Assembly (NCBI RefSeq): GCF_030687145.1
Contig: NZ_CP117460.1
Location: 3,968,001 to 4,032,000, forward strand
Length of the DNA stretch: 64,000 nt
Reading direction: 5' to 3'
Source: Pseudomonas sp. FP1742
GTDB lineage: Bacteria > Pseudomonadota > Gammaproteobacteria > Pseudomonadales > Pseudomonadaceae
The first letter of the stretch is position 1. Every line of letters begins with the position of its first letter. Below are positions 1 through 64,000 of this stretch, piece after piece. The notes beneath the pieces are model-generated. The model had not been told where the DNA came from, ran no database searches, and saw only the letters and a list, made by a program, of their open reading frames with translations. Position numbers and translations under genes: made by a program.

Positions 1-864
1 GAGGTCGACAACCACCGAGCCTGGCTTCATCTGCGCCACGGTTTCGGCGCTGAGCAGCGTCGGCGCCTTGCGACCCGGGATCAGTGCCGTGGTGATGACG
101 ATGTCAGCCTGCTTGGCGCGTTCGTGTACGGCCAGGGCCTGACGCTGCATCCAGCTGGCCGGCATGGGGCGCGCATAGCCGCCGACGCCGACGGCGCATT
201 CGCGCTCTTCATCGGTTTCGTACGGCACGTCGACGAATTTCGCACCCAGGGATTCAATTTGCTCCTTCACCGCAGGACGTACATCGGACGCTTCGATCAC
301 GGCACCCAGACGTTTTGCCGTGGCAATCGCCTGCAAACCGGCCACACCGGCACCGAGAATCAGCACGCGCGCCGCTTTCACAGTGCCCGCGGCGGTCATC
401 AGCATCGGCATGAAGCGTGGGTAGTAGTGAGCGGCCAGCAGCACCGATTTATAGCCGGCGATGTTCGCTTGGGAGGACAGCACATCCAGGCTCTGGGCGC
501 GGGAGGTGCGTGGCGCAGCTTCCAGCGCAAACGCGGTAATGCCGCATTCGGCCAGTTTGGCGATGGTTTCATTGCTGAACGGGTTGAGCATGCCCACCAC
601 GACGGTGCCGCTCTTGATCAGCGTCAGTTCGCTGTCGCTGGGGGCGACCACCTTGAGAATCAGCTCGGCACCAAACGCATCGGTGGCGCTGCCAATGGTT
701 GCGCCTGCCGCTTCATAAGCACTGTCGACAACGCTGGCGTTAATGCCGGTGCCGCTTTGTACAGTGACCTTATGACCCTGGCTAATTAGCTTCTTAATGG
801 TTTCAGGAGTTGCAGCAACTCTAGTCTCCCCAATATGCGTTTCTAAAGGAACACCAATGTGCAA
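1..864 (-). CDS. pntA: NAD(P) transhydrogenase subunit alpha part 1 (partial, runs off left edge)
   Basis: The minus frame is open from 864 to the window edge (288 codons) and reads as the NAD-binding alpha subunit of proton-translocating transhydrogenase, which couples hydride transfer between NADH and NADP+ to the proton gradient. Visible family hallmarks are GETRVAATP near the N-terminus, AAHYYPRFMPM, LGAGVAGLQAIATAKRLGA (dinucleotide fold) and TTALIPGRKAPTL. I place the start at a TTG (862-864) because GGAG lies 8 nt upstream and the protein then begins LHIGVPLET, the usual N-terminus. The first ~35 codons use far more A/T-ending codons than the rest, as if this end had been replaced. The gene lies just downstream of an oxidoreductase on the same strand; no promoter is evident in the 56-nt gap. 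Confidence 0.93.
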   Translation of the reverse strand, partial: MHIGVPLETHIGETRVAATPETIKKLISQGHKVTVQSGTGINASVVDSAYEAAGATIGSATDAFGAELILKVVAPSDSELTLIKSGTVVVGMLNPFSNETIAKLAECGITAFALEAAPRTSRAQSLDVLSSQANIAGYKSVLLAAHYYPRFMPMLMTAAGTVKAARVLILGAGVAGLQAIATAKRLGAVIEASDVRPAVKEQIESLGAKFVDVPYETDEERECAVGVGGYARPMPASWMQRQALAVHERAKQADIVITTALIPGRKAPTLLSAETVAQMKPGSVVVDL

Positions 865-920
865 GAACGTTACTCCGTTACTGTTATAGAAAGGACAACA
901 TAGGTGGCGTTTCGACTTTT

Positions 921-1991
921 TCAGAACTCTAAAACAGCGGGTCCAGGCTCGATCATCCGAACCGAAGCGGTGCTAGGGCCATGTCGATAATTCAGAGGCT
1001 CCAGAGACACAGACAAGCCAGTTGAAACCGAACGTTCAATGGCAAACAGAACCCTGAGGTCCGCCAGTCCCTCCTCTCCGTCGTCTATTGGCTTGGCCCC
1101 ATCCTCGATGCACCCAGAGAAATAAGCGATCTGGCCTGCAAAATGATCGAAATGCGGAAACTCGGTTCGCTTAAAGCCTGTCGAAGTCTCTGTTTTCATG
1201 GTCATCGGTGTTTCGAAGCGGAACCCTGGCTCCATGCTTAACACGCCCTTTGTACCTACGACTCGATAGATGTCGACAGGGTGTGCAGCAAAACTGCAAT
1301 AGAATTGCGCCAAGCGATTGCCTGGAAAGCGCATTGTCACTGCGATCGAATCGGATATTTCCAAGAAACGAGGATCGCTTTCATCCCGACAACCGATGGC
1401 CTGAACTTCAACTGGCTCTGACGCAAATACGTGACGCGCCGCGTTGATGCAATAGATGCCGATGTCCTGAAGCGGCCCCCCCCAATGCTCCAGGTTTAAG
1501 CGATGGTTATCCGCATCGGACTGAAAACTGAAAGTCGCGGAGAAAAATCGGGGCTCACCAATAGCGCCCGAACGTATCGACTTGAGTGCTTCAACAGTGC
1601 CAATGTCGTGGTGCAAACGGTAGCTGGTCATTAGTAATTTGCCGGATTGTTGCGAAGCCCTAATCATGGCCTCGGCATCTGGCAGTGATGTGGCCATCGG
1701 TTTTTCAACCATAACGTGCTTGCCATGTTTCAAAGCGCTGATCGCGAACGAGGCGTGCAACGGGTTAGGCACGGCGATGTAGACAGCATCAATCAGATCA
1801 CCTCTAACCAACTCATCAAAATCTTCATACGAGACCACCATTTTGATGCCATATTGCGCGGCGATCTGTCTGGAGCTCTCTATTTTTCCAGTTACGAGTG
1901 CCGTTACAACAGAATTACCGGTCAACACCACCGCCGGCAGAAATGCTTTTTTCGATATCCAACCCAACCCTACCACGGCATACCTAATCAT
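921..1991 (-). CDS. Gfo/Idh/MocA family oxidoreductase
   Basis: A 356-residue NAD(P)-dependent sugar or polyol dehydrogenase-like protein. The N-terminal Rossmann fold begins at once (MIRYAVVGLGWIS), and the family EKP motif appears as VMVEKPMA around residue 95. The C-terminal alpha/beta domain follows in the usual order. The start has GAGAGG about 5 nt upstream. It resembles the xylose dehydrogenase/glucose-fructose oxidoreductase branch, but the substrate cannot be read from sequence. It is the last of three tandem Gfo/Idh genes; 96 nt separate it from the previous one. Base composition is more AT-rich than the gcl/glc genes, which fits acquisition. Confidence 0.88.
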   Translation of the reverse strand: MIRYAVVGLGWISKKAFLPAVVLTGNSVVTALVTGKIESSRQIAAQYGIKMVVSYEDFDELVRGDLIDAVYIAVPNPLHASFAISALKHGKHVMVEKPMATSLPDAEAMIRASQQSGKLLMTSYRLHHDIGTVEALKSIRSGAIGEPRFFSATFSFQSDADNHRLNLEHWGGPLQDIGIYCINAARHVFASEPVEVQAIGCRDESDPRFLEISDSIAVTMRFPGNRLAQFYCSFAAHPVDIYRVVGTKGVLSMEPGFRFETPMTMKTETSTGFKRTEFPHFDHFAGQIAYFSGCIEDGAKPIDDGEEGLADLRVLFAIERSVSTGLSVSLEPLNYRHGPSTASVRMIEPGPAVLEF

Positions 1992-2087
1992 CTTCGCCTC
2001 TCGTTATTTCTGATGATCGATTGCCACGAGATAGCCCAAGTAACGGCACGCAGCATGAATAAAATAACAGGCCACACAGCAGCACTT

Positions 2088-3062
2088 TTACGAATAAAAT
2101 GAAGGACACGTGGGCAAACACAGGTGAATTATGGAGTCCTTGCCACCTTCAATAATCTGTTCAGCCACTGCGGTGGTGATGTAACCGTCCCAGGCACTGG
2201 CGCCTTCGTTGGACTCGCCAGTCTGAATCGTCTTTATCCACGCCTTAGTCTGAGCTTTGTAGGCCTCGACAAACCGTGGAACCCAATAGGTGGGATAGGA
2301 CAACATCTGCTGCCCTGTTTTATGTACAACTCTTGAGGGCATGGATGGCAGGGAGGCAACACCGTCCTCACCTACAATCTCCGCATGAACGTGATAGCCG
2401 TACCGGCAATTCATGTTGATTTCGTTTGTAATGATGACGTCATCGCTGGTACATACTTCGATTACCAGTGGATCCCCCTTTTGCGTCGAGGTGACCCTTA
2501 CCGTCGTAAGTTCGGTATTCAACAGCCAGCGCGTGATGTCTATCTCATGGACAAAGGCATTAGTAATGGACATGGAACCTGTCATCCACTCTGGGGCCAC
2601 CGGGTTACGGTGAACATTGTGGACAATACGCGGTTTGCCAATTTCACCACTATCAAAACTTTCCTTGAGCAACTGATAGGCCAAGTCGAACCTGCGCATA
2701 TAGCCAACTTGCACCAGACGCTGGGCCTTGGACATTTCCAGTTCAACGATAGCTAATGCCTGCTTCGCGGTCGCTGCCAAAGGCTTTTCGCACAACACAG
2801 GCTTGCCCACCTCCAGACAGGCCATGACTAACTCCGCATGAGTAACATCAGGCGAGGCGATCAATACCGCATCAATATTATTGGAGCGAATCATCTCCAG
2901 CGGATCGGAATAGATCGGCGAGCCGCAAGCCGCCATAGCCGCCTTTCGAGGGTCTGCATCACAGACACCCGCGAGTATCGCACCCGGGGCGTTCTCTCGC
3001 AGGATCCTCGCGTGCTCGCTTCCCATCACTCCCGCCCCCACCAATCCAACTGCAACGCTCAT
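2088..3062 (-). CDS. Gfo/Idh/MocA family oxidoreductase, inositol 2-dehydrogenase-like
   Basis: A 324-residue protein with the dinucleotide-binding motif GLVGAGVMGSEHA at residues 6-18 and VLCEKPLA (catalytic-region EKP) near residue 95. The segment VGYMRRFD and the following FVHEIDITRWLL match the inositol 2-dehydrogenase (IolG) branch, which oxidises the axial hydroxyl of myo-inositol or related polyols with NAD+. No other iol gene is nearby, so the substrate is open. The C-terminus (after VAEQIIEGGKDS) ends in an unusual Cys/Pro/Ser-rich tail and may be altered. A terminator-like hairpin at 3111-3140 separates it from the upstream gene, so it may have its own promoter in the short gap. Confidence 0.87.
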   Translation of the reverse strand: MSVAVGLVGAGVMGSEHARILRENAPGAILAGVCDADPRKAAMAACGSPIYSDPLEMIRSNNIDAVLIASPDVTHAELVMACLEVGKPVLCEKPLAATAKQALAIVELEMSKAQRLVQVGYMRRFDLAYQLLKESFDSGEIGKPRIVHNVHRNPVAPEWMTGSMSITNAFVHEIDITRWLLNTELTTVRVTSTQKGDPLVIEVCTSDDVIITNEINMNCRYGYHVHAEIVGEDGVASLPSMPSRVVHKTGQQMLSYPTYWVPRFVEAYKAQTKAWIKTIQTGESNEGASAWDGYITTAVAEQIIEGGKDSIIHLCLPTCPSFYS

Positions 3063-3110
3063 TTGTCAGTCTCCTTGGAAACTTTTATATGCATCGTTAT
3101 TAGATGTTGA

Positions 3111-3140
3111 AAAATGGGTGTGAACGCTCACACCCATTTT
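3111..3140 (-). terminator. Rho-independent terminator of the 3151-4314 gene
   Basis: A perfect 13-bp stem (3111-3123 with 3128-3140) with a 4-nt loop lies 11 nt after the stop codon at 3151. Read on the minus strand it ends in a run of five T. It should end transcription coming from the large cluster upstream, separating the two downstream Gfo/Idh genes. Confidence 0.8.
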
Positions 3141-3150
3141 CGGTGCAGCT

Positions 3151-4314
3151 TTACACAGCCGGTTGTTCGATCTCTTCCCAGTTGCCACTCACGCCCGAGT
3201 TCAAGATCGCTTCAGCGATGCGTTCGATCTGCAAACCATCGTCGAAGTTAGGCGATGCAGGCGCTTTTTCCGCAATGGCTTTGAGGAAGTTGTACCACTC
3301 GATGGATTTCACATCGATGTAGCCCTGGCCCATACCGGCCACCGGCCACAGCTTGTCGCCAAATGGCTGATGCGGACCCGAGTAGATAGTACGGAAGCCG
3401 AAGGTGTCAGCCGGATCATCCGCGAAAGCCACGCGCAGTTCATTCAAACGCTGGTAATCGAATGCGATTGAGCCCTTGGTACCATGGATCTCGAAGCCCA
3501 GCTGGTTGTGATGGCCCCAAGCATTTCGGGTCACTTCGATGGTGCCATAGACACCATTAGTAAAATGGATCATGGTCAGGGCGGCGTCATCGACATCCAC
3601 CTGGCCCTTCTCGGAAGAAGCTTGACCGGCCGGACCAAAGAAACGACCTGCAGGCAATGGACGCTCAGTAATGAAGGTCTTCACGATGGAGTTTACAGAA
3701 GCGAATTCACCCACCAGCAAGCGTGCTGCGTCGATCACATGGGTACCGATATCGCCAAGAGTGCCCGAACCCGCTTTGGCCTTGTTGAAGCGCCACGACA
3801 GAGGAGTTGATGGATCTGCACCCCAATCCTGGAGGTAGTAACCACGGAAGCTTAGGATTTTGCCGATGCGGCCTTCATCAATCAGTTTCTTGGCCATCTG
3901 GATGGCCGGAGTATGACGATAGTTATAGGAAACCATGGTCACCACGCCGGTCTTCTGCGCAGCCGCTTGCATTTTCTCGGCGTCAGCGACGGTCATGGCC
4001 ATCGGTTTTTCGCACATGACATGCTTGCCGGCCAATGCAGCAGCAATGGCGATTTCAGCGTGAGTATCGTTAGGCGTACAGATATCGACGATATCGACAT
4101 CAGGGCGATTAATCACATCGCGCCAATCGGTCGTGTATTCCGCAAAACCATATTGCTTTGCAGCGTCACGGGCCAGCTCTTCATCGATATCGACGATAAT
4201 TTTGCGCTCGATCTCTACAGGTGCGCCAAACAAAATCGGAACCACAGCGGTCGCGATTGAGTGCGCTTTACCCATAAATCCGGTGCCGATAAGTGCTACA
4301 TTGTATTTTTTCAC
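3151..4314 (-). CDS. Gfo/Idh/MocA family oxidoreductase
   Basis: A 387-residue oxidoreductase with N-terminal KKYNVALIGTGFMGKAHS, the EKP motif in HVMCEKPMAMT (about residue 100) and the SYNYRHTPA and WRFNKAKAGSGTLGDIGTHVIDAA segments typical of the larger members of the family. A GTG at 4312-4314 is the likely start because GGAGGGA lies 9 nt upstream; a GTG three codons earlier (4323) sits too close to that site. It is 112 nt downstream of the biotin carboxylase gene and is closed by a strong terminator. NAD(P)-dependent oxidation of a sugar-like compound is likely; the substrate is unknown. Confidence 0.88.
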   Translation of the reverse strand: MKKYNVALIGTGFMGKAHSIATAVVPILFGAPVEIERKIIVDIDEELARDAAKQYGFAEYTTDWRDVINRPDVDIVDICTPNDTHAEIAIAAALAGKHVMCEKPMAMTVADAEKMQAAAQKTGVVTMVSYNYRHTPAIQMAKKLIDEGRIGKILSFRGYYLQDWGADPSTPLSWRFNKAKAGSGTLGDIGTHVIDAARLLVGEFASVNSIVKTFITERPLPAGRFFGPAGQASSEKGQVDVDDAALTMIHFTNGVYGTIEVTRNAWGHHNQLGFEIHGTKGSIAFDYQRLNELRVAFADDPADTFGFRTIYSGPHQPFGDKLWPVAGMGQGYIDVKSIEWYNFLKAIAEKAPASPNFDDGLQIERIAEAILNSGVSGNWEEIEQPAV

Positions 4315-4426
4315 GATCAACACTCCCTCCAGCCTGCATTGGCTGTTAACAAGATTTTTATCTAAGTACTTCCCGGAACCTCAACAGCAACTGCAGAGCA
4401 AAACCACACATGGCTGGTTATCTCTC

Positions 4427-6142
4427 TTAAGGGAGAACGATGTCCGCCAGAAGCTGGCCTATTGAAACCATCGTTCCCGCCGAAACTTTCTGTGTGATCA
4501 CGCCATCACACGCTGCAACAACCAATGTTTCCATTTTCATCGCTTCAATCAGTGCAACCCCATCACCCTTTTTAATGGGCTCACCATCTTTAACCAGCCA
4601 CTGTTGCAAAGTACCTGGAATCGGCGCAGTGACACCGCCTTCGCTGCTGTAGGCAGGCGCAGTATTCGACGAAGCAGAAACAGAGGCTCCGTTGAACAAT
4701 GACAGTGGAATACCCAATTCATGGCGCTTGCCATCTATCTCGATGAAACACCGGTGCAAGCCGGAGTTCACGGGGTCAATGCGCGTATTTGTGGGTACAC
4801 CCTTGAACTCGGTTTCAATCCAGTTGGTGTAAACGCCGAACTCGGCATCGCCGTTGAAACAGGCTTCTTCCAATACCGCCCGATGGAATGGCAGTACCGA
4901 CGCCACGCCCTCGATAGTGAATTCCTTCAGCGCACGGCGTGCGCGAGTTATTGCTTGCTCGCGGGTGGCGCCCGTGACAATCAGTTTCGCCATCATCGAG
5001 TCGTAAAGGCCCGGAATGACGGAGCCCGCCTCCACCCCGGATTCGATGCGCACGCCGGGGCCCGACGGAGCACGGAACACATTGATTCGCCCTGGCGTCG
5101 GCAGAAACCCTCTACCCGGATCTTCAGCGTTGATACGAAACTCAAGAGCGTGGCCGCGCAGTTCCGGTGCCTTAGTAATCGACAACGGCAAGCCGTCAGC
5201 GATGCGCAGTTGCTCAACAACGATGTCCACGCCAGTGGTTTCTTCGGTGACAGGGTGTTCCACTTGCAGCCGGGTGTTCACTTCCAGAAACGAGATTGTG
5301 CCGTTCTGCGACAGCAGAAACTCGACCGTGCCGGCCCCGGTGTAGCCTGCGTAGGCACAGATTGCCTGGGCCGCCTCATGAATCCGACGACTCTGGTCAG
5401 CTGTGATAAACGGAGCGGGCGCCTCTTCCACCAGCTTCTGGTTGCGGCGCTGCAGCGAACAATCGCGCGTTCCCAAGACCAGGATATTGCCGTGCTGGTC
5501 TGCGAGAACCTGCGCTTCGATATGCCGCGGTCGCTCAAGGAACTGCTCGGCGTAGCATTCGCCGCGACCGAACGCCTCGATGGCTTCACGCACCGCCGAG
5601 GTGAATAGGTCACCCACCTCCTCCAGCTTGTACGCAACTTTCATTCCGCGACCGCCGCCGCCAAACGCGGCTTTAATCGCCAAAGGCAAACCCGCTTCTC
5701 TGGCGAACGCTATAGCCTCGGCGGCATTCGCCAATGGACCTAGCGTACCTTTGACCAAGGGTGCACCGACTGCCTGAGCAATGCGTCGGGCTTCAACCTT
5801 GTCACCCAGTGCCTTGATCACCGAAGGCGTAGGCCCGACCCATATCAGCCCCGCATCGATAACGGCCTGGGCAAACTCGGCGCGCTCGGAAAGAAAGCCA
5901 TAACCCGGGTGAACAGCATCAGCACCGGCGCGCTTGGCGACGTCGATGATTTTCGAAATATTAAGGTAGGTGTCGGCCGGCTTGCCCGGACCGAGGCCAT
6001 AGGCCTCTGGTGCGAGCTGGACGTGCAGCGACTCAGCGTCCGCATCGGAATAGATGGCCACCGACTCGATGCCATAATCACGCGCGGCACGCATGATACG
6101 AATGGCGATTTCACCACGGTTAGCGATCAACAACTTTTTCAT
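4427..6142 (-). CDS. Biotin carboxylase with C-terminal biotinyl domain (acetyl-CoA/5-oxoproline-locus carboxylase type)
   Basis: A 571-residue fusion. Residues 1-450 are an ATP-dependent biotin carboxylase ([24 protein letters not shown]-grasp loop, [14 protein letters not shown]). A linker is followed by a biotinyl domain whose motif EAMKM puts the biotinylated lysine at about residue 536. It would carboxylate its own biotin using ATP and bicarbonate; the partner carboxyltransferase is not in this window. Its start overlaps the stop of the PxpB-PxpC fusion by 1 nt (TAATG), so the two are translationally coupled. Biotin carboxylase genes are often found with YcsF/KipI/KipA genes. Which acceptor is carboxylated is not evident. 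Confidence 0.92.
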
Positions 6143-7746
6143 TATTCTTTTTCCTTAGCGTTAACCTGGAAATCCACTATTGGGTTGAAGCGGATCTTGC
6201 AGCCAATAGGGACCTGCGCAGCCAGATTCAGATGATGCGAAGCCACCACGGCGATCACCGGATAACCACCCGTAAGCGGGTGATCGGCGAGGAATAACAC
6301 GGGTTGGCCGCTGGTTGGCACCTGGATGGACCCGACACAGGTACCTTCAGAAGGCAGTTCATCCTGGCGAACACGTAGCAGCGCCTGGGTGCCCTGCAGG
6401 CGCACACCCACGCGGCTTGATTCGGCGGTTGCCGTCCAGTGCTGGCTGAAGAAAGCCGAAACAGACTCTGGGGTAAACCAGTCAGTGCGCGGCCCCATCA
6501 CCACGTCGATGGTAATAAGGTCGCTGCCGCGAGGCAGCGGAGGGCCGGCCAGCGAATACGGGTGAATCGAGGCACAGGCCTTGTTGGCCGGCAGTAGGAT
6601 ATCGCCCGCCTTGAGTGGTGCGGGCCCCAATTTCGCTAACGTGTCGGTGGAAGCCGATCCCAAGACTTTCTCCACTTCAAACCCGCCACGTATGGCCAAG
6701 TAACTACGCACGCCTGACATCGGTACGCCCAGCTTCAGGATGTCACCGGCATCAAGCGCAAACGCGACCCCAGTAGGCACTTCAACGATATGTCCCTGTG
6801 CCGACTCAATACGAACGGGCACGCCTGCCCCGGTCACCGCGCAGGTCACAGGCTCGCCAGCCATCAGTGCGAATCCGCCATAGGTGATTTCGACCGCAGC
6901 CCAATCAAACTGATTGCCCAGTAACTCATTCGCAGCGTGCAAGGCAGCCTGGTCGGCGGCGCCCGATCCGGAGACGCCCTGATTACTGCAGCCATGGCGC
7001 CCGGCGTCTTGATACAAGGCCGGCCGGTCAGTGGAAATGACCCGCAAACCGGCAGATCCTGCGACTTGTTGCACGGAGGAAGGCTGAACCGAAGCCTTTG
7101 CAACAACGCTGTCTTGCTTGCTGATTTCGCGAAAGCGAACCCGGTCACCCGGCGCCAGCAGCGCGGCACGCTCGCGAGTCAAATCCCACATCGTTGAAGG
7201 CGTAGTGCCAAGCAGTTGCCAACCACCGGGACTGTCCGTGGGGTAAACACCACAGAACGGCCCCGCTACCGCGACCGAGCCGGCAGGAATGCGCACTCGA
7301 GGACTTTCCCGACGCGGTACATTCAGTTGCGGATCATCGCAGGTCATATAAGCAAAGCCCGGCGCGAACCCAGTAAATGCAACGGTAAACGTGGCCGCGC
7401 GATGGCGGCTAATCAATTGATCAACCGACCAGCCGAGATGGGCAGCCACAAACTCCAGGTCCTCGCCATCGTAGACAACCGGGATCTCGATCAACTGCCC
7501 TGCAGACTGTGCGCGACGGCCCGACTCCAGGCCGCCAATCAGTCTGACCAGTTCGTCATTGCTCACAACCAGAGAGTTGAATTGAACCAGTAGAGTCCGG
7601 GCACCCGGGATGACCTCCTCTATCCCGTCGAACGCTGCGCCTACGATGATCTCGAACAGCGCAACGGTGGCGTCCAGGTCTGGCAGTTCAATCAGTAGCC
7701 CGTTGCTTCCGGCGAGCCGGAACTGCAAGGAATTACTCACGGGCAC
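6142..7746 (-). CDS. 5-oxoprolinase subunits B and C fused (KipI-KipA fusion, PxpBC)
   Basis: A 534-residue fusion of the two cyclophilin-like halves of ATP-dependent 5-oxoprolinase. Residues 1 to about 215 match PxpB/KipI ([33 protein letters not shown]); about 230-534 match PxpC/KipA ([57 protein letters not shown]). With PxpA these cleave 5-oxoproline to glutamate at the expense of ATP, an activity established for E. coli PxpABC. Genes for B and C are more often separate. It overlaps pxpA by 14 nt and the biotin carboxylase gene by 1 nt, so the three are one unit. Confidence 0.92.
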
Positions 7747-8518
7747 CTCCGTTCACTCCGGGGATAAAGCTGGTGATCTGCACGTCATTGGCGATCAGTG
7801 CTTCTTTCAATGCACGGGCGGTCGCTACAGACGTCGCGTTGTCACCGTGGATGCAGATCGAGTCAGCCTCAATGGAGATTTCCAAACCTTCAATCGATTC
7901 GATGACACGCTCATTGACGAGCCGCAACATGCGTTTTGCAATGAGCTCGGGATCATGAATTAAAGCACCTGCAAGGCGCCGGTTCACCAGCGAACCGTCG
8001 GCGTTATAAGCCCGGTCGGCGAATGCCTCGCACACTACGCGAAGCCCTGCCTGGCGCGCCTGTTGAACAATCGGGGCCCCTGCCAGGGCCAGCAATGTAA
8101 GGTCGGGATCGACCGCCTTGATCGCTGCAATCACATCCGACGCCTGCCGGGCGTCGTTGGCGATCGTGTTGTACAGCGCGCCATGGGGTTTTACGTAATG
8201 GATGGAAGTGCCCGCGGCCTTGGCCAAACCTTGAAGCGCGCCAATCTGGTAGATCACATCCCCAATCAGCTCGGCACTGGATGGCTCCATTGCCCGACGA
8301 CCGAAGCCAACGAGATCGCGGTAGCCCACATGAGCACCAATGATCACACCGCGACGCACTGCCTCCTCGATAACAGACAAGATGCCTGCGGGGTCCCCGG
8401 CGTGGAATCCGCAGGCGATGTTGGCACTGGAGACCAGATCCAGCATTGCTGAGTCGTCACCCATCGGCCACGGGCCAAAGCTTTCACCGAGGTCGCTGTT
8501 GAGGTCGATACTAGCCAT
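7733..8518 (-). CDS. pxpA: 5-oxoprolinase subunit A (LamB/YcsF family)
   Basis: A 261-residue protein beginning [15 protein letters not shown], the invariant opening of the LamB/YcsF family, followed by [13 protein letters not shown] and HVGYRD. The segment [10 protein letters not shown] and the C-terminal ICIHGDN are also family hallmarks. PxpA works with PxpB and PxpC to hydrolyse 5-oxoproline (pyroglutamate) to glutamate in the cytoplasm. It overlaps the PxpBC gene by 14 nt. The neighbouring DUF1445 gene repeats the association seen in the Bacillus ycsF-ycsI-kipIA cluster. Confidence 0.94.
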
Positions 8519-8571
8519 ATTGATTTTGTCTCAACGTTAGTCGTAGAACGCGGGCATCCAATCGCTACAAC

Positions 8572-8865
8572 TTACGAAACACGCGTGAATTTGGTCAGGG
8601 TCGACGCCTTGATCAACTGGCCATACTTTTCACCGAAGGCTTTCGAGAAATCGCTGCTTGAGTGCAGCTGCAACGCCGCCTCATCGTCCCAGATTTCGTA
8701 GAACAGAAATTCGCCGGCATTGTCGTTGGAGACATGCAGGTCATATTGCACAAATCCCTGCTCGGTCTTGGCGACCGGTACCAACGTCTGCAATGCAGCC
8801 TTGAGCTCGACTTCTTTACCCGGTTGAGCGGTAACTGTTGCAACTACAATCAATTTATTACTCAT
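8572..8865 (-). CDS. Antibiotic biosynthesis monooxygenase (ABM/YgiN-like) domain protein
   Basis: A 97-residue single-domain dimeric ferredoxin-like barrel protein. The pattern VVATVTAQPGKEVELKAAL, then GFVQYDLHVSNDNAGEFLFYEIW and HSSSDFSKAF is typical of the ABM family, whose members include quinol monooxygenases (YgiN) and cofactor-free oxygenases. It lies between pxpA and osmC with short gaps and is likely co-transcribed. Its role in the cluster could be quinone or reactive carbonyl handling, but no catalytic claim can be made from sequence alone. Confidence 0.87.
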   Translation of the reverse strand: MSNKLIVVATVTAQPGKEVELKAALQTLVPVAKTEQGFVQYDLHVSNDNAGEFLFYEIWDDEAALQLHSSSDFSKAFGEKYGQLIKASTLTKFTRVS

Positions 8866-8901
8866 GTTTCACCTCTTTACATTGTTAGTAGCTGTCGACT
8901 T

Positions 8902-9351
8902 TCAACCGACTCGTACCGAAACCTTGGTCTTGATCGAGTTGGCAATGAAACATCCCTTGTGTGCACGGTGATGCAGTCGCTCAAGCGCTTGGGCATCAGG
9001 TCGTTTTTCAGAGCTGAACCCGACCTGTGGATTGAGGGTGATTTCCGATACCCAGAAGCCGCCTTCATCGCGTTTGCTGACCACACCCACCGCGTTGTCG
9101 GTGTACGTGCTGACCGCATACCCCTGCCCTTCGGCAAGCGCCAGGAAATACAACATATGGCAACTGGCGAGTGCACTGACCAACAGTTGCTCGGGATCGG
9201 CCTTCTCTACAGCCCCAAGGTATTCCACAGCCGCCGAGGCCGGAATCTTCACGTCAGGACTGACGTGCACCACCAGGTCACGACTGTAGGTTTCCGGTTT
9301 GGTGGAGTGCGCGGCGGCGCACCACTCCACCCTTACGACATGCTCAGACAT
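8902..9351 (-). CDS. OsmC family peroxiredoxin-like protein
   Basis: A 149-residue OsmC/Ohr-family protein. The two family cysteine regions are visible: ALASCHMLYFLALA in the middle and HRAHKGCFIANS near the C-terminus; the pair reduces organic hydroperoxides by thiol chemistry in characterised members. The PEQLLVSALASCH phrase marks the OsmC rather than the Ohr branch. It is part of the minus-strand run between ABM and DUF1445 genes, hinting that substrate turnover yields peroxides or other electrophiles. Confidence 0.9.
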   Translation of the reverse strand: MSEHVVRVEWCAAAHSTKPETYSRDLVVHVSPDVKIPASAAVEYLGAVEKADPEQLLVSALASCHMLYFLALAEGQGYAVSTYTDNAVGVVSKRDEGGFWVSEITLNPQVGFSSEKRPDAQALERLHHRAHKGCFIANSIKTKVSVRVG

Positions 9352-9397
9352 TCAGCCTCCTTGACTCTCAACTTCGATTAATCCGGGCGCCGGCGTA

Positions 9398-10201
9398 TCA
9401 GGCCATCGACAATTCATTGGCATCGGCAGGCAGATCGGTTACCAACATATAACCAGGCTCGTGGGTAATGGCGATGTCCACATTGGCCTGCTGAATAGCC
9501 ATTTGCGGGGTAACGCCGCACGCCCAGAAACCCAGAATGTCGCCTTCGCGAATCACCGGCGCGTCGCCGAAGTCAGGGTTGTAGACGTCCTTGATGCCGA
9601 TTTCTTCAGGGTTGCCAATATGCACTGGAGCACCGTGTGCGAGCGGAAAACGTTCTGACAGCACGATCGCCTGAACCAGGTCGCTCGGGCTGAAAGCCCG
9701 CATGGAGACAACCATGTTCCCTTTGAACGGCCCGTTCTGCACCGTTGGCAAGTTCGTTTTGTACATGGGCACGTTGCGCCTGGCCGTAATGTGCCTGATC
9801 TCGATGCCGGCATTCAGGATCGCGTTTTCGAACGAGAAGGAACAACCGAGCGCGAAGATGACGAGGTCGTCTCTCCAGATCTCCAGCAGATTGTCCACCG
9901 TATCGATATGGACACCCTGCCGGTACACACGGTAGCGCGCCACATCTGTCCTGATGTCGATGTTGCCCGCCAACGGTAATGACGGATCTCCCGGTTTACC
10001 CATGGCTACCAACGGGCAGCTTTTCGGGTTCTTGTCGCAAAAGCCTTTAAAGTCCGCAGCATATTCAGCCGGCAGGATCATCAGGTTTGCCTGCATGTAC
10101 CCGTCAGCGTAACCACTGGTTGGAGCGCGTAGCAGTCCGTCACGGATCATCTGTCGCACTTCTTGCGCAGACTTCGCTTGCATCGTTTTAATCGGTTCCA
10201 T
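9398..10201 (-). CDS. DUF1445 family protein (YcsI-like, D-glutamate cyclase/putative hydro-lyase)
   Basis: A 267-residue DUF1445 protein. Recognisable family parts are an N-terminal APTSGYADGYMQANL, a central FALGCSFSFENAILNAGI and a C-terminal GFWACGVTPQMAIQQANVDIAITHEPGYMLVTDLP. The related mammalian domain is a D-glutamate cyclase that makes 5-oxo-D-proline, which would directly supply the PxpABC substrate encoded next door; that link is inference. YcsI sits beside ycsF and kipI/kipA in Bacillus, so the grouping is conserved. The gene lies 38 nt after the GlcG/HbpS gene on the same strand. Confidence 0.9.
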   Translation of the reverse strand: MEPIKTMQAKSAQEVRQMIRDGLLRAPTSGYADGYMQANLMILPAEYAADFKGFCDKNPKSCPLVAMGKPGDPSLPLAGNIDIRTDVARYRVYRQGVHIDTVDNLLEIWRDDLVIFALGCSFSFENAILNAGIEIRHITARRNVPMYKTNLPTVQNGPFKGNMVVSMRAFSPSDLVQAIVLSERFPLAHGAPVHIGNPEEIGIKDVYNPDFGDAPVIREGDILGFWACGVTPQMAIQQANVDIAITHEPGYMLVTDLPADANELSMA

Positions 10202-10239
10202 CGACAGTCACCTGCTCGGCAGTATCAAGGTACGCAAAT

Positions 10240-10653
10240 TTATTGTTCTTGGAGTGTCGAGACGATGGCATTCGCAATCGCTTCATCGGCCTCGACAGGG
10301 CCGCCGGAAACACCCACCCCGCCTATAACGGAGTTGCCGTCAAAGACTGGAAAACCACCGCCGAACACTACGAACGGGCGAGCACACGAACGTTCAAGCC
10401 CGTACAGCGCAGCGCCTGGCTGTACCGAGTCCATCCAGGCCGCGGTGGACTGCCGAAATGCGGCGGCGGTGTAGGCTTTGTTGTGTGCAATTTCAATGGT
10501 GCCAAACGCGGCATCGTCCACGCGGATCGATGCGACCAGGTGGCCACCGTCGTCGACGATGGAGAGCGTCGATCGCTGATTGAGTTCTTTCGCTTTGCGT
10601 ACACCGGCAGCCAAACCAAGGAGCGCTGCCTCATGCGTAAGTCTGTTAGCCAT
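10240..10653 (-). CDS. GlcG/HbpS family (DUF336) heme-binding protein
   Basis: A 137-residue GlcG/HbpS-like protein: the phrases STLSIVDDGGHLVASIRVDDA, HNKAYTAAAFR and FDGNSVIGGVGVSGGPVEADEAIANA run in family order. I choose the ATG at 10651-10653 because GAGG lies 9 nt upstream; an ATG two codons earlier is too close to it. Members bind heme or small ligands and are frequently found in catabolic operons of hydroxy acids and diols without a proven enzymatic role. A second GlcG paralogue is at 29143-29544. It follows the SDR gene by 16 nt. Confidence 0.88.
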   Translation of the reverse strand: MANRLTHEAALLGLAAGVRKAKELNQRSTLSIVDDGGHLVASIRVDDAAFGTIEIAHNKAYTAAAFRQSTAAWMDSVQPGAALYGLERSCARPFVVFGGGFPVFDGNSVIGGVGVSGGPVEADEAIANAIVSTLQEQ

Positions 10654-10669
10654 GATCATCTACCTCACA

Positions 10670-11425
10670 TCAGTTGTAAGCGCCGCCACACACGTTGATT
10701 GCCTGTGCCGTGACATAGGAGGATTCGTCGGATGCCAGATATACAAACAGTGGCGCCACCTCATCCGGCGTCGCCTGACGACCCAACGGAATGTTGGATT
10801 GAACGACCGAGTCCTGTTTTCCCTTGCCGCCCATGAAATCAATGATCGGCTGGTTAAACGGGGTATCGATCCATCCTGGGCATACCGCGTTGACCCGCAC
10901 ACCGTCTTTAGCCAGCTCAATGGCCAGCGAATTGGTGAGCCCGATGGTTGCCGCCTTCGACGCCGAATAACAGCTCAGGCCTGGGCCGCCGCGTTTGCCT
11001 GCTAACGACGACATAAGGACTACCGACGACCTCTTTGCTTCACGCAAATAAGCCAACGATTCTTTTATGAATAAAAAATTTGCCCGTACATTAATAGAAA
11101 AGACTTTATCCCAGGCTTCCACCGCAAAATCTTCAACATTACCGGAGAGCTGAATTCCCGCATTCAGGCACAAGGTGTTGATACCACCAAGCCAACCTGC
11201 GGCTTCTTTCACTACTTTGCGAATTTCGCTTTCCTGGGACAAATCCGCACGAAAAAACCTCACCGACTCCGGGTAACGTTTTTGCACTTCCAGACCGCGC
11301 TTCTCGTCAATATCAACGACTGCAACTGTGGCACCTTCAGCAATAAAAGAGTCCAGAATTGCCAACCCGATATTGGCGACACCACCTGTCAAAAGAACGC
11401 ACTTACCCTTCAAACGATTGGCCAT
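10670..11425 (-). CDS. SDR family NAD(P)-dependent oxidoreductase
   Basis: A 251-residue classical short-chain dehydrogenase. The coenzyme motif appears as TGGVANIG, the structural motif as LNAGIQ, and the active site as Ser in VVLMSSLAG with YSASK further on. PGWIDTPF completes the fold. In this cluster a reductase/dehydrogenase acting on a hydroxyketone or diol upstream of the acetoin-type dehydrogenase is plausible (acetoin or butanediol oxidation is one option), but the substrate is not determined. It is 81 nt downstream of acoC, with a hairpin between. Confidence 0.9.
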   Translation of the reverse strand: MANRLKGKCVLLTGGVANIGLAILDSFIAEGATVAVVDIDEKRGLEVQKRYPESVRFFRADLSQESEIRKVVKEAAGWLGGINTLCLNAGIQLSGNVEDFAVEAWDKVFSINVRANFLFIKESLAYLREAKRSSVVLMSSLAGKRGGPGLSCYSASKAATIGLTNSLAIELAKDGVRVNAVCPGWIDTPFNQPIIDFMGGKGKQDSVVQSNIPLGRQATPDEVAPLFVYLASDESSYVTAQAINVCGGAYN

Positions 11426-11466
11426 TTTATTCGCCTATTCGAAAGTTATATTTAAAAGTTCCTGAA

Positions 11467-11490
11467 GGCGCCTGTTAACGTCCAGGCGCC
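11467..11490 (-). terminator. Hairpin between the acetoin-type genes and the SDR gene
   Basis: GGCGCCTG at 11467-11474 pairs perfectly with CAGGCGCC at 11483-11490. On the minus strand it is followed by a loose T-rich stretch about 10 nt later. It may partly terminate transcription after acoC, or protect the transcript; it is a weaker terminator than those at 3111 and 15852. Confidence 0.5.
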
Positions 11491-11506
11491 AGGTCAGCGG
11501 TGATCA

Positions 11507-12628
11507 TTACTTTGCTTTTGCAATGTTTTCCAGAACCAGACGATTAACCTCTGTGGTCGACTCCATCTGAGGCATATGGCCAACGCCCGGCAGCGTATTA
11601 AGCGTGACGTTTTGCGGAACTTCCGATTGCGTCGGTACTGGCACAACCTGATCGCCGTCGCCCCAGATGAGTTGCACCGGGCCTTTGAACGTACGCAAGA
11701 TTTGCGTAATCGACTGTACCTGCCCCTGCTCGTTGACAATCAAGTCTTTGATTGCACCGAGGGCTTTGGGAACACCTTCCAGTCGTTTGAACTGTAAGGT
11801 CGCCTCGACCATGTCATTGCTGATCTTCGACGGGTCGGCGAACAGTCGCTCCAACACATCCTTCAAAGGTCGGCGGCGTTCGGCGGCAACGAAATCATCA
11901 AGGAACGACTTGTTCATGCCCGTACTCAGACCAATTGGCGCCAGAAGGCTAATCGACGCTACAGCTCCGCCCTTGCGCTCTGCCAGGGCAGCGGCAACAG
12001 CTCCCCCGAAGGAATGTGCCACCAGGTGAAGCTTCCCGCCTGCCACGCTATCGACGGCTTTCTCAACCGCGTCAATCAAAGCAACCAGCACATCCCCCTC
12101 ACTGATGGGCGTAGATGCGCCATGACCTGGAAGATCCAGCACTACCACACGGAAATCCTTGGCAAACGCATCCTGGTTGAACATCCAAGTAGACAGATCG
12201 CCACCAAAACCATGCAACAAAACAACAGTACTGTCGCTTTCCGGACCGATGGTCAACGTGTTGATGACCGATCCGTTACCGACTTCAATTTTCTTGGGTG
12301 TAGCCACACCGGATTCTTCGCCAGCATCTTGCTTGGCCGAACTGGCAAATTGAGCAATGAAGGCATCAATTTCTTCGTCTGAGGCGCTGGAATCTGCGAC
12401 CACGGCCACCAGTGCACCGACCGGAGCGGTATCACCCTCGGGCACAACAATCCTGCGCAGGATGCCGCTGACTGGAGACTCCACTGCGTTGGTAGTCTTG
12501 GTGGACTCGACTTCCATGATTTCCTGACCGCGCTCGATCCGATCACCGACCGCTACCATCCATTCAGCCAGCAACCCTTCGGTCATGGTCATTCCCCACT
12601 TGGGAATGGTGATTGCTTCGATAGACAT
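11507..12628 (-). CDS. acoC: Acetoin-dehydrogenase-type E2: lipoyl domain plus alpha/beta hydrolase
   Basis: A 373-residue protein with an N-terminal lipoyl domain (residues 1-80; lipoylated lysine K44 in ESTKTTN) and a C-terminal alpha/beta hydrolase domain (LLHGFGG at about 137-143, nucleophile Ser206 in AHSFGG, late histidine in GVGHMP). This lipoyl-hydrolase layout, in place of the usual CoA acyltransferase core, is the hallmark of AcoC in acetoin dehydrogenase systems of Pseudomonas and relatives, where the complex cleaves acetoin to acetyl-CoA and acetaldehyde. It follows the E1 beta gene by 11 nt. No E3, acoX or AcoR gene is present, so substrate identity is not certain. Confidence 0.9.
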   Translation of the reverse strand: MSIEAITIPKWGMTMTEGLLAEWMVAVGDRIERGQEIMEVESTKTTNAVESPVSGILRRIVVPEGDTAPVGALVAVVADSSASDEEIDAFIAQFASSAKQDAGEESGVATPKKIEVGNGSVINTLTIGPESDSTVVLLHGFGGDLSTWMFNQDAFAKDFRVVVLDLPGHGASTPISEGDVLVALIDAVEKAVDSVAGGKLHLVAHSFGGAVAAALAERKGGAVASISLLAPIGLSTGMNKSFLDDFVAAERRRPLKDVLERLFADPSKISNDMVEATLQFKRLEGVPKALGAIKDLIVNEQGQVQSITQILRTFKGPVQLIWGDGDQVVPVPTQSEVPQNVTLNTLPGVGHMPQMESTTEVNRLVLENIAKAK

Positions 12629-12639
12629 AGACCCAACCT

Positions 12640-13641
12640 CTAAATGATGGATTTGACCGCTTTGATCACAGCGTCGGCGTTCGGCACGTAGGCGTCTTCC
12701 AAGTTCGGCGCATACGGAACCGGGGAGTGAGGAGCCGTTACCATCTTGATAGGCGCTTTAAGAGCGTGGAAGCACTTGTCGGCTAGCAGCGCCGAGATAT
12801 CCGCCGCCATGCCGCAGCGAGGGTTAGCCTCATCAACGATGACAACCCGACCGATCTGCTCGGTGAACTCCAGCAAGGTATCTTCATCAAGCGGCGAGGT
12901 GGTACGTGGGTCGATTACGCAAGCGGACACACCTTCGGAAGCGAGCTTGCGAGCAGCTTCTTCAGCCACATGGACCATCCTGCCGAAGGCAATCAGCAGC
13001 ACGTCACTGCCATCGCGTACGACCCGGGCCTCGCCAAACGGTACGGTGTAGGCGCCATCCGGCACTTCACTGACCATGTCATAGAGCATCTTGTGTTCCA
13101 GAAAAATGACCGGGTCATCATCGCGGATCGCCTGCAGCAACAGTCCTTTAGCATCGTAAGGATTCGATGGAATGACCACTTTCAAGCCCGGGAAGTGAGT
13201 GAATACTGGATAAAAGGCTTGTGTGTGTTGAGCCGCCGAACGGGTGCCTGCGCCAAAAGTTGCCCGAATCACCAGAGGCGTACGTGCATGGCCTCCGAAC
13301 ATATATCGAAACTTCGCGATCTGGTTGACGATTTGATCCAGACAAACCCCTGCAAAGTCCACAAACATCAGCTCAGCAATTGGACGCATACCTGTCAACG
13401 CAGCGCCCGCGGCCGCACCGACAAAGGCGGTTTCACTGATCGGCGTGTCGCGCACGCGCTCCGGGCCGAAAGCTCCAAGCAGTCCACGCGTCACCCCAAA
13501 AGGTCCGCCCCAGGCATCCTTGACACCGTTGCCACCGGCACCGCCAGTCAGATCCTCTCCCATCATGATCACTTTCGGATCACGCGCCATTTCCAAGTGG
13601 AGGGCATCGTTGAGCGCCTGACGATAAGAAATTTTAGCCAT
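12640..13641 (-). CDS. acoB: Acetoin-dehydrogenase-type E1 beta subunit (thiamine diphosphate-dependent)
   Basis: A 333-residue transketolase-like E1 beta subunit. The pyrimidine-binding domain (VIMMGEDLTGGAGGNGVKDAWGG, DTPISETAFVG, EDADD-like region replaced by IFLEHKMLYD) is followed by the C-terminal transketolase domain (GSDVLLIAFGRMVHVA, IDPRTTSPLDEDT, DEANPRCGMAADI). It pairs with the alpha subunit encoded 11 nt upstream to form the decarboxylating/cleaving E1 component. Full length for the family. Confidence 0.92.
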   Translation of the reverse strand: MAKISYRQALNDALHLEMARDPKVIMMGEDLTGGAGGNGVKDAWGGPFGVTRGLLGAFGPERVRDTPISETAFVGAAAGAALTGMRPIAELMFVDFAGVCLDQIVNQIAKFRYMFGGHARTPLVIRATFGAGTRSAAQHTQAFYPVFTHFPGLKVVIPSNPYDAKGLLLQAIRDDDPVIFLEHKMLYDMVSEVPDGAYTVPFGEARVVRDGSDVLLIAFGRMVHVAEEAARKLASEGVSACVIDPRTTSPLDEDTLLEFTEQIGRVVIVDEANPRCGMAADISALLADKCFHALKAPIKMVTAPHSPVPYAPNLEDAYVPNADAVIKAVKSII

Positions 13642-13652
13642 TACGATGTTCC

Positions 13653-14624
13653 TTACATGTACTTGACGTAGACGTCAGAGGTGAGTGCCGAAAGCGGAGG
13701 AAGCGGCGCGGCCCGGGCAGCAGAAACAGCCTCATTCACCGCTTGCTCAATCTCCTCATCGATGGCCTTCAGCGCATCCTGGAGCGACTGCGATTCAACC
13801 GCTGCACGGAACTTGATCAGACAGTCCTGTTCAAGGCGCATCGCTTTCTTCTCATCGGGAGTGCGGTAACTGTCCGGATCGCCACTGTAATGGCCGTAGT
13901 AGCGAGGAACGTGAACATGCAGCAGGCTCGGGCCGCCGCCATTACGGGCGCGCTCAATCGCCTCACCGGCGGCACTGAAGACCTTGAACAGATCAGTGCC
14001 ATCTACTTCTATGGCGGGGATACCGTAACCAGCAGCACGACCGGTAAAAGTGCCTGCCGACACGAACTCATTTGCGGTCGCTTCGCCAAAACCATTGTCC
14101 TCAATGACGAACACCATTGGCAGCATCCAGATTTTCGCCAGGTTCAGGCTTTCGGCCATGGCACCTTCGTTCATCGCACCGTCACCGGCGAAAGCGATCG
14201 CAACATGATTGGTACCCGTCAGCTTGGCAGTCAGTGCTGCGCCACAAGTAATTGGCGCACCGCCCGCAACAATGCCGTTGGCGCCGAGCATACCTTTGCG
14301 CAAATCAGCAATATGCTGCGAACCACCTTTGCCGCCACAGGTGCCTGTGGCCTTGCCAAAGATTTCCGCCATCATACCGACGATGTCACAGCCTTTTGCA
14401 ATGCAGTGCCCGTGACCGCGATGGGTGGAGGAAATATAGTCCTCGTCGGACAAGTGCATGCACACTCCCACTGCACTTGCTTCCTGACCGGCGTATAGGT
14501 GAGTGTTCCCGGGGATATCACCGGTGCCCATCTCAACCATGATGCGCTCTTCGAAAACGCGGATGGTCTGCATGGCCCGGTAGGCCTCGAGCAACCGTTC
14601 ATGGGGTAAATGTTGCGAGAACAT
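13653..14624 (-). CDS. acoA: Acetoin-dehydrogenase-type E1 alpha subunit (thiamine diphosphate-dependent)
   Basis: A 323-residue E1 alpha subunit. The start ATG at 14622-14624 has GAGGAG 7 nt upstream, and the protein opens MFSQHLPHERLLEAYRAM as the family does; a longer reading to 14780 adds a non-homologous leader. Key parts are YAGQEASAVG, STHRGHGHCIAKG and the ThDP-binding motif AGDGAMNEG...IEDNGFGEAT. It is the first gene of the minus-strand run; its promoter should lie in 14625-14949, which it shares with the divergent LysR gene. Confidence 0.92.
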   Translation of the reverse strand: MFSQHLPHERLLEAYRAMQTIRVFEERIMVEMGTGDIPGNTHLYAGQEASAVGVCMHLSDEDYISSTHRGHGHCIAKGCDIVGMMAEIFGKATGTCGGKGGSQHIADLRKGMLGANGIVAGGAPITCGAALTAKLTGTNHVAIAFAGDGAMNEGAMAESLNLAKIWMLPMVFVIEDNGFGEATANEFVSAGTFTGRAAGYGIPAIEVDGTDLFKVFSAAGEAIERARNGGGPSLLHVHVPRYYGHYSGDPDSYRTPDEKKAMRLEQDCLIKFRAAVESQSLQDALKAIDEEIEQAVNEAVSAARAAPLPPLSALTSDVYVKYM

Positions 14625-14768
14625 TCCACTTCTCCTCATTCGAATCTTTGCTTTCGGATTTGTTGTAAGTAGCAAATAGAGCTGCTGACCACACTCGATT
14701 CTCGTCGAGAGCTTCCCATGGTCACGGTGTGAAGCAACTCTTGTGATCCCATCGTCGCGCGCAGGACT

Positions 14769-14811
14769 GATAACGTCCAATTGTGATTCTGGATTGGTTC
14801 AGATAACGTCC
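14769..14811. promoter_or_regulatory. Tandem GATAACGTCC boxes in the acoA-lysR divergent region
   Basis: GATAACGTCC occurs at 14769-14778 and again at 14802-14811, 33 bp apart (about three helical turns), midway between the divergent starts at 14624 and 14950. A third GATAACGTC with similar following sequence lies at 17594 before the permease gene. The position and spacing suit a LysR-type activator binding site. The rest of the 325-nt intergenic segment shows no gene. Confidence 0.6.
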
Positions 14812-14949
14812 GCTTATCGAATCACTCGGGATTCCGCGAGCGTGGGAAACTTTGAAAAAAGCTTCGCCACTTAGTTAACTGCGGTAACCTGCCTAAGACG
14901 CCACTTGGCAAGATAACAAGTGGATAACCCGTTGATAGAGAGACAATGA

Positions 14950-15843
14950 ATGATCGATTTCAGAAGCCTTCAGACGTTTTATGCGGTCGCTCAACAAGGA
15001 GGATTCCACAAAGCGGCGGAGAAACTTCATACCTCCCAGCCAGCGGTATCAGCGCGTATCGCACAGCTTGAGCGTCAACTGAAATGCCGGCTTCTGGAGC
15101 GAGACAAACGCGGATGCTTTCTCACCCCTCAAGGTCGGGAATTGCTCACCTACGCGGAACGGATGTTTGCCCTTGAAAGCGAAATGATCGAGGCAGTTGC
15201 CGGTCATAGAGGACTTCGAGGCACAGTGAGCTTGGGGGCATCTGACACCATCGTGCACACTTGGCTTTCTGACCTGCTCAAACATTTGAACCGCGAGTAT
15301 CCGGAAATAACTTTGGAAGTGGTGGTGGACAGCACAACCAACATGACTGCCGGTCTGGCAGACTTCAGCCTCGACGTGGCGCTGTTGATGGGGCCGGTAA
15401 ACATAGGCAACGCTGAAAACCTACCGCTGTGCCAATACCCGATCAGCTGGATCAAATCCACGGAGCTGGATATTGGTTCCGAAAACCCCAGCCTGGCAAC
15501 ACTGGCTGAATTTCCGATCATTACGTTTGCGCGTATCACCCGGCCTTATTGGCAACTCAAGGAAATGTTTGAACGAGAGAATCTGCACCGAGCAAAAATT
15601 TTCGCCAACTCCTCGCTCTCGTCCATCGTGCGCATGACACTCGACGGTATTGGAATCGCCGCCATTCCTCAGCACGTCGTTATCGAAGAACTTGCCAGTG
15701 GCAAACTCGAAATTATTAGCACGCCGCACGAAATGCCGGTCATGTCATTTACCGCAAGCTTCATTGAGCGCCCTGATATGCCGCTGAACCGTATCGTCGC
15801 CCAGCTCGCGCAGAAAGTCGCTACCGATTACTGGCGCATCTGA
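14950..15843 (+). CDS. LysR family transcriptional regulator, divergent to the acetoin/5-oxoprolinase run
   Basis: A 297-residue LysR regulator with an N-terminal winged helix-turn-helix (FRSLQTFYAVAQQGGFHKAAEKLHTSQPAVSARIAQLE) and a co-inducer-binding domain from about residue 90. It is transcribed away from acoA, the usual arrangement for a LysR controlling its divergent neighbour. Together with the GATAACGTC boxes at 14769, 14802 and 17594 this suggests that it controls both the long minus-strand run and the APC permease. The effector is unknown; 5-oxoproline or a related metabolite is possible. Confidence 0.92.
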   Translation: MIDFRSLQTFYAVAQQGGFHKAAEKLHTSQPAVSARIAQLERQLKCRLLERDKRGCFLTPQGRELLTYAERMFALESEMIEAVAGHRGLRGTVSLGASDTIVHTWLSDLLKHLNREYPEITLEVVVDSTTNMTAGLADFSLDVALLMGPVNIGNAENLPLCQYPISWIKSTELDIGSENPSLATLAEFPIITFARITRPYWQLKEMFERENLHRAKIFANSSLSSIVRMTLDGIGIAAIPQHVVIEELASGKLEIISTPHEMPVMSFTASFIERPDMPLNRIVAQLAQKVATDYWRI

Positions 15844-15851
15844 CGGCAGAC

Positions 15852-15885
15852 AATAAGAAACGGGGCCTTGGCCCCGTTTCTTATT
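15852..15885. terminator. Bidirectional terminator between lysR and the permease gene
   Basis: A perfect 16-bp inverted repeat (15852-15867 with 15870-15885) with a 2-nt centre, G+C-rich in the middle with A and T runs outside. It lies 8 nt after the lysR stop and 17 nt after the convergent permease stop, so it can end both transcripts. Confidence 0.9.
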
Positions 15886-15902
15886 TCAGCGTTTTCTCCG
15901 CT

Positions 15903-17369
15903 CTAGCTATGATGAGCACGACCCAATCGCGCGAACACTTCTGGACGGTTGAACTTGTAGAACTGAGCTAGCGCCATGCCGGCAAGCAGCACTCCAACAA
16001 GGCAGTACAACATCCAGCGCCGCTCGCCCGGCTCGCCGCCAACCAGCAAGTCGAAGTGGTACGTCACTAGACCGACCAGGGCGACAAAAAACACAGTGGA
16101 GATTGCCGGCGCCAAGAATGCTTTGAAGAAACTTGCACCCTCTTGCTTGCCGCGGCGCACATACCAAGTCAGTGCCGACAGGTTGACGATGGTCATCAGA
16201 ATGATGATCCCAGAGGTACCTAATCCCGAAAGCTGCCCATACAGAAACTCTGGCCGGACATTCATGACGATGAATGGAATCAGAATGACCAGCACCATCA
16301 GCGAGACCGCCATAGACGCCGCAAACGGGGACGAGTGCCGAATGTGAATGTTACTGAAAAAACGTGGGATAGCACCGTCTGTTCCCAAGTTAAACAGGTA
16401 GCGCGACAGGACGTTGTGCGTGGAGAGACTTGCAGCAAATGCCGAACTCAGCACCAAAATAGTGATGATTACCTGGAGCCGGTTATCGACAAAAAGACCA
16501 AAGGCGTTGGGAAACATGGTGGCAGGACTGTCGGTTGCCACAGCCTGCGCTGTGTGACCGTAAGCCATGATCATCGCATACGCGCATAGCGTATAAAGAA
16601 TCCCGATGAAGATGATTGAGCCGTAAGTGGCGCGAGGAATGGTGACATCCGGGTTCTTGCATTCGTCACGGAACAACGCTGTTGCTTCAAACCCCATAAA
16701 GAAGGAGACCGCAAACAACATTCCGAAGGGAATGTTCACACCATCTTTCGTCAACTCACCCGGCGTGAACGGAGCGCTAGCCGCCAGCTCTCCATTTCCA
16801 CCGGCATGAAGCACACCAAAAGCAAACGCGAGACAAATAACAATTTCGGTCAACATGACCCAGAAGAGCACTTTTGCCGACAGCTCCACATGCAGATAGC
16901 CCAAGATGCCCACAGCAGCCCAGCACCCCAAGGTAAACACGTACCAGGGCAAAGCAGTTCCCATAAGGCTTTTTTGCAGCTCGGCACAGGAAACGCCGAA
17001 GTAGGAGGTCACGCCTGCCAGAAGCATAAAATAGGACAAGGCGGCGGCAATGCCGGAGCCCAAACCCGCCGACTTACCCAAGCCATAACTGATGAAGGCG
17101 TAGAAGTCACCAGGACGCTTGACCGCGTTGTTCAACGTCACGTAACCGGTACCGAACAACAACATCATTATGCCGACGATTATAAATAACAGCGGTGATG
17201 CAATTCCACCGAACATCAAGGAAACAGGAATATACCCTGCCACTGTCGTCAAAGGCGCCGAAAATGCCAGAACCGTCATGGCCAAACTGAGCGAACCCAT
17301 ATTCCCTGACAGCTTGATCGGTGCGGTTTTGACACTCGCCACGCTTTCAGCCTCTAAACTTACTGCCAT
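15903..17369 (-). CDS. APC family amino acid permease
   Basis: A 488-residue polytopic membrane protein with about twelve hydrophobic segments, starting with SLSLAMTVLAFSAPLTTVAGYIPV (TM1). The FMGFEATALFRDECKNPDVTIPRATYGSI segment is the conserved cytoplasmic loop of the amino acid-polyamine-organocation superfamily. It should take up an amino acid or a related compound across the inner membrane. Its location beside the 5-oxoprolinase run, and the shared GATAACGTC box, suggest it imports the substrate of that pathway. The gene ends at a bidirectional terminator. Confidence 0.9.
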   Translation of the reverse strand: MAVSLEAESVASVKTAPIKLSGNMGSLSLAMTVLAFSAPLTTVAGYIPVSLMFGGIASPLLFIIVGIMMLLFGTGYVTLNNAVKRPGDFYAFISYGLGKSAGLGSGIAAALSYFMLLAGVTSYFGVSCAELQKSLMGTALPWYVFTLGCWAAVGILGYLHVELSAKVLFWVMLTEIVICLAFAFGVLHAGGNGELAASAPFTPGELTKDGVNIPFGMLFAVSFFMGFEATALFRDECKNPDVTIPRATYGSIIFIGILYTLCAYAMIMAYGHTAQAVATDSPATMFPNAFGLFVDNRLQVIITILVLSSAFAASLSTHNVLSRYLFNLGTDGAIPRFFSNIHIRHSSPFAASMAVSLMVLVILIPFIVMNVRPEFLYGQLSGLGTSGIIILMTIVNLSALTWYVRRGKQEGASFFKAFLAPAISTVFFVALVGLVTYHFDLLVGGEPGERRWMLYCLVGVLLAGMALAQFYKFNRPEVFARLGRAHHS

Positions 17370-17746
17370 TTCCTTTCTCCTCGAAATTGTATGCGTGCAA
17401 CTTACGTAATAGACAGATTCAAGTATTACGATCGGCTATACGCCACTTTTTTGTTGTATGGATACTCGGCTTAGTGCACACAACTCTGAATGTCCGTTCT
17501 TCCTTTTATCTTTTTGAACGGTTGATCCAGGTTCCCTCTGACATCGTGTGGAGCGTGCTCATCGCGCTATGAGCAATCGTTGCTCTCGGCACCGATAACG
17601 TCAAATTCTTATTGCAGATTGAATCTGATCATAAAAATCTATCAGAATAGATTTCCCTGACTGAATAGCGCGGTAGAATCCAGCCTCAAGGAGGAAATTT
17701 GTCATTAGCGAGCGTGAAAAATCACCTCCGTGCAAGGTCCAAACCG
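17370..17746. other. Intergenic region before the permease: GATAACGTC box and an orphan ribosome binding site
   Basis: This 377-nt stretch holds no convincing gene. GATAACGTC at 17594-17602, followed by sequence resembling that after the 14769 copy, is a candidate site for the LysR at 14950. A strong plus-strand Shine-Dalgarno (AAGGAGG at 17688-17694) is followed only by a short open frame from a TTG that ends within about 27 codons. It may mark the beginning of a lost divergent gene cut off by arrival of the neighbouring lysR-gcl block. Confidence 0.5.
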
Positions 17747-18646
17747 CTACCAATAGCCAGGCTGCTGATAAACGGCCTTTAAATAATCAATAAAATGTCG
17801 AACCTTGGCAGGTAGATATCGCTGCTGCGGATATACGGCTTGGATGTCGTAGTCAGGAAGGGCGAAATCATCGAGTACCGTCACAAGCTCCCCGCTAAGG
17901 AGCTCTCTGCGAATTTCCCATGTCGATCGCCAGCCAATTCCGACTCCTTGGCGCATCCACGCAAACAGTAGTTCTCCATCGTTGCAGGCCAGATTCCCGC
18001 CGACGCGCACAGCCACAGGCTTACCGTCTTGCTGAAAGGTCCATCCCCGCTGCTGGCCGCCTTGTGAAGTGAATGCCAGGCAATTGTGCTCAGCCAACTG
18101 CTCTAGTGTTGTCGGCGTTCCATGCTCTTCGAAGTAGGCAGGCGTCCCGCACACGACCCGCCGATTGGAAAACAATTTGATGGCGACATAGTTTGGATCT
18201 GTCACCGGACCGATCCGAATGCTCATGTCATAACCCTCTCCTACCAAATCCACCAGACTGTCAGTGAGATTAAAAGACAGCTTCAGGTTGGGGAATTGCC
18301 TGTGAAAAGCCAAAGCGTGCGGCGCGACGTGCATACGTCCAAACCCAGCAGGTGCAGACAAAAGCAGGTTACCGGTAACCCGCTTCGCGCTGCTGCTGAT
18401 GTCTGCCTCGAGATCATCGAATTCCCGAATCAACGACCTCGCCCGCTCAAGCAATTGTTCACCCAGTTCGGTCAGGCGTAGCCCGCGAGTAGATCGATGC
18501 ACCAGCTTTACACCCAGACGCTTCTCGAGTGAATCCAGCCTTCGTCCCAGCATGGCAGGCGTCACCCCCTCACTGAGTGCAGCGGCTGCGAAGCTGCCCT
18601 TTTGAGCAATCTGAATGAAACTGTGGAGTTCTGTGTAACGAGCCAT
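17747..18646 (-). CDS. LysR family transcriptional regulator, divergent to gcl
   Basis: A 299-residue LysR protein: helix-turn-helix at residues 1-60 (ELHSFIQIAQKGSFAAAALSEGVTPAMLGRRLDSLEKRLG), substrate-binding domain from about 90. The HRSTRGLRLTELGEQLLERA linker and VGEGYDMSIRIG are typical of the DsdC/AaeR-like crp-type branch. It is divergent to gcl with a 112-nt gap, the arrangement found for regulators of glyoxylate carboligase operons in Pseudomonas. The effector is not known. Confidence 0.92.
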   Translation of the reverse strand: MARYTELHSFIQIAQKGSFAAAALSEGVTPAMLGRRLDSLEKRLGVKLVHRSTRGLRLTELGEQLLERARSLIREFDDLEADISSSAKRVTGNLLLSAPAGFGRMHVAPHALAFHRQFPNLKLSFNLTDSLVDLVGEGYDMSIRIGPVTDPNYVAIKLFSNRRVVCGTPAYFEEHGTPTTLEQLAEHNCLAFTSQGGQQRGWTFQQDGKPVAVRVGGNLACNDGELLFAWMRQGVGIGWRSTWEIRRELLSGELVTVLDDFALPDYDIQAVYPQQRYLPAKVRHFIDYLKAVYQQPGYW

Positions 18647-18758
18647 TCGATACCTTTTATATCGACAGAAAGCATTATTTGGGGGTTCATTGCCTTAAAA
18701 AGCTAATTCAAACTGCAGCCCTCTACAAAAGATATGGGTTCGGCCCTAGGACTACATC

Positions 18759-20534
18759 ATGGCAAAAATAAGAGCAATAGATGCAGCCGTTTTGGTGATG
18801 CGCCGTGAAGGCGTGGACACCGCTTTCGGCATCCCGGGTGCCGCGATCAACCCGCTGTACTCCGCCTTGCAGAAAAACGGCGGTATTGATCATGTCCTCG
18901 CTCGTCACGTGGAAGGCGCTTCGCACATGGCGGAGGGTTATACCCGCGCCAAGGCCGGCAACATCGGCGTGTGCATCGGCACCTCTGGCCCTGCTGGGAC
19001 CGACATGGTCACTGGCCTTTACAGTGCGTCGGCTGACTCAATCCCCATCCTGTGCATCACCGGGCAAGCCCCTCGCGCTCGAATGCACAAGGAAGACTTC
19101 CAGGCCGTCGACATCACCGCCATCGTCAAACCAGTGACTAAATGGGCGACGACCGTCATGGAACCAGGTCAGGTGCCGTACGCGTTCCAAAAAGCCTTCT
19201 ACGAAATGCGCTCCGGCCGTCCGGGCCCGGTGCTGATTGACCTGCCGTTTGACGTGCAGGTGGCCGAAATCGAATTTGACATCGAAGCCTATGAGCCGCT
19301 GCCACTGGCCAAACCAACCGCTAACCGTGTGCAGATCGAGAAGGCCCTGGCCATGCTTGACCAAGCCGAACGGCCACTGCTAGTCGCCGGTGGCGGCATC
19401 ATCAATGCCGACGCCAGCGAACTACTGGTGGAATTCGCCGAGCTGACCGGTATCCCAGTTATTCCGACCCTGATGGGATGGGGCACGATCCCCGACGATC
19501 ATCCACTGATGGTCGGCATGGTTGGCCTGCAAACTTCCCACCGCTATGGCAACGCGACGATGCTCAAGTCGGACGTGGTGCTGGGCATCGGTAACCGTTG
19601 GGCCAACCGTCACACCGGTTCGGTCGAGGTCTACACCGAGGGCCGCAAGTTCATTCACGTCGACATCGAGCCGACGCAGATTGGCCGCGTATTCACCCCG
19701 GACCTGGGCATCGTGTCCGACGCCGCTGCCGCATTGACCGTGTTCATCGAAGTCGCTCGCGAGTGGCAAGCCGCCGGCAAGCTGAAAAACCGCAGCGCCT
19801 GGTTGCAGGATTGCCAGCAGCGCAAGGCCACCCTGCACCGCAAGACCCATTTCGATAACGTGCCGGTCAAGCCGCAACGGGTGTACGAAGAGATGAACCA
19901 GGTGTTCGGTAAGGACACCTGCTACGTCAGCACCATCGGCCTGTCGCAGATTGCCGGCGCGCAGTTCCTCCACGTATACAAGCCCCGCCACTGGATCAAC
20001 TGCGGCCAGGCCGGCCCACTAGGTTGGACCATTCCGGCGGCGCTGGGCGTGGTGAAGGCCGATCCGAACCGCAAAGTGGTGGCCCTTTCAGGGGACTATG
20101 ACTTCCAGTTCATGATTGAGGAGCTGGCGGTGGGTGCACAATTCAAATTGCCGTACATCCACGTTGTCGTAAACAACTCATACCTGGGGCTGATCCGCCA
20201 GGCCCAGCGCGGGTTCGACATGGACTACTGCGTGCAGTTGTCCTTCGACAACCTCAACGCGCCGGAGCTCAACGGTTATGGCGTAGACCACGTGGCCGTC
20301 GCCGAAGGCCTGGGTTGCAAGGCCCTGCGTGTGTTCGAGCCGAGCCAGATCGCGCCGGCACTGCGCCACGCCGAGGAAATGATCGAAGAGTTCAAGGTTC
20401 CGGTGATCGTTGAAATTATTCTGGAGCGCGTGACCAATATTTCCATGGGCACTGAGATCAACGCCATCAATGAATTCGAAGATCTGGCACTGGTCGGCAA
20501 CGATGCACCGACGGCGACTTTGTTGCTCGACTAA
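18759..20534 (+). CDS. gcl: Glyoxylate carboligase (tartronate-semialdehyde synthase)
   Basis: A 591-residue ThDP-dependent enzyme that condenses two glyoxylates to tartronate semialdehyde and CO2. The N-terminal pyrimidine domain opens [34 protein letters not shown]; Gcl has a valine in place of the usual catalytic glutamate region, in keeping with [22 protein letters not shown]. The middle FAD domain and the C-terminal ThDP domain ([34 protein letters not shown]) are complete. The length matches the family. It heads gcl-hyi-glxR-ttuD, with AGGA 8 nt before the ATG. Confidence 0.97.
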
Positions 20535-20601
20535 CCGTTAATCGTTTCCCTGTGCAATAGAGCTTGCTCACACGGGACCTCACACTTTTACGGAGACCAC
20601 T

Positions 20602-21384
20602 ATGCCGCGTTTCGCCGCCAATCTGTCCATGCTGTTTACCGAGCAGGATTTCCTCGCCCGTTTTGAAGCCGCCGCCAAGGCCGGTTTTAGTGGTGTCGAA
20701 TACCTGTTTCCTTACGACTACAGCCCCGCCGAACTTAAGGCCTTGCTCGACGCCAATGGCCTGACTCAGGTGTTGTTCAACCTGCCGGCCGGCGACTGGG
20801 CCAAGGGTGAACGCGGCATCGCGTGCTTGCCGGACCGGGTCGAGGAGTTCTGCATCGGGGTCGACTTGGCGATTGCCTATGCGAAGGTGCTGGGCAACAC
20901 GCAGGTCAACTGCTTGGCCGGGGTTCGTCCGCATAACTGCGACGCAGTCCTGGCGGAAAAAACCTTCGTCGCCAACCTGAAGTACGCCGCCGAGAAGCTG
21001 CAGGCCAAAGGCATCAAGCTGGTGATGGAAGCCATCAACACCCGCGACATCCCCGGCTTCTACCTGAACAACACCGCCCAGGCCGTGGCGATTCGCGAGC
21101 AAGTGGGCAGCGCCAACCTGTTCCTGCAATACGACATCTATCACATGCAAATCATGGAAGGCGACCTGGCCCGGACCCTGTCGGCGCACCTGGACGAGAT
21201 CAACCATGTGCAACTGGCGGATAACCCAGGCCGCAACGAGCCAGGTACGGGCGAAATCAATTATCGCTTCCTGTTCGAACATCTGGACCGTATCGGCTAT
21301 CAGGGCTGGATCGGCTGCGAATACAAACCGCTGACCACCACCGAAGCCGGACTGGGCTGGCTGCAAACCCATAACGTGATCTGA
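20602..21384 (+). CDS. hyi: Hydroxypyruvate isomerase
   Basis: A 260-residue TIM-barrel protein interconverting hydroxypyruvate and tartronate semialdehyde. It opens MPRFAANLSMLFTEQDFLARFEAAAKAGF and contains LVMEAINTRDIPGFYL, LQYDIYHMQIMEGD and the closing GYQGWIGCEYKPL, all hallmarks of Hyi; the metal-binding Glu/Asp/His residues fall in these strands. It lies 67 nt after gcl with GGAG in the leader. A divergent paralogue is at 29708-30472. Confidence 0.96.
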   Translation: MPRFAANLSMLFTEQDFLARFEAAAKAGFSGVEYLFPYDYSPAELKALLDANGLTQVLFNLPAGDWAKGERGIACLPDRVEEFCIGVDLAIAYAKVLGNTQVNCLAGVRPHNCDAVLAEKTFVANLKYAAEKLQAKGIKLVMEAINTRDIPGFYLNNTAQAVAIREQVGSANLFLQYDIYHMQIMEGDLARTLSAHLDEINHVQLADNPGRNEPGTGEINYRFLFEHLDRIGYQGWIGCEYKPLTTTEAGLGWLQTHNVI

Positions 21385-21449
21385 CTCGACCTGCTCCCAC
21401 AGAAAAGCAGTTCTTTGCTTGAGCGACATAAAAACAAGAGGATTTTCTC

Positions 21450-22340
21450 ATGGCTAAAATCGGATTCATCGGCACCGGCATCATGGGCCACCCAATGGCG
21501 TTGAACCTGCAGAAAGCCGGTCACAGCCTGTTCCTGTCGGCGCACCACGACGCCGCCCCTGCCGATCTGCTGGCTGCTGGCGCCGTTGCGCTGGCCAACC
21601 CGAAAGAAGTCGCCCAGGAGGCCGAATTCATCATCGTCATGGTCCCGGATACCCCGCAGGTCGAGGACGTGCTGTTCCGCGCCGACGGCGTTGCCGCCGG
21701 TGTTAGCAAGGGCAAAGTCGTGATCGACATGAGCTCGATCTCGCCGACCGCCACCAAAACCTTCGCTGCCAAAATCAACGAGAAAGGCGCGCAATACCTC
21801 GACGCACCGGTTTCCGGCGGTGAAGTCGGCGCCAAGGCTGCGACCCTGAGCATCATGGTCGGTGGTGAGGCCGATGCCTTCGAACGCGCCCTGCCGCTGT
21901 TCCAGGCCATGGGCAAGAACATTACCCTGGTCGGTGGCAACGGCGATGGGCAAACCGCGAAAGTGGCGAACCAGATCATCGTCGCGCTGAACATCCAGGC
22001 CGTGGCCGAAGCGCTGCTGTTCGCCTCGAAAAACGGTGCTGATCCGGCCAAGGTCCGTGAAGCACTGATGGGTGGCTTCGCCTCGTCGAAGATCCTTGAA
22101 GTGCATGGTGAACGCATGATCAAAGGCACCTTCGATCCAGGTTTCCGCATCAGCCTGCACCAGAAGGACCTGAACCTGGCACTGGCCGGTGCTCGCGAAC
22201 TGAACATCAACCTACCGAACACCGCCAATACCCAACAGGTGTTCAGCACCTGCGCAGCCATCGGTGGCAGCAACTGGGATCACTCGGCGCTGATCAAGGG
22301 CCTGGAACACATGGCGAATTTCTCGATTCGCGATAAATAA
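21450..22340 (+). CDS. glxR: 2-hydroxy-3-oxopropionate (tartronate semialdehyde) reductase
   Basis: A 296-residue beta-hydroxyacid dehydrogenase that reduces tartronate semialdehyde to D-glycerate with NAD(P)H. Visible are the dinucleotide motif GFIGTGIMGHPMALNL, the substrate motif DAPVSGGEVGAKAATL and the catalytic lysine region GQTAKVANQII. AGAGG precedes the ATG. It is the third gene of the glyoxylate pathway, followed by a REPIN. Confidence 0.96.
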   Translation: MAKIGFIGTGIMGHPMALNLQKAGHSLFLSAHHDAAPADLLAAGAVALANPKEVAQEAEFIIVMVPDTPQVEDVLFRADGVAAGVSKGKVVIDMSSISPTATKTFAAKINEKGAQYLDAPVSGGEVGAKAATLSIMVGGEADAFERALPLFQAMGKNITLVGGNGDGQTAKVANQIIVALNIQAVAEALLFASKNGADPAKVREALMGGFASSKILEVHGERMIKGTFDPGFRISLHQKDLNLALAGARELNINLPNTANTQQVFSTCAAIGGSNWDHSALIKGLEHMANFSIRDK

Positions 22341-22355
22341 CGCCCTGCGCAAAAA

Positions 22356-22497
22356 CCTGTGGGCGCGGGCCTGTGGCGAGGGGGCTTGCCCCCGTTTGAG
22401 TGCGTAGCGCTCACAAAGTCTTTGGTGTCTCAGAGATTTTGGGGCTGCTTCGCAACCCAACGGGGCAAGCCCCCTCACCACAGGCTGCTCCCACAGG
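22356..22497. repeat. REPIN: two inverted REP elements
   Basis: The glxR-ttuD gap contains a Pseudomonas REP unit (core GGCGAGGGGGCTTGCCCCCG at 22375-22394) and a second one in inverse orientation (core CGGGGCAAGCCCCCTC near 22461-22476), enclosed by the further inverted pair CCTGTGGG and CCCACAGG. The whole can fold into a long hairpin. Such REPINs are non-autonomous elements mobilised by RAYT transposases; none is encoded here. Confidence 0.9.
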
Positions 22498-22540
22498 GAA
22501 CCGAGTCGCCCTCCAATAACAAGAATTCCGGGAGCCCGCC

Positions 22541-23821
22541 ATGTCGGTCGATCCGCAACAATTGCTGCGCGAGCTGTTTGCCACAGCCATCGACGCGGCC
22601 CATCCGCAGCATGTCCTTGAAGCCCATTTGCCAACCGACCGCAGCGGTCGGGTGATCGTCATCGGCGCCGGTAAAGCCGCCGCAGCCATGGCCCAGGTGG
22701 TCGAACGCTGCTGGCAGGGTGAGGTGTCTGGCCTGGTGGTGACCCGCTACGGCCACGGCGCCCCGTGCGAAAAAATCGAAGTGGTCGAAGCCGCGCACCC
22801 GGTGCCGGACGCTGCCGGTCTGGCCGTCGCGAAACGGGTTCTGGAACTGGTCAGCAACCTGAGCGAAGACGACCGCGTGATCTTCCTGCTCTCGGGCGGT
22901 GGCTCTGCCCTGCTCGCCTTGCCCGCCGCCGGCATCACCCTCGCCGACAAGCAATCGATCAACAAAGCGCTGCTCAAATCCGGCGCGACCATCGGCGAGA
23001 TGAACTGCGTGCGCAAGCACCTCTCGGCGATCAAGGGTGGGCGTCTGGGCAAAGCCTGCTGGCCCGCCACGGTTTACACCTATGCGATTTCCGATGTGCC
23101 AGGCGATCTCGCCACCGTCATCGCCTCCGGCCCCACCGTGGCCGACCCGAGCACCTCGGCTGAAGCGTTGGCGATCCTCAAGCGTTATGCCATCGAAGTC
23201 CCGGCCTCGGTGCGCAACTGGCTGCAAAGTCCCGAGTCGGAGACGGTCAAACCCGGCGATCCGAGCCTGGCCCGCAGTCATTTCCAATTGATCGCCCGCC
23301 CACAGCAGTCACTGGAAGCGGCGGCGGTAAAAGCCCGTCAGGCTGGTTTCAGCCCGTTGATTCTCGGCGACCTGGAAGGTGAATCCCGGGAAGTGGCGAA
23401 GGTCCACGCGGGCATTGCGCGGCAAATCGTCCAGCACGGCCAGCCGCTGACGGCGCCGTGCGTGATTCTGTCCGGCGGCGAAACCACCGTCACCGTGCGC
23501 GGCAATGGCCGTGGCGGGCGCAACGCCGAATTCCTGTTGAGCCTGACCGACAGCCTCAAAGGCCTGCCCGGCGTCTACGCCCTGGCGGGTGACACCGACG
23601 GCATCGACGGCTCCGAAGACAATGCCGGCGCCATCATGACTCCGGACAGCTATGCCCGTGCCGCCGCCCTCGGCCTCGCTGCCTGCGATGAGCTGGACAA
23701 CAACAATGGTTATGGCTACTTCGCGGCGCTCGATGCACTGATCGTCACCGAGCCGACCCGTACCAACGTCAACGACTTCCGCGCCATTCTGATTCTCGAG
23801 AGCCCTAATCATGACGCCTGA
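22541..23821 (+). CDS. ttuD: Glycerate 2-kinase / hydroxypyruvate reductase family (DUF4147)
   Basis: A 426-residue MOFRL/DUF4147 protein. The N-terminal half contains VIVIGAGKAAAAMAQVVE, LLSGGGSALLALPA and CVRKHLSAIKGGRLG; the C-terminal MOFRL domain has LSGGETTVTVRGNGRGGRNAEFLLS and AGDTDGIDGSEDNAGA. Such proteins (GckA/TtuD) phosphorylate D-glycerate to 2-phosphoglycerate, feeding glycolysis, though some are named hydroxypyruvate reductase. In Pseudomonas the gene usually precedes pykF, and here it overlaps the pyruvate kinase remnant by 11 nt. Confidence 0.93.
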   Translation: MSVDPQQLLRELFATAIDAAHPQHVLEAHLPTDRSGRVIVIGAGKAAAAMAQVVERCWQGEVSGLVVTRYGHGAPCEKIEVVEAAHPVPDAAGLAVAKRVLELVSNLSEDDRVIFLLSGGGSALLALPAAGITLADKQSINKALLKSGATIGEMNCVRKHLSAIKGGRLGKACWPATVYTYAISDVPGDLATVIASGPTVADPSTSAEALAILKRYAIEVPASVRNWLQSPESETVKPGDPSLARSHFQLIARPQQSLEAAAVKARQAGFSPLILGDLEGESREVAKVHAGIARQIVQHGQPLTAPCVILSGGETTVTVRGNGRGGRNAEFLLSLTDSLKGLPGVYALAGDTDGIDGSEDNAGAIMTPDSYARAAALGLAACDELDNNNGYGYFAALDALIVTEPTRTNVNDFRAILILESPNHDA

Positions 23822-24040
23822 CAAGAAGGTCAAAATCCTCGCCACCCTCGGCCCGGCCACCGACGGGATCGACGATATCCGCGAACTGGTGCAGGCCGGC
23901 ATGAACATCTTTCGCCTGAACTTCAGCCATGGGGACCACACCGACATGCCCAGCGCTAACCATCGCGGCGCTGGAGCCCGGTATGGAGCTGCTGCTGGAC
24001 AACGGTAAACTGCGCCTGCGCGTGATCGCCCAGCATGTGG
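23811..24040 (+). pseudogene. pykF: Pyruvate kinase remnant (internal deletion and truncation)
   Basis: The start is intact: MTPDKKVKILATLGPATDG...GMNIFRLNFSHGDH is the exact opening of pyruvate kinase. At about 23940 the sequence jumps, and in another frame (about 23951-24030) continues as IAALEPGMELLLDNGKLRLRV, which belongs roughly 80 residues further on in the enzyme. The rest of the gene is missing; the next bases are a glcC-like fragment on the other strand. No functional kinase can be made. Confidence 0.9.
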
Positions 24041-24345
24041 TCTTAACGGCCCACTGTGCCTGTTCCGGTAACTGATCCATTACTGCGTGATAGAGCCACG
24101 TATGTTGGCGATAAATCTGTCGTTTCTGGACAGGTCGGTAATAGAGGTTGTTCACCGAAACAAAGACCTTACTCAGTGTTAATTCGCTGAGTAAATGGTG
24201 CAAGCACAGCATTGTGAGATGCTTTGAAATACAAGTAGCCCCCAAAGCGTCTATAGCATCTGTAATGCTGAGGCACTTTCACACTAAGCCACGCTCCGTG
24301 TTTCATCATGGCTAAAGCGAAGTAATCCAGACGTGCATCATGCCC
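24041..24345 (-). pseudogene. Frameshifted fragment of a GlcC-like (FCD domain) regulator
   Basis: The minus strand carries a degenerate copy of part of the adjacent glcC. DARLDYFALA and KASHNAVLAP match glcC HARLDHAFHLA and EASHNPVLVQ in one frame; after a shift, KVFVSVNNLYYRPVQKRQIYRQH and DQLPEQAQWA match SVFTSVNNLYHREPQKRQIDRQH and GRLPEQARKA. About 26 unrelated codons interrupt it. It abuts the 3' end of intact glcC. It encodes no complete domain. Confidence 0.85.
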
Positions 24346-25105
24346 ACCCCTCAAGTCGCAACGTCGCCCGAACCAAGCGTTGTTCCTCGTTTTCGATTTC
24401 CTTGAGGTTCTCGCAGATGCTCTGGATGTGAGCGATAGCCGCCTTTCGCGCTTGCTCAGGCAAGCGGCCGGTGACAGCGTTGTAGAGCCGCGCGTGTTGA
24501 CGGTCGATCTGACGCTTTTGCGGTTCGCGGTGGTAAAGGTTGTTGACCGAGGTAAACACCGAGTTGAGCAGCAAATCTGTCAGCGAACGCAAGGTTTGCA
24601 CCAGCACCGGATTGTGCGAAGCCTCGCAAATTGCCAGGTGAAACGCATGATCGAGCCGGGCATGTTCACTCGCCTCCAGCGAACGCCTGTGGGCATTGAG
24701 CAACGCCTCGTAGCTACGGGTGATAAGGACGAAATCAGCCTCGGTCCCGCGCAAGGCCGCCAAACGCGCGGACTCGCCCTCGAGCAGACTGCGGACCTCG
24801 AATAGATCATAGAGCGTTCGTGGCTGCGAGCTGAACAGGTACATGAGCGGTGACGCCAAGCCATGCCCCGACAGGTCTGCCACGAATGACCCCTTGCCTT
24901 GCTCGGTCTTGATAATCCCGCGAGCGCGCAACAACTTCAGCCCCTCTCGAAGGGCGGTACGGGAAACGCCGAGTTTTTCCGTCAGTCGCCGCTCCGAAGG
25001 CAACAGTTGCCCGATCTTGAGCACGCCGTCGACGATCAGGCGCTCGATGCGCTCACACACCACGTCGGCGACTTGCAAATTACGACCCGCTTCTGCGCTA
25101 TCCAT
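24338..25105 (-). CDS. glcC: Glc operon regulator, GntR family FCD-domain
   Basis: A 255-residue GntR/FadR-type regulator with a winged helix (RIERLIVDGVLKIGQLLPSERRLTEKLGVSRTALREGLKLLRARGII) and a C-terminal FCD effector domain (residues about 100-240; HARLDHAFHLAICEASHNPVL carries metal/ligand-binding residues). It is divergent to glcDEFG, as in E. coli and Pseudomonas, where GlcC activates glycolate use. The ATG at 25103-25105 has GGAG 5 nt upstream. A TGGT-N3-ACCA operator overlaps its leader, suggesting self-control. Confidence 0.93.
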   Translation of the reverse strand: MDSAEAGRNLQVADVVCERIERLIVDGVLKIGQLLPSERRLTEKLGVSRTALREGLKLLRARGIIKTEQGKGSFVADLSGHGLASPLMYLFSSQPRTLYDLFEVRSLLEGESARLAALRGTEADFVLITRSYEALLNAHRRSLEASEHARLDHAFHLAICEASHNPVLVQTLRSLTDLLLNSVFTSVNNLYHREPQKRQIDRQHARLYNAVTGRLPEQARKAAIAHIQSICENLKEIENEEQRLVRATLRLEGWA

Positions 25106-25117
25106 TGATTCTCCAAC

Positions 25118-25128
25118 TGGTATGACCA
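25118..25128. promoter_or_regulatory. Candidate GlcC operator 1 (TGGTATGACCA)
   Basis: Inverted repeat TGGT-ATG-ACCA, within a longer dyad CTGGTATGACCAG, of the kind bound by FadR-subfamily GntR proteins. It lies 13 nt before the glcC start, where bound protein would block glcC translation initiation region transcription. Confidence 0.65.
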
Positions 25129-25224
25129 GCTTCAGCGCCAATTTCACATCCGCCGAGCTATAACAACAAACTCATGTTTTTTAAGTTATTTTTCAAAAAA
25201 ACAAAAAAAACAAGATTAAAAAAC

Positions 25225-25235
25225 TGGTTCGACCA
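25225..25235. promoter_or_regulatory. Candidate GlcC operator 2 (TGGTTCGACCA)
   Basis: A second TGGT-N3-ACCA dyad, 107 bp from the first and 103 bp before the glcD start, placed where an activator of glcDEFG would act. The intervening sequence is strongly A-rich. Confidence 0.65.
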
Positions 25236-25337
25236 CTACAACAACACATAGACAGTAAAGCGCCTCAGACCAATGATGCAAGTCGGCTGTATTAGAACAG
25301 ACCTCTAATAAAAACAACTGAGTCTCGCCCACTGACT

Positions 25338-26837
25338 ATGAACATTCTCTACGATGAACACGTCGACGGCGTCCTGCCAGACGTCGACAAAAACGCGCTG
25401 CTGCAAGCCCTACAAACCCAGTTACCCGACCTGGAAATTCTGCATCAGCGCGAAGAACTCAAACCGTACGAATGCGATGGACTCTCCGCTTATCGCACCA
25501 CCCCCATGCTGGTGGTGTTGCCGCGCCAGATCGATCAAGTTCAAAAAGTGCTTCGGCTCTGCCATGAACGGAAAGTGCCAGTCGTCGCCCGTGGTGCGGG
25601 CACGGGTTTGTCCGGCGGTGCACTGCCGCTTGAAAAAGGCGTATTGCTGGTGATGGCGCGCTTCAACAACATTTTGCACATCGATCCCGCCGCCCGGACG
25701 GCTCGGGTTCAGCCGGGGATGCGTAACCTAGCGATTTCCCAGGCTGCCGCGCCGTTTGGCTTGTACTACGCGCCAGACCCTTCCTCCCAGATCGCCTGTT
25801 CCATCGGCGGTAACGTGGCAGAAAACGCCGGTGGCGTGCATTGCCTGAAGTATGGCCTGACCGTCCACAACCTGCTTAAGGTCGATATCCTCACCGTTGA
25901 CGGTGAACACTTGAGCCTGGGATCCGACGCGCTCGACTCACCGGGCTTTGACTTGCTCGCGTTGTTCACCGGTTCCGAAGGCATGCTCGGAGTGATCACT
26001 GAGGTCACGGTCAAACTACTGCCCAAACCGCAAACCGCCAGAGTGCTACTGGCGGCGTTCGACTCTGTCGAAAAGGCCGGTCGGGCGGTTGGTAACATCA
26101 TTGCCGCAGGCATCATCCCGGGAGGTCTGGAAATGATGGACAACCTGGCCATTCGCGCCGCCGAAGACTTCATCCACGCCGGCTACCCGGTGGACGCCGA
26201 AGCCATTCTGTTGTGTGAACTCGATGGTGTAGAAGCCGACGTCCATGATGACTGTGACCGCGTGCGCCAGGTGCTGAAACAAGCCGGCGCCACCGAAGTG
26301 CGCCAGGCCCGGGATGAGGCCGAACGCATACGTTTCTGGGCCGGGCGCAAGAATGCGTTTCCGGCGGTGGGCCGCCTCTCACCGGATTATTACTGCATGG
26401 ATGGGACGATCCCGCGCCGCGAATTGCCTGGCGTACTGCACGCAATTGCCGCGTTGTCGGCCGAATACGGCCTGCGAGTGGCCAACGTTTTCCACGCAGG
26501 TGACGGCAACATGCATCCGCTGATTCTGTTCGATGCCAATCAACCGGGGGAACTGGATCGCGCGGAAGCACTTGGCGGCAAGATTCTCGAATTGTGCGTG
26601 AAAGTCGGCGGCAGTATTACCGGCGAACATGGTGTCGGCCGGGAGAAGATCAATCAGATGTGCGCGCAGTTCAACAGCGATGAGTTGACCATGTTCCATG
26701 CCGTCAAAGCCGCGTTTGATCCGAGCGGTTTGCTCAACCCCGGCAAGAACATTCCCACCCTGCACCGTTGCGCCGAGTTTGGCGCCATGCACGTTCACAT
26801 GGGTCAGATGCCCTTCCCCGAACTGGAGCGCTTTTGA
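25338..26837 (+). CDS. glcD: Glycolate oxidase subunit, FAD-linked
   Basis: A 499-residue FAD-binding (FAD_binding_4) subunit that oxidises glycolate to glyoxylate. VVARGAGTGLSGGALP and GGNVAENAGGVHCLKYG form the flavin site; NVFHAGDGNMHPLILFD and SITGEHGVGREKI are C-terminal catalytic-domain hallmarks shared with D-lactate dehydrogenases. Full length for GlcD. Its TGA overlaps the glcE start by 1 nt. Confidence 0.96.
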   Translation: MNILYDEHVDGVLPDVDKNALLQALQTQLPDLEILHQREELKPYECDGLSAYRTTPMLVVLPRQIDQVQKVLRLCHERKVPVVARGAGTGLSGGALPLEKGVLLVMARFNNILHIDPAARTARVQPGMRNLAISQAAAPFGLYYAPDPSSQIACSIGGNVAENAGGVHCLKYGLTVHNLLKVDILTVDGEHLSLGSDALDSPGFDLLALFTGSEGMLGVITEVTVKLLPKPQTARVLLAAFDSVEKAGRAVGNIIAAGIIPGGLEMMDNLAIRAAEDFIHAGYPVDAEAILLCELDGVEADVHDDCDRVRQVLKQAGATEVRQARDEAERIRFWAGRKNAFPAVGRLSPDYYCMDGTIPRRELPGVLHAIAALSAEYGLRVANVFHAGDGNMHPLILFDANQPGELDRAEALGGKILELCVKVGGSITGEHGVGREKINQMCAQFNSDELTMFHAVKAAFDPSGLLNPGKNIPTLHRCAEFGAMHVHMGQMPFPELERF

Positions 26838-27901
26838 TGCGCAGCGAACACGATATCGATGACAGTGGCGCGCTGCTGGAGCAGGTCAATCAAGCGTTGC
26901 AGAATGCCACTCCGCTGCGCATCCAGGGTTCCAACAGTAAGGTGTTTCTTGGACGTATCGCGGCGGGTGAAGTGCTCGACACGCGCTCCCACCGTGGCAT
27001 CGTCAGCTATGACCCGACCGAGTTGGTGATCACCGCCCGCTGCGGTACGCCGTTGTCAGAGCTGGTGAGCGTATTGGACAATACGCAACAGATGTTGCCC
27101 TGCGAACCGCCCTCCTTCAGCAACGACGCCACGGTCGGCGGGATGATCGCTTGCGGGTTATCGGGGGCACGGCGGCCCTGGTCGGGATCGGTACGCGACT
27201 TTGTCCTCGGCACACGGGTCATCACCGGGCACGGCAAACATTTGCGCTTCGGTGGCGAGGTGATGAAGAACGTAGCGGGCTATGACCTTTCGCGGTTGAT
27301 GGCCGGCAGTTTCGGCGCACTTGGCGTGATCACCGAGGTTTCACTCAAGGTCCTTCCGAAACCACGTCAGTGCTTAAGCATCAGCCTTGAAATGGACAGC
27401 GAGCGTGCCTTGCTTCGCCTCGCGGAATGGGGCCAGCAGCCACTGCCGATCAGCGCGGCCTGCCACGACGGCGAGCGTCTGCACCTGCGCCTGGAAGGAG
27501 GCGAAGGCTCGGTGGCGGCGGCCCATGACCGTTTAGGTGGCGAGTGGCTGGACTCTTCGTACTGGCGAGATCTGAACGAACATCAGTTGAGTTTCTTCGA
27601 TGAGGATCAGCCCCTTTGGCGCCTGTCCTTGCCGCACAACACGCCCCGATTGTCCCTGCCGGGTGCTCAATTGATCGATTGGGGCGGCGCCCAGCGCTGG
27701 CTCAAATCCGACGCCGAAGCGACCTTGATTCGCTCGGTCGCGAAAGAGGTCGGCGGGCACGTGACCTGCTACAGCCACGGCTTGATCGACAGTCCATTCC
27801 AACCGCTGCCCGACGCACTGATGCGCTACCACCGGAACTTGAAACAACAACTCGATCCACGGGGCATCTTCAACCCCGGTCGCTTGTATGCGGAGCTTTG
27901 A
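26837..27901 (+). CDS. glcE: Glycolate oxidase subunit, second FAD-binding protein
   Basis: A 354-residue FAD_binding_4 protein required with GlcD and GlcF for glycolate oxidase. PTELVITARCGTPLSELVSVL, FSNDATVGGMIACGLSGARRPW and RFGGEVMKNVAGYDLSRLMAGSFGALGVITEV are the conserved flavin-domain parts. I start at the ATG overlapping the glcD stop (TGATG); a longer in-frame reading only covers glcD sequence. It ends 3 nt before glcF. Confidence 0.95.
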   Translation: MRSEHDIDDSGALLEQVNQALQNATPLRIQGSNSKVFLGRIAAGEVLDTRSHRGIVSYDPTELVITARCGTPLSELVSVLDNTQQMLPCEPPSFSNDATVGGMIACGLSGARRPWSGSVRDFVLGTRVITGHGKHLRFGGEVMKNVAGYDLSRLMAGSFGALGVITEVSLKVLPKPRQCLSISLEMDSERALLRLAEWGQQPLPISAACHDGERLHLRLEGGEGSVAAAHDRLGGEWLDSSYWRDLNEHQLSFFDEDQPLWRLSLPHNTPRLSLPGAQLIDWGGAQRWLKSDAEATLIRSVAKEVGGHVTCYSHGLIDSPFQPLPDALMRYHRNLKQQLDPRGIFNPGRLYAEL

Positions 27902-27904
27902 ATC

Positions 27905-29122
27905 ATGCAGACAACCTTGAGCGAAGACGCCCGCCAACTGCCTCGCGCCGAAGAAGCCGAAAGTATTCTGCGCAGTTGCGTACACTGCGGTTTCTGCAAT
28001 GCCACCTGCCCGACCTATCAACTGCTGGGTGATGAACTGGATGGCCCGAGGGGGCGCATCTACCTGATCAAGCAGGTGCTTGAAGGCAACGAGGTGACCC
28101 GCAAGACCCAGGAACACCTGGATCGTTGCCTATCTTGCCGCAACTGCGAAACCACCTGCCCCTCCGGTGTGGACTATCACAACTTGCTGGACATCGGCCG
28201 GGCGGTGGTCGATGCGGCAGTGCCGCGCCCTCTCGGCCAACGCCTGCTGCGCGAGGGATTACGCGGCGTGCTGCCCAATCCGGGGCTGTTCAAAGGACTG
28301 GTTAGCAGTGGCCAGGTTTTCCGCGCATTGTTGCCAAACACGCTGCAAGTCAAATTGCCTCGCAACGTGTATCCGGCGAAGCCACGACCGACCACTCGTC
28401 ATACCCGGCAAGTACTGATGCTCGAGGGCTGCGTGCAACCGAGCCTGTCGCCCAATACCAACGCGGCCGCCGCACGCGTACTGGATCGACTGGGCATCAG
28501 CGTCACCACAAACCGCGAGGCCGGATGTTGCGGCGCGGTGGACTATCACCTGGACGCTCAGGCCGCCGGCCTTGAGCGGGCCCGCCGCAACATCGATGCG
28601 TGGTGGCCGAGCATTGAAAGCGGTGCCGAGGCCATCGTGCAAACCGCCAGCGGCTGCGGTGCCTTCATCAAGGAGTATGGCCACCTGCTCCGCACCGACC
28701 CAGCGTATGCCGACAAGGCAAAAAGGGTCAGTGCCCTCGCCAAGGATCTGGTGGAAGTATTGCGCGGCGAGCCGTTGGATAAGCTCGGCGTACACAGCGA
28801 CCAACGCCTGGCGTTCCACTGCCCCTGCACTTTGCAGCACGCGCAAAAACTCGGAGGTGCAGTCGAAGCAATTCTGACAAACCTGGGATTCAACCTGACC
28901 TCTGTTCCCAATAGCCACCTGTGCTGCGGCTCGGCAGGCACTTATTCGCTGACCCAACCCGAACTGTCCAAGCAACTGCGCGACAACAAGCTCAATGCGC
29001 TGGAAAGCGAACACCCCGACGTCATTGTCACCGCCAATATCGGCTGTCAGTCCCACCTCAACGGCGCGGGTCGAACCCCTGTCAAGCACTGGATCGAACT
29101 GATTGAAGCCGCGTTGCCTTAA
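27905..29122 (+). CDS. glcF: Glycolate oxidase iron-sulfur subunit
   Basis: A 405-residue electron-transfer subunit. Two 4Fe-4S ferredoxin motifs are present near the N-terminus (C25-x2-C28-x2-C31-x3-C35 and C75-x2-C78-x2-C81-x3-C85). Two CCG domains follow (GCCGAVDYH and CCGSAGTYSLTQP). It passes electrons from the GlcD/E flavins to the membrane quinone pool. It directly follows glcE. Confidence 0.96.
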   Translation: MQTTLSEDARQLPRAEEAESILRSCVHCGFCNATCPTYQLLGDELDGPRGRIYLIKQVLEGNEVTRKTQEHLDRCLSCRNCETTCPSGVDYHNLLDIGRAVVDAAVPRPLGQRLLREGLRGVLPNPGLFKGLVSSGQVFRALLPNTLQVKLPRNVYPAKPRPTTRHTRQVLMLEGCVQPSLSPNTNAAAARVLDRLGISVTTNREAGCCGAVDYHLDAQAAGLERARRNIDAWWPSIESGAEAIVQTASGCGAFIKEYGHLLRTDPAYADKAKRVSALAKDLVEVLRGEPLDKLGVHSDQRLAFHCPCTLQHAQKLGGAVEAILTNLGFNLTSVPNSHLCCGSAGTYSLTQPELSKQLRDNKLNALESEHPDVIVTANIGCQSHLNGAGRTPVKHWIELIEAALP

Positions 29123-29142
29123 ACGAGCACTGGAGAAATCCC

Positions 29143-29544
29143 ATGAAAAGCAAAGCCGTACTGAGCCAGACCGAAGTAAGCCAAATTCTCGCTGCCGCAC
29201 GTATCGAAGCCCAACACAATCAATGGGCCGTGACCATCGTGATTGTCGATGATGGCGGTCATCCCTTGGCCCTTGAACGCCTCGACGGTTGCGCCCCGAT
29301 TGGCGCCTACATCGCCACCGAAAAGGCACGCACCTCGGCCCTGGGTCGGCGTGAGTCCAAAGGCTACGAGGAGATGGTCAATGGCGGGCGCCACGCCTTT
29401 TTGTCAGCACCGTTGCTGACCTCCCTTGAGGGCGGCGTGCCGGTCATCGTCGACGGCCAGGTGATCGGTGCGGTCGGTGTGTCGGGGGTCAAGGCTGAGC
29501 AGGATGCGCAAGTAGCCCGGGCCGGTGCGCAATGTCTTAAATGA
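29143..29544 (+). CDS. glcG: GlcG family protein
   Basis: A 133-residue GlcG/HbpS (DUF336) protein, the usual last gene of the glc operon. VTIVIVDDGGHPLALERLDG, IATEKARTSALGRRESKGYEEMVNGG and VIGAVGVSGVKAEQDAQVA are family hallmarks. It is dispensable for the oxidase in E. coli and its function is not established; heme binding is known for some homologues. 20 nt after glcF, with GGAG before the ATG. Confidence 0.94.
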   Translation: MKSKAVLSQTEVSQILAAARIEAQHNQWAVTIVIVDDGGHPLALERLDGCAPIGAYIATEKARTSALGRRESKGYEEMVNGGRHAFLSAPLLTSLEGGVPVIVDGQVIGAVGVSGVKAEQDAQVARAGAQCLK

Positions 29545-29594
29545 ATTGAACGTCAAGCTATTAATGCTCGAAAGACATTGGGTAATTCAGGTAA

Positions 29595-29662
29595 AAGGGG
29601 CGCAGACTTTTCGGAGGGTGACTGAACTATCCAGCCGCCCACCACGTCACCCTGCGTCCCTT
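29595..29662. terminator. Long stem-loop after glcG
   Basis: AGGGTGAC (29615-29622) pairs with GTCACCCT (29646-29653), and AAGGGGCGCAG just outside pairs with one mismatch with CTGCGTCCCTT in the alternative outer stem. It lies between the convergent ends of glcG (29544) and the TIM-barrel gene (29708). There is no U-run directly after it, so it may be a processing or stability structure rather than a simple terminator. Confidence 0.5.
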
Positions 29663-29707
29663 CGCCAAACGTCGCAATAATATTTCTAATTAAGCGATGT
29701 ATTGCAC

Positions 29708-30472
29708 CTAATTACCCCGATAGCAATTAAGCCATCCCATACCGTCAGCTGTTCCCGCAATAGGCTTATACTCACATCCGACCCAGCCCTGATATGAATG
29801 AGTTCTGAGAAAATCTAAAATTGCTCGCACGTTGAGGCTCCCCACATTAGGTTCATGCCGTCCTGGAAATCCAGCAATTTGAAAATGATCAGCCTGGGCA
29901 AAATAACGCGCGGTGCAATCCATTAGATCAAGTTGTTCCATAGACGCGTGATAAATGTCCAGAATTAATCCTAGCCCATTCAATCGTTCCGTCCATCGAA
30001 TCGCATCACGCAACGAGCGGATAAAATAACCAGCCACCGAAACTTGATTGATGGCTTCGATAACCAGTTTGATTTTATAGCGACCCGCTTCTTCAATTGC
30101 CCAACTCATATTCTCTTCAAACTTACGGCATGACGCCTCATAGCCCGTATTATCGACAATACCGCTTAATACGTGCAGAAGCTGACTATTACCCGATATT
30201 GCATACTCCAGTCCCCGAAGAAAATCATCCTTAAACTCGCCTGTTCGGCCGACTAGAGCAGCCAACCCCTTGCTGCCGGGTCGCAAGGGCACGGTTGCCA
30301 AAACCTGCTGGAGACCAGTGCGATCTAGATGTTTTGCAACGGCGACGGCTGGAAGACCTTGCGGAAAACTGAACTCCACGGCTTCAAAGCCGGCGTCGCA
30401 CGCTGCATCAAAGCGATCTTCGAAGGGCAACTCGGTGAAAAGGAGCGACAAATTTGCAGCGTATTTGATCAT
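29708..30472 (-). CDS. Hydroxypyruvate isomerase-like TIM-barrel protein
   Basis: A 254-residue paralogue of Hyi: it opens MIKYAANLSLLFTELPFEDRFDAACDAGF, keeps LVIEAINQVSVAGYFI, LILDIYHASMEQLDL and ends SYQGWVGCEYKPIAGTADG. Similarity to the hyi product at 20602 is clear but far from identity. It follows the FMN reductase gene with no gap and thus belongs to the DUF1302/RND operon rather than to glc. Its base composition is more AT-rich than that of its operon partners, so it may have been added later. Sugar-like keto acid isomerisation is likely; the substrate is unknown. Confidence 0.88.
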   Translation of the reverse strand: MIKYAANLSLLFTELPFEDRFDAACDAGFEAVEFSFPQGLPAVAVAKHLDRTGLQQVLATVPLRPGSKGLAALVGRTGEFKDDFLRGLEYAISGNSQLLHVLSGIVDNTGYEASCRKFEENMSWAIEEAGRYKIKLVIEAINQVSVAGYFIRSLRDAIRWTERLNGLGLILDIYHASMEQLDLMDCTARYFAQADHFQIAGFPGRHEPNVGSLNVRAILDFLRTHSYQGWVGCEYKPIAGTADGMGWLNCYRGN

Positions 30473-31060
30473 TCAGCGCCTCGGACTATCCACGTCGACT
30501 TTTTCTTTCGTTGCCTGTTTGATCTGCTCAATCAACGCGCCAATACCATTCAGCAAAAAATCCCGAGCGACTCCATCCGCCAGCCGACCATGTTCTATTT
30601 TGCTGTGCACACCGCCTATGACGATCTGTGGATGAACCACTATGGCAGCCTGGATCGCCCATAGGGTTTCATTGAGTTGTTGGTGGGCCCGAACCCCTCC
30701 GGTAAACGCAGGCGAAGCCGTGAAACCCAGCACTGGGCGCCCAGTCAGGGCCGACTTACCATGGGGGCGGGACAACCAGTCCAGCGCATTTTTCAATACG
30801 CCAGACATTCCGTGGTTGTATTCCGGCGAGCCGATCAATACCCCATCGGCCGCCGCCACAGCTGCACGCAGGTCACTCACGGCCTGCGGGGCATGGACGC
30901 CGTCGTTATCTTCGTTGTACGGCGGGATTCTTTCCAATCCATGGAGCGTCAATCGAACCTGCCCGGACAATCGCTCAGCCACTGTATTGAGGATCGCCGT
31001 ATGGGCCGAATGCTGACGCAGGCTGCCTGACAGGCCGAGGATATTTATCGTTGCCGTCAT
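30473..31060 (-). CDS. NADPH-dependent FMN reductase family protein
   Basis: A 195-residue flavodoxin-like protein. The phosphate loop GLSGSLRQHSAHTAIL and the conserved SPEYNHGMSGVLKNALDWLSRP are diagnostic for the NAD(P)H:FMN/quinone reductase family (ChrR/YieF-like). It could supply reduced flavin or reduce quinones. Stop and start codons of this gene abut both neighbours (30472/30473 and 31060/31061), so it is co-translated within the operon. Confidence 0.92.
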   Translation of the reverse strand: MTATINILGLSGSLRQHSAHTAILNTVAERLSGQVRLTLHGLERIPPYNEDNDGVHAPQAVSDLRAAVAAADGVLIGSPEYNHGMSGVLKNALDWLSRPHGKSALTGRPVLGFTASPAFTGGVRAHQQLNETLWAIQAAIVVHPQIVIGGVHSKIEHGRLADGVARDFLLNGIGALIEQIKQATKEKVDVDSPRR

Positions 31061-33463
31061 TTAAATGCTCACAATCTGCGGTTTTGGCTTGAGGAGGAAA
31101 TGAGCGAGCGCCGGTACCAGTATCAATGCACCCACCATGTTCCAGATGAACATGAAGCCGAGCAGGATGCCCATATCTGCTTGGAACTTGATGGGAGACA
31201 ATACCCAGGTCAGTACGGCAATACCCAAGGTAATCCCCGTCATCACCACCACTTTTCCCGTCGAGAGCAGGGCTAGGTAGTAAGCATCGGACAGGCTTGA
31301 GCCATTACGCAGGTTGGTCAGGGTCACGCTAAGGATGTACAGCGCGTAATCCACCCCGATGCCTACCCCCAGCGCAATCACGGGCAGCGTCGCGACCTTG
31401 ACGCCGATGTTCAGCCCTACCATCAAGGCTTCGCACAAAATAGACGTCAGCATCAGCGGCAATACCGTGCATACGACAGCTCGCCAAGATCTGAAGGTGA
31501 TAAAGCACAGAGCGATAACGGCTGCATATACCATGAAGAGCATCTGCACGTTCGAACGCTTCACCACAATATTGGTGGCCGCTTCGATCCCGGCATTGCC
31601 CGCCGCATTGAGGAACTGGAGCTGGTCGCTGTTATGGGTCGCAGCGAACTGCTCGACGGTCTGCACCACACTGGTGAGCGTGTCGGCCTTGTGGTCCTTG
31701 AGGTAGACATACACCGTCAGCAGGTCGCAGTTCTGATTGAACAGTTCTCGCGGCGCGCGGGTGATGATCGCGTTCAGTAGCCCCTGGTTACGGGGTATCT
31801 CATACCAGGTCATGCTGCCTTCGTTCATGCCCGCTGCGGCCTGCTTGCTCAGCGCCGCCAACGACGTGGTGGAAACAACCCCCGGCAACTGTTGAAGCTG
31901 CGCCTCCAGCGCATCGACCGACACCAATGTCTGATAGTTGGCGCAGAAGTACTGGGGTGTTCTCACCATCACCACGTACTTGTCACTGCTGGCGGAAAAG
32001 TTGCTGACCATGAAGCGGTTGTCGCTGTTGTAGCGCGACTCCGGACGCAGTTCCGGCGCCCCGGGATTCAAGTCACCGATCTTCACGTGCAGACTGACGG
32101 CAAAACCGGCCACCCCAAGGATCACGGCGATAAGGATGGCACCGCTCGCCCATTTGCGCTCGGTGAATCGATCCAGAAAAGCCCAGAATGGGTGCCGGGC
32201 GTGAAGCGCGTCCAGCTGCGAGAACTTGTCGTTAGCCGCTTCACGCTGAGCCGCCGCTTTGCTGACACCGGTGTACGACAACAGAATCGGCAACAGAATC
32301 AGGTTGGTGAAAATCAACGTCAGAACGCCGATTGTCGCGGCGACGGCGAGATCCTGAATCACCGGAATCTTGATGATCATCAACACCGCGAAACCCACGG
32401 CGTCGGCCACCAGCGCCATCAGCCCGGTCAAAAACAGCCGGCGAAAAGTGAAGCGTGCCGCCACCAGTTTGTCGGCTCCGCGCCCGATGTCCTGCATGAT
32501 CCCGTTCATCTTCTGCGCGCCGTGACTCAACCCGATCGCAAACACCAGGAACGGGACGAGGATCGAATACGGATCAAGGTCAAACCCCAGAGTGGGCAGC
32601 AACCCCAGCAACCAGACCACGGCGATGATCGAACACAGCAGCACCAACAGCGTGCTGCGAATGCAGCGGGTGTACCAGAACAACACGATGCCGCAAATCA
32701 CCAGCGTCGCGGCGAAGAACAGCTGCATCTGCCGCATGCCGTCAATCAGATCGCCCACCACCTTGGCGAAACCGGTGATGTGGATTTTGATGTTGTCGGT
32801 TTCGTACTTCGCGCGAATCGTCTCCAGCTGGGTTGAGAGCGCGTTGTAGTCCAGCGGTTTTCCGTCGTCCGAGGTGATGTCCTGAAGCGGCAAAAGCACG
32901 ATGCTGGACTTGAAGTTAGAGGCCACGAGCCGGCCGACTTCGCCCGACCGTTCGACGTTCTGTCGAACCTGCTCCAGGCTGCCGGCAGAGCCATCGTAAT
33001 TGTCCGGGATGACCGGGCCGCCGTCGAACCCCTCCTCCGTCACGCCGATCCAGCGGGTCGCCGGGGTCCACAGGGACTTCATGTACGACCGGTCGACACC
33101 AGGGAGCAAAAAGACCTCGTCGTTGATTTTCTTGACCGTCTCAAGATAGGCAGCATCAAAAATGCTGCTCTGCCTGGCCTCGATCGCAATCCGCAAGGTA
33201 TTGCCGCCCTCCCCCAACTGGCCGCGATTCTTCAGGTAGTTCTGCACATAAGGGTGATCCGTCGGGATCATTTTTTCGAAGGCGGCATTGAGCTTCAAAC
33301 TCAGCGCCTGGTAGCCGAACACCACGCTAAGCAAGACACAGATGCCCAAAATGACGCGGCGGTGATTGAACAAAAGCCGTTCAACCAGGGTGCCGGAAGA
33401 AGTATCGAAGGTGTCCGATTGAGGGACGGCGTGAGGCTCGGCAGTACGCGTAAAGCTGTTCAT
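31061..33463 (-). CDS. RND/MMPL family transporter
   Basis: An 800-residue RND-superfamily exporter of the MMPL type. One N-terminal TM (RVILGICVLLSVVFGYQAL) precedes a large periplasmic domain; two blocks of five to six TM segments follow (LFFAATLVICGIVLFWYTR and MLFMVYAAVIALCFITF onward). Such proteins move lipids or other hydrophobic compounds. It overlaps the YCF48-like gene by 4 nt. The association MMPL-YCF48-DUF1329-DUF1302 recurs in proteobacteria in clusters for hydrophobic substrates, suggesting a shared envelope transport machine. Confidence 0.93.
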   Translation of the reverse strand: MNSFTRTAEPHAVPQSDTFDTSSGTLVERLLFNHRRVILGICVLLSVVFGYQALSLKLNAAFEKMIPTDHPYVQNYLKNRGQLGEGGNTLRIAIEARQSSIFDAAYLETVKKINDEVFLLPGVDRSYMKSLWTPATRWIGVTEEGFDGGPVIPDNYDGSAGSLEQVRQNVERSGEVGRLVASNFKSSIVLLPLQDITSDDGKPLDYNALSTQLETIRAKYETDNIKIHITGFAKVVGDLIDGMRQMQLFFAATLVICGIVLFWYTRCIRSTLLVLLCSIIAVVWLLGLLPTLGFDLDPYSILVPFLVFAIGLSHGAQKMNGIMQDIGRGADKLVAARFTFRRLFLTGLMALVADAVGFAVLMIIKIPVIQDLAVAATIGVLTLIFTNLILLPILLSYTGVSKAAAQREAANDKFSQLDALHARHPFWAFLDRFTERKWASGAILIAVILGVAGFAVSLHVKIGDLNPGAPELRPESRYNSDNRFMVSNFSASSDKYVVMVRTPQYFCANYQTLVSVDALEAQLQQLPGVVSTTSLAALSKQAAAGMNEGSMTWYEIPRNQGLLNAIITRAPRELFNQNCDLLTVYVYLKDHKADTLTSVVQTVEQFAATHNSDQLQFLNAAGNAGIEAATNIVVKRSNVQMLFMVYAAVIALCFITFRSWRAVVCTVLPLMLTSILCEALMVGLNIGVKVATLPVIALGVGIGVDYALYILSVTLTNLRNGSSLSDAYYLALLSTGKVVVMTGITLGIAVLTWVLSPIKFQADMGILLGFMFIWNMVGALILVPALAHFLLKPKPQIVSI

Positions 33464-34560
33464 TGATCGTGCTCCGACGATTCCACGGCAACCACGGACG
33501 ACAGCATGCCGCGTGCGCTGCTGATGATCAGGTCACCGTTCGCGGCTTGCGCCATGCCTGTGAAGTAACCGGGTTGAGTCACTTTAAGTAGAGAGGCTCT
33601 CGTATCGCCGTCCGCGAAACGCAGCACTCGGCCGGACTCATCGGTGAGCAGTACCGAGCCATCGTCAAGCCGCAGGCCGCTGGTCAAGGTAACGGGTTGC
33701 AAGGTGTCGAGACGCTGCCAGGTATCGCCGCGATCTTTGGACTCGAAGGCTTTGCCACGCAGCCCGAACGCCAGAATCGAACCACTGCTGGTCGCCTGGA
33801 GGCCGAAGGTCGTGCCCTCATAGGGTGATGTCAGCGACTCGAATGTCTGGCCCTCGTCAACTGAGCGCAACAACGTGCCCTGTTCGCCGGCTACGAAGAG
33901 GTCCGCCCCTACACGCTCGATGCTGTAGAGGTGCAATCCGTTCGGGTTATCGAGACGGGAACGGATCGATTGCCAGCTGAGCCCGCCATCACGGGTGACA
34001 AACGCCAGACCGTAAGCGCCTACCACCAGCCCGTTTTTGGCGTCGAGGAAGAGCAGATCGAGCAGGGGTTTGTCGGGGCCATCGTCCACCAGTTGCTGTG
34101 CTTGAGCGATTTTTTCCGCATCGTCGAAGCGTTTCGCTTCCTGCAGTTCGATCTCGGCTGCCTGGACGCCATCGAGCTGCTTGCTCCAGCTCAGTCCACC
34201 ATCCTGGCTGTGCAAGACAACCCCGGCGTGCCCGACCACCCAGCCTTCGCGGTCATCAATGAAGCGAACCTTGACCAGCGTGATGCTGACTGGGGAACTG
34301 ACTTGCTTCCAGGTACGGCCATTGTCTTCAGAAACAATGATGAACCCTCGCTCGCCAACAGCCACAAGGCGTTGCCCTGCCCTCGCAACACTCAGCATGA
34401 CCGATTGGGCCGCCATGGCGCTGGTGATCGATGGCTGCACCGGCAGTCCTTCGGTTTGTGCCGCCGCAGCCGTGCCGGTGAGCGCCGTGATGATCGACAC
34501 GCTCAGCACGAACGCCTTGAACGGATGCAGATGTAAAAGCCTGGGAGTTTGAATACGCAT
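33460..34560 (-). CDS. YCF48-like/BNR-repeat beta-propeller protein, secreted
   Basis: A 366-residue protein with an N-terminal signal peptide (MRIQTPRLL...TALTGTAAAAQ) and repeated beta-propeller blades of the photosystem II assembly factor YCF48 type (for example ERGFIIVSEDNGRTWKQV, AGVVLHSQDGGLSWSKQ, AYGLAFVTRDGGLSWQS, EQGTLLRSVDEGQTFESL). The ATG at 34558-34560 has GAGG 7 nt upstream; a longer reading adds 25 residues without a signal. Probably a periplasmic accessory or assembly factor of the MMPL transporter encoded downstream. Confidence 0.9.
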   Translation of the reverse strand: MRIQTPRLLHLHPFKAFVLSVSIITALTGTAAAAQTEGLPVQPSITSAMAAQSVMLSVARAGQRLVAVGERGFIIVSEDNGRTWKQVSSPVSITLVKVRFIDDREGWVVGHAGVVLHSQDGGLSWSKQLDGVQAAEIELQEAKRFDDAEKIAQAQQLVDDGPDKPLLDLLFLDAKNGLVVGAYGLAFVTRDGGLSWQSIRSRLDNPNGLHLYSIERVGADLFVAGEQGTLLRSVDEGQTFESLTSPYEGTTFGLQATSSGSILAFGLRGKAFESKDRGDTWQRLDTLQPVTLTSGLRLDDGSVLLTDESGRVLRFADGDTRASLLKVTQPGYFTGMAQAANGDLIISSARGMLSSVVAVESSEHDQ

Positions 34561-34648
34561 TTTCGAGCCTCGATGATGCGGTTCGGTGGACGCCGCGTCA
34601 GTGGCACGGCGTCCCTGGAACACAAGTGTGAACACGCTGTTGCGAGGC

Positions 34649-36022
34649 TCAGCGCACCGACCCGGACGCTACCGAGTTACCGGTAAAAAAGTTCTCAGGC
34701 TTGCGCGGGATAACGCTGTAGGTTTCGCCGTTCAGGCTTTGCACGACGCTGTACGTCTTGGCTTGCAGGTTGTAGATCACCACCGGTTTCACCACCACCG
34801 CCGGAATGGAGGGAACAACGAATGGCAGCACTTGGGACACACGCCACAGCTTGCCCTCGGCGTCGTAGCCATCGACCAGCGAAACTGTCCAGCTGTCTTC
34901 ATCGATGAAGAACTTGCGCTTGGGCACGGCATGGCGTTTGCCCGGGGCGACAGTCGCCTCCAGCTCCCATACGCGATGCAGTTCCCAGCGCACTTTGTCC
35001 GAGTTGAGGTGGTTGGCGACAAAGGCGTCGTCGCGTTTTTCGGCATTGAATTTGTTGTCGTTGTACGGGATGTACAGTTCTTTTTTGCCGACCAGTTTCC
35101 AGTCGTAACGATCCGGATGGCCAATGAAACCATGCACTTCATCGAAGTAATTGGCGCCCGAAGCAACGAAGTCCGGTGTGTCGTAACCCACGGTTGGAGC
35201 GCGACGCACACGGCGCTGGCCGACCAGGTACTGCCAGGCTTCCCGTGGTTCTTGTGCATTGATGCTGTCGTGCGTCACCAGCGACTCGCCGGCCTTGAAC
35301 GGTGGCTCGTTGGTCAAGAAGCGCAGCAGAGCATATTGACCCGACCACTTATCGGCTGCGCCGTCCTTGTAGTAATACGGGTACTGCCAGTTCTCGACGC
35401 CCCGACTGGCCAGGGTCCGGGTCCCGTCAGCATTGCCGATGACGTTGGCATAGCCCATCTGGATGGACTCGGCTTCGACCCGCAGCAGGAAGTTCCAGAT
35501 GACCTCGTTCCCGGTTTTCGGGATGGGAAACGGGATACCGCCAAAGCAACCTTCCACCGACAACCCGTTGCTGGTGGTCTTGCACTTAGTCGCATTGGCG
35601 AAGGTGTTTTGATAAACGCTGTCAGGCGCCGCCGCCGTCCGGTGAGTCGGGTAGACGTCCAGATGGAACGTGTCCGGGTATTTGGCCAGGAGCGCTTTGG
35701 TGCCTTCGCTCAACTTGTCCGCATATTGCGCAGCGTTTTTGGCGGTAATCTGCAGCAGCGGTTTTTCACCCGGAAACGGATCTGCCGGCACATCGCCGGA
35801 CTTGGCACCCGCGACGTCCTTGGTCAGCCCACCGGTCCACGCGGGAATGGAGCCATCGGCATTACCGGCCTTTTCGGCGCCCAGGGGCGTCAGCGTGGTC
35901 TTGAGCTTCGCCGCCTCGTCAGGACTCACCGCCGCAAATACGGAGCCGGCGCAGATGGAAATCGACAGAGTGGAAAGCAGCAGCAGTTTAATTTTTGTCA
36001 TTATCAGGGCCCGCCTGTTCAT
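34649..36022 (-). CDS. DUF1329 domain-containing periplasmic protein
   Basis: A 457-residue DUF1329 protein with a signal peptide (KIKLLLLSTLSISICAGSVFA) and conserved parts AWTGGL, YPTHRTAAAPDSVY, EVIWNFLLR and GWRRVR-like QRRVRRAPTVGYDTPDF. DUF1329 has a LolA/LolB-like character and is regularly linked to DUF1302, consistent with handling of lipidic compounds in the periplasm. An internal ATG at 36001 is an alternative start; both keep the signal. It begins 3 nt after the DUF1302 stop. Confidence 0.92.
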   Translation of the reverse strand: MNRRALIMTKIKLLLLSTLSISICAGSVFAAVSPDEAAKLKTTLTPLGAEKAGNADGSIPAWTGGLTKDVAGAKSGDVPADPFPGEKPLLQITAKNAAQYADKLSEGTKALLAKYPDTFHLDVYPTHRTAAAPDSVYQNTFANATKCKTTSNGLSVEGCFGGIPFPIPKTGNEVIWNFLLRVEAESIQMGYANVIGNADGTRTLASRGVENWQYPYYYKDGAADKWSGQYALLRFLTNEPPFKAGESLVTHDSINAQEPREAWQYLVGQRRVRRAPTVGYDTPDFVASGANYFDEVHGFIGHPDRYDWKLVGKKELYIPYNDNKFNAEKRDDAFVANHLNSDKVRWELHRVWELEATVAPGKRHAVPKRKFFIDEDSWTVSLVDGYDAEGKLWRVSQVLPFVVPSIPAVVVKPVVIYNLQAKTYSVVQSLNGETYSVIPRKPENFFTGNSVASGSVR

Positions 36023-36025
36023 TGC

Positions 36026-37678
36026 TTAAAAGGTTCGCTGGATCGAGAACGCCACGAAATCCCGGTCTTTCATGTTTTGCTGATAGGTGAATGAGTTGGC
36101 AGAGTTGATGACCGGCCCAGCCTCACCGAAGAAGTTGGTGTAGCTCAACGAGGCGTACCACTGCTTCTTGTAATCGGCCTTGAGTCCCAATGTCAGGTCA
36201 CCGCCATGTTCCGGGCCAAACGCCTGGGGCGTGACCGAAGAACGTCCGGAAGGGTTGTAGCCAACAGTGATCGGCGCCTGGACATCGATCCCGGGAAACA
36301 CCTGGAAGTACTGCGGTTCGAACGTGAAGCGCAGCGCGAAGGCATCGCGGGTGGTGTTGGGGTCCAGTTGATCGGCATTTTTGGTCACGCTCAGCCGGCG
36401 GTTGAACGCCAGTTCACCGACGAAAGAGGCGCCATCCCACAGCGCCGATCCGCCATAGACGTTGACCATCGAGACCTGGGCATGCCACGACCGGCCAATC
36501 GGGTAAGCGGGGTTCGAATCGTTGTCGGAATCCATGCCGGTAATGATCGTTCCGCCGACGCCCGCCAGCGGCGTATCAAGCCGGATCGAGGTTTCACCGG
36601 CGATGTTCGCTTCGCCGACCAGAGTGCTGAAACTTGCACCGAAGACCTTGATGTCTTCGGGATACACGTTGATGAACGTGTCATCCGCACCCGGCGCCAA
36701 CGCGGCCGGACGGAAGTAAAACACCGGGGTCTTTTCGTGGTACTTGGCGGCGTACAGGCCGAACTCCCAGTCCTCGACGGCGAACTTGAGTTGTGCACCG
36801 AACTGCCCTGAGTTCCTCGCATCCTTGTCCTTGCCGTGGAGCAACTCGCCAGTCGGGAAGAACACCCGTTCCCCGCCTTCACCGACAAAATCCGCACCGC
36901 TGAAGTAGCTGCCCGCTGCGGGCAGACGGGTCTTGTTCCACTCGAACTGGTAGTAGGCGCCGACACTGACCTTATCGTTCAACTGCCAGTTGCCGGACAC
37001 CTGTTTGGTCGGCATCAGAATCTCTTTGAACTGAGACCCGGGCACTGATTGGAGCTTCACCAGATCAACCGTGGATTGCGCATTGGCGATACCGTTGGCC
37101 CCGAAGAAAAGGCTTTCACCGTAGATCTGCGTGAACTGCCCCAGGCGCCCGGACAACGAGGTGGTGCCGATTTCCTTTGAGCCGTAGACAAAGGCATCGA
37201 GGATTTCAGTGTGCTGTCCGTGGATGCGCCGGGTGTCGCTGGTGAACTCATCGTGATCGACGCTCACGGAGTTGGCGGTGCCGGGTGAGTCGTTATCGTT
37301 GTCGTGGCTGTAGACATTGTCGTACCAGGACGCCGCGCTGAGACGGGCACCGACATCTTTGTACTTGATGTCGAATTCGGACAGCAGATCCAGGCGGTTG
37401 GAAATGAGCCCGCGATCGAAATTGCGGTCGCCATCATCCAGGTTAGGATTGCTGTTGGCCGTGCCCGGACCGACCGCGACCTTGTGATCGAGTTTATTCA
37501 CGCGCCAAGCGTTGCTGTACTTGATCGTATTGTCCCAGCTCGCCGAAAGATCGGGATTGCCGGTGTCGATCTGGAAGGCGTGCGATGGCGTCGAGAGGCT
37601 TAGCAGGACCGTTGCGCTAACCGCGCAAGCGAGGCTGGAAACCGGCAACGGGCAGAGCCGCTGGTTGGCTGTTTTCAT
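36026..37678 (-). CDS. DUF1302 family outer-membrane-type protein
   Basis: A 550-residue DUF1302 protein with a signal peptide (residues 1-35, ending STPSHAFQ) and many short amphipathic strands with aromatic ends (YKKQWYASLSYTNFFG; C-terminal FVAFSIQRTF ending in Phe), the look of an outer-membrane beta-barrel. The ATG at 37676-37678 has AGGA 8 nt upstream. First gene of the minus-strand operon; its promoter lies in 37679-38100. Probable role: passage of a hydrophobic substrate through the outer membrane. Confidence 0.92.
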   Translation of the reverse strand: MKTANQRLCPLPVSSLACAVSATVLLSLSTPSHAFQIDTGNPDLSASWDNTIKYSNAWRVNKLDHKVAVGPGTANSNPNLDDGDRNFDRGLISNRLDLLSEFDIKYKDVGARLSAASWYDNVYSHDNDNDSPGTANSVSVDHDEFTSDTRRIHGQHTEILDAFVYGSKEIGTTSLSGRLGQFTQIYGESLFFGANGIANAQSTVDLVKLQSVPGSQFKEILMPTKQVSGNWQLNDKVSVGAYYQFEWNKTRLPAAGSYFSGADFVGEGGERVFFPTGELLHGKDKDARNSGQFGAQLKFAVEDWEFGLYAAKYHEKTPVFYFRPAALAPGADDTFINVYPEDIKVFGASFSTLVGEANIAGETSIRLDTPLAGVGGTIITGMDSDNDSNPAYPIGRSWHAQVSMVNVYGGSALWDGASFVGELAFNRRLSVTKNADQLDPNTTRDAFALRFTFEPQYFQVFPGIDVQAPITVGYNPSGRSSVTPQAFGPEHGGDLTLGLKADYKKQWYASLSYTNFFGEAGPVINSANSFTYQQNMKDRDFVAFSIQRTF

Positions 37679-37838
37679 GGAGATGTTCCTGTTTTTTTGT
37701 TTTTGTAAAAGGTCATCCACTCGCAACATCGGCTGCGAATACCACTGGGTGTTGCGTACCGCTGTGAGCTCCTTCGTTGCCTATTTTTACGCCTGATAAC
37801 ATTGTGCGTAAAAAACATTTTGCTGCACTTCAAATCAC

Positions 37839-37850
37839 TTTGTGCACAAA
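37839..37850. promoter_or_regulatory. Palindrome TTTGTGCACAAA upstream of the DUF1302 operon
   Basis: A perfect 12-bp palindrome 160 bp before the DUF1302 start, with a related TTGTGCGTAAA at about 37803. It resembles the TTTATGCACAAAA site at 42114 and is a candidate operator for the GntR regulator at 38101. Confidence 0.5.
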
Positions 37851-38035
37851 AAATATTCCTGCGCAAATTCAATGTCAAGCAGATTCGGGAACGCAGGTTC
37901 ATGGGTGTGGCTAGATGGGAAGCAGGAGGAGGAAGAGATGCAGACTCAGGGCCGGACTAGAGCGCTGCAAAGACTATTCTGAAATTTTCTCCTTGTGACG
38001 AGGAAAAATTTATGGGCAAGAGGCCGAATTCATCC

Positions 38036-38080
38036 TTTGCACTAAACTGTTTTTTGCGCATAAAATCCGTTTAGTGCAAA
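38036..38080. promoter_or_regulatory. Inverted repeat TTTGCACTAAA/TTTAGTGCAAA with central TTTTGCGCATAAA
   Basis: An 11-bp perfect inverted repeat (38036-38046 with 38070-38080) flanks TTTTGCGCATAAA (38052-38064). The right arm ends about 20 nt before the gntR start. The central element, read on the other strand, differs by one base from TTTATGCACAAAA at 42114. These are likely operators for the adjacent GntR protein. The remainder of 37679-38100 shows A/T-rich sequence but no gene. Confidence 0.6.
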
Positions 38081-38100
38081 ATTTCAGGATGACCACGACC

Positions 38101-38787
38101 ATGATCCTCTCCCCCAACAGTCCGCTGATCGATGTCGCGCTGACGAAGATGAAAAAAGCGATTGTTTGCTGTGAGCTGGCCCCCGGCGAAAAACTCAAAG
38201 TCGCAGAGCTGTCCAAAACCTACGGACTCAGCAGCTCCCCTATTCGTGAAGCGCTCAATCGACTGACCCAGGATGGCGTTGTCGAAGCCAGCGATAACAA
38301 GGGGTTCAGGGTTGCGCCTATTTCCACGACGGACTTCCGGGACATCACGCGAATGCGTTGTCTGCTGGAATGCGAAGCGCTGGCAGATGCCATTCAGTAT
38401 GGCGATGACACGTGGGAAGCCGACGTACTGGGTGCGTTTCACCGCTTGAATTTGATCGAGAAAAAACTCGGAAACGGCGAGCTCGTGCTCGATGATGAGT
38501 GGTCCACCCGGCACAAGGCATTCCACTTTGCGCTGTTCGCCGCCTGCCCTTCACCGTTGATGTTGAAGATGATCGACTCCCTGTTTGACCGGGCCGAGCG
38601 CTACCGACGTTTTTCAGCCAAGCAGCGAATCACCCCAAGACACAAGGGCAATGAGCATCAGCAACTGATGGAGACTGCTTTGGCGCGTGACTCCGAAAAA
38701 GCAGTGACGCTGTTGCGCAATCACATTCAGGAGACCCTGGGCCGAACCGTCGAAGCGATCGAACGCCAACAAGCCACGCTTCAATAG
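38101..38787 (+). CDS. GntR family transcriptional regulator with FCD domain
   Basis: A 228-residue regulator. The winged helix reads KMKKAIVCCELAPGEKLKVAELSKTYGLSSSPIREALNRLTQDGVV; the FCD effector domain follows (FRDITRMRCLLECEALADAI, HKAFHFALFAACPSPLMLKMIDSLFDRAERYR). I take the ATG at 38101 with AGGA upstream; GTG at 38074 and ATG at 38089 are other options. It is divergent to the DUF1302 operon and sits by dyad elements like one before the fumarylacetoacetate hydrolase gene, so it probably controls both. Confidence 0.91.
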   Translation: MILSPNSPLIDVALTKMKKAIVCCELAPGEKLKVAELSKTYGLSSSPIREALNRLTQDGVVEASDNKGFRVAPISTTDFRDITRMRCLLECEALADAIQYGDDTWEADVLGAFHRLNLIEKKLGNGELVLDDEWSTRHKAFHFALFAACPSPLMLKMIDSLFDRAERYRRFSAKQRITPRHKGNEHQQLMETALARDSEKAVTLLRNHIQETLGRTVEAIERQQATLQ

Positions 38788-38851
38788 ATCAATCAGAACT
38801 GAATTCAGCGCAAATACCTGTGGGATATAGGGTGCCAAGTAATGTCCAGAA

Positions 38852-38906
38852 AAAAGCCCTTCGCCTCGTCACTGCTTTCGTGGACAGTGCGAAGCGAAGG
38901 GCTTTT
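38852..38906. terminator. Bidirectional terminator between gntR and the flavin hydroxylase gene
   Basis: A 13-bp perfect stem (38852-38864 with 38894-38906; AAAAGCCCTTCGC with its complement) carrying A-run and T-run ends. It serves the plus-strand gntR and the minus-strand hydroxylase ending at 38911. Confidence 0.88.
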
Positions 38907-38910
38907 CCTT

Positions 38911-40557
38911 TTACTGGCTTAGCGCCTGTGCAAACCTGAGCGTCGTATCGCACGTACCGCCATGACCCTGTGCAGCCTGCTCCGGCTCCTTGCACCACAG
39001 CGCAAGCTCCATGCCCTCAAGCAACTCCATCGCCCAGGCCACCGTGACCGCCCCGCCATACACGTAGTGATCTGGCCGTACGATGACGACATTGCAGCCT
39101 CGACGCTCAAGCCATTGCGCCAGTACGCCATCAACCTCCTGATAATCATCGGCAGTGCGCGTTCCTGGCTGTTGAGCGCTGACCAACCGCACGACATGGA
39201 TGGGCAAACCTTTTAGCGATTGACTGCTGTGCAGACATCTCAACAAAGCGCTGGCGTCGAATCCGGGCGCAATGACCACGCGAAAGGACTGGCCGGTAAA
39301 CTCATCGAGCAGCGCCTGCTTGCCGGCATGGTTGATGACCATCGGTTGAGGAAACAGCTCACCGGCCGGCGCGACTTGCGCGACAAAGCCTTGAGACAAA
39401 CCGGGAATCAGTGATTGCCTGATGATCCCGTCAGGGTTCTCCGTCATTTGCTGGATCAAACGCGCATCCCGAATCGCGGTTTTCTCGCTATCGCGCTCGC
39501 AGATCACTCCGCCAAACTCCTTGGCCGCCATCGTGGTTTGGCGGACATGGGGAATTCGCTCGGTCTGATAGGTGTTCAGAAACGCAGGAGCTGCCAGCCC
39601 TCCTTTTACCAGCGCAAGCTTCCAGACCAGATTCAGCGCATCGCGGATCCCCTGGCACATGCCTTGTGCCAGGAACGGCGGCGTCATATGGGCCGCGTCC
39701 CCGAGGAAGAACACTCGGTCGGCTTTCCACTGCTCCAGAATCAGCGCGTGGAATCTATACGCAGAGGCCCGCCATAGTTGGTAGTCACCCTCCGGCAACC
39801 AACGAGCGATCAGCTTCTTGATCGCTTCAGGCTGCGAGATTTCCGAAGGCTGCTCATCAGGATTGATCATGAATTCCCAACGACGATGCCGACCAGGGCC
39901 GACGACAAATGTGCACGGTCTGGCCAGCTCGCAAAACTGCACGTTGGTCTTCGGCAGATGCTCGCCCGCCCCGTCGTTGAGGATCACGTCGACCACCAGC
40001 CACGGCTCGTCGAACGCGAGATCCTCCATTTTCAGCCCCAGACGGGTACGGATCGGGCTGGTTCCACCATCGCACGCCAGCACATACTCCGCCGTGACCG
40101 TACGCTCAATCCCGTCTTTGGCCTGAATGCGCACGTGCGCTTGCGAGCCTGTGGAATCGACAGATAGAACCTCTGAACCGAGTTCCATGGTGACGGACTT
40201 CAAATCGGCAATTTTACCGCGCAGTGCACGCTCGACCGGTGGTTGCGAGAATACATAGTTAGGCGCCCACCCCAGCGCAAAGGGCGGCTTGGCGGCATCG
40301 ATGCGCTTGATCAGCCGGGATCCGGTAGTTCGGTACTCCGAGGGACGATAAGGCATGACATGCTCGGCGATCTCATTGGCCAAGCCAATATTGCCGAAGA
40401 CACGCATCACTTCATGGTCAAAGCCCATGGCCCGGGGGTTGGTGTACACCGTTTCGGTCTTGTCCACGACGAGCGCATCCAGCCCCCACATGCCGGCCAG
40501 ATTTGCGCACAGAGCACCCACCGGCCCCATTCCAACAATGATGACATCGTAGTCCAT
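38911..40557 (-). CDS. MhpA-like FAD-dependent aromatic hydroxylase
   Basis: A 548-residue class A flavoprotein monooxygenase. FAD motif GMGPVG lies at residues 9-14, the DG motif at ACDGGTSPIRTRLGL, and the second FAD motif at GDAAHMTPPFLAQGMCQGIRDALNLVWKL. This is the layout of 3-(3-hydroxyphenyl)propionate hydroxylase (MhpA), which ortho-hydroxylates a phenol to a catechol with NAD(P)H and O2. GGAG lies 6 nt before the ATG. With the VOC and FAH genes just upstream it forms a plausible hydroxylation/ring-cleavage/hydrolysis series; the true substrate is unknown. Confidence 0.92.
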   Translation of the reverse strand: MDYDVIIVGMGPVGALCANLAGMWGLDALVVDKTETVYTNPRAMGFDHEVMRVFGNIGLANEIAEHVMPYRPSEYRTTGSRLIKRIDAAKPPFALGWAPNYVFSQPPVERALRGKIADLKSVTMELGSEVLSVDSTGSQAHVRIQAKDGIERTVTAEYVLACDGGTSPIRTRLGLKMEDLAFDEPWLVVDVILNDGAGEHLPKTNVQFCELARPCTFVVGPGRHRRWEFMINPDEQPSEISQPEAIKKLIARWLPEGDYQLWRASAYRFHALILEQWKADRVFFLGDAAHMTPPFLAQGMCQGIRDALNLVWKLALVKGGLAAPAFLNTYQTERIPHVRQTTMAAKEFGGVICERDSEKTAIRDARLIQQMTENPDGIIRQSLIPGLSQGFVAQVAPAGELFPQPMVINHAGKQALLDEFTGQSFRVVIAPGFDASALLRCLHSSQSLKGLPIHVVRLVSAQQPGTRTADDYQEVDGVLAQWLERRGCNVVIVRPDHYVYGGAVTVAWAMELLEGMELALWCKEPEQAAQGHGGTCDTTLRFAQALSQ

Positions 40558-40645
40558 CGTCTACTCCGCTTTTTGTTTTTATCCCGTGTGACTTCTGGTT
40601 GATGAGCGGGCTTGCACACACCCATCAACCAGGCCTCAAGAACCA

Positions 40646-41206
40646 TCAGCCGATTCGAACCCGCTGCTCTGCGATCTTCGCCCGAATGGAATCCATCCAT
40701 TGCTCTCGCGTCTGGAAACCGGGGCGGCGCTTACACATGGCTTCGGTCTGGGCCAGGATGACCTCGCTCGGCAGTTCGAGATCGAGTGGCTCCTTGCAAG
40801 GTTGAGCGGTGTAGAAAGGCGCATCGACATACATTTCGATGGGGTTGCCTTCAGGGTCTTTGAAGTAGATCGACCAGGCGTTCCCGTGATCCACCTGGAG
40901 AATCCCTTCGATGCCGCATTTTTTGGCGAATTGGTAGTAAGTCTTCAAGTCGTCCAGGGAATTGAGCAGAAACGACAATTGATTGATCGGGTTGAATGGC
41001 AGGTCAGCAGGTTTGCCGTCAAAGAGTACGACCTGGTGATGCAGTTCCGGGTTTTGCGTCATGAAGAACAGCCGATGCCCCGTTGAGGCGACACCTTTGT
41101 CACTGACGATGAAGCCCAAGGTGCGGCAGTAAAAATCGACCATACGATCGAGGTCTGCGCAAAACACGCCGGTGTGGGTGAAATTGATGGTTGGTAAGGC
41201 GGGCAT
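40646..41206 (-). CDS. VOC family (glyoxalase/extradiol dioxygenase-like) protein
   Basis: A 186-residue single VOC domain. It opens MPALPTINFTHTGVFCADLDRMVDFY; candidate metal ligands are His11 in FTHTGVF, a His in NPELHHQVVLF and Glu in GNPIEMYVD, spaced as in type I extradiol dioxygenases and related VOC enzymes. ATG at 41204-41206 has GGAGG 6 nt upstream; a longer reading to 41314 overlaps the FAH gene. In context a catechol ring-cleavage role is attractive, but the domain is half the size of two-module extradiol enzymes. Confidence 0.9.
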   Translation of the reverse strand: MPALPTINFTHTGVFCADLDRMVDFYCRTLGFIVSDKGVASTGHRLFFMTQNPELHHQVVLFDGKPADLPFNPINQLSFLLNSLDDLKTYYQFAKKCGIEGILQVDHGNAWSIYFKDPEGNPIEMYVDAPFYTAQPCKEPLDLELPSEVILAQTEAMCKRRPGFQTREQWMDSIRAKIAEQRVRIG

Positions 41207-41246
41207 TTGGAACCTCCGGTTTTTATGATTGTGTAGAGGACAACGC

Positions 41247-42098
41247 TTAGGCTTCGTCAATAACGCCGTTGGATAGTGTCCCGATCTCGGTGATGACCAC
41301 TTCGAATACATCACCGGGTTTCAGGAAAATCGGTGGATTTCTCTTGAAGCCAATCCCGCTCGGCGTACCGGTTGCCAGAATGTCGCCCGGGTTCCATGGA
41401 AGAGCCTTCGACACATACGAAATCAAATGCGGAATGTCGAATGCCAATTCTGAAAGGCTGCCTTCCTGCAATTGCTCGCCATTGAGTACACCCCGTACCA
41501 CTAGCTTACGGTAATCGGGAATTTCCGACGCCGGAATGACCCATGGGCCCAACGCGCCGGTTTTTCTGAAGGTCTTGCCCATGCCGTACTGGTGCGTATG
41601 GAACTGCCAATCGCGAACGCTAGCATCGTTGAAGCAGGTGTAACCCGCGACGTGATCCATTGCATCGGCGGGATCGATGTGCGCACCACCCTTCCCGATC
41701 ACCACGGCCAGTTCAGCTTCAAAATCAAATTGCTCTGACACCTGAGGCCTGACCAGCGGCTCGCCGTGGGGAAGCAGGGTTTCGGCAAAACGCTGGAAAA
41801 TCACCGGGAACTCCCCAACCTTTCGGCCCGCCTCTTCGGCGTGAGCCACATAGTTGATCCCCACACAAATCACCTTGCCGGGATTGGGTATGACCGACTC
41901 CAGTTGAATGCTGGAAAACGGGTAGTCGGGCTGGACGGCCTCTACGATTTTGCGTGCCTCCTGCACCAACAGCGGATTGGCCAGAAAGGATGCGAGGTCC
42001 GGAACCTGCGCAAAACGACGGGTCAGCTCGACCACCCCGTCACCCGACACGGCGCCGAAATGGGCCTTTCCTTCTTTACGGTACGAAATCAGCTTCAT
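41247..42098 (-). CDS. Fumarylacetoacetate hydrolase family protein
   Basis: A 283-residue FAH-fold enzyme. VICVGINYVAHAEEAGRKVGEFPVIF and the metal-binding acidic residues in FDFEAELAVVIGKGG are visible, as is GDILATGTPSGIGFKRNPP near the C-terminus. Members hydrolyse or decarboxylate 2-hydroxymuconate-type ring-cleavage products or acylpyruvates. The ATG at 42096-42098 has AGGAG 6-7 nt upstream; the longer reading to 42167 lies in the promoter. It is the first gene of the minus-strand trio FAH-VOC-hydroxylase. Confidence 0.93.
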   Translation of the reverse strand: MKLISYRKEGKAHFGAVSGDGVVELTRRFAQVPDLASFLANPLLVQEARKIVEAVQPDYPFSSIQLESVIPNPGKVICVGINYVAHAEEAGRKVGEFPVIFQRFAETLLPHGEPLVRPQVSEQFDFEAELAVVIGKGGAHIDPADAMDHVAGYTCFNDASVRDWQFHTHQYGMGKTFRKTGALGPWVIPASEIPDYRKLVVRGVLNGEQLQEGSLSELAFDIPHLISYVSKALPWNPGDILATGTPSGIGFKRNPPIFLKPGDVFEVVITEIGTLSNGVIDEA

Positions 42099-42113
42099 GT
42101 TCTTCTCCTGTTT

Positions 42114-42126
42114 TTTATGCACAAAA
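42114..42126. promoter_or_regulatory. Operator-like TTTATGCACAAAA in the FAH-DUF1185 divergent region
   Basis: It lies 16 nt upstream of the FAH start and about 100 nt before the divergent DUF1185 gene. Its complement-strand counterpart at 38052-38064 differs by one base. Further related TGCA-centred bits (ATGCATAATGCAAAA near 42154-42168) follow. Candidate binding site for the GntR regulator at 38101. Confidence 0.55.
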
Positions 42127-42224
42127 ACTAATTTCTTGCACCATACATCATTAAATGCATAATGCAAAAGGCCGGTTTAAAAAAATAACGAGCTACGTAA
42201 AGCTCACGGTTCTGGAGGTTAGGC

Positions 42225-42806
42225 ATGTCGCTTGTGATGGTTCGTAAGGTAAAACTGGACATCGAAGAAGTGTTCCACGAAGGCGGGCCTCGCTCGTCGG
42301 TCCCACTGAGGATTGCGGTCGCCACCGCCGTGGTCGCCAACCCTTACGCGGGTCAATATGTAGAAGACCTGCTGCCGTTCATGCAGGAATTGAGAGGGCT
42401 GGGTGCAGAGCTGTCCCAGCGGCTGATCCTCGCGCTGGGCGGTGCCCAACACGTGCAGGCCTATGGCAAAGGTGCAATCGTCGGTGAAGACGGCGAGTTG
42501 GAACACGGTGCGGTCTGGCACGAAGCCGGTGGCTGGGCAATGCGTGAAGCGCTCGGCAATCCGAAGGCGATCGTGCCGGCGGCGAAGACCATCGGCGGCC
42601 CTGGTTGCCGGGTGATGATCCCGCTCGGGCACATCCAGGCGGCCTATGTTCGCAGCCACTTCGGCGTGGCTGAAATGACCGTATGGGACGGCCCTCGTCG
42701 CGGCGAAATCGCTTTTGGCCTGGCCATGGCCACGGGCGGACGGATTCATGCGCGACTCGGTGGTCTGGCTGCCAGCGAGGTGAAGGGCGAAGACGGGCTG
42801 CGTTAG
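42225..42806 (+). CDS. DUF1185 family (amino acid synthesis) protein
   Basis: A 193-residue DUF1185 protein. VANPYAGQYVEDLLPFM, GAIVGEDGELEHGAVWHEAGGWAMREALG and HIQAAYVRSHFGVAEMTVWDGPRRGEIAFGLAMATGGR are family hallmarks. The family is called amino acid synthesis protein in databases, but no reaction is firmly known; homologues are often in catabolic clusters with flavin hydroxylases. First gene of the plus-strand arm, with GGAGG before the ATG. Confidence 0.9.
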   Translation: MSLVMVRKVKLDIEEVFHEGGPRSSVPLRIAVATAVVANPYAGQYVEDLLPFMQELRGLGAELSQRLILALGGAQHVQAYGKGAIVGEDGELEHGAVWHEAGGWAMREALGNPKAIVPAAKTIGGPGCRVMIPLGHIQAAYVRSHFGVAEMTVWDGPRRGEIAFGLAMATGGRIHARLGGLAASEVKGEDGLR

Positions 42807-42876
42807 GGGCGACGATTTGAAGCGTGCTGCAGGGTTACATACCACTACAAAAACAATATGTGTGTTGGAGAACATC

Positions 42877-43992
42877 ATGACTGCAAAAACTATGCGCGCC
42901 GCACGTCTGTATGAAGGCGGTAAACCCATGGTCATCGAGCAAATGCCCGTCCCCGAGATTCGCCCGACCGAGGTGCTGGTCAAGGTCAAGGCGTGCGGGA
43001 TCGTCCCGAACCTTCACAACATTCTGACCAACTGGGTCAAATGGTTCCCCCAGAACCCATTACCGAAACTGCCGGCGACTTTCGGCCTCGACCCCACGGG
43101 GGTCATCGAGGCTATAGGCGAACAGGTCTACGACTTCAAGGTCGGTGACCGGGTCTATGTCAATCCGGGCCGCCACTGTGGTTCCTGCCGGGCTTGTCGA
43201 GCGGGCAACACCATTGCTTGCACCGCCTACACCTTCAATGGCTATTTCGGTTTCACGTCAAAAAGCCCGCGCATGTTCGAAGACTATCCCTACGGTGGCC
43301 TTTGCGAGTACATCCCTGCTCCACAATACAGTCTGGTGAAACTGCCCGAGAACCTCAGTTTCGAGACGGCCGCGCGACTGGGCTACCTGGGTACCGCCTA
43401 CAAGGCAATGCTCAAGGCCAATGTCGGGCCCGGCACCACCCTGCTGATCAATGGCATCAGTGGCACGCTCGGCTTGGGTGCCGTCGCGCTGGCGCTGGCC
43501 ATGGGCGCTCGCAAGATCCTCGGCACGGCTCGTAACCAGGAGCTCTTCCAGCGGGTGAAAGACCTCGCCGCACCAGGCCGGATTGAAATTCACACGTTGG
43601 GCACGATACCCACCAATGAATGGGTCAGTGAAGTCACCCACGGTGAAGGCGTCGATGTGGTTATCGATGCCCTGGGCCCAGGGGCACCACACGAGACCCT
43701 GACCCAAGCCCTCAAGTCCATTCACCGCGGCGGGCATCTGGTCAATATCGGTGCTATCGCAGGTGAGGTCCCCATCGATCTGCACTGGATCATGGACAAC
43801 GACATCCAGATCAGTGGCTCGGCCTGGTTCACTACAGGACAAGGACAAGCCATGGCGGACATGGTGGAATCCGGGACACTGGATCTTTCATTCTTCGAAA
43901 ACACCGCCTTTAGCCTGGAAGACGTCAACGGCGCAATAACCGGCATTGAAAATCGTCATGGTGGCTTCAGTAACTACGTCATCTGCCCCTGA
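42877..43992 (+). CDS. Zinc-dependent alcohol dehydrogenase family protein
   Basis: A 371-residue medium-chain dehydrogenase. The structural zinc lobe is intact (C-x2-C-x2-C-x7-C in CGSCRACRAGNTIAC), and the coenzyme domain carries GISGTLGLGAVALALAMGA. ATG at 42877 has GGAG 6 nt upstream; a longer reading adds an unrelated leader. Catalytic-site placement (KACGIVPNLHN in place of the usual CGTD) is atypical, so it may act on an unusual substrate or differ in catalytic zinc binding. Probably oxidises an alcohol or aldehyde formed in the pathway. Confidence 0.91.
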   Translation: MTAKTMRAARLYEGGKPMVIEQMPVPEIRPTEVLVKVKACGIVPNLHNILTNWVKWFPQNPLPKLPATFGLDPTGVIEAIGEQVYDFKVGDRVYVNPGRHCGSCRACRAGNTIACTAYTFNGYFGFTSKSPRMFEDYPYGGLCEYIPAPQYSLVKLPENLSFETAARLGYLGTAYKAMLKANVGPGTTLLINGISGTLGLGAVALALAMGARKILGTARNQELFQRVKDLAAPGRIEIHTLGTIPTNEWVSEVTHGEGVDVVIDALGPGAPHETLTQALKSIHRGGHLVNIGAIAGEVPIDLHWIMDNDIQISGSAWFTTGQGQAMADMVESGTLDLSFFENTAFSLEDVNGAITGIENRHGGFSNYVICP

Positions 43993-44058
43993 CATCAACC
44001 AGACAGGTTCAACACAACGGCGGGCACGCTAAGGCCCGCCACTGATTCAGGGAATGCT

Positions 44059-44586
44059 ATGAAAATTAGAAGAGTCGTCACCGGCCTGGATGCCTCAGGC
44101 CAATCCGTATTCATCAGCGATGACGCGGCCCCGCGGTCTTGCGCCTTTGAGTCCATTCCCGGCCATGCCATGGCGCACCTGTGGTCCACCGGCTCAACGG
44201 CCGGCGCGCAGCAGGACCCCACCCTGGGGCACCCTTCCCTGATACCCCAGCCGGGCGAAACCAGTCTGGCAATCTATGATTTTCCGCCGGACATGGTGAT
44301 GCAGAACCCGACGGATGTCGGACAGATGATCGAGGAACTGGGCAGCGCCCTGCCCGGCTTGTTCGAATGCTTCGAACCGGATCATCCGGGCATGCATACG
44401 ACGCCTACCATCGACTACGGCATCCTGCTTCAGGGCGAGCTCTGGTTGGAACTGGACAATGGCGAACAGAAACTGATCCGGCCCGGTGAGGTTGTCATCC
44501 AGCGTGGAACCCGTCACGCCTGGCGTAACAAAAGCGATCAAGTCGCCCGAGCACTGTTTGTGATGATCGGTGCGAAACGCGACTAA
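44059..44586 (+). CDS. Cupin domain protein
   Basis: A 175-residue single cupin. The two cupin motifs are in the C-terminal half: TPTIDYGILLQGELWLELDNGE and GEVVIQRGTRHAWRNKSDQVARALFVMIG. The first motif has Asp-Tyr in place of the common two histidines, while a His is kept in the second, so metal binding may be weak. Such proteins in aromatic clusters can be dioxygenases, isomerases or binding proteins. It lies 66 nt after the alcohol dehydrogenase gene. Confidence 0.88.
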   Translation: MKIRRVVTGLDASGQSVFISDDAAPRSCAFESIPGHAMAHLWSTGSTAGAQQDPTLGHPSLIPQPGETSLAIYDFPPDMVMQNPTDVGQMIEELGSALPGLFECFEPDHPGMHTTPTIDYGILLQGELWLELDNGEQKLIRPGEVVIQRGTRHAWRNKSDQVARALFVMIGAKRD

Positions 44587-44623
44587 CCAACATTTTCCCG
44601 AACGCTGAATCTAGGATATCTAC

Positions 44624-45472
44624 ATGACCCTGCGTCACATTGCAGTGATCGGCGCAGGCACGATGGGCAGTGGAATCGCTCAGACGTGCGCGGCAGCCGG
44701 CCACAACCTATTGCTCATCGATATCAGCGAACAGGCACTCGAGCGAGGCCTGCACGTAATGCAGAAGAATTTGGACCAACAAGTGAGCAAAGGGACTCTC
44801 ACCTGCGAGCAAGCCACCGACACGCTGCAACGTATCCACACCTCGACTCATTACATCGATTTGAACGACATGGATATGGTGATTGAAGCAGCAACGGAAA
44901 ACCTTGCCCTCAAGCGCTCGATCCTGCAACAGATCGCTGCCCATGTTTGTCCGGACTGCCTGATCGCCAGCAACACCTCATCGCTGTCGATCACAGAACT
45001 AGCAACCAGCATCAGCCATCCGGAACGTTTCATGGGTATTCATTTCTTCAACCCGGTGCCCGTTATGGACTTGGTGGAGTTAATCCGTGGCTTGCAGACC
45101 AGCGACGCGACCTGTTCCATCGCCCAGGCATTGGTCGAACAGCTGGGCAAAACCGCTATCCACACTCAAAATCGCCCTGGGTTCATAGTCAACAGAATCC
45201 TCATTCCGATGATCAACGAAGCCATCTTCGTCCTTCAGGAAAATGGCGACGCTCAAGCAATCGATGCCAGCATGCGCTTGGGGTGCAATCAGCCGATCGG
45301 ACCTTTGGCATTGGCCGACCTGATTGGATTGGATACCGTGCTGGCCATTCTGGAAAGCTTGCAAACCGGTTTTGGTGACCCGAAATACCGTGCTGCACCT
45401 TTACTTAGGGAGTTTGTCAGCGCTGGCTTCTTGGGCAAAAAATCGGGACGAGGCTTTCATGTCTACAGCTGA
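44624..45472 (+). CDS. 3-hydroxyacyl-CoA dehydrogenase (3-hydroxybutyryl-CoA dehydrogenase-like)
   Basis: A 282-residue NAD-dependent dehydrogenase. Rossmann motif GAGTMGSGIAQTCAAAGH at residues 10-27; SNTSSLSITELA, HPERFMGIHFFNPVPVMDLVELI (catalytic His) and NRPGFIVNRILIPMINEA are the hallmark parts. It converts a 3-hydroxyacyl-CoA to the 3-ketoacyl-CoA, suggesting that ring-cleavage products are finished by a beta-oxidation-like route. Its 3' end overlaps the TetR gene by 14 nt. Confidence 0.94.
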   Translation: MTLRHIAVIGAGTMGSGIAQTCAAAGHNLLLIDISEQALERGLHVMQKNLDQQVSKGTLTCEQATDTLQRIHTSTHYIDLNDMDMVIEAATENLALKRSILQQIAAHVCPDCLIASNTSSLSITELATSISHPERFMGIHFFNPVPVMDLVELIRGLQTSDATCSIAQALVEQLGKTAIHTQNRPGFIVNRILIPMINEAIFVLQENGDAQAIDASMRLGCNQPIGPLALADLIGLDTVLAILESLQTGFGDPKYRAAPLLREFVSAGFLGKKSGRGFHVYS

Positions 45473-46046
45473 AGCTCATAGGGGGTACGACACTATACGT
45501 GCTCAAGCTTTAGAGCTTTTTATCCACAAAGGATTCGGTCAAGTTAGCATGCGGGAATTGGCTCGCCATGTAGGCCTTGCTCCCGGCTCACTGTACAACC
45601 ACTTCCCAAGCAAGCAAGCATTGTTATTCGATCTAATAGAGGAAATTTATGAAGAGCTCTATCTACTTGTTCAACCAGCGAGGCAAGGAGCTGCTCAAGT
45701 TCGTTCTCTGTCGAGTCTTATCGTTGCACATCTGCGCTTGCACCGTCGGCGCCCGCAGTTCTTTCGACTGGCGCTACATGGCTTCGTCTATCTAGATGAC
45801 GCTCAGCAGCAACGGATCGTCCACAAGCGCAAGCTATATGAAAGCGCATTTATTGCCGCAGTATTCAACGGTACTTTCCTTGCCAAAGATACGGGCTCGA
45901 TGGCTGTGCATGTGATTATAAAATTTCTCAATTGCCTACCGGACTGGCTAAATGATCTCCAGTTAGGTGACGAGGCGTGCATACTTCTTGTTGAGCAACT
46001 TGTCACGGGAGCACTCCGCGAATGCTCAAGGCAGCCATCCGAATAA
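45459..46046 (+). CDS. TetR family transcriptional regulator
   Basis: A 195-residue TetR regulator with an N-terminal helix-turn-helix (ALELFIHKGFGQVSMRELARHVGLAPGSLYNHFPSKQALLFDLIEEIY) and a C-terminal helical ligand domain. The start at 45459 lies inside the end of the dehydrogenase gene, giving translational coupling; a longer in-frame reading only copies that gene. More AT-rich than upstream genes. Likely represses the plus-strand catabolic arm in response to an acyl-CoA or aromatic ligand. Confidence 0.91.
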   Translation: MSTAEAHRGYDTIRAQALELFIHKGFGQVSMRELARHVGLAPGSLYNHFPSKQALLFDLIEEIYEELYLLVQPARQGAAQVRSLSSLIVAHLRLHRRRPQFFRLALHGFVYLDDAQQQRIVHKRKLYESAFIAAVFNGTFLAKDTGSMAVHVIIKFLNCLPDWLNDLQLGDEACILLVEQLVTGALRECSRQPSE

Positions 46047-46550
46047 TTCCTGCTGTTGCTCGTTGAATTAAATACCGCTTAACATGGAAGGCCATTCACT
46101 CAAACACGCTTATTGCTCGTTTATTGTCCACTCTAGGTGAGTTATGTGAAACAGCGTACGTATTTTCGCAATTCGAGGTAATACTGGCGCGCCATGAGAA
46201 AAACAACTGCTAAGCTCTGCAGAGAAGCGCCAACATACGCACATCAACTGCCCAACGGTTATTTAAATCCTGTTTTTTAACGCATCAAGATATATGACTA
46301 ACAAAAACGCACTGACTCACTCACGTCAGCACCCTACGTAAATCCGCGTCATTCAGGATTTAATGAGACCAACGTCTAGCCGATTATCGTTCGGCTCCTT
46401 CACCGCAAATCGCCAAAAACCAGCTGATAAAATTTAGTTTTCAGCGCCCATCTAAAAGTACGATCGGCAAGGGGTTGTTTGGACGAGCTCTCGCTGCCAG
46501 TCTTGGTTAGCTATCCGTCTCAAAAACAAAAAACAATAAGAGATTTTTTC
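46047..46550. other. 504-nt gene-free region before the Gfo/Idh pair
   Basis: No supported gene or tRNA. It is AT-rich and contains a small hairpin at 46378-46396 (AGCCGA with TCGGCT) not followed by a U-run. It probably contains the promoter of the 46551 gene, but I cannot place -35/-10 boxes with confidence. Confidence 0.5.
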
Positions 46551-47543
46551 ATGATCAGAATAGGGATTTTAGGATGCGGTCGGATTGGAAACGTGCACGC
46601 TGCAAACATTGTGCAGATTCCGTCTGCCAAGCTGATTGCAGTAGCCGATGCCATTCCCGCCGCTGCTGAAGCATGTGCCAACCGGTTCAATGTCGAAGCA
46701 CGTTCGATTCAGACCCTAATTGGCGCAAGTGATATCGACGCAATAGTCATTGCGACGCCCTCGCCCACGCACTTCGAGTTCATTCACGCTGTGGCGGATG
46801 CGGGGAAGCCGATTTTCTGTGAAAAGCCTATCGATATGTCTTCTTATACGGTTCGGCAGTGCATTGCTAAGATCGCTGCAGCAGGGATCCCTTTCATGAC
46901 AGCATTCAACCAGCGCTTCGATCCACACTTCGGGACGCTTCAAAAACGTCTCGCTGCTGGCGAAATTGGTGAATTGGAATCCGTGTCGATCATTTCCCGA
47001 GATCCATTACCTCCTACAAGAGATTATCTTAAAGGCTCCGGTGGCATTTTCAGAGACATGATGATTCATGACTTTGACTTAGCTAGATTCCTACTAAACG
47101 AAAATCCTACCCAGGTTTTCGCAACCGGTGCTGCGTTGATCGACCCAAGTATCAAAGAGCTGCATGATGTGGATACTGCGGTTGCATTGCTGATGACCAA
47201 ATCAGGAAAAATCTGCCAGATATCTAACTCGCGGCGCGCTAGTTACGGTTATGACCAACGACTAGAAGTACATGGTGCCAAGGGTATGCTGAGAGTGACA
47301 AATGTGCATGAGAACCAAGTGGAAAGTGCGACGGCCCTGGGCTTTACCAAGGCTGTGGCGAAGCCATTCTTTCTCGAGCGGTTCGGCCCCGCGTATCTCG
47401 CCGAAATGGAACATTTTGTTTCATGCATTTCTACAGGCACTTCTCCCATACCGAATGCAGAGGATGGGCTAATTGCTCAGCTTATCGCAGACGCCGCCAC
47501 TGAATCCTTTGCGGTCGGCCAACCGGTCGATATTAGCTACTAG
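46551..47543 (+). CDS. Inositol 2-dehydrogenase-like Gfo/Idh/MocA oxidoreductase
   Basis: A 330-residue protein opening MIRIGILGCGRIGNVHAANI, with PIFCEKPIDMS (EKP motif near residue 95), NQRFDPHFGTL, GGIFRDMMIHDFDLARFLL (catalytic Asp/His region DMMIHDFD) and a C-terminal PIPNAEDGLIAQLIADAA. These match IolG closely, so NAD-dependent oxidation of myo-inositol or a similar cyclitol is a good guess. ATG at 46551 is chosen as the family N-terminus; the upstream in-frame extension is not conserved. Followed 21 nt later by another Gfo/Idh gene. Confidence 0.9.
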   Translation: MIRIGILGCGRIGNVHAANIVQIPSAKLIAVADAIPAAAEACANRFNVEARSIQTLIGASDIDAIVIATPSPTHFEFIHAVADAGKPIFCEKPIDMSSYTVRQCIAKIAAAGIPFMTAFNQRFDPHFGTLQKRLAAGEIGELESVSIISRDPLPPTRDYLKGSGGIFRDMMIHDFDLARFLLNENPTQVFATGAALIDPSIKELHDVDTAVALLMTKSGKICQISNSRRASYGYDQRLEVHGAKGMLRVTNVHENQVESATALGFTKAVAKPFFLERFGPAYLAEMEHFVSCISTGTSPIPNAEDGLIAQLIADAATESFAVGQPVDISY

Positions 47544-47564
47544 CTAACTATATTAGGAACAGCT

Positions 47565-48548
47565 ATGAAAATTGGGATTATTGGACTAGGAAATGTAGCC
47601 GAACTCCATCTTACAGCGTTGAAAGAGCTTGATCCTGACGCATATGTGGGAGGCTGGGGTAGAACCGCCGAAAGAGCAGAGCTTTTCAAAGAGCGATTTG
47701 GGGGGCGCCTTTATGCGTCTCCGGAGATACTGCTCACAGACGAGACCATTGACGCTGTAATAATTTGCACCAATGCAGCATCTCATTTTCCTTTCGCAAA
47801 GCAAGCGCTGTTAGCAAAGAAGCATGTTCTGATAGAGAAACCTGTTTGCGAAAGACCAGAGCAAATTCAGGAACTGAGGCAATTAGCCCGGGAAGCAGGC
47901 AGGGTTTGCATGCCGTCACATAATTATATATACGCCGAATCAATGCGACGGGTCCGGGCTCATATCGACGCCGGACACTTGGGCGAAATCCTGAATTTTT
48001 GGGCAATATATAATAAGCGCCATCCAGCAGAAATCGGATCGCCCGATCTTACCATGAATGAATTGATGGTACACCACGTCTACTGCATGCTGTACTTCTT
48101 AGGGCGTCCAGCGAGAATTTTTGCTACCGGCTCCAACGTTCATTTTGATGACCCACAAGCCCATGATCAATTGATGATCGTCGCTGAATACCCTAACGGG
48201 ACAATTGCGAATCTATGGGGAAGCTTTTCAGCTGATGACCGTAGTCGCGACCCCTGGTCTGTCTACTTCAAGATCATCGGGAAAAACGGGTCCTCCGTCG
48301 TCCATTGGGACACCACCAAGTTCGGCGACGCGAAGCTGCCATTCTGGGATGACGGAACATATTGGGATAGTTTCTATCAGATTCAGAAATTTTTCCTGGA
48401 AGAGTGTCTCACCAATAAGAGAACTCCACTATCTACAATGGATGATGCGCTGGATGCTGCGGTGATTATGGATGTAGCGCGTGATTCGATAGCATTACGC
48501 CAATCGATAAAAATTTCTTACATTAATGTTGATGATCATTTCGCGTGA
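47565..48548 (+). CDS. Gfo/Idh/MocA family oxidoreductase
   Basis: A 327-residue protein with Rossmann motif MKIGIIGLGNVAELHLTAL, EKP as HVLIEKPVCE near residue 93, and the C-terminal domain with ELMVHHVYCMLYFLGRPARIFATG. Unusual lysine/isoleucine-rich codons and AT-rich composition set it apart from the Pseudomonas core. It is co-transcribed with the IolG-like gene. Together with the three at 921-4314 it makes five Gfo/Idh genes in the window. The substrate is unknown. Confidence 0.88.
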   Translation: MKIGIIGLGNVAELHLTALKELDPDAYVGGWGRTAERAELFKERFGGRLYASPEILLTDETIDAVIICTNAASHFPFAKQALLAKKHVLIEKPVCERPEQIQELRQLAREAGRVCMPSHNYIYAESMRRVRAHIDAGHLGEILNFWAIYNKRHPAEIGSPDLTMNELMVHHVYCMLYFLGRPARIFATGSNVHFDDPQAHDQLMIVAEYPNGTIANLWGSFSADDRSRDPWSVYFKIIGKNGSSVVHWDTTKFGDAKLPFWDDGTYWDSFYQIQKFFLEECLTNKRTPLSTMDDALDAAVIMDVARDSIALRQSIKISYINVDDHFA

Positions 48549-48569
48549 TCACCTTCATTTTTCACAAAA

Positions 48570-48600
48570 GAAACGGAGAATTGGTTTTTCTCTCCGTTTC
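48570..48600. terminator. Hairpin after the Gfo/Idh pair
   Basis: GAAACGGAGA (48570-48579) pairs perfectly with TCTCCGTTTC (48591-48600) over an 11-nt loop, 22 nt after the stop codon. The plus-strand product lacks a U-run, the minus-strand product has TTTT. It is the last structure before ICE-type genes begin. Confidence 0.6.
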
Positions 48601-48803
48601 CGTTCGCCTCGTAGATAGGGTGACACTTGCTACTTCCCGATATACGGTAACGCCCCCTACCGACTGTTCACTCCTAAACCTACCAACATCACCGCATATA
48701 TATGGGCAATCGAACATTAATTCATTTAATTTGGATGATAATCAGACAAAAAGCTCTTAAACATTAAAAATATGAGGGATGATACGGACCTCCCCGTGCA
48801 GGC

Positions 48804-49631
48804 ATGCAGCATTGTCATGACTGGTTGCACATTGACTCGGAAAGCATTGCGGAGGGACTTTGTCTATTTGACTATGGAGGTCATCGGCAGATGCTTGCTT
48901 TCAATCGTCACAGTAAAATTTTTTATCGGCCTGTAGAGGTAGCGCTACGCTGGTGTCTTCTAATGGATTATGAAGCGCAAATTCTCCAGTCAGAGTGGAC
49001 CGATTTGGCAATTCTACGGACGACATTTCCACAATGGCCGTGCCTGCATACCAATACAGAGAGAGTTATCGACGCGGTTCAGCATGGTGAACTGCCTTAC
49101 GGCTGCCTAGGCCTAACGGTTTCTCGTGGCACTCCGGTCGATATATCGCAATTAACTGTACGTCACACCGATCTTCGAATGTGGATGTCACAGTACTATC
49201 CTGAGCAAAAACCGTCCTTCCTTTTCGACCCAAAACAGAATCAATTAGACAGCATAAATGTTGGGACTTACCTCGCACTGCAAGCTGACAGAGAAGCCCT
49301 CCAATTACAAGTAAAGAATATAAGTACTGCTTATCAAGCGCTGACTACAGAGCTTGAGGCTATCGGATTGGAGAAAGAAAATATTCGACTTATGCTCAAT
49401 AGCAACAGAAAAGTCAGCGACCGTAGTGAAACCGCTTATCTTCATATAATTGGTGCGATGCTGAATCTACTGTTAGGTCATTCCCCTTCCGGTAAGCCTC
49501 ACTCGGTTTTCAGGTCACAATCCGCGATAGTCGATGCCCTAATTGCTCACAATAAAGAGCTCCCTGGCGTTTCTAAACGTACCCTGGACGAGAAATTCGC
49601 CGCTGCCAAGCGCAGCCTCTCCAAGCACTGA
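48804..49631 (+). CDS. ICE-associated hypothetical protein
   Basis: A 275-residue protein I do not recognise. It lies 112 nt before alpA at the element's border. Residues 1-150 are a mixed alpha/beta region rich in Trp/His; residues about 160-205 (LQADREALQLQVKNISTAYQALTTELEAIG) look like a coiled coil; the last 60 residues (YLHIIGAMLNLLLG, AIVDALIAHNKELPGVSKRTLDEKFAAAKRSL) look like a compact helical DNA-binding or oligomerisation region. Start is uncertain because no good ribosome site precedes the ATG. Position suggests a regulatory or accessory role for the element. Confidence 0.75.
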   Translation: MQHCHDWLHIDSESIAEGLCLFDYGGHRQMLAFNRHSKIFYRPVEVALRWCLLMDYEAQILQSEWTDLAILRTTFPQWPCLHTNTERVIDAVQHGELPYGCLGLTVSRGTPVDISQLTVRHTDLRMWMSQYYPEQKPSFLFDPKQNQLDSINVGTYLALQADREALQLQVKNISTAYQALTTELEAIGLEKENIRLMLNSNRKVSDRSETAYLHIIGAMLNLLLGHSPSGKPHSVFRSQSAIVDALIAHNKELPGVSKRTLDEKFAAAKRSLSKH

Positions 49632-49743
49632 GTCGTATTGCGCTGCAATCCCCCTAATTGCGGCGCAGTGACTCCCTTCCATTTCTGCTATTCAATTTAC
49701 GTCACGTCCTATCACGCGCCAATCGACGCCAGGAGTGACCATC

Positions 49744-49974
49744 ATGTCCAATCAGCTTTCACCTATTACAGACTTGCTCCAACCGCCGCTCGAACGTCGT
49801 ATCATGCGGCGTGAGGAGGTGGAGCGTAAAACCGGCTTCAAGCGTGCACACATCTATAACCTGATGAAGGAAGGCAAATTCCCTCAAGCCAAACGCATAG
49901 GGTTGCGTGCGGTTGGCTGGGACTCGCTGGAAATCGAGCAGTGGGTAGTTGAGCGCTTAGGCCAACAGGCCTGA
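49744..49974 (+). CDS. alpA: AlpA family phage/ICE regulatory protein
   Basis: A 76-residue MerR-like winged helix protein: RRIMRREEVERKTGFKRAHIYNLMKEGKFPQAKRIGLRAVGWDSLEIEQWVVERL is the complete AlpA domain, the same fold as excisionases. ATG at 49744 has GGAG 8 nt upstream. AlpA-type proteins activate excision or integrase genes of islands and prophages. It lies 4 nt before parA, forming one transcript with the partition genes. Confidence 0.92.
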   Translation: MSNQLSPITDLLQPPLERRIMRREEVERKTGFKRAHIYNLMKEGKFPQAKRIGLRAVGWDSLEIEQWVVERLGQQA

Positions 49975-49978
49975 TGCC

Positions 49979-50821
49979 ATGCATGTGCTATCGGTGGTTT
50001 CAACGAAAGGTGGCGTAGGCAAAACCACAGTAGCCGCCAATCTCGGCGGTCTGCTGGCGGATGCTGGTCTACGTGTCCTACTACTCGATCTGGATAGCCA
50101 ACCCACCCTCTCCAGCTATTACGCCTTGAGCCAGAAAGCTGTTGCTGGCGTTTACGAGCTTATTGCACTCAACTTAACAACGTCTGCACAGATTATTTCC
50201 AGGACCGTGATTGCAGGGCTCGACCTGATCATCTCCAACGATGCTCAGGGCCAGTTGAGTACATTACTGCTGCACGCCCCTGACGGCAGATTACGGCTGC
50301 GCAATTTGCTCGACGATTTCCGCCCCCGTTATGACCTGCTTTTGATCGACACCCAAGGTGCACGTAGCGTGCTACTGGAGATGGCCATCCTCGCCTGCGA
50401 TATCGCCCTCTCCCCCATCACACCGGAAATGCTCGCCGCCCGCGAACTACGCCGCGGCACTTTGAGGCTGTTCAGTGACCTCGAATCATTTCTTCACCTG
50501 GGTATTACGCCGCCACCGTTGCGACTGCTGCTGAACCAGGTAAATAGCATCCGGGTAGACACCCGAATGATCATCCATGGCCTGTGCGAGACCTTCGCTG
50601 GGGCGACCAACATCTTGGTTCTAGACACCGTAGTTCCAGATCGCGTGGCGTATCTCAATGCCGCTTCACTCGGTCTACCCGTCCACCGAATCGAGGCCCA
50701 TCGGTCGCGCGAACGACGCTCGCCCTCAGCGCTGGAAACCATGCAAGCGCTGGCCATCGAGTTGTTTCCGGAATGGCGCGAAGCGATCTCTACGTTGAGC
50801 CGATACGCGGAGGCTCGATGA
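49979..50821 (+). CDS. parA: ParA/Soj family partition ATPase
   Basis: A 280-residue ParA ATPase with deviant Walker A TKGGVGKTT at residues 9-17, Walker A' LLLDLDSQPTLS, and Walker B LLLIDTQGARS. In PAPI-1 the homologous Soj is needed to maintain the excised circular form. It overlaps nothing and is followed by a small gene; parB lies 308 nt further. C-terminal arginine-rich helix (HRSRERRSPSALETMQ) fits non-specific DNA binding. Confidence 0.94.
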   Translation: MHVLSVVSTKGGVGKTTVAANLGGLLADAGLRVLLLDLDSQPTLSSYYALSQKAVAGVYELIALNLTTSAQIISRTVIAGLDLIISNDAQGQLSTLLLHAPDGRLRLRNLLDDFRPRYDLLLIDTQGARSVLLEMAILACDIALSPITPEMLAARELRRGTLRLFSDLESFLHLGITPPPLRLLLNQVNSIRVDTRMIIHGLCETFAGATNILVLDTVVPDRVAYLNAASLGLPVHRIEAHRSRERRSPSALETMQALAIELFPEWREAISTLSRYAEAR

Positions 50822-50905
50822 GACGAATCGATAAGCCCGTATTTCTCGCCCAGTCATTTTGTTTGTTCGACCTTGAGGCCAACAGTGTTTGGCAAGGAGT
50901 CTTTT

Positions 50906-51115
50906 ATGTTGGATCAGCTTCCCATCCTCGTTCAGCCATCCATTCGCCCACAGCACCCACCTTACGAGGAGTACTGCACCGTGGTCTTTCGCCTGCAGGG
51001 TGGACGCTCGGCCATGGGGTGGTTCCTCGCAGAACTGTCCCGACACTTCGACGGCTCGGGTACTGCCGAGATCGTCAAGTTCGAGGTCGGTGACCATTTG
51101 CGTAACCGGCGTTAA
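50906..51115 (+). CDS. Small ICE-associated hypothetical protein
   Basis: A 69-residue protein, MLDQLPILVQPSIRPQHPPY..., ending VKFEVGDHLRNRR, between parA and parB. The ATG has AAGGAG 6 nt upstream, a strong site that decides this frame over an overlapping longer one starting at 50818. No known domain. Its conserved place in the partition operon suggests a real but unassigned function. Confidence 0.7.
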   Translation: MLDQLPILVQPSIRPQHPPYEEYCTVVFRLQGGRSAMGWFLAELSRHFDGSGTAEIVKFEVGDHLRNRR

Positions 51116-51129
51116 CTGAGGCGGTTCCG

Positions 51130-52716
51130 ATGAAGAAGCTCAGTCAGGAGGAGATCACCGACAAGCTGCACCAGGACCACTTCCCTCGGAGTACAGAACT
51201 GGAGCGGCTGTCCGATCCAGTCATTGACACACCGATGCTGGTCACCCTGGAACAGTTGCGGCCCTACGAACACAACCCGCGCTTTATCCGTAATCCGCTG
51301 TATGACGATATCAAGGCCTCGATCCGTGAACGCGGGCTGGATCAACCGCCGCCGGTTACTCGCCGCCCGGGAGAAACCTCTTTCATCATCCGCAACGGCG
51401 GTAATACGCGCTTGGCGATTCTCGGCGAGCTGTGGCAGGAAACTCGCGACGAGCGCTTCTTCCGCATTCATTGCCTGTTCCGACCTTGGACCAATGAACT
51501 CAACGCCCTACTCGGCCATCTAGCCGAAAGCGATCTGCACGGCCAACTAACCTTCATCGAACGTGCTCTAGCGGTGGCCAAACTCAAAACCATGCTCGAA
51601 CCAGATGGCGCTGTGCTCTCGCAACGAGAGCTGGCACGACGTCTTGCCGCCGGAGGCTATCCCATTTCGCAGTCGCACATCAGCCGAATGCTCGACACCC
51701 TTGAACACCTACTACCCGCCATTCCACAAACCCTGTATGCCGGATTGGGCAAGCCCCAGATCGAACGCCTGATCGCTCTGCGTAGCCAGGCAGAACGAAC
51801 CTGGAACCGTTATCCAACAGTCACCGTTGCGTTTACCGAGTTTTGGCTCGGTACTCTGGGCGACTTCGATACCGACCCTGAGTCCTTCGATCTTCAGCAA
51901 ATCCAGGATGAACTGCTCGAACGCATGAGCCGCTTACTCGGACAGTCCTACCGCATGTTGGCCCTGGAGCTAAGCGATACCCAACGGGTCATCTCGACGT
52001 CAGGCGTTGTCGTCACCACGCCCTCGGAGAACAGCCATCTGCCGAGTGTTAATGAAGCCGCGGCCGGATCTCCCTCCTCCGAGTCTCGTCATAAATCAAG
52101 CGAGGCCAGAACCCAGACCGAAACAGCGCGAGAGGAACTGCTCACACCGCCCGAAACGAATGTCGTATCAGCTATCAGCCCTCCGTCGCGTGTTCAACAG
52201 ATTCGCGAACAGATTGATCGCGACACTGCTACTGAAGTAACAGCAACCGTTGAAACCTGCTCGATCAACGACATCTGGATCATCGCACCAACACTGGATA
52301 CCCCCGAACAACTGCGTTTAGCCATTGCCGGACTGGCACGGGAAATGGCGGTCTATGCCGGACATCCCGAAAGCATCATCGACCAGAAGTATGGCTTGGG
52401 CTTCACCTTGAACATCGAGCAACTTGATCTTGCAGCGCCTCGTGCGACCGGCGTTCACCTACTGCTCCTGGCCCTCTTGCGCGCTCAAGACGACGTGAAC
52501 TGGGAGGATCGCAAGCAACTCCCTTCGGCCCTGTTCGGTCAGTTGTTGCTGGGGATCTATCAACTCCCTCTGGCAGATCGTCCCGCCGTGGACGTAGGAT
52601 TGGAGCGACTGCCCGACAATCTGTTAATCAAACTCTATCGCCTGATCCGCCTGGCCCGCCGCCTGATCGACTTAACGCTTCCCCCGGTAGACAACACACC
52701 GAGGGAGCTGCCATGA
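51130..52716 (+). CDS. parB: ParB family protein (PFGI-1 class ICE)
   Basis: A 528-residue ParB. The N-terminal ParB/Srx domain has LEQLRPYEHNPRFIRNPLYDDIKASIRERGLDQPPPVTRRPG and IIRNGGNTRLAILGELW; an HTH follows (LSQRELARRLAAGGYPISQSHISRMLDTLEH). The second half carries a low-complexity Ser/Glu/Thr stretch (about 300-350) and a C-terminal helical region. Longer than plasmid ParB, as is typical for the ICE family (TIGR03764). It should act with ParA on a parS-like site in the element. It overlaps the next gene by 4 nt (ATGA). Confidence 0.92.
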   Translation: MKKLSQEEITDKLHQDHFPRSTELERLSDPVIDTPMLVTLEQLRPYEHNPRFIRNPLYDDIKASIRERGLDQPPPVTRRPGETSFIIRNGGNTRLAILGELWQETRDERFFRIHCLFRPWTNELNALLGHLAESDLHGQLTFIERALAVAKLKTMLEPDGAVLSQRELARRLAAGGYPISQSHISRMLDTLEHLLPAIPQTLYAGLGKPQIERLIALRSQAERTWNRYPTVTVAFTEFWLGTLGDFDTDPESFDLQQIQDELLERMSRLLGQSYRMLALELSDTQRVISTSGVVVTTPSENSHLPSVNEAAAGSPSSESRHKSSEARTQTETAREELLTPPETNVVSAISPPSRVQQIREQIDRDTATEVTATVETCSINDIWIIAPTLDTPEQLRLAIAGLAREMAVYAGHPESIIDQKYGLGFTLNIEQLDLAAPRATGVHLLLLALLRAQDDVNWEDRKQLPSALFGQLLLGIYQLPLADRPAVDVGLERLPDNLLIKLYRLIRLARRLIDLTLPPVDNTPRELP

Positions 52717-53261
52717 GCCTGTCCTTCAATGTGCTCAACCAAGCCATGCTGACCCAGGTGCTGCATGAACTACGCCTGGGTAATCTGCAACGCTGTAAGG
52801 CACTCGGACTGGGCGAGGACGACATCTATCTGTTGCAATCCTTACCGCCCACCACGCTGTCACGCCTGGCCCATGCCACCGTCCCCTGGGTTGAGGTCAA
52901 GATTGACTCGCCGGTGCTGCATCGGTTGATCGAACAAGCCGAACGCGACGAACAGAACGATCGCTTGATCAACCGAGCGCTCAAGCTCGGCGCCAGCAGC
53001 ACCATCATGTATCAGTGCTTCGGTTTGGCACATTCGGAAACCGCGCTGCGCCGACGTCTGCTCAAGATAGAAACCCGTAAGGGCCGCCCTCAGCATTTGA
53101 GTGAAGCACAGGAGCATGCGCTCTGGCAGCGTTGGTGCCAACTACGTGCTCAAGACGGGACCGAGGATCAGCTCGACGCCATGATGATGCTGGCGGAGGA
53201 GCAACAGATCAGCTTGACCATCGTTTGGCAGCAGATCGACCAGTACAGCAACGGAACATGA
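52713..53261 (+). CDS. DUF2857 domain-containing ICE protein
   Basis: A 182-residue DUF2857 protein: LNQAMLTQVLHELRLGNLQRCKALGLGEDDIYLLQSLPP is the family opening. A helix-turn-helix-like segment (NRALKLGASSTIMYQCFGLAHSETALRRRLL) suggests DNA binding. It overlaps parB and the following replication gene by 4 nt each, so it is translated as part of the same unit. Function unassigned; likely in replication or control of the element. Confidence 0.9.
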   Translation: MSLSFNVLNQAMLTQVLHELRLGNLQRCKALGLGEDDIYLLQSLPPTTLSRLAHATVPWVEVKIDSPVLHRLIEQAERDEQNDRLINRALKLGASSTIMYQCFGLAHSETALRRRLLKIETRKGRPQHLSEAQEHALWQRWCQLRAQDGTEDQLDAMMMLAEEQQISLTIVWQQIDQYSNGT

Positions 53262-54448
53262 ACACCGCCCCTTCCAATCGCTGGCAGCGTGTCCTGCAGC
53301 AATGCACCCAGCAGTTGAGTGAACGCTGGCCCGCATACCCTACAACCGAACAACCCTCCAACCAGGCGTTGCAGGCTGGCTTTCTGTTCAGTGGTCAGTC
53401 ACACGAAGTCGTGCCGCGTCGGCTGCTGTTGGATAATCGCCTGACGCCATTGGAGCGTAATGCCTGGCAGGTGTTTCGACTCATGCTGCAAGGTCAGGGC
53501 GTGGTCACACCACGCTATGAGGATTTGCAGCCTTACCTGTCGAGCGTGCCCTATGGCACGTTAGCCTCCCGTGAAACCATTGCGCGCGTGTTGACGATGC
53601 TCAGGCTCACTCGCTGGCTCAGCTTGGTGAGTCGCGGCCGCGATCAGGTCAGCGGGCGTCTTCAAGGTTCGCTGTATGTCCTGCACGATGAGCCGTTAAC
53701 CCCCGTCGAAGCCATGGAGCTAGATCAGGACTATTTGGAACTGGTCGGACATTCCCTCGCTCATGCTACCAAGGCGGTGCGCATCGTCGCCCAGCATGCT
53801 GTGGAAGAAATTCGTCAGGACACCCGTATTGATTTAGGTCAGCTCCCCACGCGGCTCGACAGTTGGGGCGAACACTGGATACAGCAAGAATTGGATCAGG
53901 CAGCCGATGACGCGATGCACGATTCCGAACTGGGTGGCGATCACCTCGTTCGGAATCGTGCAGACCCTCGTTCGGATTCCGAACCGGGCTTGAATGCCAG
54001 TGTTTCCGGCACCGTTCGGAATCCGAACGCCGCCTGTACTGTATTAAAAGAAAGTACTTGTACTGTACCGCGCACGACCCCAGTGGTGGATAACCTGAAC
54101 TGGCCCACTCCGTTGCACCTAAGCCCAAGTGAACGTCAGGCCGTCGCCGTGGCGCTGAACAAGCTCAGTCCAGTGGATCGTCAGGCGGTACTCAACGAAG
54201 CGGGTGCACGCTGTACGACAGGAAGTGTCCGCAAGCCAGCAGCCTATCTGATGGGCCTGATCCAGCGTGCACTGAAAGGCGACTTTCATCCTTGGGCAAG
54301 TCAGACAGAACGTCCACCCGTTGCAGAGCTGCATCCAACGGCCCCCTCGCGCCCGTCCCGACAACAGGGCGAACCCGCTTCCGCCCTCGCCCAAGCGTGC
54401 CTGAATGAGCTGCGCCAACTGCGCAGCAAACGTCCTGGACCTCAGTAG
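53258..54448 (+). CDS. STY4528 family pathogenicity island replication protein
   Basis: A 396-residue protein. The N-terminal half (GFLFSGQSHEVVPRRLLLDNRLTPLERNAWQVFRLMLQ, SRETIARVLTMLRLTRWLSLVSRGRD) looks like a winged-helix replication initiator. A central low-complexity linker (about residues 220-265) is followed by a conserved C-terminal block. The start ATG overlaps the DUF2857 stop. The linker is encoded by DNA with five copies of a TTCGGAAT-type palindromic repeat, suggesting the gene contains its own origin sites. The stop codon lies inside a 45-bp perfect dyad. Confidence 0.88.
   Translation: MNTAPSNRWQRVLQQCTQQLSERWPAYPTTEQPSNQALQAGFLFSGQSHEVVPRRLLLDNRLTPLERNAWQVFRLMLQGQGVVTPRYEDLQPYLSSVPYGTLASRETIARVLTMLRLTRWLSLVSRGRDQVSGRLQGSLYVLHDEPLTPVEAMELDQDYLELVGHSLAHATKAVRIVAQHAVEEIRQDTRIDLGQLPTRLDSWGEHWIQQELDQAADDAMHDSELGGDHLVRNRADPRSDSEPGLNASVSGTVRNPNAACTVLKESTCTVPRTTPVVDNLNWPTPLHLSPSERQAVAVALNKLSPVDRQAVLNEAGARCTTGSVRKPAAYLMGLIQRALKGDFHPWASQTERPPVAELHPTAPSRPSRQQGEPASALAQACLNELRQLRSKRPGPQ
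53917..54029. repeat. Iteron-like palindromic repeats inside the replication gene
   Basis: A 113-bp stretch has a 14-bp inverted pair (GCACGATTCCGAAC at 53917-53930 with its complement at 53948-53961), then GTTCGGATTCCGAAC at 53970-53984 and CGTTCGGAATCCGAACG at 54013-54029. The same 8-10 bases are read in different frames and orientations, so the repetition is a DNA-level feature, not a protein repeat. Likely binding sites for the replication protein or a partition protein; a role as element origin is inference. Confidence 0.75.
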
Positions 54449-54482
54449 ATTTGATGCCAGTGGCATCAAATCTACTGAGGTC
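54438..54482. repeat. 45-bp perfect dyad (22-bp arms)
   Basis: Arms at 54438-54459 and 54461-54482 are perfectly complementary around one base. It covers the last codons and stop of the replication gene. The centre (GATGCCAGTGGCATC) and A/T-containing arms lack a trailing U-run. It could be a terminator or protein-binding/resolution site. Confidence 0.75.
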
Positions 54483-54690
54483 TAATGTGAGATCGCAAAG
54501 GGCCGAACCAGCGCAATCCGGGCGATACGGCCATCGCCATCCAAGGCAATGTTGCCACTGGCGTCACTCTCGAAAGTCTCCGGGATTTACTCTCTCACAC
54601 CAAACCGAACAGACCGCATTCAGCTTTTTGGCTGCCCTTGACCATCATCTGTCGCAACGTTTCCGTCCAAGCTTATGCGAGGACAACACC

Positions 54691-55446
54691 GTGGCCGATC
54701 ACTATCAACTCAACCTGGGTTCATTGCGCAGCAGCATCACCCTGACCCTGCACACTCACCACGCCGCCCGTATCTGGCAAGGTCGAACCGCACGTGAAGG
54801 CGTTCATTCGATCATGGGCATGGCCGGCTACATCAGTGTCACCAACCTGATCAAACAAACCGCGGCCCAAGACGATCCCTATGCCGATTGGGCCATCGTG
54901 CAACTCGAAGAAAAACTGATGCAGGCCAAGGCTGGGATGCTGGAACTGACCCAACAGCTGGATCGGATCAGACAGGACCTGCCGACGCAGATCGACATGA
55001 GCGACAACCTCAACATCCACCCCGTCACCTTGCCGTTGTACATCGGCAGCCAGCTGGGTTTTCTGGCGGTCTACTTGCTGACCGACTACGACACTCTGGT
55101 GCGCCGGACCCTATTGGCCCATCACACCGCCCTGGTCGGTCGCAGAGACATGGAAGCCTGGATCGACGACGGCGCTCATCTGCTGCGCAGTCTGTTCGGC
55201 CAGGCGCAGCGCTATCGGCATGCCGGCGTCACACGCGATGACATGGCGGCAAACAACGCCCGTGCCCTGGCGGCCATCGAGAAACTGGGCTTTCCCCCGA
55301 TGGACATCCTTGAGGGGCATCGCCGCTCCCAGTTCGCGCCGTCAATCATTCGTCGGGGTACTGTGGCAGTGGATGACGTTGACGAGTTGGCAGAGCAAGC
55401 GGGAGAACCAACTGCGACAGTGGATGAGTCGGAGGACGACGCATGA
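54691..55446 (+). CDS. TIGR03761 family integrating conjugative element protein
   Basis: A 251-residue ICE backbone protein: LNLGSLRSSITLTLHTHHAARIWQGR, IMGMAGYISVTNLIKQTAAQDDPYADWAIVQLEEKL, and YRHAGVTRDDMAANNARALAAIEKLGFPPMDILEGHRRSQFAPSIIR are the conserved segments. I start at GTG 54691, with GAGGA 7 nt upstream, because upstream in-frame sequence shows no conservation-like character. Function unknown; it is linked to ssb and topB and may act in replication of the element. Its last codons overlap the DUF3158 start by 4 nt. Confidence 0.85.
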   Translation: MADHYQLNLGSLRSSITLTLHTHHAARIWQGRTAREGVHSIMGMAGYISVTNLIKQTAAQDDPYADWAIVQLEEKLMQAKAGMLELTQQLDRIRQDLPTQIDMSDNLNIHPVTLPLYIGSQLGFLAVYLLTDYDTLVRRTLLAHHTALVGRRDMEAWIDDGAHLLRSLFGQAQRYRHAGVTRDDMAANNARALAAIEKLGFPPMDILEGHRRSQFAPSIIRRGTVAVDDVDELAEQAGEPTATVDESEDDA

Positions 55447-55961
55447 ATCCCCTGACCTCGACTCAACCAATGCCCTTCGACACATTGACACCCGATGCCT
55501 ATCGACAGCTCGAACACGCCGCCTCCCTAAAAGGCCTTTTAAAACCTTTTAAGGGTAAGGGGGAGTTGGAGCACCTGGCGCAGGTGGCGAGGGACATCGA
55601 GGCGCAGTTATGTCACCTGATGGAGGCGGTGGTGCAGCAGGCCGGACAACCTCCTTACTCACTGCTGGATATTCGATTGGTGCTGCAGAACACCAGCGCT
55701 GGCAGCACCTTTGTGCGTTGGCGCACCCGTGACTTCGCTCGTATGGGGGTAGCGGTCTGGGAACGCCAGGTCTGCAACAAAGCCTTGCCGCAGGTCGTAC
55801 GCGAGGGATTGCGCCATTTCGAATGCAATCGCATCGCACTGAACCTACAGATGAGTGTGGTGCATTCGCTCTACCGCCAGGCCTCGACCTGCGCGATCAA
55901 AATGGCCAGTGCCGAACGGTTACTGCGCCAATTCACAACCGCAGTGGAGGTATCAGGATGA
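55443..55961 (+). CDS. DUF3158 family ICE protein
   Basis: A 172-residue protein: FDTLTPDAYRQLEHAASLKGLLKPFKGKGELEHLAQVARDI and VRWRTRDFARMGVAVWERQ fit DUF3158, an ICE/island backbone family without known activity. The basic, helical middle could bind DNA. It overlaps both neighbours by 4 nt (ATGA). Codons 26-36 include several A and T runs, a possible slippery stretch. Confidence 0.87.
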   Translation: MNPLTSTQPMPFDTLTPDAYRQLEHAASLKGLLKPFKGKGELEHLAQVARDIEAQLCHLMEAVVQQAGQPPYSLLDIRLVLQNTSAGSTFVRWRTRDFARMGVAVWERQVCNKALPQVVREGLRHFECNRIALNLQMSVVHSLYRQASTCAIKMASAERLLRQFTTAVEVSG

Positions 55962-56428
55962 GTACTTTTTTTGTCGGCGAAGGCAATATCGGCAGTGCGC
56001 CAGAGTTCCAGGAATTTCCATCAGGCAATGACGAGCCACGGCGTTTGCTACGGCTGAATGTGTACTTCGACAACCCCGTGCCGCGCGACGGCAGCTATGA
56101 AGATCGAGGCGGCTATTGGGCGCCGGTTGAGCTCTGGCACCGCGAGGCTGAACACTGGAACACGCTGTACCAGAAAGGCATGCGTGTATTGGTCGAAGGC
56201 CGTACCGTGCGCGATGAGTGGGAGGACAGCGAAGACAATGCGCGGGTCACCTTCAAGATCGAGGCCCGTCGAGTCGGCATGCTGCCTCACCGGGTGCACA
56301 GCGTGGTCATGCGCGAACGCTCCAGTGAACCAGCGGCATCTGCGACACACGTCGGGCAAAACACAGAGCAGGCCAGCTCCCCTACATCGAAACCCAAAAA
56401 ACGCAGAGGGCCGCCACCTACAGACTGA
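55958..56428 (+). CDS. ssb: Single-stranded DNA-binding protein (ICE type)
   Basis: A 156-residue OB-fold protein: MSTFFVGEGNIGSAPEFQEFPSGNDEPRRLLRLNVYFDNPVPR, GYWAPVELWHREAEHWNTLYQKGMRVLVEGRTVRDEWED. The C-terminal tail is basic/Pro-rich and lacks the acidic DDDIPF-type tip of chromosomal SSB, so partner recruitment may differ. It overlaps DUF3158 by 4 nt and precedes topB. Likely protects single strands during conjugative or element replication. Confidence 0.88.
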   Translation: MSTFFVGEGNIGSAPEFQEFPSGNDEPRRLLRLNVYFDNPVPRDGSYEDRGGYWAPVELWHREAEHWNTLYQKGMRVLVEGRTVRDEWEDSEDNARVTFKIEARRVGMLPHRVHSVVMRERSSEPAASATHVGQNTEQASSPTSKPKKRRGPPPTD

Positions 56429-56653
56429 CAGACTTCAGGCATAAAAATTGCGCCTTTTCGCGAAGTTGCTGGGCTGTTTTTACTCACTGCTCGTGACGCC
56501 CACCCTGTTGCCCACGCTACAACTGGCTAGCAGCCTCGGACCATTTAAGCCAGTCCTCGCCGAATAATATGAGGAACCTGCCATTCAGGTTTCTCATATC
56601 TCGCCACCGCTGTTTCCAACAACGCTGCTCCGAACTCAATCCGGAGCAGTTTT
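56429..56653 (+). promoter_or_regulatory. Structured topB leader with two hairpins
   Basis: ATATGAGGAACCTG (56567-56580) pairs with CAGGTTTCTCATAT (56586-56599), one G-U included, over a 5-nt loop. CTGCTCCG (56625-56632) pairs with CGGAGCAG (56642-56649) and is followed directly by TTTT and the topB ATG. The topB ribosome site (GGAG) is inside the 3' arm, so the hairpin can hide it and also act as a weak terminator. Confidence 0.65.
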
Positions 56654-58621
56654 ATGCGCCTCTTCCTCTGCGAGAAACCTGCCCAAGGTCGAGACATTGC
56701 CAAAGTACTCGGAGCCACCCGGCGCGGTGATGGCTGCCTGATCGGTATCGACTCAACCGTCACCTGGTGTATCGGCCATCTGCTGGAGACGGCCCCACCC
56801 GAAGCCTATGGCATTCAGTACAAGAACTGGTCGTTGGATCATCTACCGATCATTCCCGAGCAGTGGCAAGTCGAAGTCAAACCTAAAACTGCGGCACAGT
56901 TCAAAGTCATCAAACGCCTGCTCAGTGAAGCCACCAGCGTCGTCATCGCGACCGACGCCGATCGCGAAGGTGAGATGATTGCCCGGGAGTTATTGGAGCT
57001 CTGCAAGTATCGAGGTCCCGTTGAGCGCCTCTGGTTGTCCGCACTCAACGAGGCCTCGATTCGCAAAGCACTGTCCTCGCTGAAGTCTAGTCAGGAGACC
57101 TTCCCGCTCTATCATTCAGCCCTCGCCCGCAGCCGCGCCGACTGGCTGATCGGCATGAACCTCAGTCGCTTGTTTACTCTCCTCGGACGGCGGGCGGGAT
57201 ACGATGGCGTACTGTCGGTCGGACGCGTCCAAACACCCACTTTGCGCTTGGTAGTCGATCGGGATCGCGCGATTGCCAGCTTCGTCTCTGTGCCCTACTG
57301 GGACGTAGATGTGCACCTGTCCTCAACGGGGCAACCATTCATTGCATCGTGGTTACCACCAAGCTCAGGAGGAGATGAGGCCGGTCGTTGCCTGCAGCAG
57401 ACGCTTGCCCGTCACGCGGTCCAAGCGATCTCTAGCGGTATGACCGCCACAGTACTCTCGCTGCAGACTGAGCACTCCCGCGAAGCGCCACCGCTGCCCT
57501 TCGACCTGAGCACACTGCAAGAAGTCTGCTCGCGCAAGTTGGGGCTCGGTGTCCAGGAAGTCCTGAACATCGCCCAGGCTCTGTACGAAACTCACAAAGC
57601 CACCACCTACCCGCGCAGCGATTGCCGCTATTTGCCAGAGAGTATGTTCAACGAGGTACCCGCGGTACTCGAAGCCCTGCTCAAAACGGATCCCGCGCTG
57701 CAGCCCTCATTCGGAAGACTCGATCGATCACTGCATTCCCGCGTGTGGAACGATGCCAAGGTCACCGCGCACCACGGCATCATCCCCACCACCGAACCGG
57801 CGAACATTGCGCGGATGTCCGAACAAGAACGCCAAGTCTACGAACTGATCCGTAGCCACTATCTCGCGCAATTTCTTCCGCATCATGAGTTTGATCGAAC
57901 CCAGGTCGTACTGGAGTGTGGCGAAGAACGATTGACTGCTGTTGGCAAACAGATCCTGGTCCAGGGCTGGAAAAGCTTGCTCTGCGAAAATACCGAAGAG
58001 GATGAGCCCAGTCACAAGTCCCAAGTATTGCCCGTCTTGCAACAGGGTACTCAGTGCACCGTGGACGACGTCGAACTCAAGTCCATGCGCACTGCCGCTC
58101 CCAAGCCACTCACTGAGGGCGATCTGATCAAGGCCATGAAAAATGTGGCCAAGCTGGTCAACGACCCACGCCTGAAACAGAAGCTTCGGGACACCACCGG
58201 TATCGGCACCGAAGCCACGCGAGCCGGCATCATCAAAGGGTTGATTGATCGCGGTTATTTGCTGAAGAAAAAACGCGCTTTAATGGCCACGGCGGCGGCC
58301 CATACCCTGATCGAGGCGGTACCCGCTGCAATCGCAGACCCCGGCATGACCGCGATCTGGGAACAGGCTCTGGACGAAATCGAAGCGGGACGTCTGTCCC
58401 TGGATGCATTCATCGACAAGCAGGCGAACTGGATTGCGCAGTTGGTCGCACACTGCGGAGCGCTCACCTTGTCGATACCGGTCGAAACCGGCCCGGCCTG
58501 CCCCATTTGCAATGCCTCAATGTTCAGGCGAGAGGGGAAATCAGGGCCGCTCTGGTCATGCTCTCAGTACCGCGGCTGTAAGGGTACAGTGCCAATCAGA
58601 AAAGATACGCGTCGCCCATGA
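56654..58621 (+). CDS. topB: DNA topoisomerase III
   Basis: A 655-residue type IA topoisomerase. The Toprim domain starts MRLFLCEKPAQGRDIAKVLGA and carries the acidic pair D101/D103 in ATDADREGEM; the catalytic tyrosine is Y319 in ATTYPRSDCRYLPES. A C-terminal four-cysteine zinc ribbon (CPIC...C...C) closes the protein. It relaxes negatively supercoiled DNA and decatenates. A TopB is a fixed part of this ICE class, beside ssb. Its leader is strongly structured. Confidence 0.96.
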   Translation: MRLFLCEKPAQGRDIAKVLGATRRGDGCLIGIDSTVTWCIGHLLETAPPEAYGIQYKNWSLDHLPIIPEQWQVEVKPKTAAQFKVIKRLLSEATSVVIATDADREGEMIARELLELCKYRGPVERLWLSALNEASIRKALSSLKSSQETFPLYHSALARSRADWLIGMNLSRLFTLLGRRAGYDGVLSVGRVQTPTLRLVVDRDRAIASFVSVPYWDVDVHLSSTGQPFIASWLPPSSGGDEAGRCLQQTLARHAVQAISSGMTATVLSLQTEHSREAPPLPFDLSTLQEVCSRKLGLGVQEVLNIAQALYETHKATTYPRSDCRYLPESMFNEVPAVLEALLKTDPALQPSFGRLDRSLHSRVWNDAKVTAHHGIIPTTEPANIARMSEQERQVYELIRSHYLAQFLPHHEFDRTQVVLECGEERLTAVGKQILVQGWKSLLCENTEEDEPSHKSQVLPVLQQGTQCTVDDVELKSMRTAAPKPLTEGDLIKAMKNVAKLVNDPRLKQKLRDTTGIGTEATRAGIIKGLIDRGYLLKKKRALMATAAAHTLIEAVPAAIADPGMTAIWEQALDEIEAGRLSLDAFIDKQANWIAQLVAHCGALTLSIPVETGPACPICNASMFRREGKSGPLWSCSQYRGCKGTVPIRKDTRRP

Positions 58622-58660
58622 CGCACCATTGGAGATCAACATGCGTATCGGGGGCGATGG

Positions 58661-58924
58661 TCAGTGCATCATCAACGGCGGCTGGTCCCTCTCCAAGTCG
58701 CTTAGCGGTTGTCCGATTTCACGGGCCAAAGCGATGCCGGTCGAAATCCATATCTGCCCCAGTTCGTTGAACGCTTTCAGGTGAGCAGGATCTTCGTTAA
58801 GCCAATGAACAAGGCTGTCGAAGTGTTCGGGGTTATCCGGGCAATCATGGATCTTGATGAACAGCTCCAGTGTTCGATCCCAGATCTGATCCATGACGTT
58901 CTCGCTCTTCTCTTCCATGCTCAA
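58661..58924 (-). CDS. Small FecR N-terminal (DUF4880)-like protein
   Basis: An 87-residue minus-strand protein. CPDNPEHFDSLVHWLNEDPAHLKAFNELGQIW matches the N-terminal DUF4880 domain of FecR anti-sigma regulators, where it contacts an ECF sigma factor; the membrane and periplasmic parts of FecR are absent. It is inserted between topB and the XRE gene on the opposite strand. A cytoplasmic regulator is likely; no sigma gene is nearby. Confidence 0.7.
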   Translation of the reverse strand: MSMEEKSENVMDQIWDRTLELFIKIHDCPDNPEHFDSLVHWLNEDPAHLKAFNELGQIWISTGIALAREIGQPLSDLERDQPPLMMH

Positions 58925-58982
58925 CCGTTCCTCAGCTTGGCCCTATCAGACCGTTCATTCTCACTGACCACCTCGGACTCTG

Positions 58983-58996
58983 ATTCCTGTAGGAAT
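58983..58996. promoter_or_regulatory. Inverted repeat ATTCCT-N2-AGGAAT in the FecR-N-like/XRE divergent region
   Basis: A 6-bp perfect dyad with a 2-nt centre, between genes at 58924 (minus) and 59128 (plus). Three near copies of CTCAACCGTT also occur (about 58920, 59056, 59094). Either may be the operator of the XRE protein. Confidence 0.4.
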
Positions 58997-59127
58997 AGAA
59001 GCCACGTCGCATTACACAGCGATTTCAGCCAATATAACAACCTTATAAGTCGATACTCAACCGTTAAGGATGTTCATGTCAACGGGTCTTTGCTCAACCA
59101 TTCGGGTTGAACTGGAGAACTCATCAC

Positions 59128-59469
59128 TTGGCACATAAACATCCAACCCAAGCCCAAATCGGGCGCATGATCGCGAAGCACCGCACCGAGCGTAATCTGA
59201 CTCAGGAAGAGGTGGCTGAACGCTTGGGGATCGGCAGCGAAGCCATATCGCGTCTAGAGCGGGGTGTGGTGGAGCTTTCCGTGGTCAAGCTGATGCAGTT
59301 AGCGGATATTTTCGACTGCCGGATGGATGAACTGCTGACGGAGTCGAGTAATCGTCCCAATGACCAGGGCCAGATGATCGCGGGTCTGCTGAACGGTCTG
59401 AAAGAAAGCGACCGTGCCTTTATCCTGGCGACCGTCGAACGATTGGCTACTCATCTCGCCAACAAATGA
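59128..59469 (+). CDS. XRE family helix-turn-helix regulator
   Basis: A 113-residue Cro/CI-type protein: IGRMIAKHRTERNLTQEEVAERLGIGSEAISRLERGVVELSVVKLMQLADIFDCRMDELL is the whole XRE domain; the C-terminal helix (AGLLNGLKESDRAFILATVERLATHLANK) may dimerise. I take a TTG at 59128 with GGAG 10 nt upstream; TTG 59107 or ATG 59167 are alternatives. It probably controls ICE genes from its position ahead of the structured region. Confidence 0.88.
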   Translation: MAHKHPTQAQIGRMIAKHRTERNLTQEEVAERLGIGSEAISRLERGVVELSVVKLMQLADIFDCRMDELLTESSNRPNDQGQMIAGLLNGLKESDRAFILATVERLATHLANK

Positions 59470-60374
59470 GCTCATGCGCTCGCATTCGATATAGGGGCTT
59501 TTGAGGGGACGCTCTCTGCCTTGACGTCATCCCACCCTCTCTGCTGTAGTGCCTTGGGATCATCGCCAACGGCGACCCAAGACCGATGCGCTCCGGGTAG
59601 CTCGGTCGGACTCCTTGAGTTCGGAGCCTTCTCTTCTGCGGAATTTTATTCCCGCTTTGTGCTCGACCTGATCGCGGTGGCGGATGACCACTGTTGCCTC
59701 TACCAGGCAATAGCGGTCATCCGCTTCAGCGATCGTATTCAGTCCCGGAGCCCGCCGGAGAAACACTGGGCACCCTTTGTGCGCGGATGCGTGCCAGCAT
59801 GTTCCGACCCAGGCCACGACAAGGGTCGGTTGGCGAATCATGGCGCAGTCAAACCAAGTTTTGCGAGGAGCTTGTCGACTGCGTCAGACCGCCAAAGGTG
59901 GCTTTTCTGTTCCTCGCCTGGCACCCCGCCAGGCCCACTCTTCACTTTCTTCAGTCCAGTGACTGCCACTGTATTCCGGCCATAAAAAATTGGGTTGCAG
60001 CGTCTTGACGCTCCCCTGTGCCAGGCTTATACAAAGGGCGTGGTTCGCTGTCGTTGACAGCCCAGCCCAGGTAGCTTGAACCTTCAAGGCTACGCCACAT
60101 TCGTGGTGGTTTACCCAAGTGCGATCAGCATTCGGAAGCTCGCGCGGTTACCGCTTCAGCGGTGATGAATGCCCACTACCCCATGTTTGCGAACCACTAC
60201 CGCAGACGTTCCTCAGTTGCACCGTTATTCCGCCAGACGCATCGTTCTGATCATCATTGGCTTGCCGATGACGAGTCGTTCATCGCTCGCCTTCACCTTA
60301 CCCACCCTGACGGGGGCTCACTTCCCCGTCAGGGGCTGTGCGTCGCCGTTTTCCCTTGAAACAGGAGAACCACC
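59470..60374 (+). ncRNA. Candidate long structured RNA upstream of the DUF3577 gene
   Basis: This 905-nt stretch has no credible gene but an unusual number of strong stems: CTTGGG...CCCAAG with inner TCGCC/GGCGA (59553-59581), GACCGA/TCGGTC (59581-59607), a long helix with GCGGATGACC/GGTCATCCGC and inner TTGCC/GGCAA (59680-59724), itself enclosed by GATCGC/GCGATC to 59734, GCCTGGC/GCCAGGC (59916-59934), AGCGTC/GACGCT (59999-60012), GTAGCTTGAA with TTCAAGGCTAC (60071-60093), ACCGC/GCGGT enclosed by GCATTC/GAATGC (60130-60174), and CCCTGACGGGG/CCCCGTCAGGG (60305-60334). The last lies 40 nt before the DUF3577 start. Confidence 0.6.
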
Positions 60375-60956
60375 ATGGCCCACGCCAACCAATCCCAAGA
60401 AGCGACCACTTACTTCAACCTGCACACCGTCGGTATCGGCTACCTCAACCGTGTTCGTGAAGTACAAGTCCGCCGCGGCCAGCCATTCATGGCCTGCGAT
60501 ATCGCCGCCCTGCACGGTGCCACCGATGCCGTGGAGTACACCCGCTTCGACTGCAAGGTCGCTGGAGGCGAAGCTGAACGTTTGATTCGTCTCTATACGG
60601 ACGCCGTCAACGCCGAGAAAAAGGTCTTGCTGTCGTTCCGTATCGGCGATCTGTGGATCGATCCGTTTCTCTACGAGAAAGGCGAGAAACAAGGCCAACC
60701 GGGCGCCAGCCTGAAAGGTCGTTTGCTGTTCATCGACTGGATCAAGGTCAACGGCACGTTCGAGTACAAAGCGCCCGCCAGGCAGGAAGCAACAGCACCT
60801 GCTGAGCAAGCGCCAAACAGTGAGCCATCCCCACCATCGGCTGATGCCGAAGCTGAGGAGATCGAAACCCCAACAGAGGCTCGGGTCGAACCTGAATCTC
60901 CATCCACTCCCCGCACGGCTCGCCGTGATGCCACCCGTACCGTTCAGTCCGTCTGA
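60375..60956 (+). CDS. DUF3577 / STY4534 family ICE replication protein
   Basis: A 193-residue ICE backbone protein. Residues 1-125 form the conserved domain (TTYFNLHTVGIGYLNRVREVQVRRGQPFMACDIAALHGATDAVEYTRFDCKV...FYEKGEK-like LYEKGEKQGQPGASLKGRLLFIDWIKVNG). The C-terminal 65 residues are an Ala/Pro/Glu-rich tail. Databases describe the family as island replication-linked. AGGAG lies 7-8 nt before the ATG. It follows the long structured segment and is highly expressed-looking in codon use. Confidence 0.9.
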   Translation: MAHANQSQEATTYFNLHTVGIGYLNRVREVQVRRGQPFMACDIAALHGATDAVEYTRFDCKVAGGEAERLIRLYTDAVNAEKKVLLSFRIGDLWIDPFLYEKGEKQGQPGASLKGRLLFIDWIKVNGTFEYKAPARQEATAPAEQAPNSEPSPPSADAEAEEIETPTEARVEPESPSTPRTARRDATRTVQSV

Positions 60957-60978
60957 ACAGTCCACGATGCTCCACATC

Positions 60979-61000
60979 AAGGCGCTCCCTCGAGCGCCTT
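60979..61000 (+). terminator. Terminator-like hairpin after the DUF3577 gene
   Basis: AAGGCGCT (60979-60986) pairs with AGCGCCTT (60993-61000), followed by TTC. It separates DUF3577 from the next gene, which has its own AGGAG. Confidence 0.7.
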
Positions 61001-61027
61001 TTCTTCGATCAGCACAGGAGAACCAAC

Positions 61028-61363
61028 ATGGAATCCTTCTGGCTTTGCGACGACTGCCTGTTCGCTACAGCTTACGAGGACTACAGCACGTTATCGCTCT
61101 ACTACACGACGGATGAAGTCGAGAAACGCATCGCCGACATCCATCGTGGACTGGTTCAGTTAATGCCCATCAGTGCCGACTTCGATCCCGAAGCCGGTTG
61201 GGGAATAAGAGCCTATTCCCCATTACCCTGCGACGGCTGTGGTTCACACCTACACGGTCAACGCCACCGATTCCACTTGGCTGTAAACAGCGCGTCATCG
61301 GCTAATGCCCGCGACTCTCTATCCACCTCGGGGATACCACTCCCCTCGGGCGTGTACCCCTGA
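61028..61363 (+). CDS. ICE-associated hypothetical protein with two CxxC pairs
   Basis: A 111-residue protein I do not recognise. [26 protein letters not shown] opens it, and a second pair [10 protein letters not shown] lies near residue 75, giving a possible zinc site CxxC...CxxC. The C-terminus is Ser-rich. AGGAG before the ATG and its own flanking hairpins support it as real. Possibly a small zinc-ribbon regulatory or host-adaptation protein. Confidence 0.75.
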
Positions 61364-61386
61364 TTGTTCCCTTCGGAGGTACCACC

Positions 61387-61881
61387 ATGAGCACCCAACT
61401 CACACTGATTGAAACCTCGGATTTCGAAGCTGATCGTATCGTCCAAGAAAACCAGCTGATCGACGAAGCGCTGCATATTCTGGATCGTCGGCTGTTCACC
61501 CGCGGCCCTAATCTGACGTCGCCTGACGCCGTGACCTCATACCTAAAACTGCATCTTGCGCAACAAGAGCATGAAGTCTTCGGTGTGATTTTTCTCGATG
61601 CCAAGCACCGAGTGCTGGCGTTCGAAGTTCTCTTTCATGGCAGCATTGATGGCGCCAGCGTTTACCCCCGCCAAGTCGTTAAGCGTTCCCTAGCGCATAA
61701 CGCTGCGGCCGCCATTTTTGTTCACAACCACCCCTCAGGGTGTACGGAACCCAGCCAGGCGGATCGCGTGTTGACCGCACGGTTGAAAGAGGCCTTGGCC
61801 TTGATCGAAGTGCGCGTACTGGATCACTTCATCGTGGGTGAAGGTCGTCCGCTCTCCCTTGCCGAATACGGCTGGCTTTAA
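61387..61881 (+). CDS. radC: RadC/UPF0758 family JAB-domain protein
   Basis: A 164-residue protein with the JAMM metalloprotease-like signature H113-N-H115-P-S-G and a later Asp (SQAD). [55 protein letters not shown] is the core. It lacks the N-terminal helix-hairpin-helix of chromosomal RadC, as ICE-borne versions do. GGAGG precedes the ATG. Role in DNA repair is not proven; it is typical ICE cargo. Confidence 0.93.
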
Positions 61882-61888
61882 CCCTTAC

Positions 61889-61906
61889 AGGCGCCTTCGG
61901 GCGCCT
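61889..61906 (+). terminator. UUCG-capped hairpin after radC
   Basis: AGGCGCC-TTCG-GGCGCCT, a very stable 7-bp stem with a UUCG tetraloop, 8 nt after the radC stop and 28 nt before the next ATG. It is followed by TGTTC rather than a clean U-run. Confidence 0.7.
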
Positions 61907-61933
61907 TGTTCATCTTCACTCTGGAGACCCCTC

Positions 61934-62680
61934 ATGAACCCCACACACCAAGCCCCAGCTCCGCTGAAGGCCTCAAACCCATTTGCTCGCGGTTACGAGA
62001 ACCTTTATATCGAACGGCTGCTACTGATCACCTACGAAAACGACTGCCCTCCCTGCTTTCGAGCCGTGCACGACGCACAAGCCCATCTGCCCGACGATGA
62101 GCTGCAACTGTTCCCCTGCCTGTTCAATGACGATTTCGCCTTGATCAGCGAAGGCCAATCTATCCCAGATGAGTTAGATGAACGCTGCCCGTCCACCGGG
62201 CTGGTGCGCCAAGTGATCTATGCCGTGATGGGCGAAATGCTCAACGAGCGGCATCACGTCGGCGACCTGTACTCCCTGGAAGAAGCCCAAGCCATGGTCC
62301 GTCGCTTGCGCTTCGAAACGGGACACTACAGTCGAGCCTGGGAAATCAGCACCGCACACCTTCCCGAAGAAGCGATGCTTTATCTAGAAGAGTGGGTCAG
62401 TCACTCCGCACCGAGGCAAACCGGCCTCTTGTTCGAGCTGTTCACGTTGTCGGATTGCTGTGGCATCGGTTGCAAATTGATCGGCACGCCATGGACCGAC
62501 GATAACCTGCTGAAGATTGAGGGCCGTCCTTACTCATCGCTGAGGCAAGAGCAACTCGATGCCGGTACGCCAGTAGCGTTGATCGAGGTGCTGTACCTCG
62601 CGGCATTGGCCGATGTGCGATTGTTGATCTTCGACCCCGACGCTGCCGTTTTGGATGGCCTCGCCACTTTTGATGAATAG
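61934..62680 (+). CDS. ICE-associated hypothetical protein
   Basis: A 248-residue protein with no domain I can name. It is acidic, with an N-terminal Pro/Ala stretch, then ARGYENLYIERLLLITYENDCPPCFRAVHDAQAHLPDDELQLFPCLFNDDFALISEG and a conserved-looking C-terminal half (ELFTLSDCCGIGCKLIGTPWTDDNLLKIEGRPYSSLRQEQL). No signal or TM segment. ATG at 61934 has CTGGAG 7 nt upstream. It sits between radC and the pilus operon. Confidence 0.8.
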   Translation: MNPTHQAPAPLKASNPFARGYENLYIERLLLITYENDCPPCFRAVHDAQAHLPDDELQLFPCLFNDDFALISEGQSIPDELDERCPSTGLVRQVIYAVMGEMLNERHHVGDLYSLEEAQAMVRRLRFETGHYSRAWEISTAHLPEEAMLYLEEWVSHSAPRQTGLLFELFTLSDCCGIGCKLIGTPWTDDNLLKIEGRPYSSLRQEQLDAGTPVALIEVLYLAALADVRLLIFDPDAAVLDGLATFDE

Positions 62681-62741
62681 CAACGTGTTCAGCGTTAACA
62701 CGACCCGCCTTGAATCAACTTTCTCACTGAATCGCTCCTTC

Positions 62742-62784
62742 ACCTCATGTCAGGTTCTGCACTGAATCTGACATGAGGTTTTTT
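62742..62784 (+). terminator. Terminator/attenuator directly before pilL
   Basis: ACCTCATGTCAG (62742-62753) pairs with CTGACATGAGGT (62768-62779), ending in TTTTTT. The pilL-type ATG starts 2 nt after the T-run, and its ribosome site (GAGG) lies in the 3' arm. Besides terminating the upstream transcript it could hide the ribosome site of the pilus operon. Confidence 0.8.
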
Positions 62785-62786
62785 CC

Positions 62787-63329
62787 ATGGAGCGTTTTTT
62801 CACGCCTGTCTGCCTGCTGGGTTTGTTGAGCGCCTGCACCGCGCAAATCCCCAACCCATTGCCGACCAATCCAGCGGTCAACGGTGGCTTCAATCGAGCC
62901 CAGCTCTCGAAGGGCACGGCCGAAGGAAGCCATCCGCGAGAGCTCCGCTATGGCCGCTACACGCTGGTCAGCACTGAGCCCACCACGGAACAACGCGATC
63001 TTCTCGCCCAAATCATGGAAGTGAACATCCCGTCCAGTCTGAGTCCTTCGGTGCAGGATGCGTTGCAGTACGTATTGCAGCGCTCGGGCTATTCGCTCTG
63101 CCCCGTTACCGCGTCAGTGAGGGTGCTCTTTACTCGGCCCCTGCCAGCGGCCCATTACCGGATGGGTCCAATCCCTTTGCGCAGCGCGCTACAAGTGCTG
63201 GCTGGTCCCGCCTGGCAACTCACGACCGATGAAGTCAGCCGTTCGGTCTGCTTCAAACAGCAGAAAGCTGATGCCGGCGTCACGCTGACCATACCCGTCT
63301 CGCCCCATCAGTTGGAGGCACGTCCATGA
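62787..63329 (+). CDS. pilL: PilL-type lipoprotein, start of conjugative type IV pilus operon
   Basis: A 180-residue lipoprotein: signal peptide with lipobox LLSAC (Cys17), then the PilL N-terminal domain (LRYGRYTLVSTEPTTEQRDLLAQIMEVNIPSSLSPSVQDALQYVLQRSGYSLC). The PilL2 family of PFGI-1/PAPI-1 and plasmid R64 begins the thin pilus operon that brings mating cells together. It overlaps the next gene by 4 nt. The start is next to a terminator-like hairpin. Confidence 0.87.
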   Translation: MERFFTPVCLLGLLSACTAQIPNPLPTNPAVNGGFNRAQLSKGTAEGSHPRELRYGRYTLVSTEPTTEQRDLLAQIMEVNIPSSLSPSVQDALQYVLQRSGYSLCPVTASVRVLFTRPLPAAHYRMGPIPLRSALQVLAGPAWQLTTDEVSRSVCFKQQKADAGVTLTIPVSPHQLEARP

Positions 63330-63997
63330 AAGCCTCAACGTTTCAAACCCTTACAATCGGGCTTCTTTGCCTAGCGGTCGCCGGCCTGAGTGGTGGTTTG
63401 TATAACCAGTATCAACGAGTGGCCGAACTGCAGAGCACGAACACTCAACACCTACAAACCCTGGACACCCTGCAACGTGATTCAAACGCCCTCAAGGATG
63501 CACAGGAAAAGCTGCAGTACGCGCTGAAAGACTTGAAGCAGATGGTCGATAGCGGTGAGCAACAGGCCAATACCCTCGATCCGATGTTGGATCAATGGGC
63601 GCAAGAGATACAGGAACTGCGCGATGGTCTGGCAGCCCGTGCCACCGAGGCAGACATGACAGCGCTACGCGCACGCCTCGAGCACGTCGAGCAGCAGCTC
63701 CTGGACCTCAGGACAAAGCCATTCCCTCCACCGCCGACGCCTTCCGCGACCCAACCGAAAAAGACCGCTCGCCCCAAGCCCGCCCCGCTTTTGCCACCGT
63801 TCTCAGTGTTGGGTGTCGAGTCCCGCGGGGGTGAGCGCTTTCTGGCGGTCGCACCTCCTGACAGTCGCTCTCTTAGAGATGTTCGGCTGCTGCATAGCGG
63901 CGAGCAGCTCGGGGCCTGGCGCCTGAAAGTGCTGGAGCCGAACTCAGCCATCTTCGCGGTGGCCGCTCAGCCAGACCAAACCGTGCACCTCCCTTGA
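63326..63997 (+). CDS. Membrane-anchored coiled-coil protein of the ICE pilus operon
   Basis: A 223-residue protein. One TM segment (about residues 8-26, LTIGLLCLAVAGLSGGLYN) is followed by a long coiled coil (about 30-130), a Pro/Lys-rich linker (PPPPTPSATQPKKTARPKP) and a small C-terminal beta-domain (FSVLGVESRGGERFLAVAPP...FAVAAQPDQTVHLP). The layout resembles alignment-type proteins of pili or secretion systems. It is complete; stop at 63995-63997. Function is unassigned. Confidence 0.82.
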   Translation: MKASTFQTLTIGLLCLAVAGLSGGLYNQYQRVAELQSTNTQHLQTLDTLQRDSNALKDAQEKLQYALKDLKQMVDSGEQQANTLDPMLDQWAQEIQELRDGLAARATEADMTALRARLEHVEQQLLDLRTKPFPPPPTPSATQPKKTARPKPAPLLPPFSVLGVESRGGERFLAVAPPDSRSLRDVRLLHSGEQLGAWRLKVLEPNSAIFAVAAQPDQTVHLP

Positions 63998-64000
63998 GAC

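Follow-up and report, generated by a model that had tools for sequence, protein, structure and literature searches.

A radC leader and a separate pseudoknotted noncoding-RNA gene as the probable content of a gene-free gap in a conjugative element of Pseudomonas

radC RNAs are typically found upstream of DNA-handling genes in mobile elements. The Frpo/ssi single-strand promoters of plasmid leading regions are structured and lie upstream of SSB-like and anti-restriction genes, and large ornate RNAs comprise families such as GOLLD, ROOL, HEARO and OLE. Weinberg 2010 (PMC2864571), in the part available to us, tabulates radC with marks that we read, under column heads lying outside that part, as covariation Y and cis-regulatory y. 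In the portion of PMC7657543 consulted, radC is named among the families whose database structure has no covarying pairs, and our literature searches on radC RNA and RF01754 returned no paper that assigns radC RNAs a tested job. Among the closest described systems is the sRNA PesA of PAPI-1 (P. aeruginosa PA14), known from work on virulence in that species. According to the sections of PMC5493400 at hand, PesA lies on the pilM2 strand, 3' of that gene, is about 260 nt long (the constructs imply 140 + 127 nt) and overlaps the 3' end of PA14_59370, within which a terminator was predicted. The same sections show it by Northern blot as a processed rather than a primary transcript, accompanied by longer bands, and describe its pairing with the pyocin S3 mRNA, for which a role is proposed.

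The locus analyzed here is a 905-nt gap (59470-60374) in the window, i.e. the whole stretch of 64,000 nucleotides of Pseudomonas sp. FP1742 that was examined. It separates a helix-turn-helix (HTH) gene (59107-59469, + strand; PF01381), which is not constant among relatives, from a DUF3577 gene (60375-60956, + strand; PF12101, E = 2.3e-51; NF040584) of the STY4534 family of ICE replication proteins. The HTH protein is weakly RstR-like, with a score below the RstR family cut-off. The surroundings are those of the core region of an integrative conjugative element of the PFGI-1 class, in the order ParA-like, ICE_PFGI_1 ParB, STY4528, PFL_4669, SSB, topoisomerase III, HTH, gap, DUF3577, RadC and PilL2. 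The AlphaFold model of the DUF3577 protein resembles OB-folds, for the most part those of SSBs: Foldseek returned two matches at E ≤ 0.001, a chain of the trypanosome RNA-editing complex (4e-4) and an SSB (1e-3, TM 0.43), and the ranks that followed these two were largely SSBs. With regard to DUF3577 as an RNA-binding factor, this ranking speaks neither for nor against RNA binding. Several relatives carry two DUF3577 domains within one frame.

A reading of the sequence alone had proposed a long structured noncoding RNA in this strongly folded, gene-free gap. The folding and the lack of a gene were borne out: compared with 20 dinucleotide shuffles, the folding energy of the 905 nt reached z = −8.8 on the + strand and −4.2 on the − strand, and a conserved protein frame, which would have spoken against an RNA, was not found. 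Ten frames of at least 40 aa lie wholly inside the gap, and they were open and in register in 2–8 of 18 aligned relatives (window counted), none in more than 8. Across 285 nt around the conserved core described below, each of the six frames was interrupted by stops in 11–18 of the 18 relatives. A protein-coding gene in the gap was rejected because no frame is kept open among these relatives. Part of the original proposal gave way, as the structured noncoding RNA stood with its compensatory changes and lack of a conserved frame, but the single 0.9-kb unit resolved into two. We consider it rather probable that the gap as a whole consists of a radC leader of the DUF3577 gene and a separate noncoding-RNA gene with a shared pseudoknot, and we are highly confident of the anatomy of the two RNA units.

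The downstream unit is a radC RNA (Rfam RF01754; 60030-60172, + strand), which scored 89.6 bits against a gathering threshold of 40, spans model positions 1–149 and covers 143 of the 905 gap nucleotides. It is the published DUF3577-linked motif that the sequence-only reading had raised as a candidate, and it was the only family with gathering-level Rfam matches in the window. A large ornate RNA, suggested as another candidate, found no support, with no gathering match to GOLLD, ROOL, HEARO or OLE in the window. A promoter-like pair (TTGACG-17 nt-TATACA; 60005-60033, + strand) is located directly ahead of the radC RNA, and similar pairs were seen by eye at the equivalent place in relatives. The previously noted 11-bp perfect hairpin is present in the sequence (60305-60315/60324-60334, + strand) between the radC RNA and the ribosome-binding site, with comparable hairpins in other radC leaders by eye. 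From 60005 onward the order is promoter-like pair, radC RNA, hairpin, ribosome-binding site and DUF3577 start.

Five radC RNAs occur in the genome that contains the window. For four of them the first downstream gene with a Pfam match encodes DUF3577, ArdC, an integrase and an integrase, respectively, and the fifth (L048) lies ahead of a 143-aa frame without a Pfam match. The second copy, 23 kb farther on, precedes an ArdC anti-restriction gene followed by a TraI_2 relaxase gene (L044:152-1114 and 1666-3387; genome 4052152-4055387). Among 18 relatives chosen for carrying DUF3577, 16 had radC matches, with up to 10 per genome.

The 3' domain of the radC RNAs forms a pseudoknot. In an alignment of 27 such domains, 161 of 162 cells were paired in each of two crossing helices, with many replaced pairs, 10 G.U and no A.C wobbles. 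When one side of a helix was slid as a control, 16–102 of 162 cells paired. The 27 sequences were retained from 30 examined (the window, 18 of the 20 matches of one search and 11 of the 75 matches of another) after removal of L061:7969, L055 and L058, a copy of L010. These two helices are absent from the structure line of the Rfam RF01754 model; we do not claim novelty for the pseudoknot.

Upstream of the radC leader, a conserved promoter-like pair, folded domains and an end hairpin outline a putative noncoding-RNA gene of about 390 nt with approximate limits ~59557-59945 (+ strand). The promoter-like pair (TTGACG-18 nt-TGTAGT; 59521-59550, + strand) has a conserved position in close relatives: a TTGAC-17/18-TGTAGT pair was found by script 211–219 nt ahead of the core in 16 of 18 of these and by eye in a 17th (L069), L056 being without it. 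In the clade of the window the pair is kept although the upstream gene varies (HTH gene or topB). A CATAAT, GATAAT or AATAAT box with a conserved 5' hairpin behind it was seen in other subfamilies (15 loci).

The first folded domain (59571-59630, + strand; GACCGA/TCGGTC + GCTCCG/CGGAGC) is a pseudoknot of the radC type, which was recognized with 32.5 bits (E = 8e-7) by model R2, built from radC 3' domains alone, including the window's own radC. In the 59 core loci searched, R2 matched upstream of the core in 20 at E ≤ 0.001 and in 29 at E ≤ 0.5, a level at which three off-target matches also occurred (E 0.06–0.21); 9 of the 59 gave weak matches only (E 0.003–0.11) and 30 gave none. Among the best 80 of 504 named DUF3577 loci, 54 had it. 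It is followed by hairpin T1 with a T-rich tail (59638-59659, + strand), identified by eye in the sequence and in relatives, which is a possible end of a short, PesA-like form. Judged by eye, the T1 loop of distant members and of those of the PAPI-1 type is YTGGT-like, and a T run is often present. Its TTGGT/CTGGT-type loop is kept in the distant L142-L147, L150 and L151 despite changed stem letters.

The long helix P0 ahead of the core (59666-59738, + strand) is present as a self-complementary match and includes the helix reported earlier at 59670-59734. In 76 distinct relatives, a set to which L150 and L151 were added by hand for the P0 fold and for the AGGTGG box described below, the 100 nt before the core had a mean z of −5.9, with 72 of 76 below −2. 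The longest helix comprised on average 26 pairs vs 12.6 in shuffles, and its letters are quite different among the relatives.

The conserved core (59740-59834, + strand) consists of P1 with an H-type pseudoknot (CCGG GCCC CCGG .. GGGC), hairpin P3 (loop GGAT) and hairpin P4 (loop with GCCACGA); it scored 114.3 bits with model R1, the window being one of the 12 sequences in that model. A distant search brought out 59726-59832 as a second conserved segment, matched by Tistrella, P. aeruginosa and P. veronii records. Beyond the core, an AGGTGG/GGGTGG box lies inside a short hairpin and is followed by CTTTTCTGTT (59889-59901, + strand; generic terminator scan). AGGTGG occurred within 90 nt after the core in 45 of the 76 relatives, in two of them at an odd place, and most others showed GGGTGG by eye. 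Hairpin T2 (GCCTGGC/GCCAGGC; 59916-59934, + strand), recognized by eye, is the probable 3' end, and hairpins occupy the equivalent place in relatives, by eye for example in L032 (GCCTGGCGT/ACGCCAGGC + TTCTTTTTC). The generic promoter and terminator scan flagged neither of the promoter-like pairs (59521, 60005), nor T1 or T2; the case for a separate gene therefore rests on conservation. The terminator scan flagged two sites (1.0 expected), namely the hairpin at 59889 with its T-rich tail and one on the opposite strand.

Rfam at E ≤ 5 gave no match over the core, and RF01754 was absent from both the gathering-level and the E ≤ 5 lists over 59557-59940. Matches to other Rfam families were weak plant-microRNA (on P0) and sRNA look-alikes, far below thresholds. 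Literature searches of titles and opening abstracts, with subscription journals and supplements outside their scope, returned no description of the core.

Compensatory changes in homologous gaps, named in advance as evidence for an RNA, were found in the core as well as in the radC pseudoknot. A loose search for the core gave 93 matches, of which 86 (E ≤ 1e-6, 86 of 92 sources) entered the pair count as 74 distinct cores; the model to which they were aligned contained P1, P3 and P4 and lacked the pseudoknot. Over P1, the pseudoknot, P3 and P4, 97.9% of the cells were standard pairs. Two-sided changes were seen in 16 of the 22 pairs and amounted to 118 cells vs 24 in shuffles. None of 500 shuffles was equally good in the pairing statistic, which is inflated by the relatedness of the sequences, and slid versions paired in 28–45%. 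Distant relatives rebuild the core pseudoknot with other letters, such as ACTC/GAGT (L012), CCTAA/TTAGG (L151) and CCCAA/TTGGG.

At the variable pairs of 30 non-redundant cores, G.U was far more frequent than A.C (51 vs 3; p = 3e-12, indicative only), which points to folding of the + strand. One pair of P3 is invariably U-G (74 of 74 cores). By folding energy the two strands could not be distinguished: for 395 nt from six relatives, z ranged from −4.1 to −7.9 on the + strand and from −1.8 to −7.5 on the − strand, which was the lower one in two.

Among 398 genomes of Pseudomonadaceae, the family to which the window belongs, model R1 detected the core in 74, with one match in 60 of these 74 and two or three in the other 14. 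In a sample across the phylum, 8 of 398 genomes had matches: four belonged to the same family, two to other families (54 and 48 bits), and two matches were weak (25–28 bits). DUF3577 was present in 44 of 198 genomes, 40 of which were core-positive. Two of the four exceptions, G041 and G012, had a distant core on a locus-only search (E 2e-4 and 9e-4), and G196 was core-positive yet outside the 44. In low-scoring members (37–46 bits), the core and the DUF3577 gene were 31 kb (G004) or 8 kb (G065) apart or on different contigs (G134). A contig labeled Streptomyces sp. (L170, NZ_JAHHIU010000306.1) carries a DUF3577 gene 96% like that of the window and a core of 116.6 bits; this contig is probably contamination with Pseudomonas DNA.

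Among the best 80 of 504 named DUF3577 loci, 70 had the core, always upstream and co-directional. In L171, L172 and L179 other DNA takes the place of the noncoding RNA, with the radC leader and the DUF3577 gene retained, and the core of L176, which is counted among the 70, is damaged (31 bits), its radC leader and DUF3577 gene remaining. These four loci are natural decay variants. Two further core-less loci were searched by blast, which returned weak hits for L219 and no hit for L225. Within the stretch around the core, 32 of 40 core loci had a radC RNA downstream in the same orientation, none had one upstream, and 8 had no radC match; the spacing between core and radC was ~190 nt in the window and many relatives. 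Up to 1 kb upstream of 86 core loci, we found the 3' part of topB in 57, a relative of the HTH gene in 11 (both in one) and neither in 19.

The PAPI-1-like plasmid pY89 (L010) allowed a comparison with PesA. Its −10 box lies at 5646-5651 and the T1 tail runs to ~5923, where an RNA of 267 nt with its start at 5658 would reach 5924; a frame on the − strand terminates at 5864. The core follows at 5986-6091, and the DUF3577 gene begins at 9156, 3 kb away and with other genes between. The 5' half of the PAPI-1 counterpart thus fits PesA in position and length, an identity suggested via pY89 rather than the PA14 sequence. If it is right, the front half of the noncoding RNA corresponds to a proven RNA, and the core may sit in the longer bands. 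On the same plasmid, a 177-nt hypothetical frame (L010:8518-8694) bears a PLSDB OXA beta-lactamase call, which looks false.

How the two units would act together is more tentative. Both the radC leader and the noncoding RNA carry the radC-type pseudoknot, and because of this we put forward, as a possibility short of an expectation, that they bind a common factor. The shared pseudoknot would be the binding site for this putative factor, and the noncoding RNA would titrate it or report on its level. It might thereby tune the radC-led genes needed on arrival of the element, i.e. those for SSB-like DUF3577, ArdC anti-restriction proteins and integrases. We favor control of establishment because radC leaders precede genes that an element would require soon after its arrival. 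A wider version, more speculative still, is an element-wide RNA regulon in which a single master noncoding RNA has a pseudoknot for binding one factor in common with many radC leaders and thereby sets the time at which the establishment genes (SSB-like, anti-restriction, integrase) are switched on, for example when the element enters a new cell. In that case PesA would be the short form of the master RNA and its pyocin effect a side role. CsrA was considered as an element-borne partner, and no CsrA-family gene is located near the examined stretch of the element; the genome has CsrA genes at three places, 4.26, 4.85 and 5.06 Mb, vs 3.97–4.03 Mb for the window.

Among the alternatives, a base-pairing sRNA with chromosomal mRNA targets, as proposed for PesA and pyocin S3, survives best but is improbable. 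It has the published RNA-RNA work on PesA behind it (PMC5493400, as far as consulted). However, the conserved feature is the structure, which extends across genera and to two genomes of other families (48–54 bits), and a test of 30 loci for cognate pairing between core and radC leader gave no signal (mean percentile 0.54, p = 0.18), the leader being roughly cut as the 300 nt before the DUF3577 match.

We regard a single DUF3577 leader spanning all 0.9 kb as quite unlikely. The co-directional parts and their recurrent spacing would suit such a leader, but a second promoter-like pair stands directly ahead of radC, the upstream RNA is replaced in L171, L172 and L179 while the radC leader and gene stay, and the core and the DUF3577 gene are separated by intervening genes in pY89. 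One long RNA is disfavored because of this second pair and of the loci in which the parts are separated or one is lost. The earlier suggestion of a regulatory leader fits the radC RNA ahead of DUF3577, and the ~390-nt unit upstream of it reads as a separate gene.

There is a similarly small chance that the RNA controls or primes replication of the excised element. The single core match in most positive genomes and the location between topB/SSB and a gene named for an ICE replication protein are in line with such a function, but replication of ICEclc is reported to involve oriT1 and TraI (PMC6561031, in the part consulted). Least likely of all is a structured single-stranded DNA element (STAXI-like, an Frpo-like single-strand promoter or an oriT), for which the neighboring SSB, topoisomerase III and ArdC genes, the multicopy radC elements, the similar folding energy of both strands and the STAXI passage in PMC2864571, which proposes single-stranded DNA for a similar setting, can be cited, but against which stand the + strand's tolerance of G.U and hardly of A.C, which speaks against folding of the opposite strand, the invariant U-G pair in P3 and the Northern-blot evidence for RNA from the presumed PAPI-1 counterpart of the 5' half (PMC5493400, sections at hand).

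With a radC leader and a separate noncoding-RNA gene as the preferred reading, the locus can be set against the known systems. It resembles STAXI, as described in the accessible part of PMC2864571, in having pseudoknots near SSB, topoisomerase and anti-restriction genes. STAXI pseudoknots, however, come in two or three tandem repeats, whereas here each locus has one core, with G.U pairs on the + strand, and each of the 86 sources gave one core match at E ≤ 1e-6. A folded template strand of the Frpo/ssi kind needs the opposite wobble asymmetry from that observed, which (51 G.U vs 3 A.C) points, albeit indirectly, to the coding-sense strand; a template-strand promoter is thus disfavored, though folding energy leaves the strands unseparated.

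With radC RNAs the noncoding RNA has the 3' pseudoknot domain and the type of element in common. It differs from them in lacking the radC 5' half and a match to RF01754, in its core without Rfam match, in occurring usually once per locus and in standing directly ahead of no gene. PesA is similar through the layout in pY89, with a position 3' of pilM, a −10 box, a T1 hairpin with a T-rich tail and a length of ~267 nt. In contrast to PesA, the RNA of the window follows the HTH gene and topB rather than pilM, and T1 would end it at only ~100 nt; in pY89 the conserved core lies just past the PesA 3' end, and PMC5493400, in the sections consulted, does not describe PesA as a structured family. If the identity holds, the work on PesA may have covered just the front half of a conserved locus. 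A widespread pseudoknotted RNA in conjugative elements would then link radC RNAs with PesA and provide a concrete system in which the control of establishment by RNA can be put to the test.
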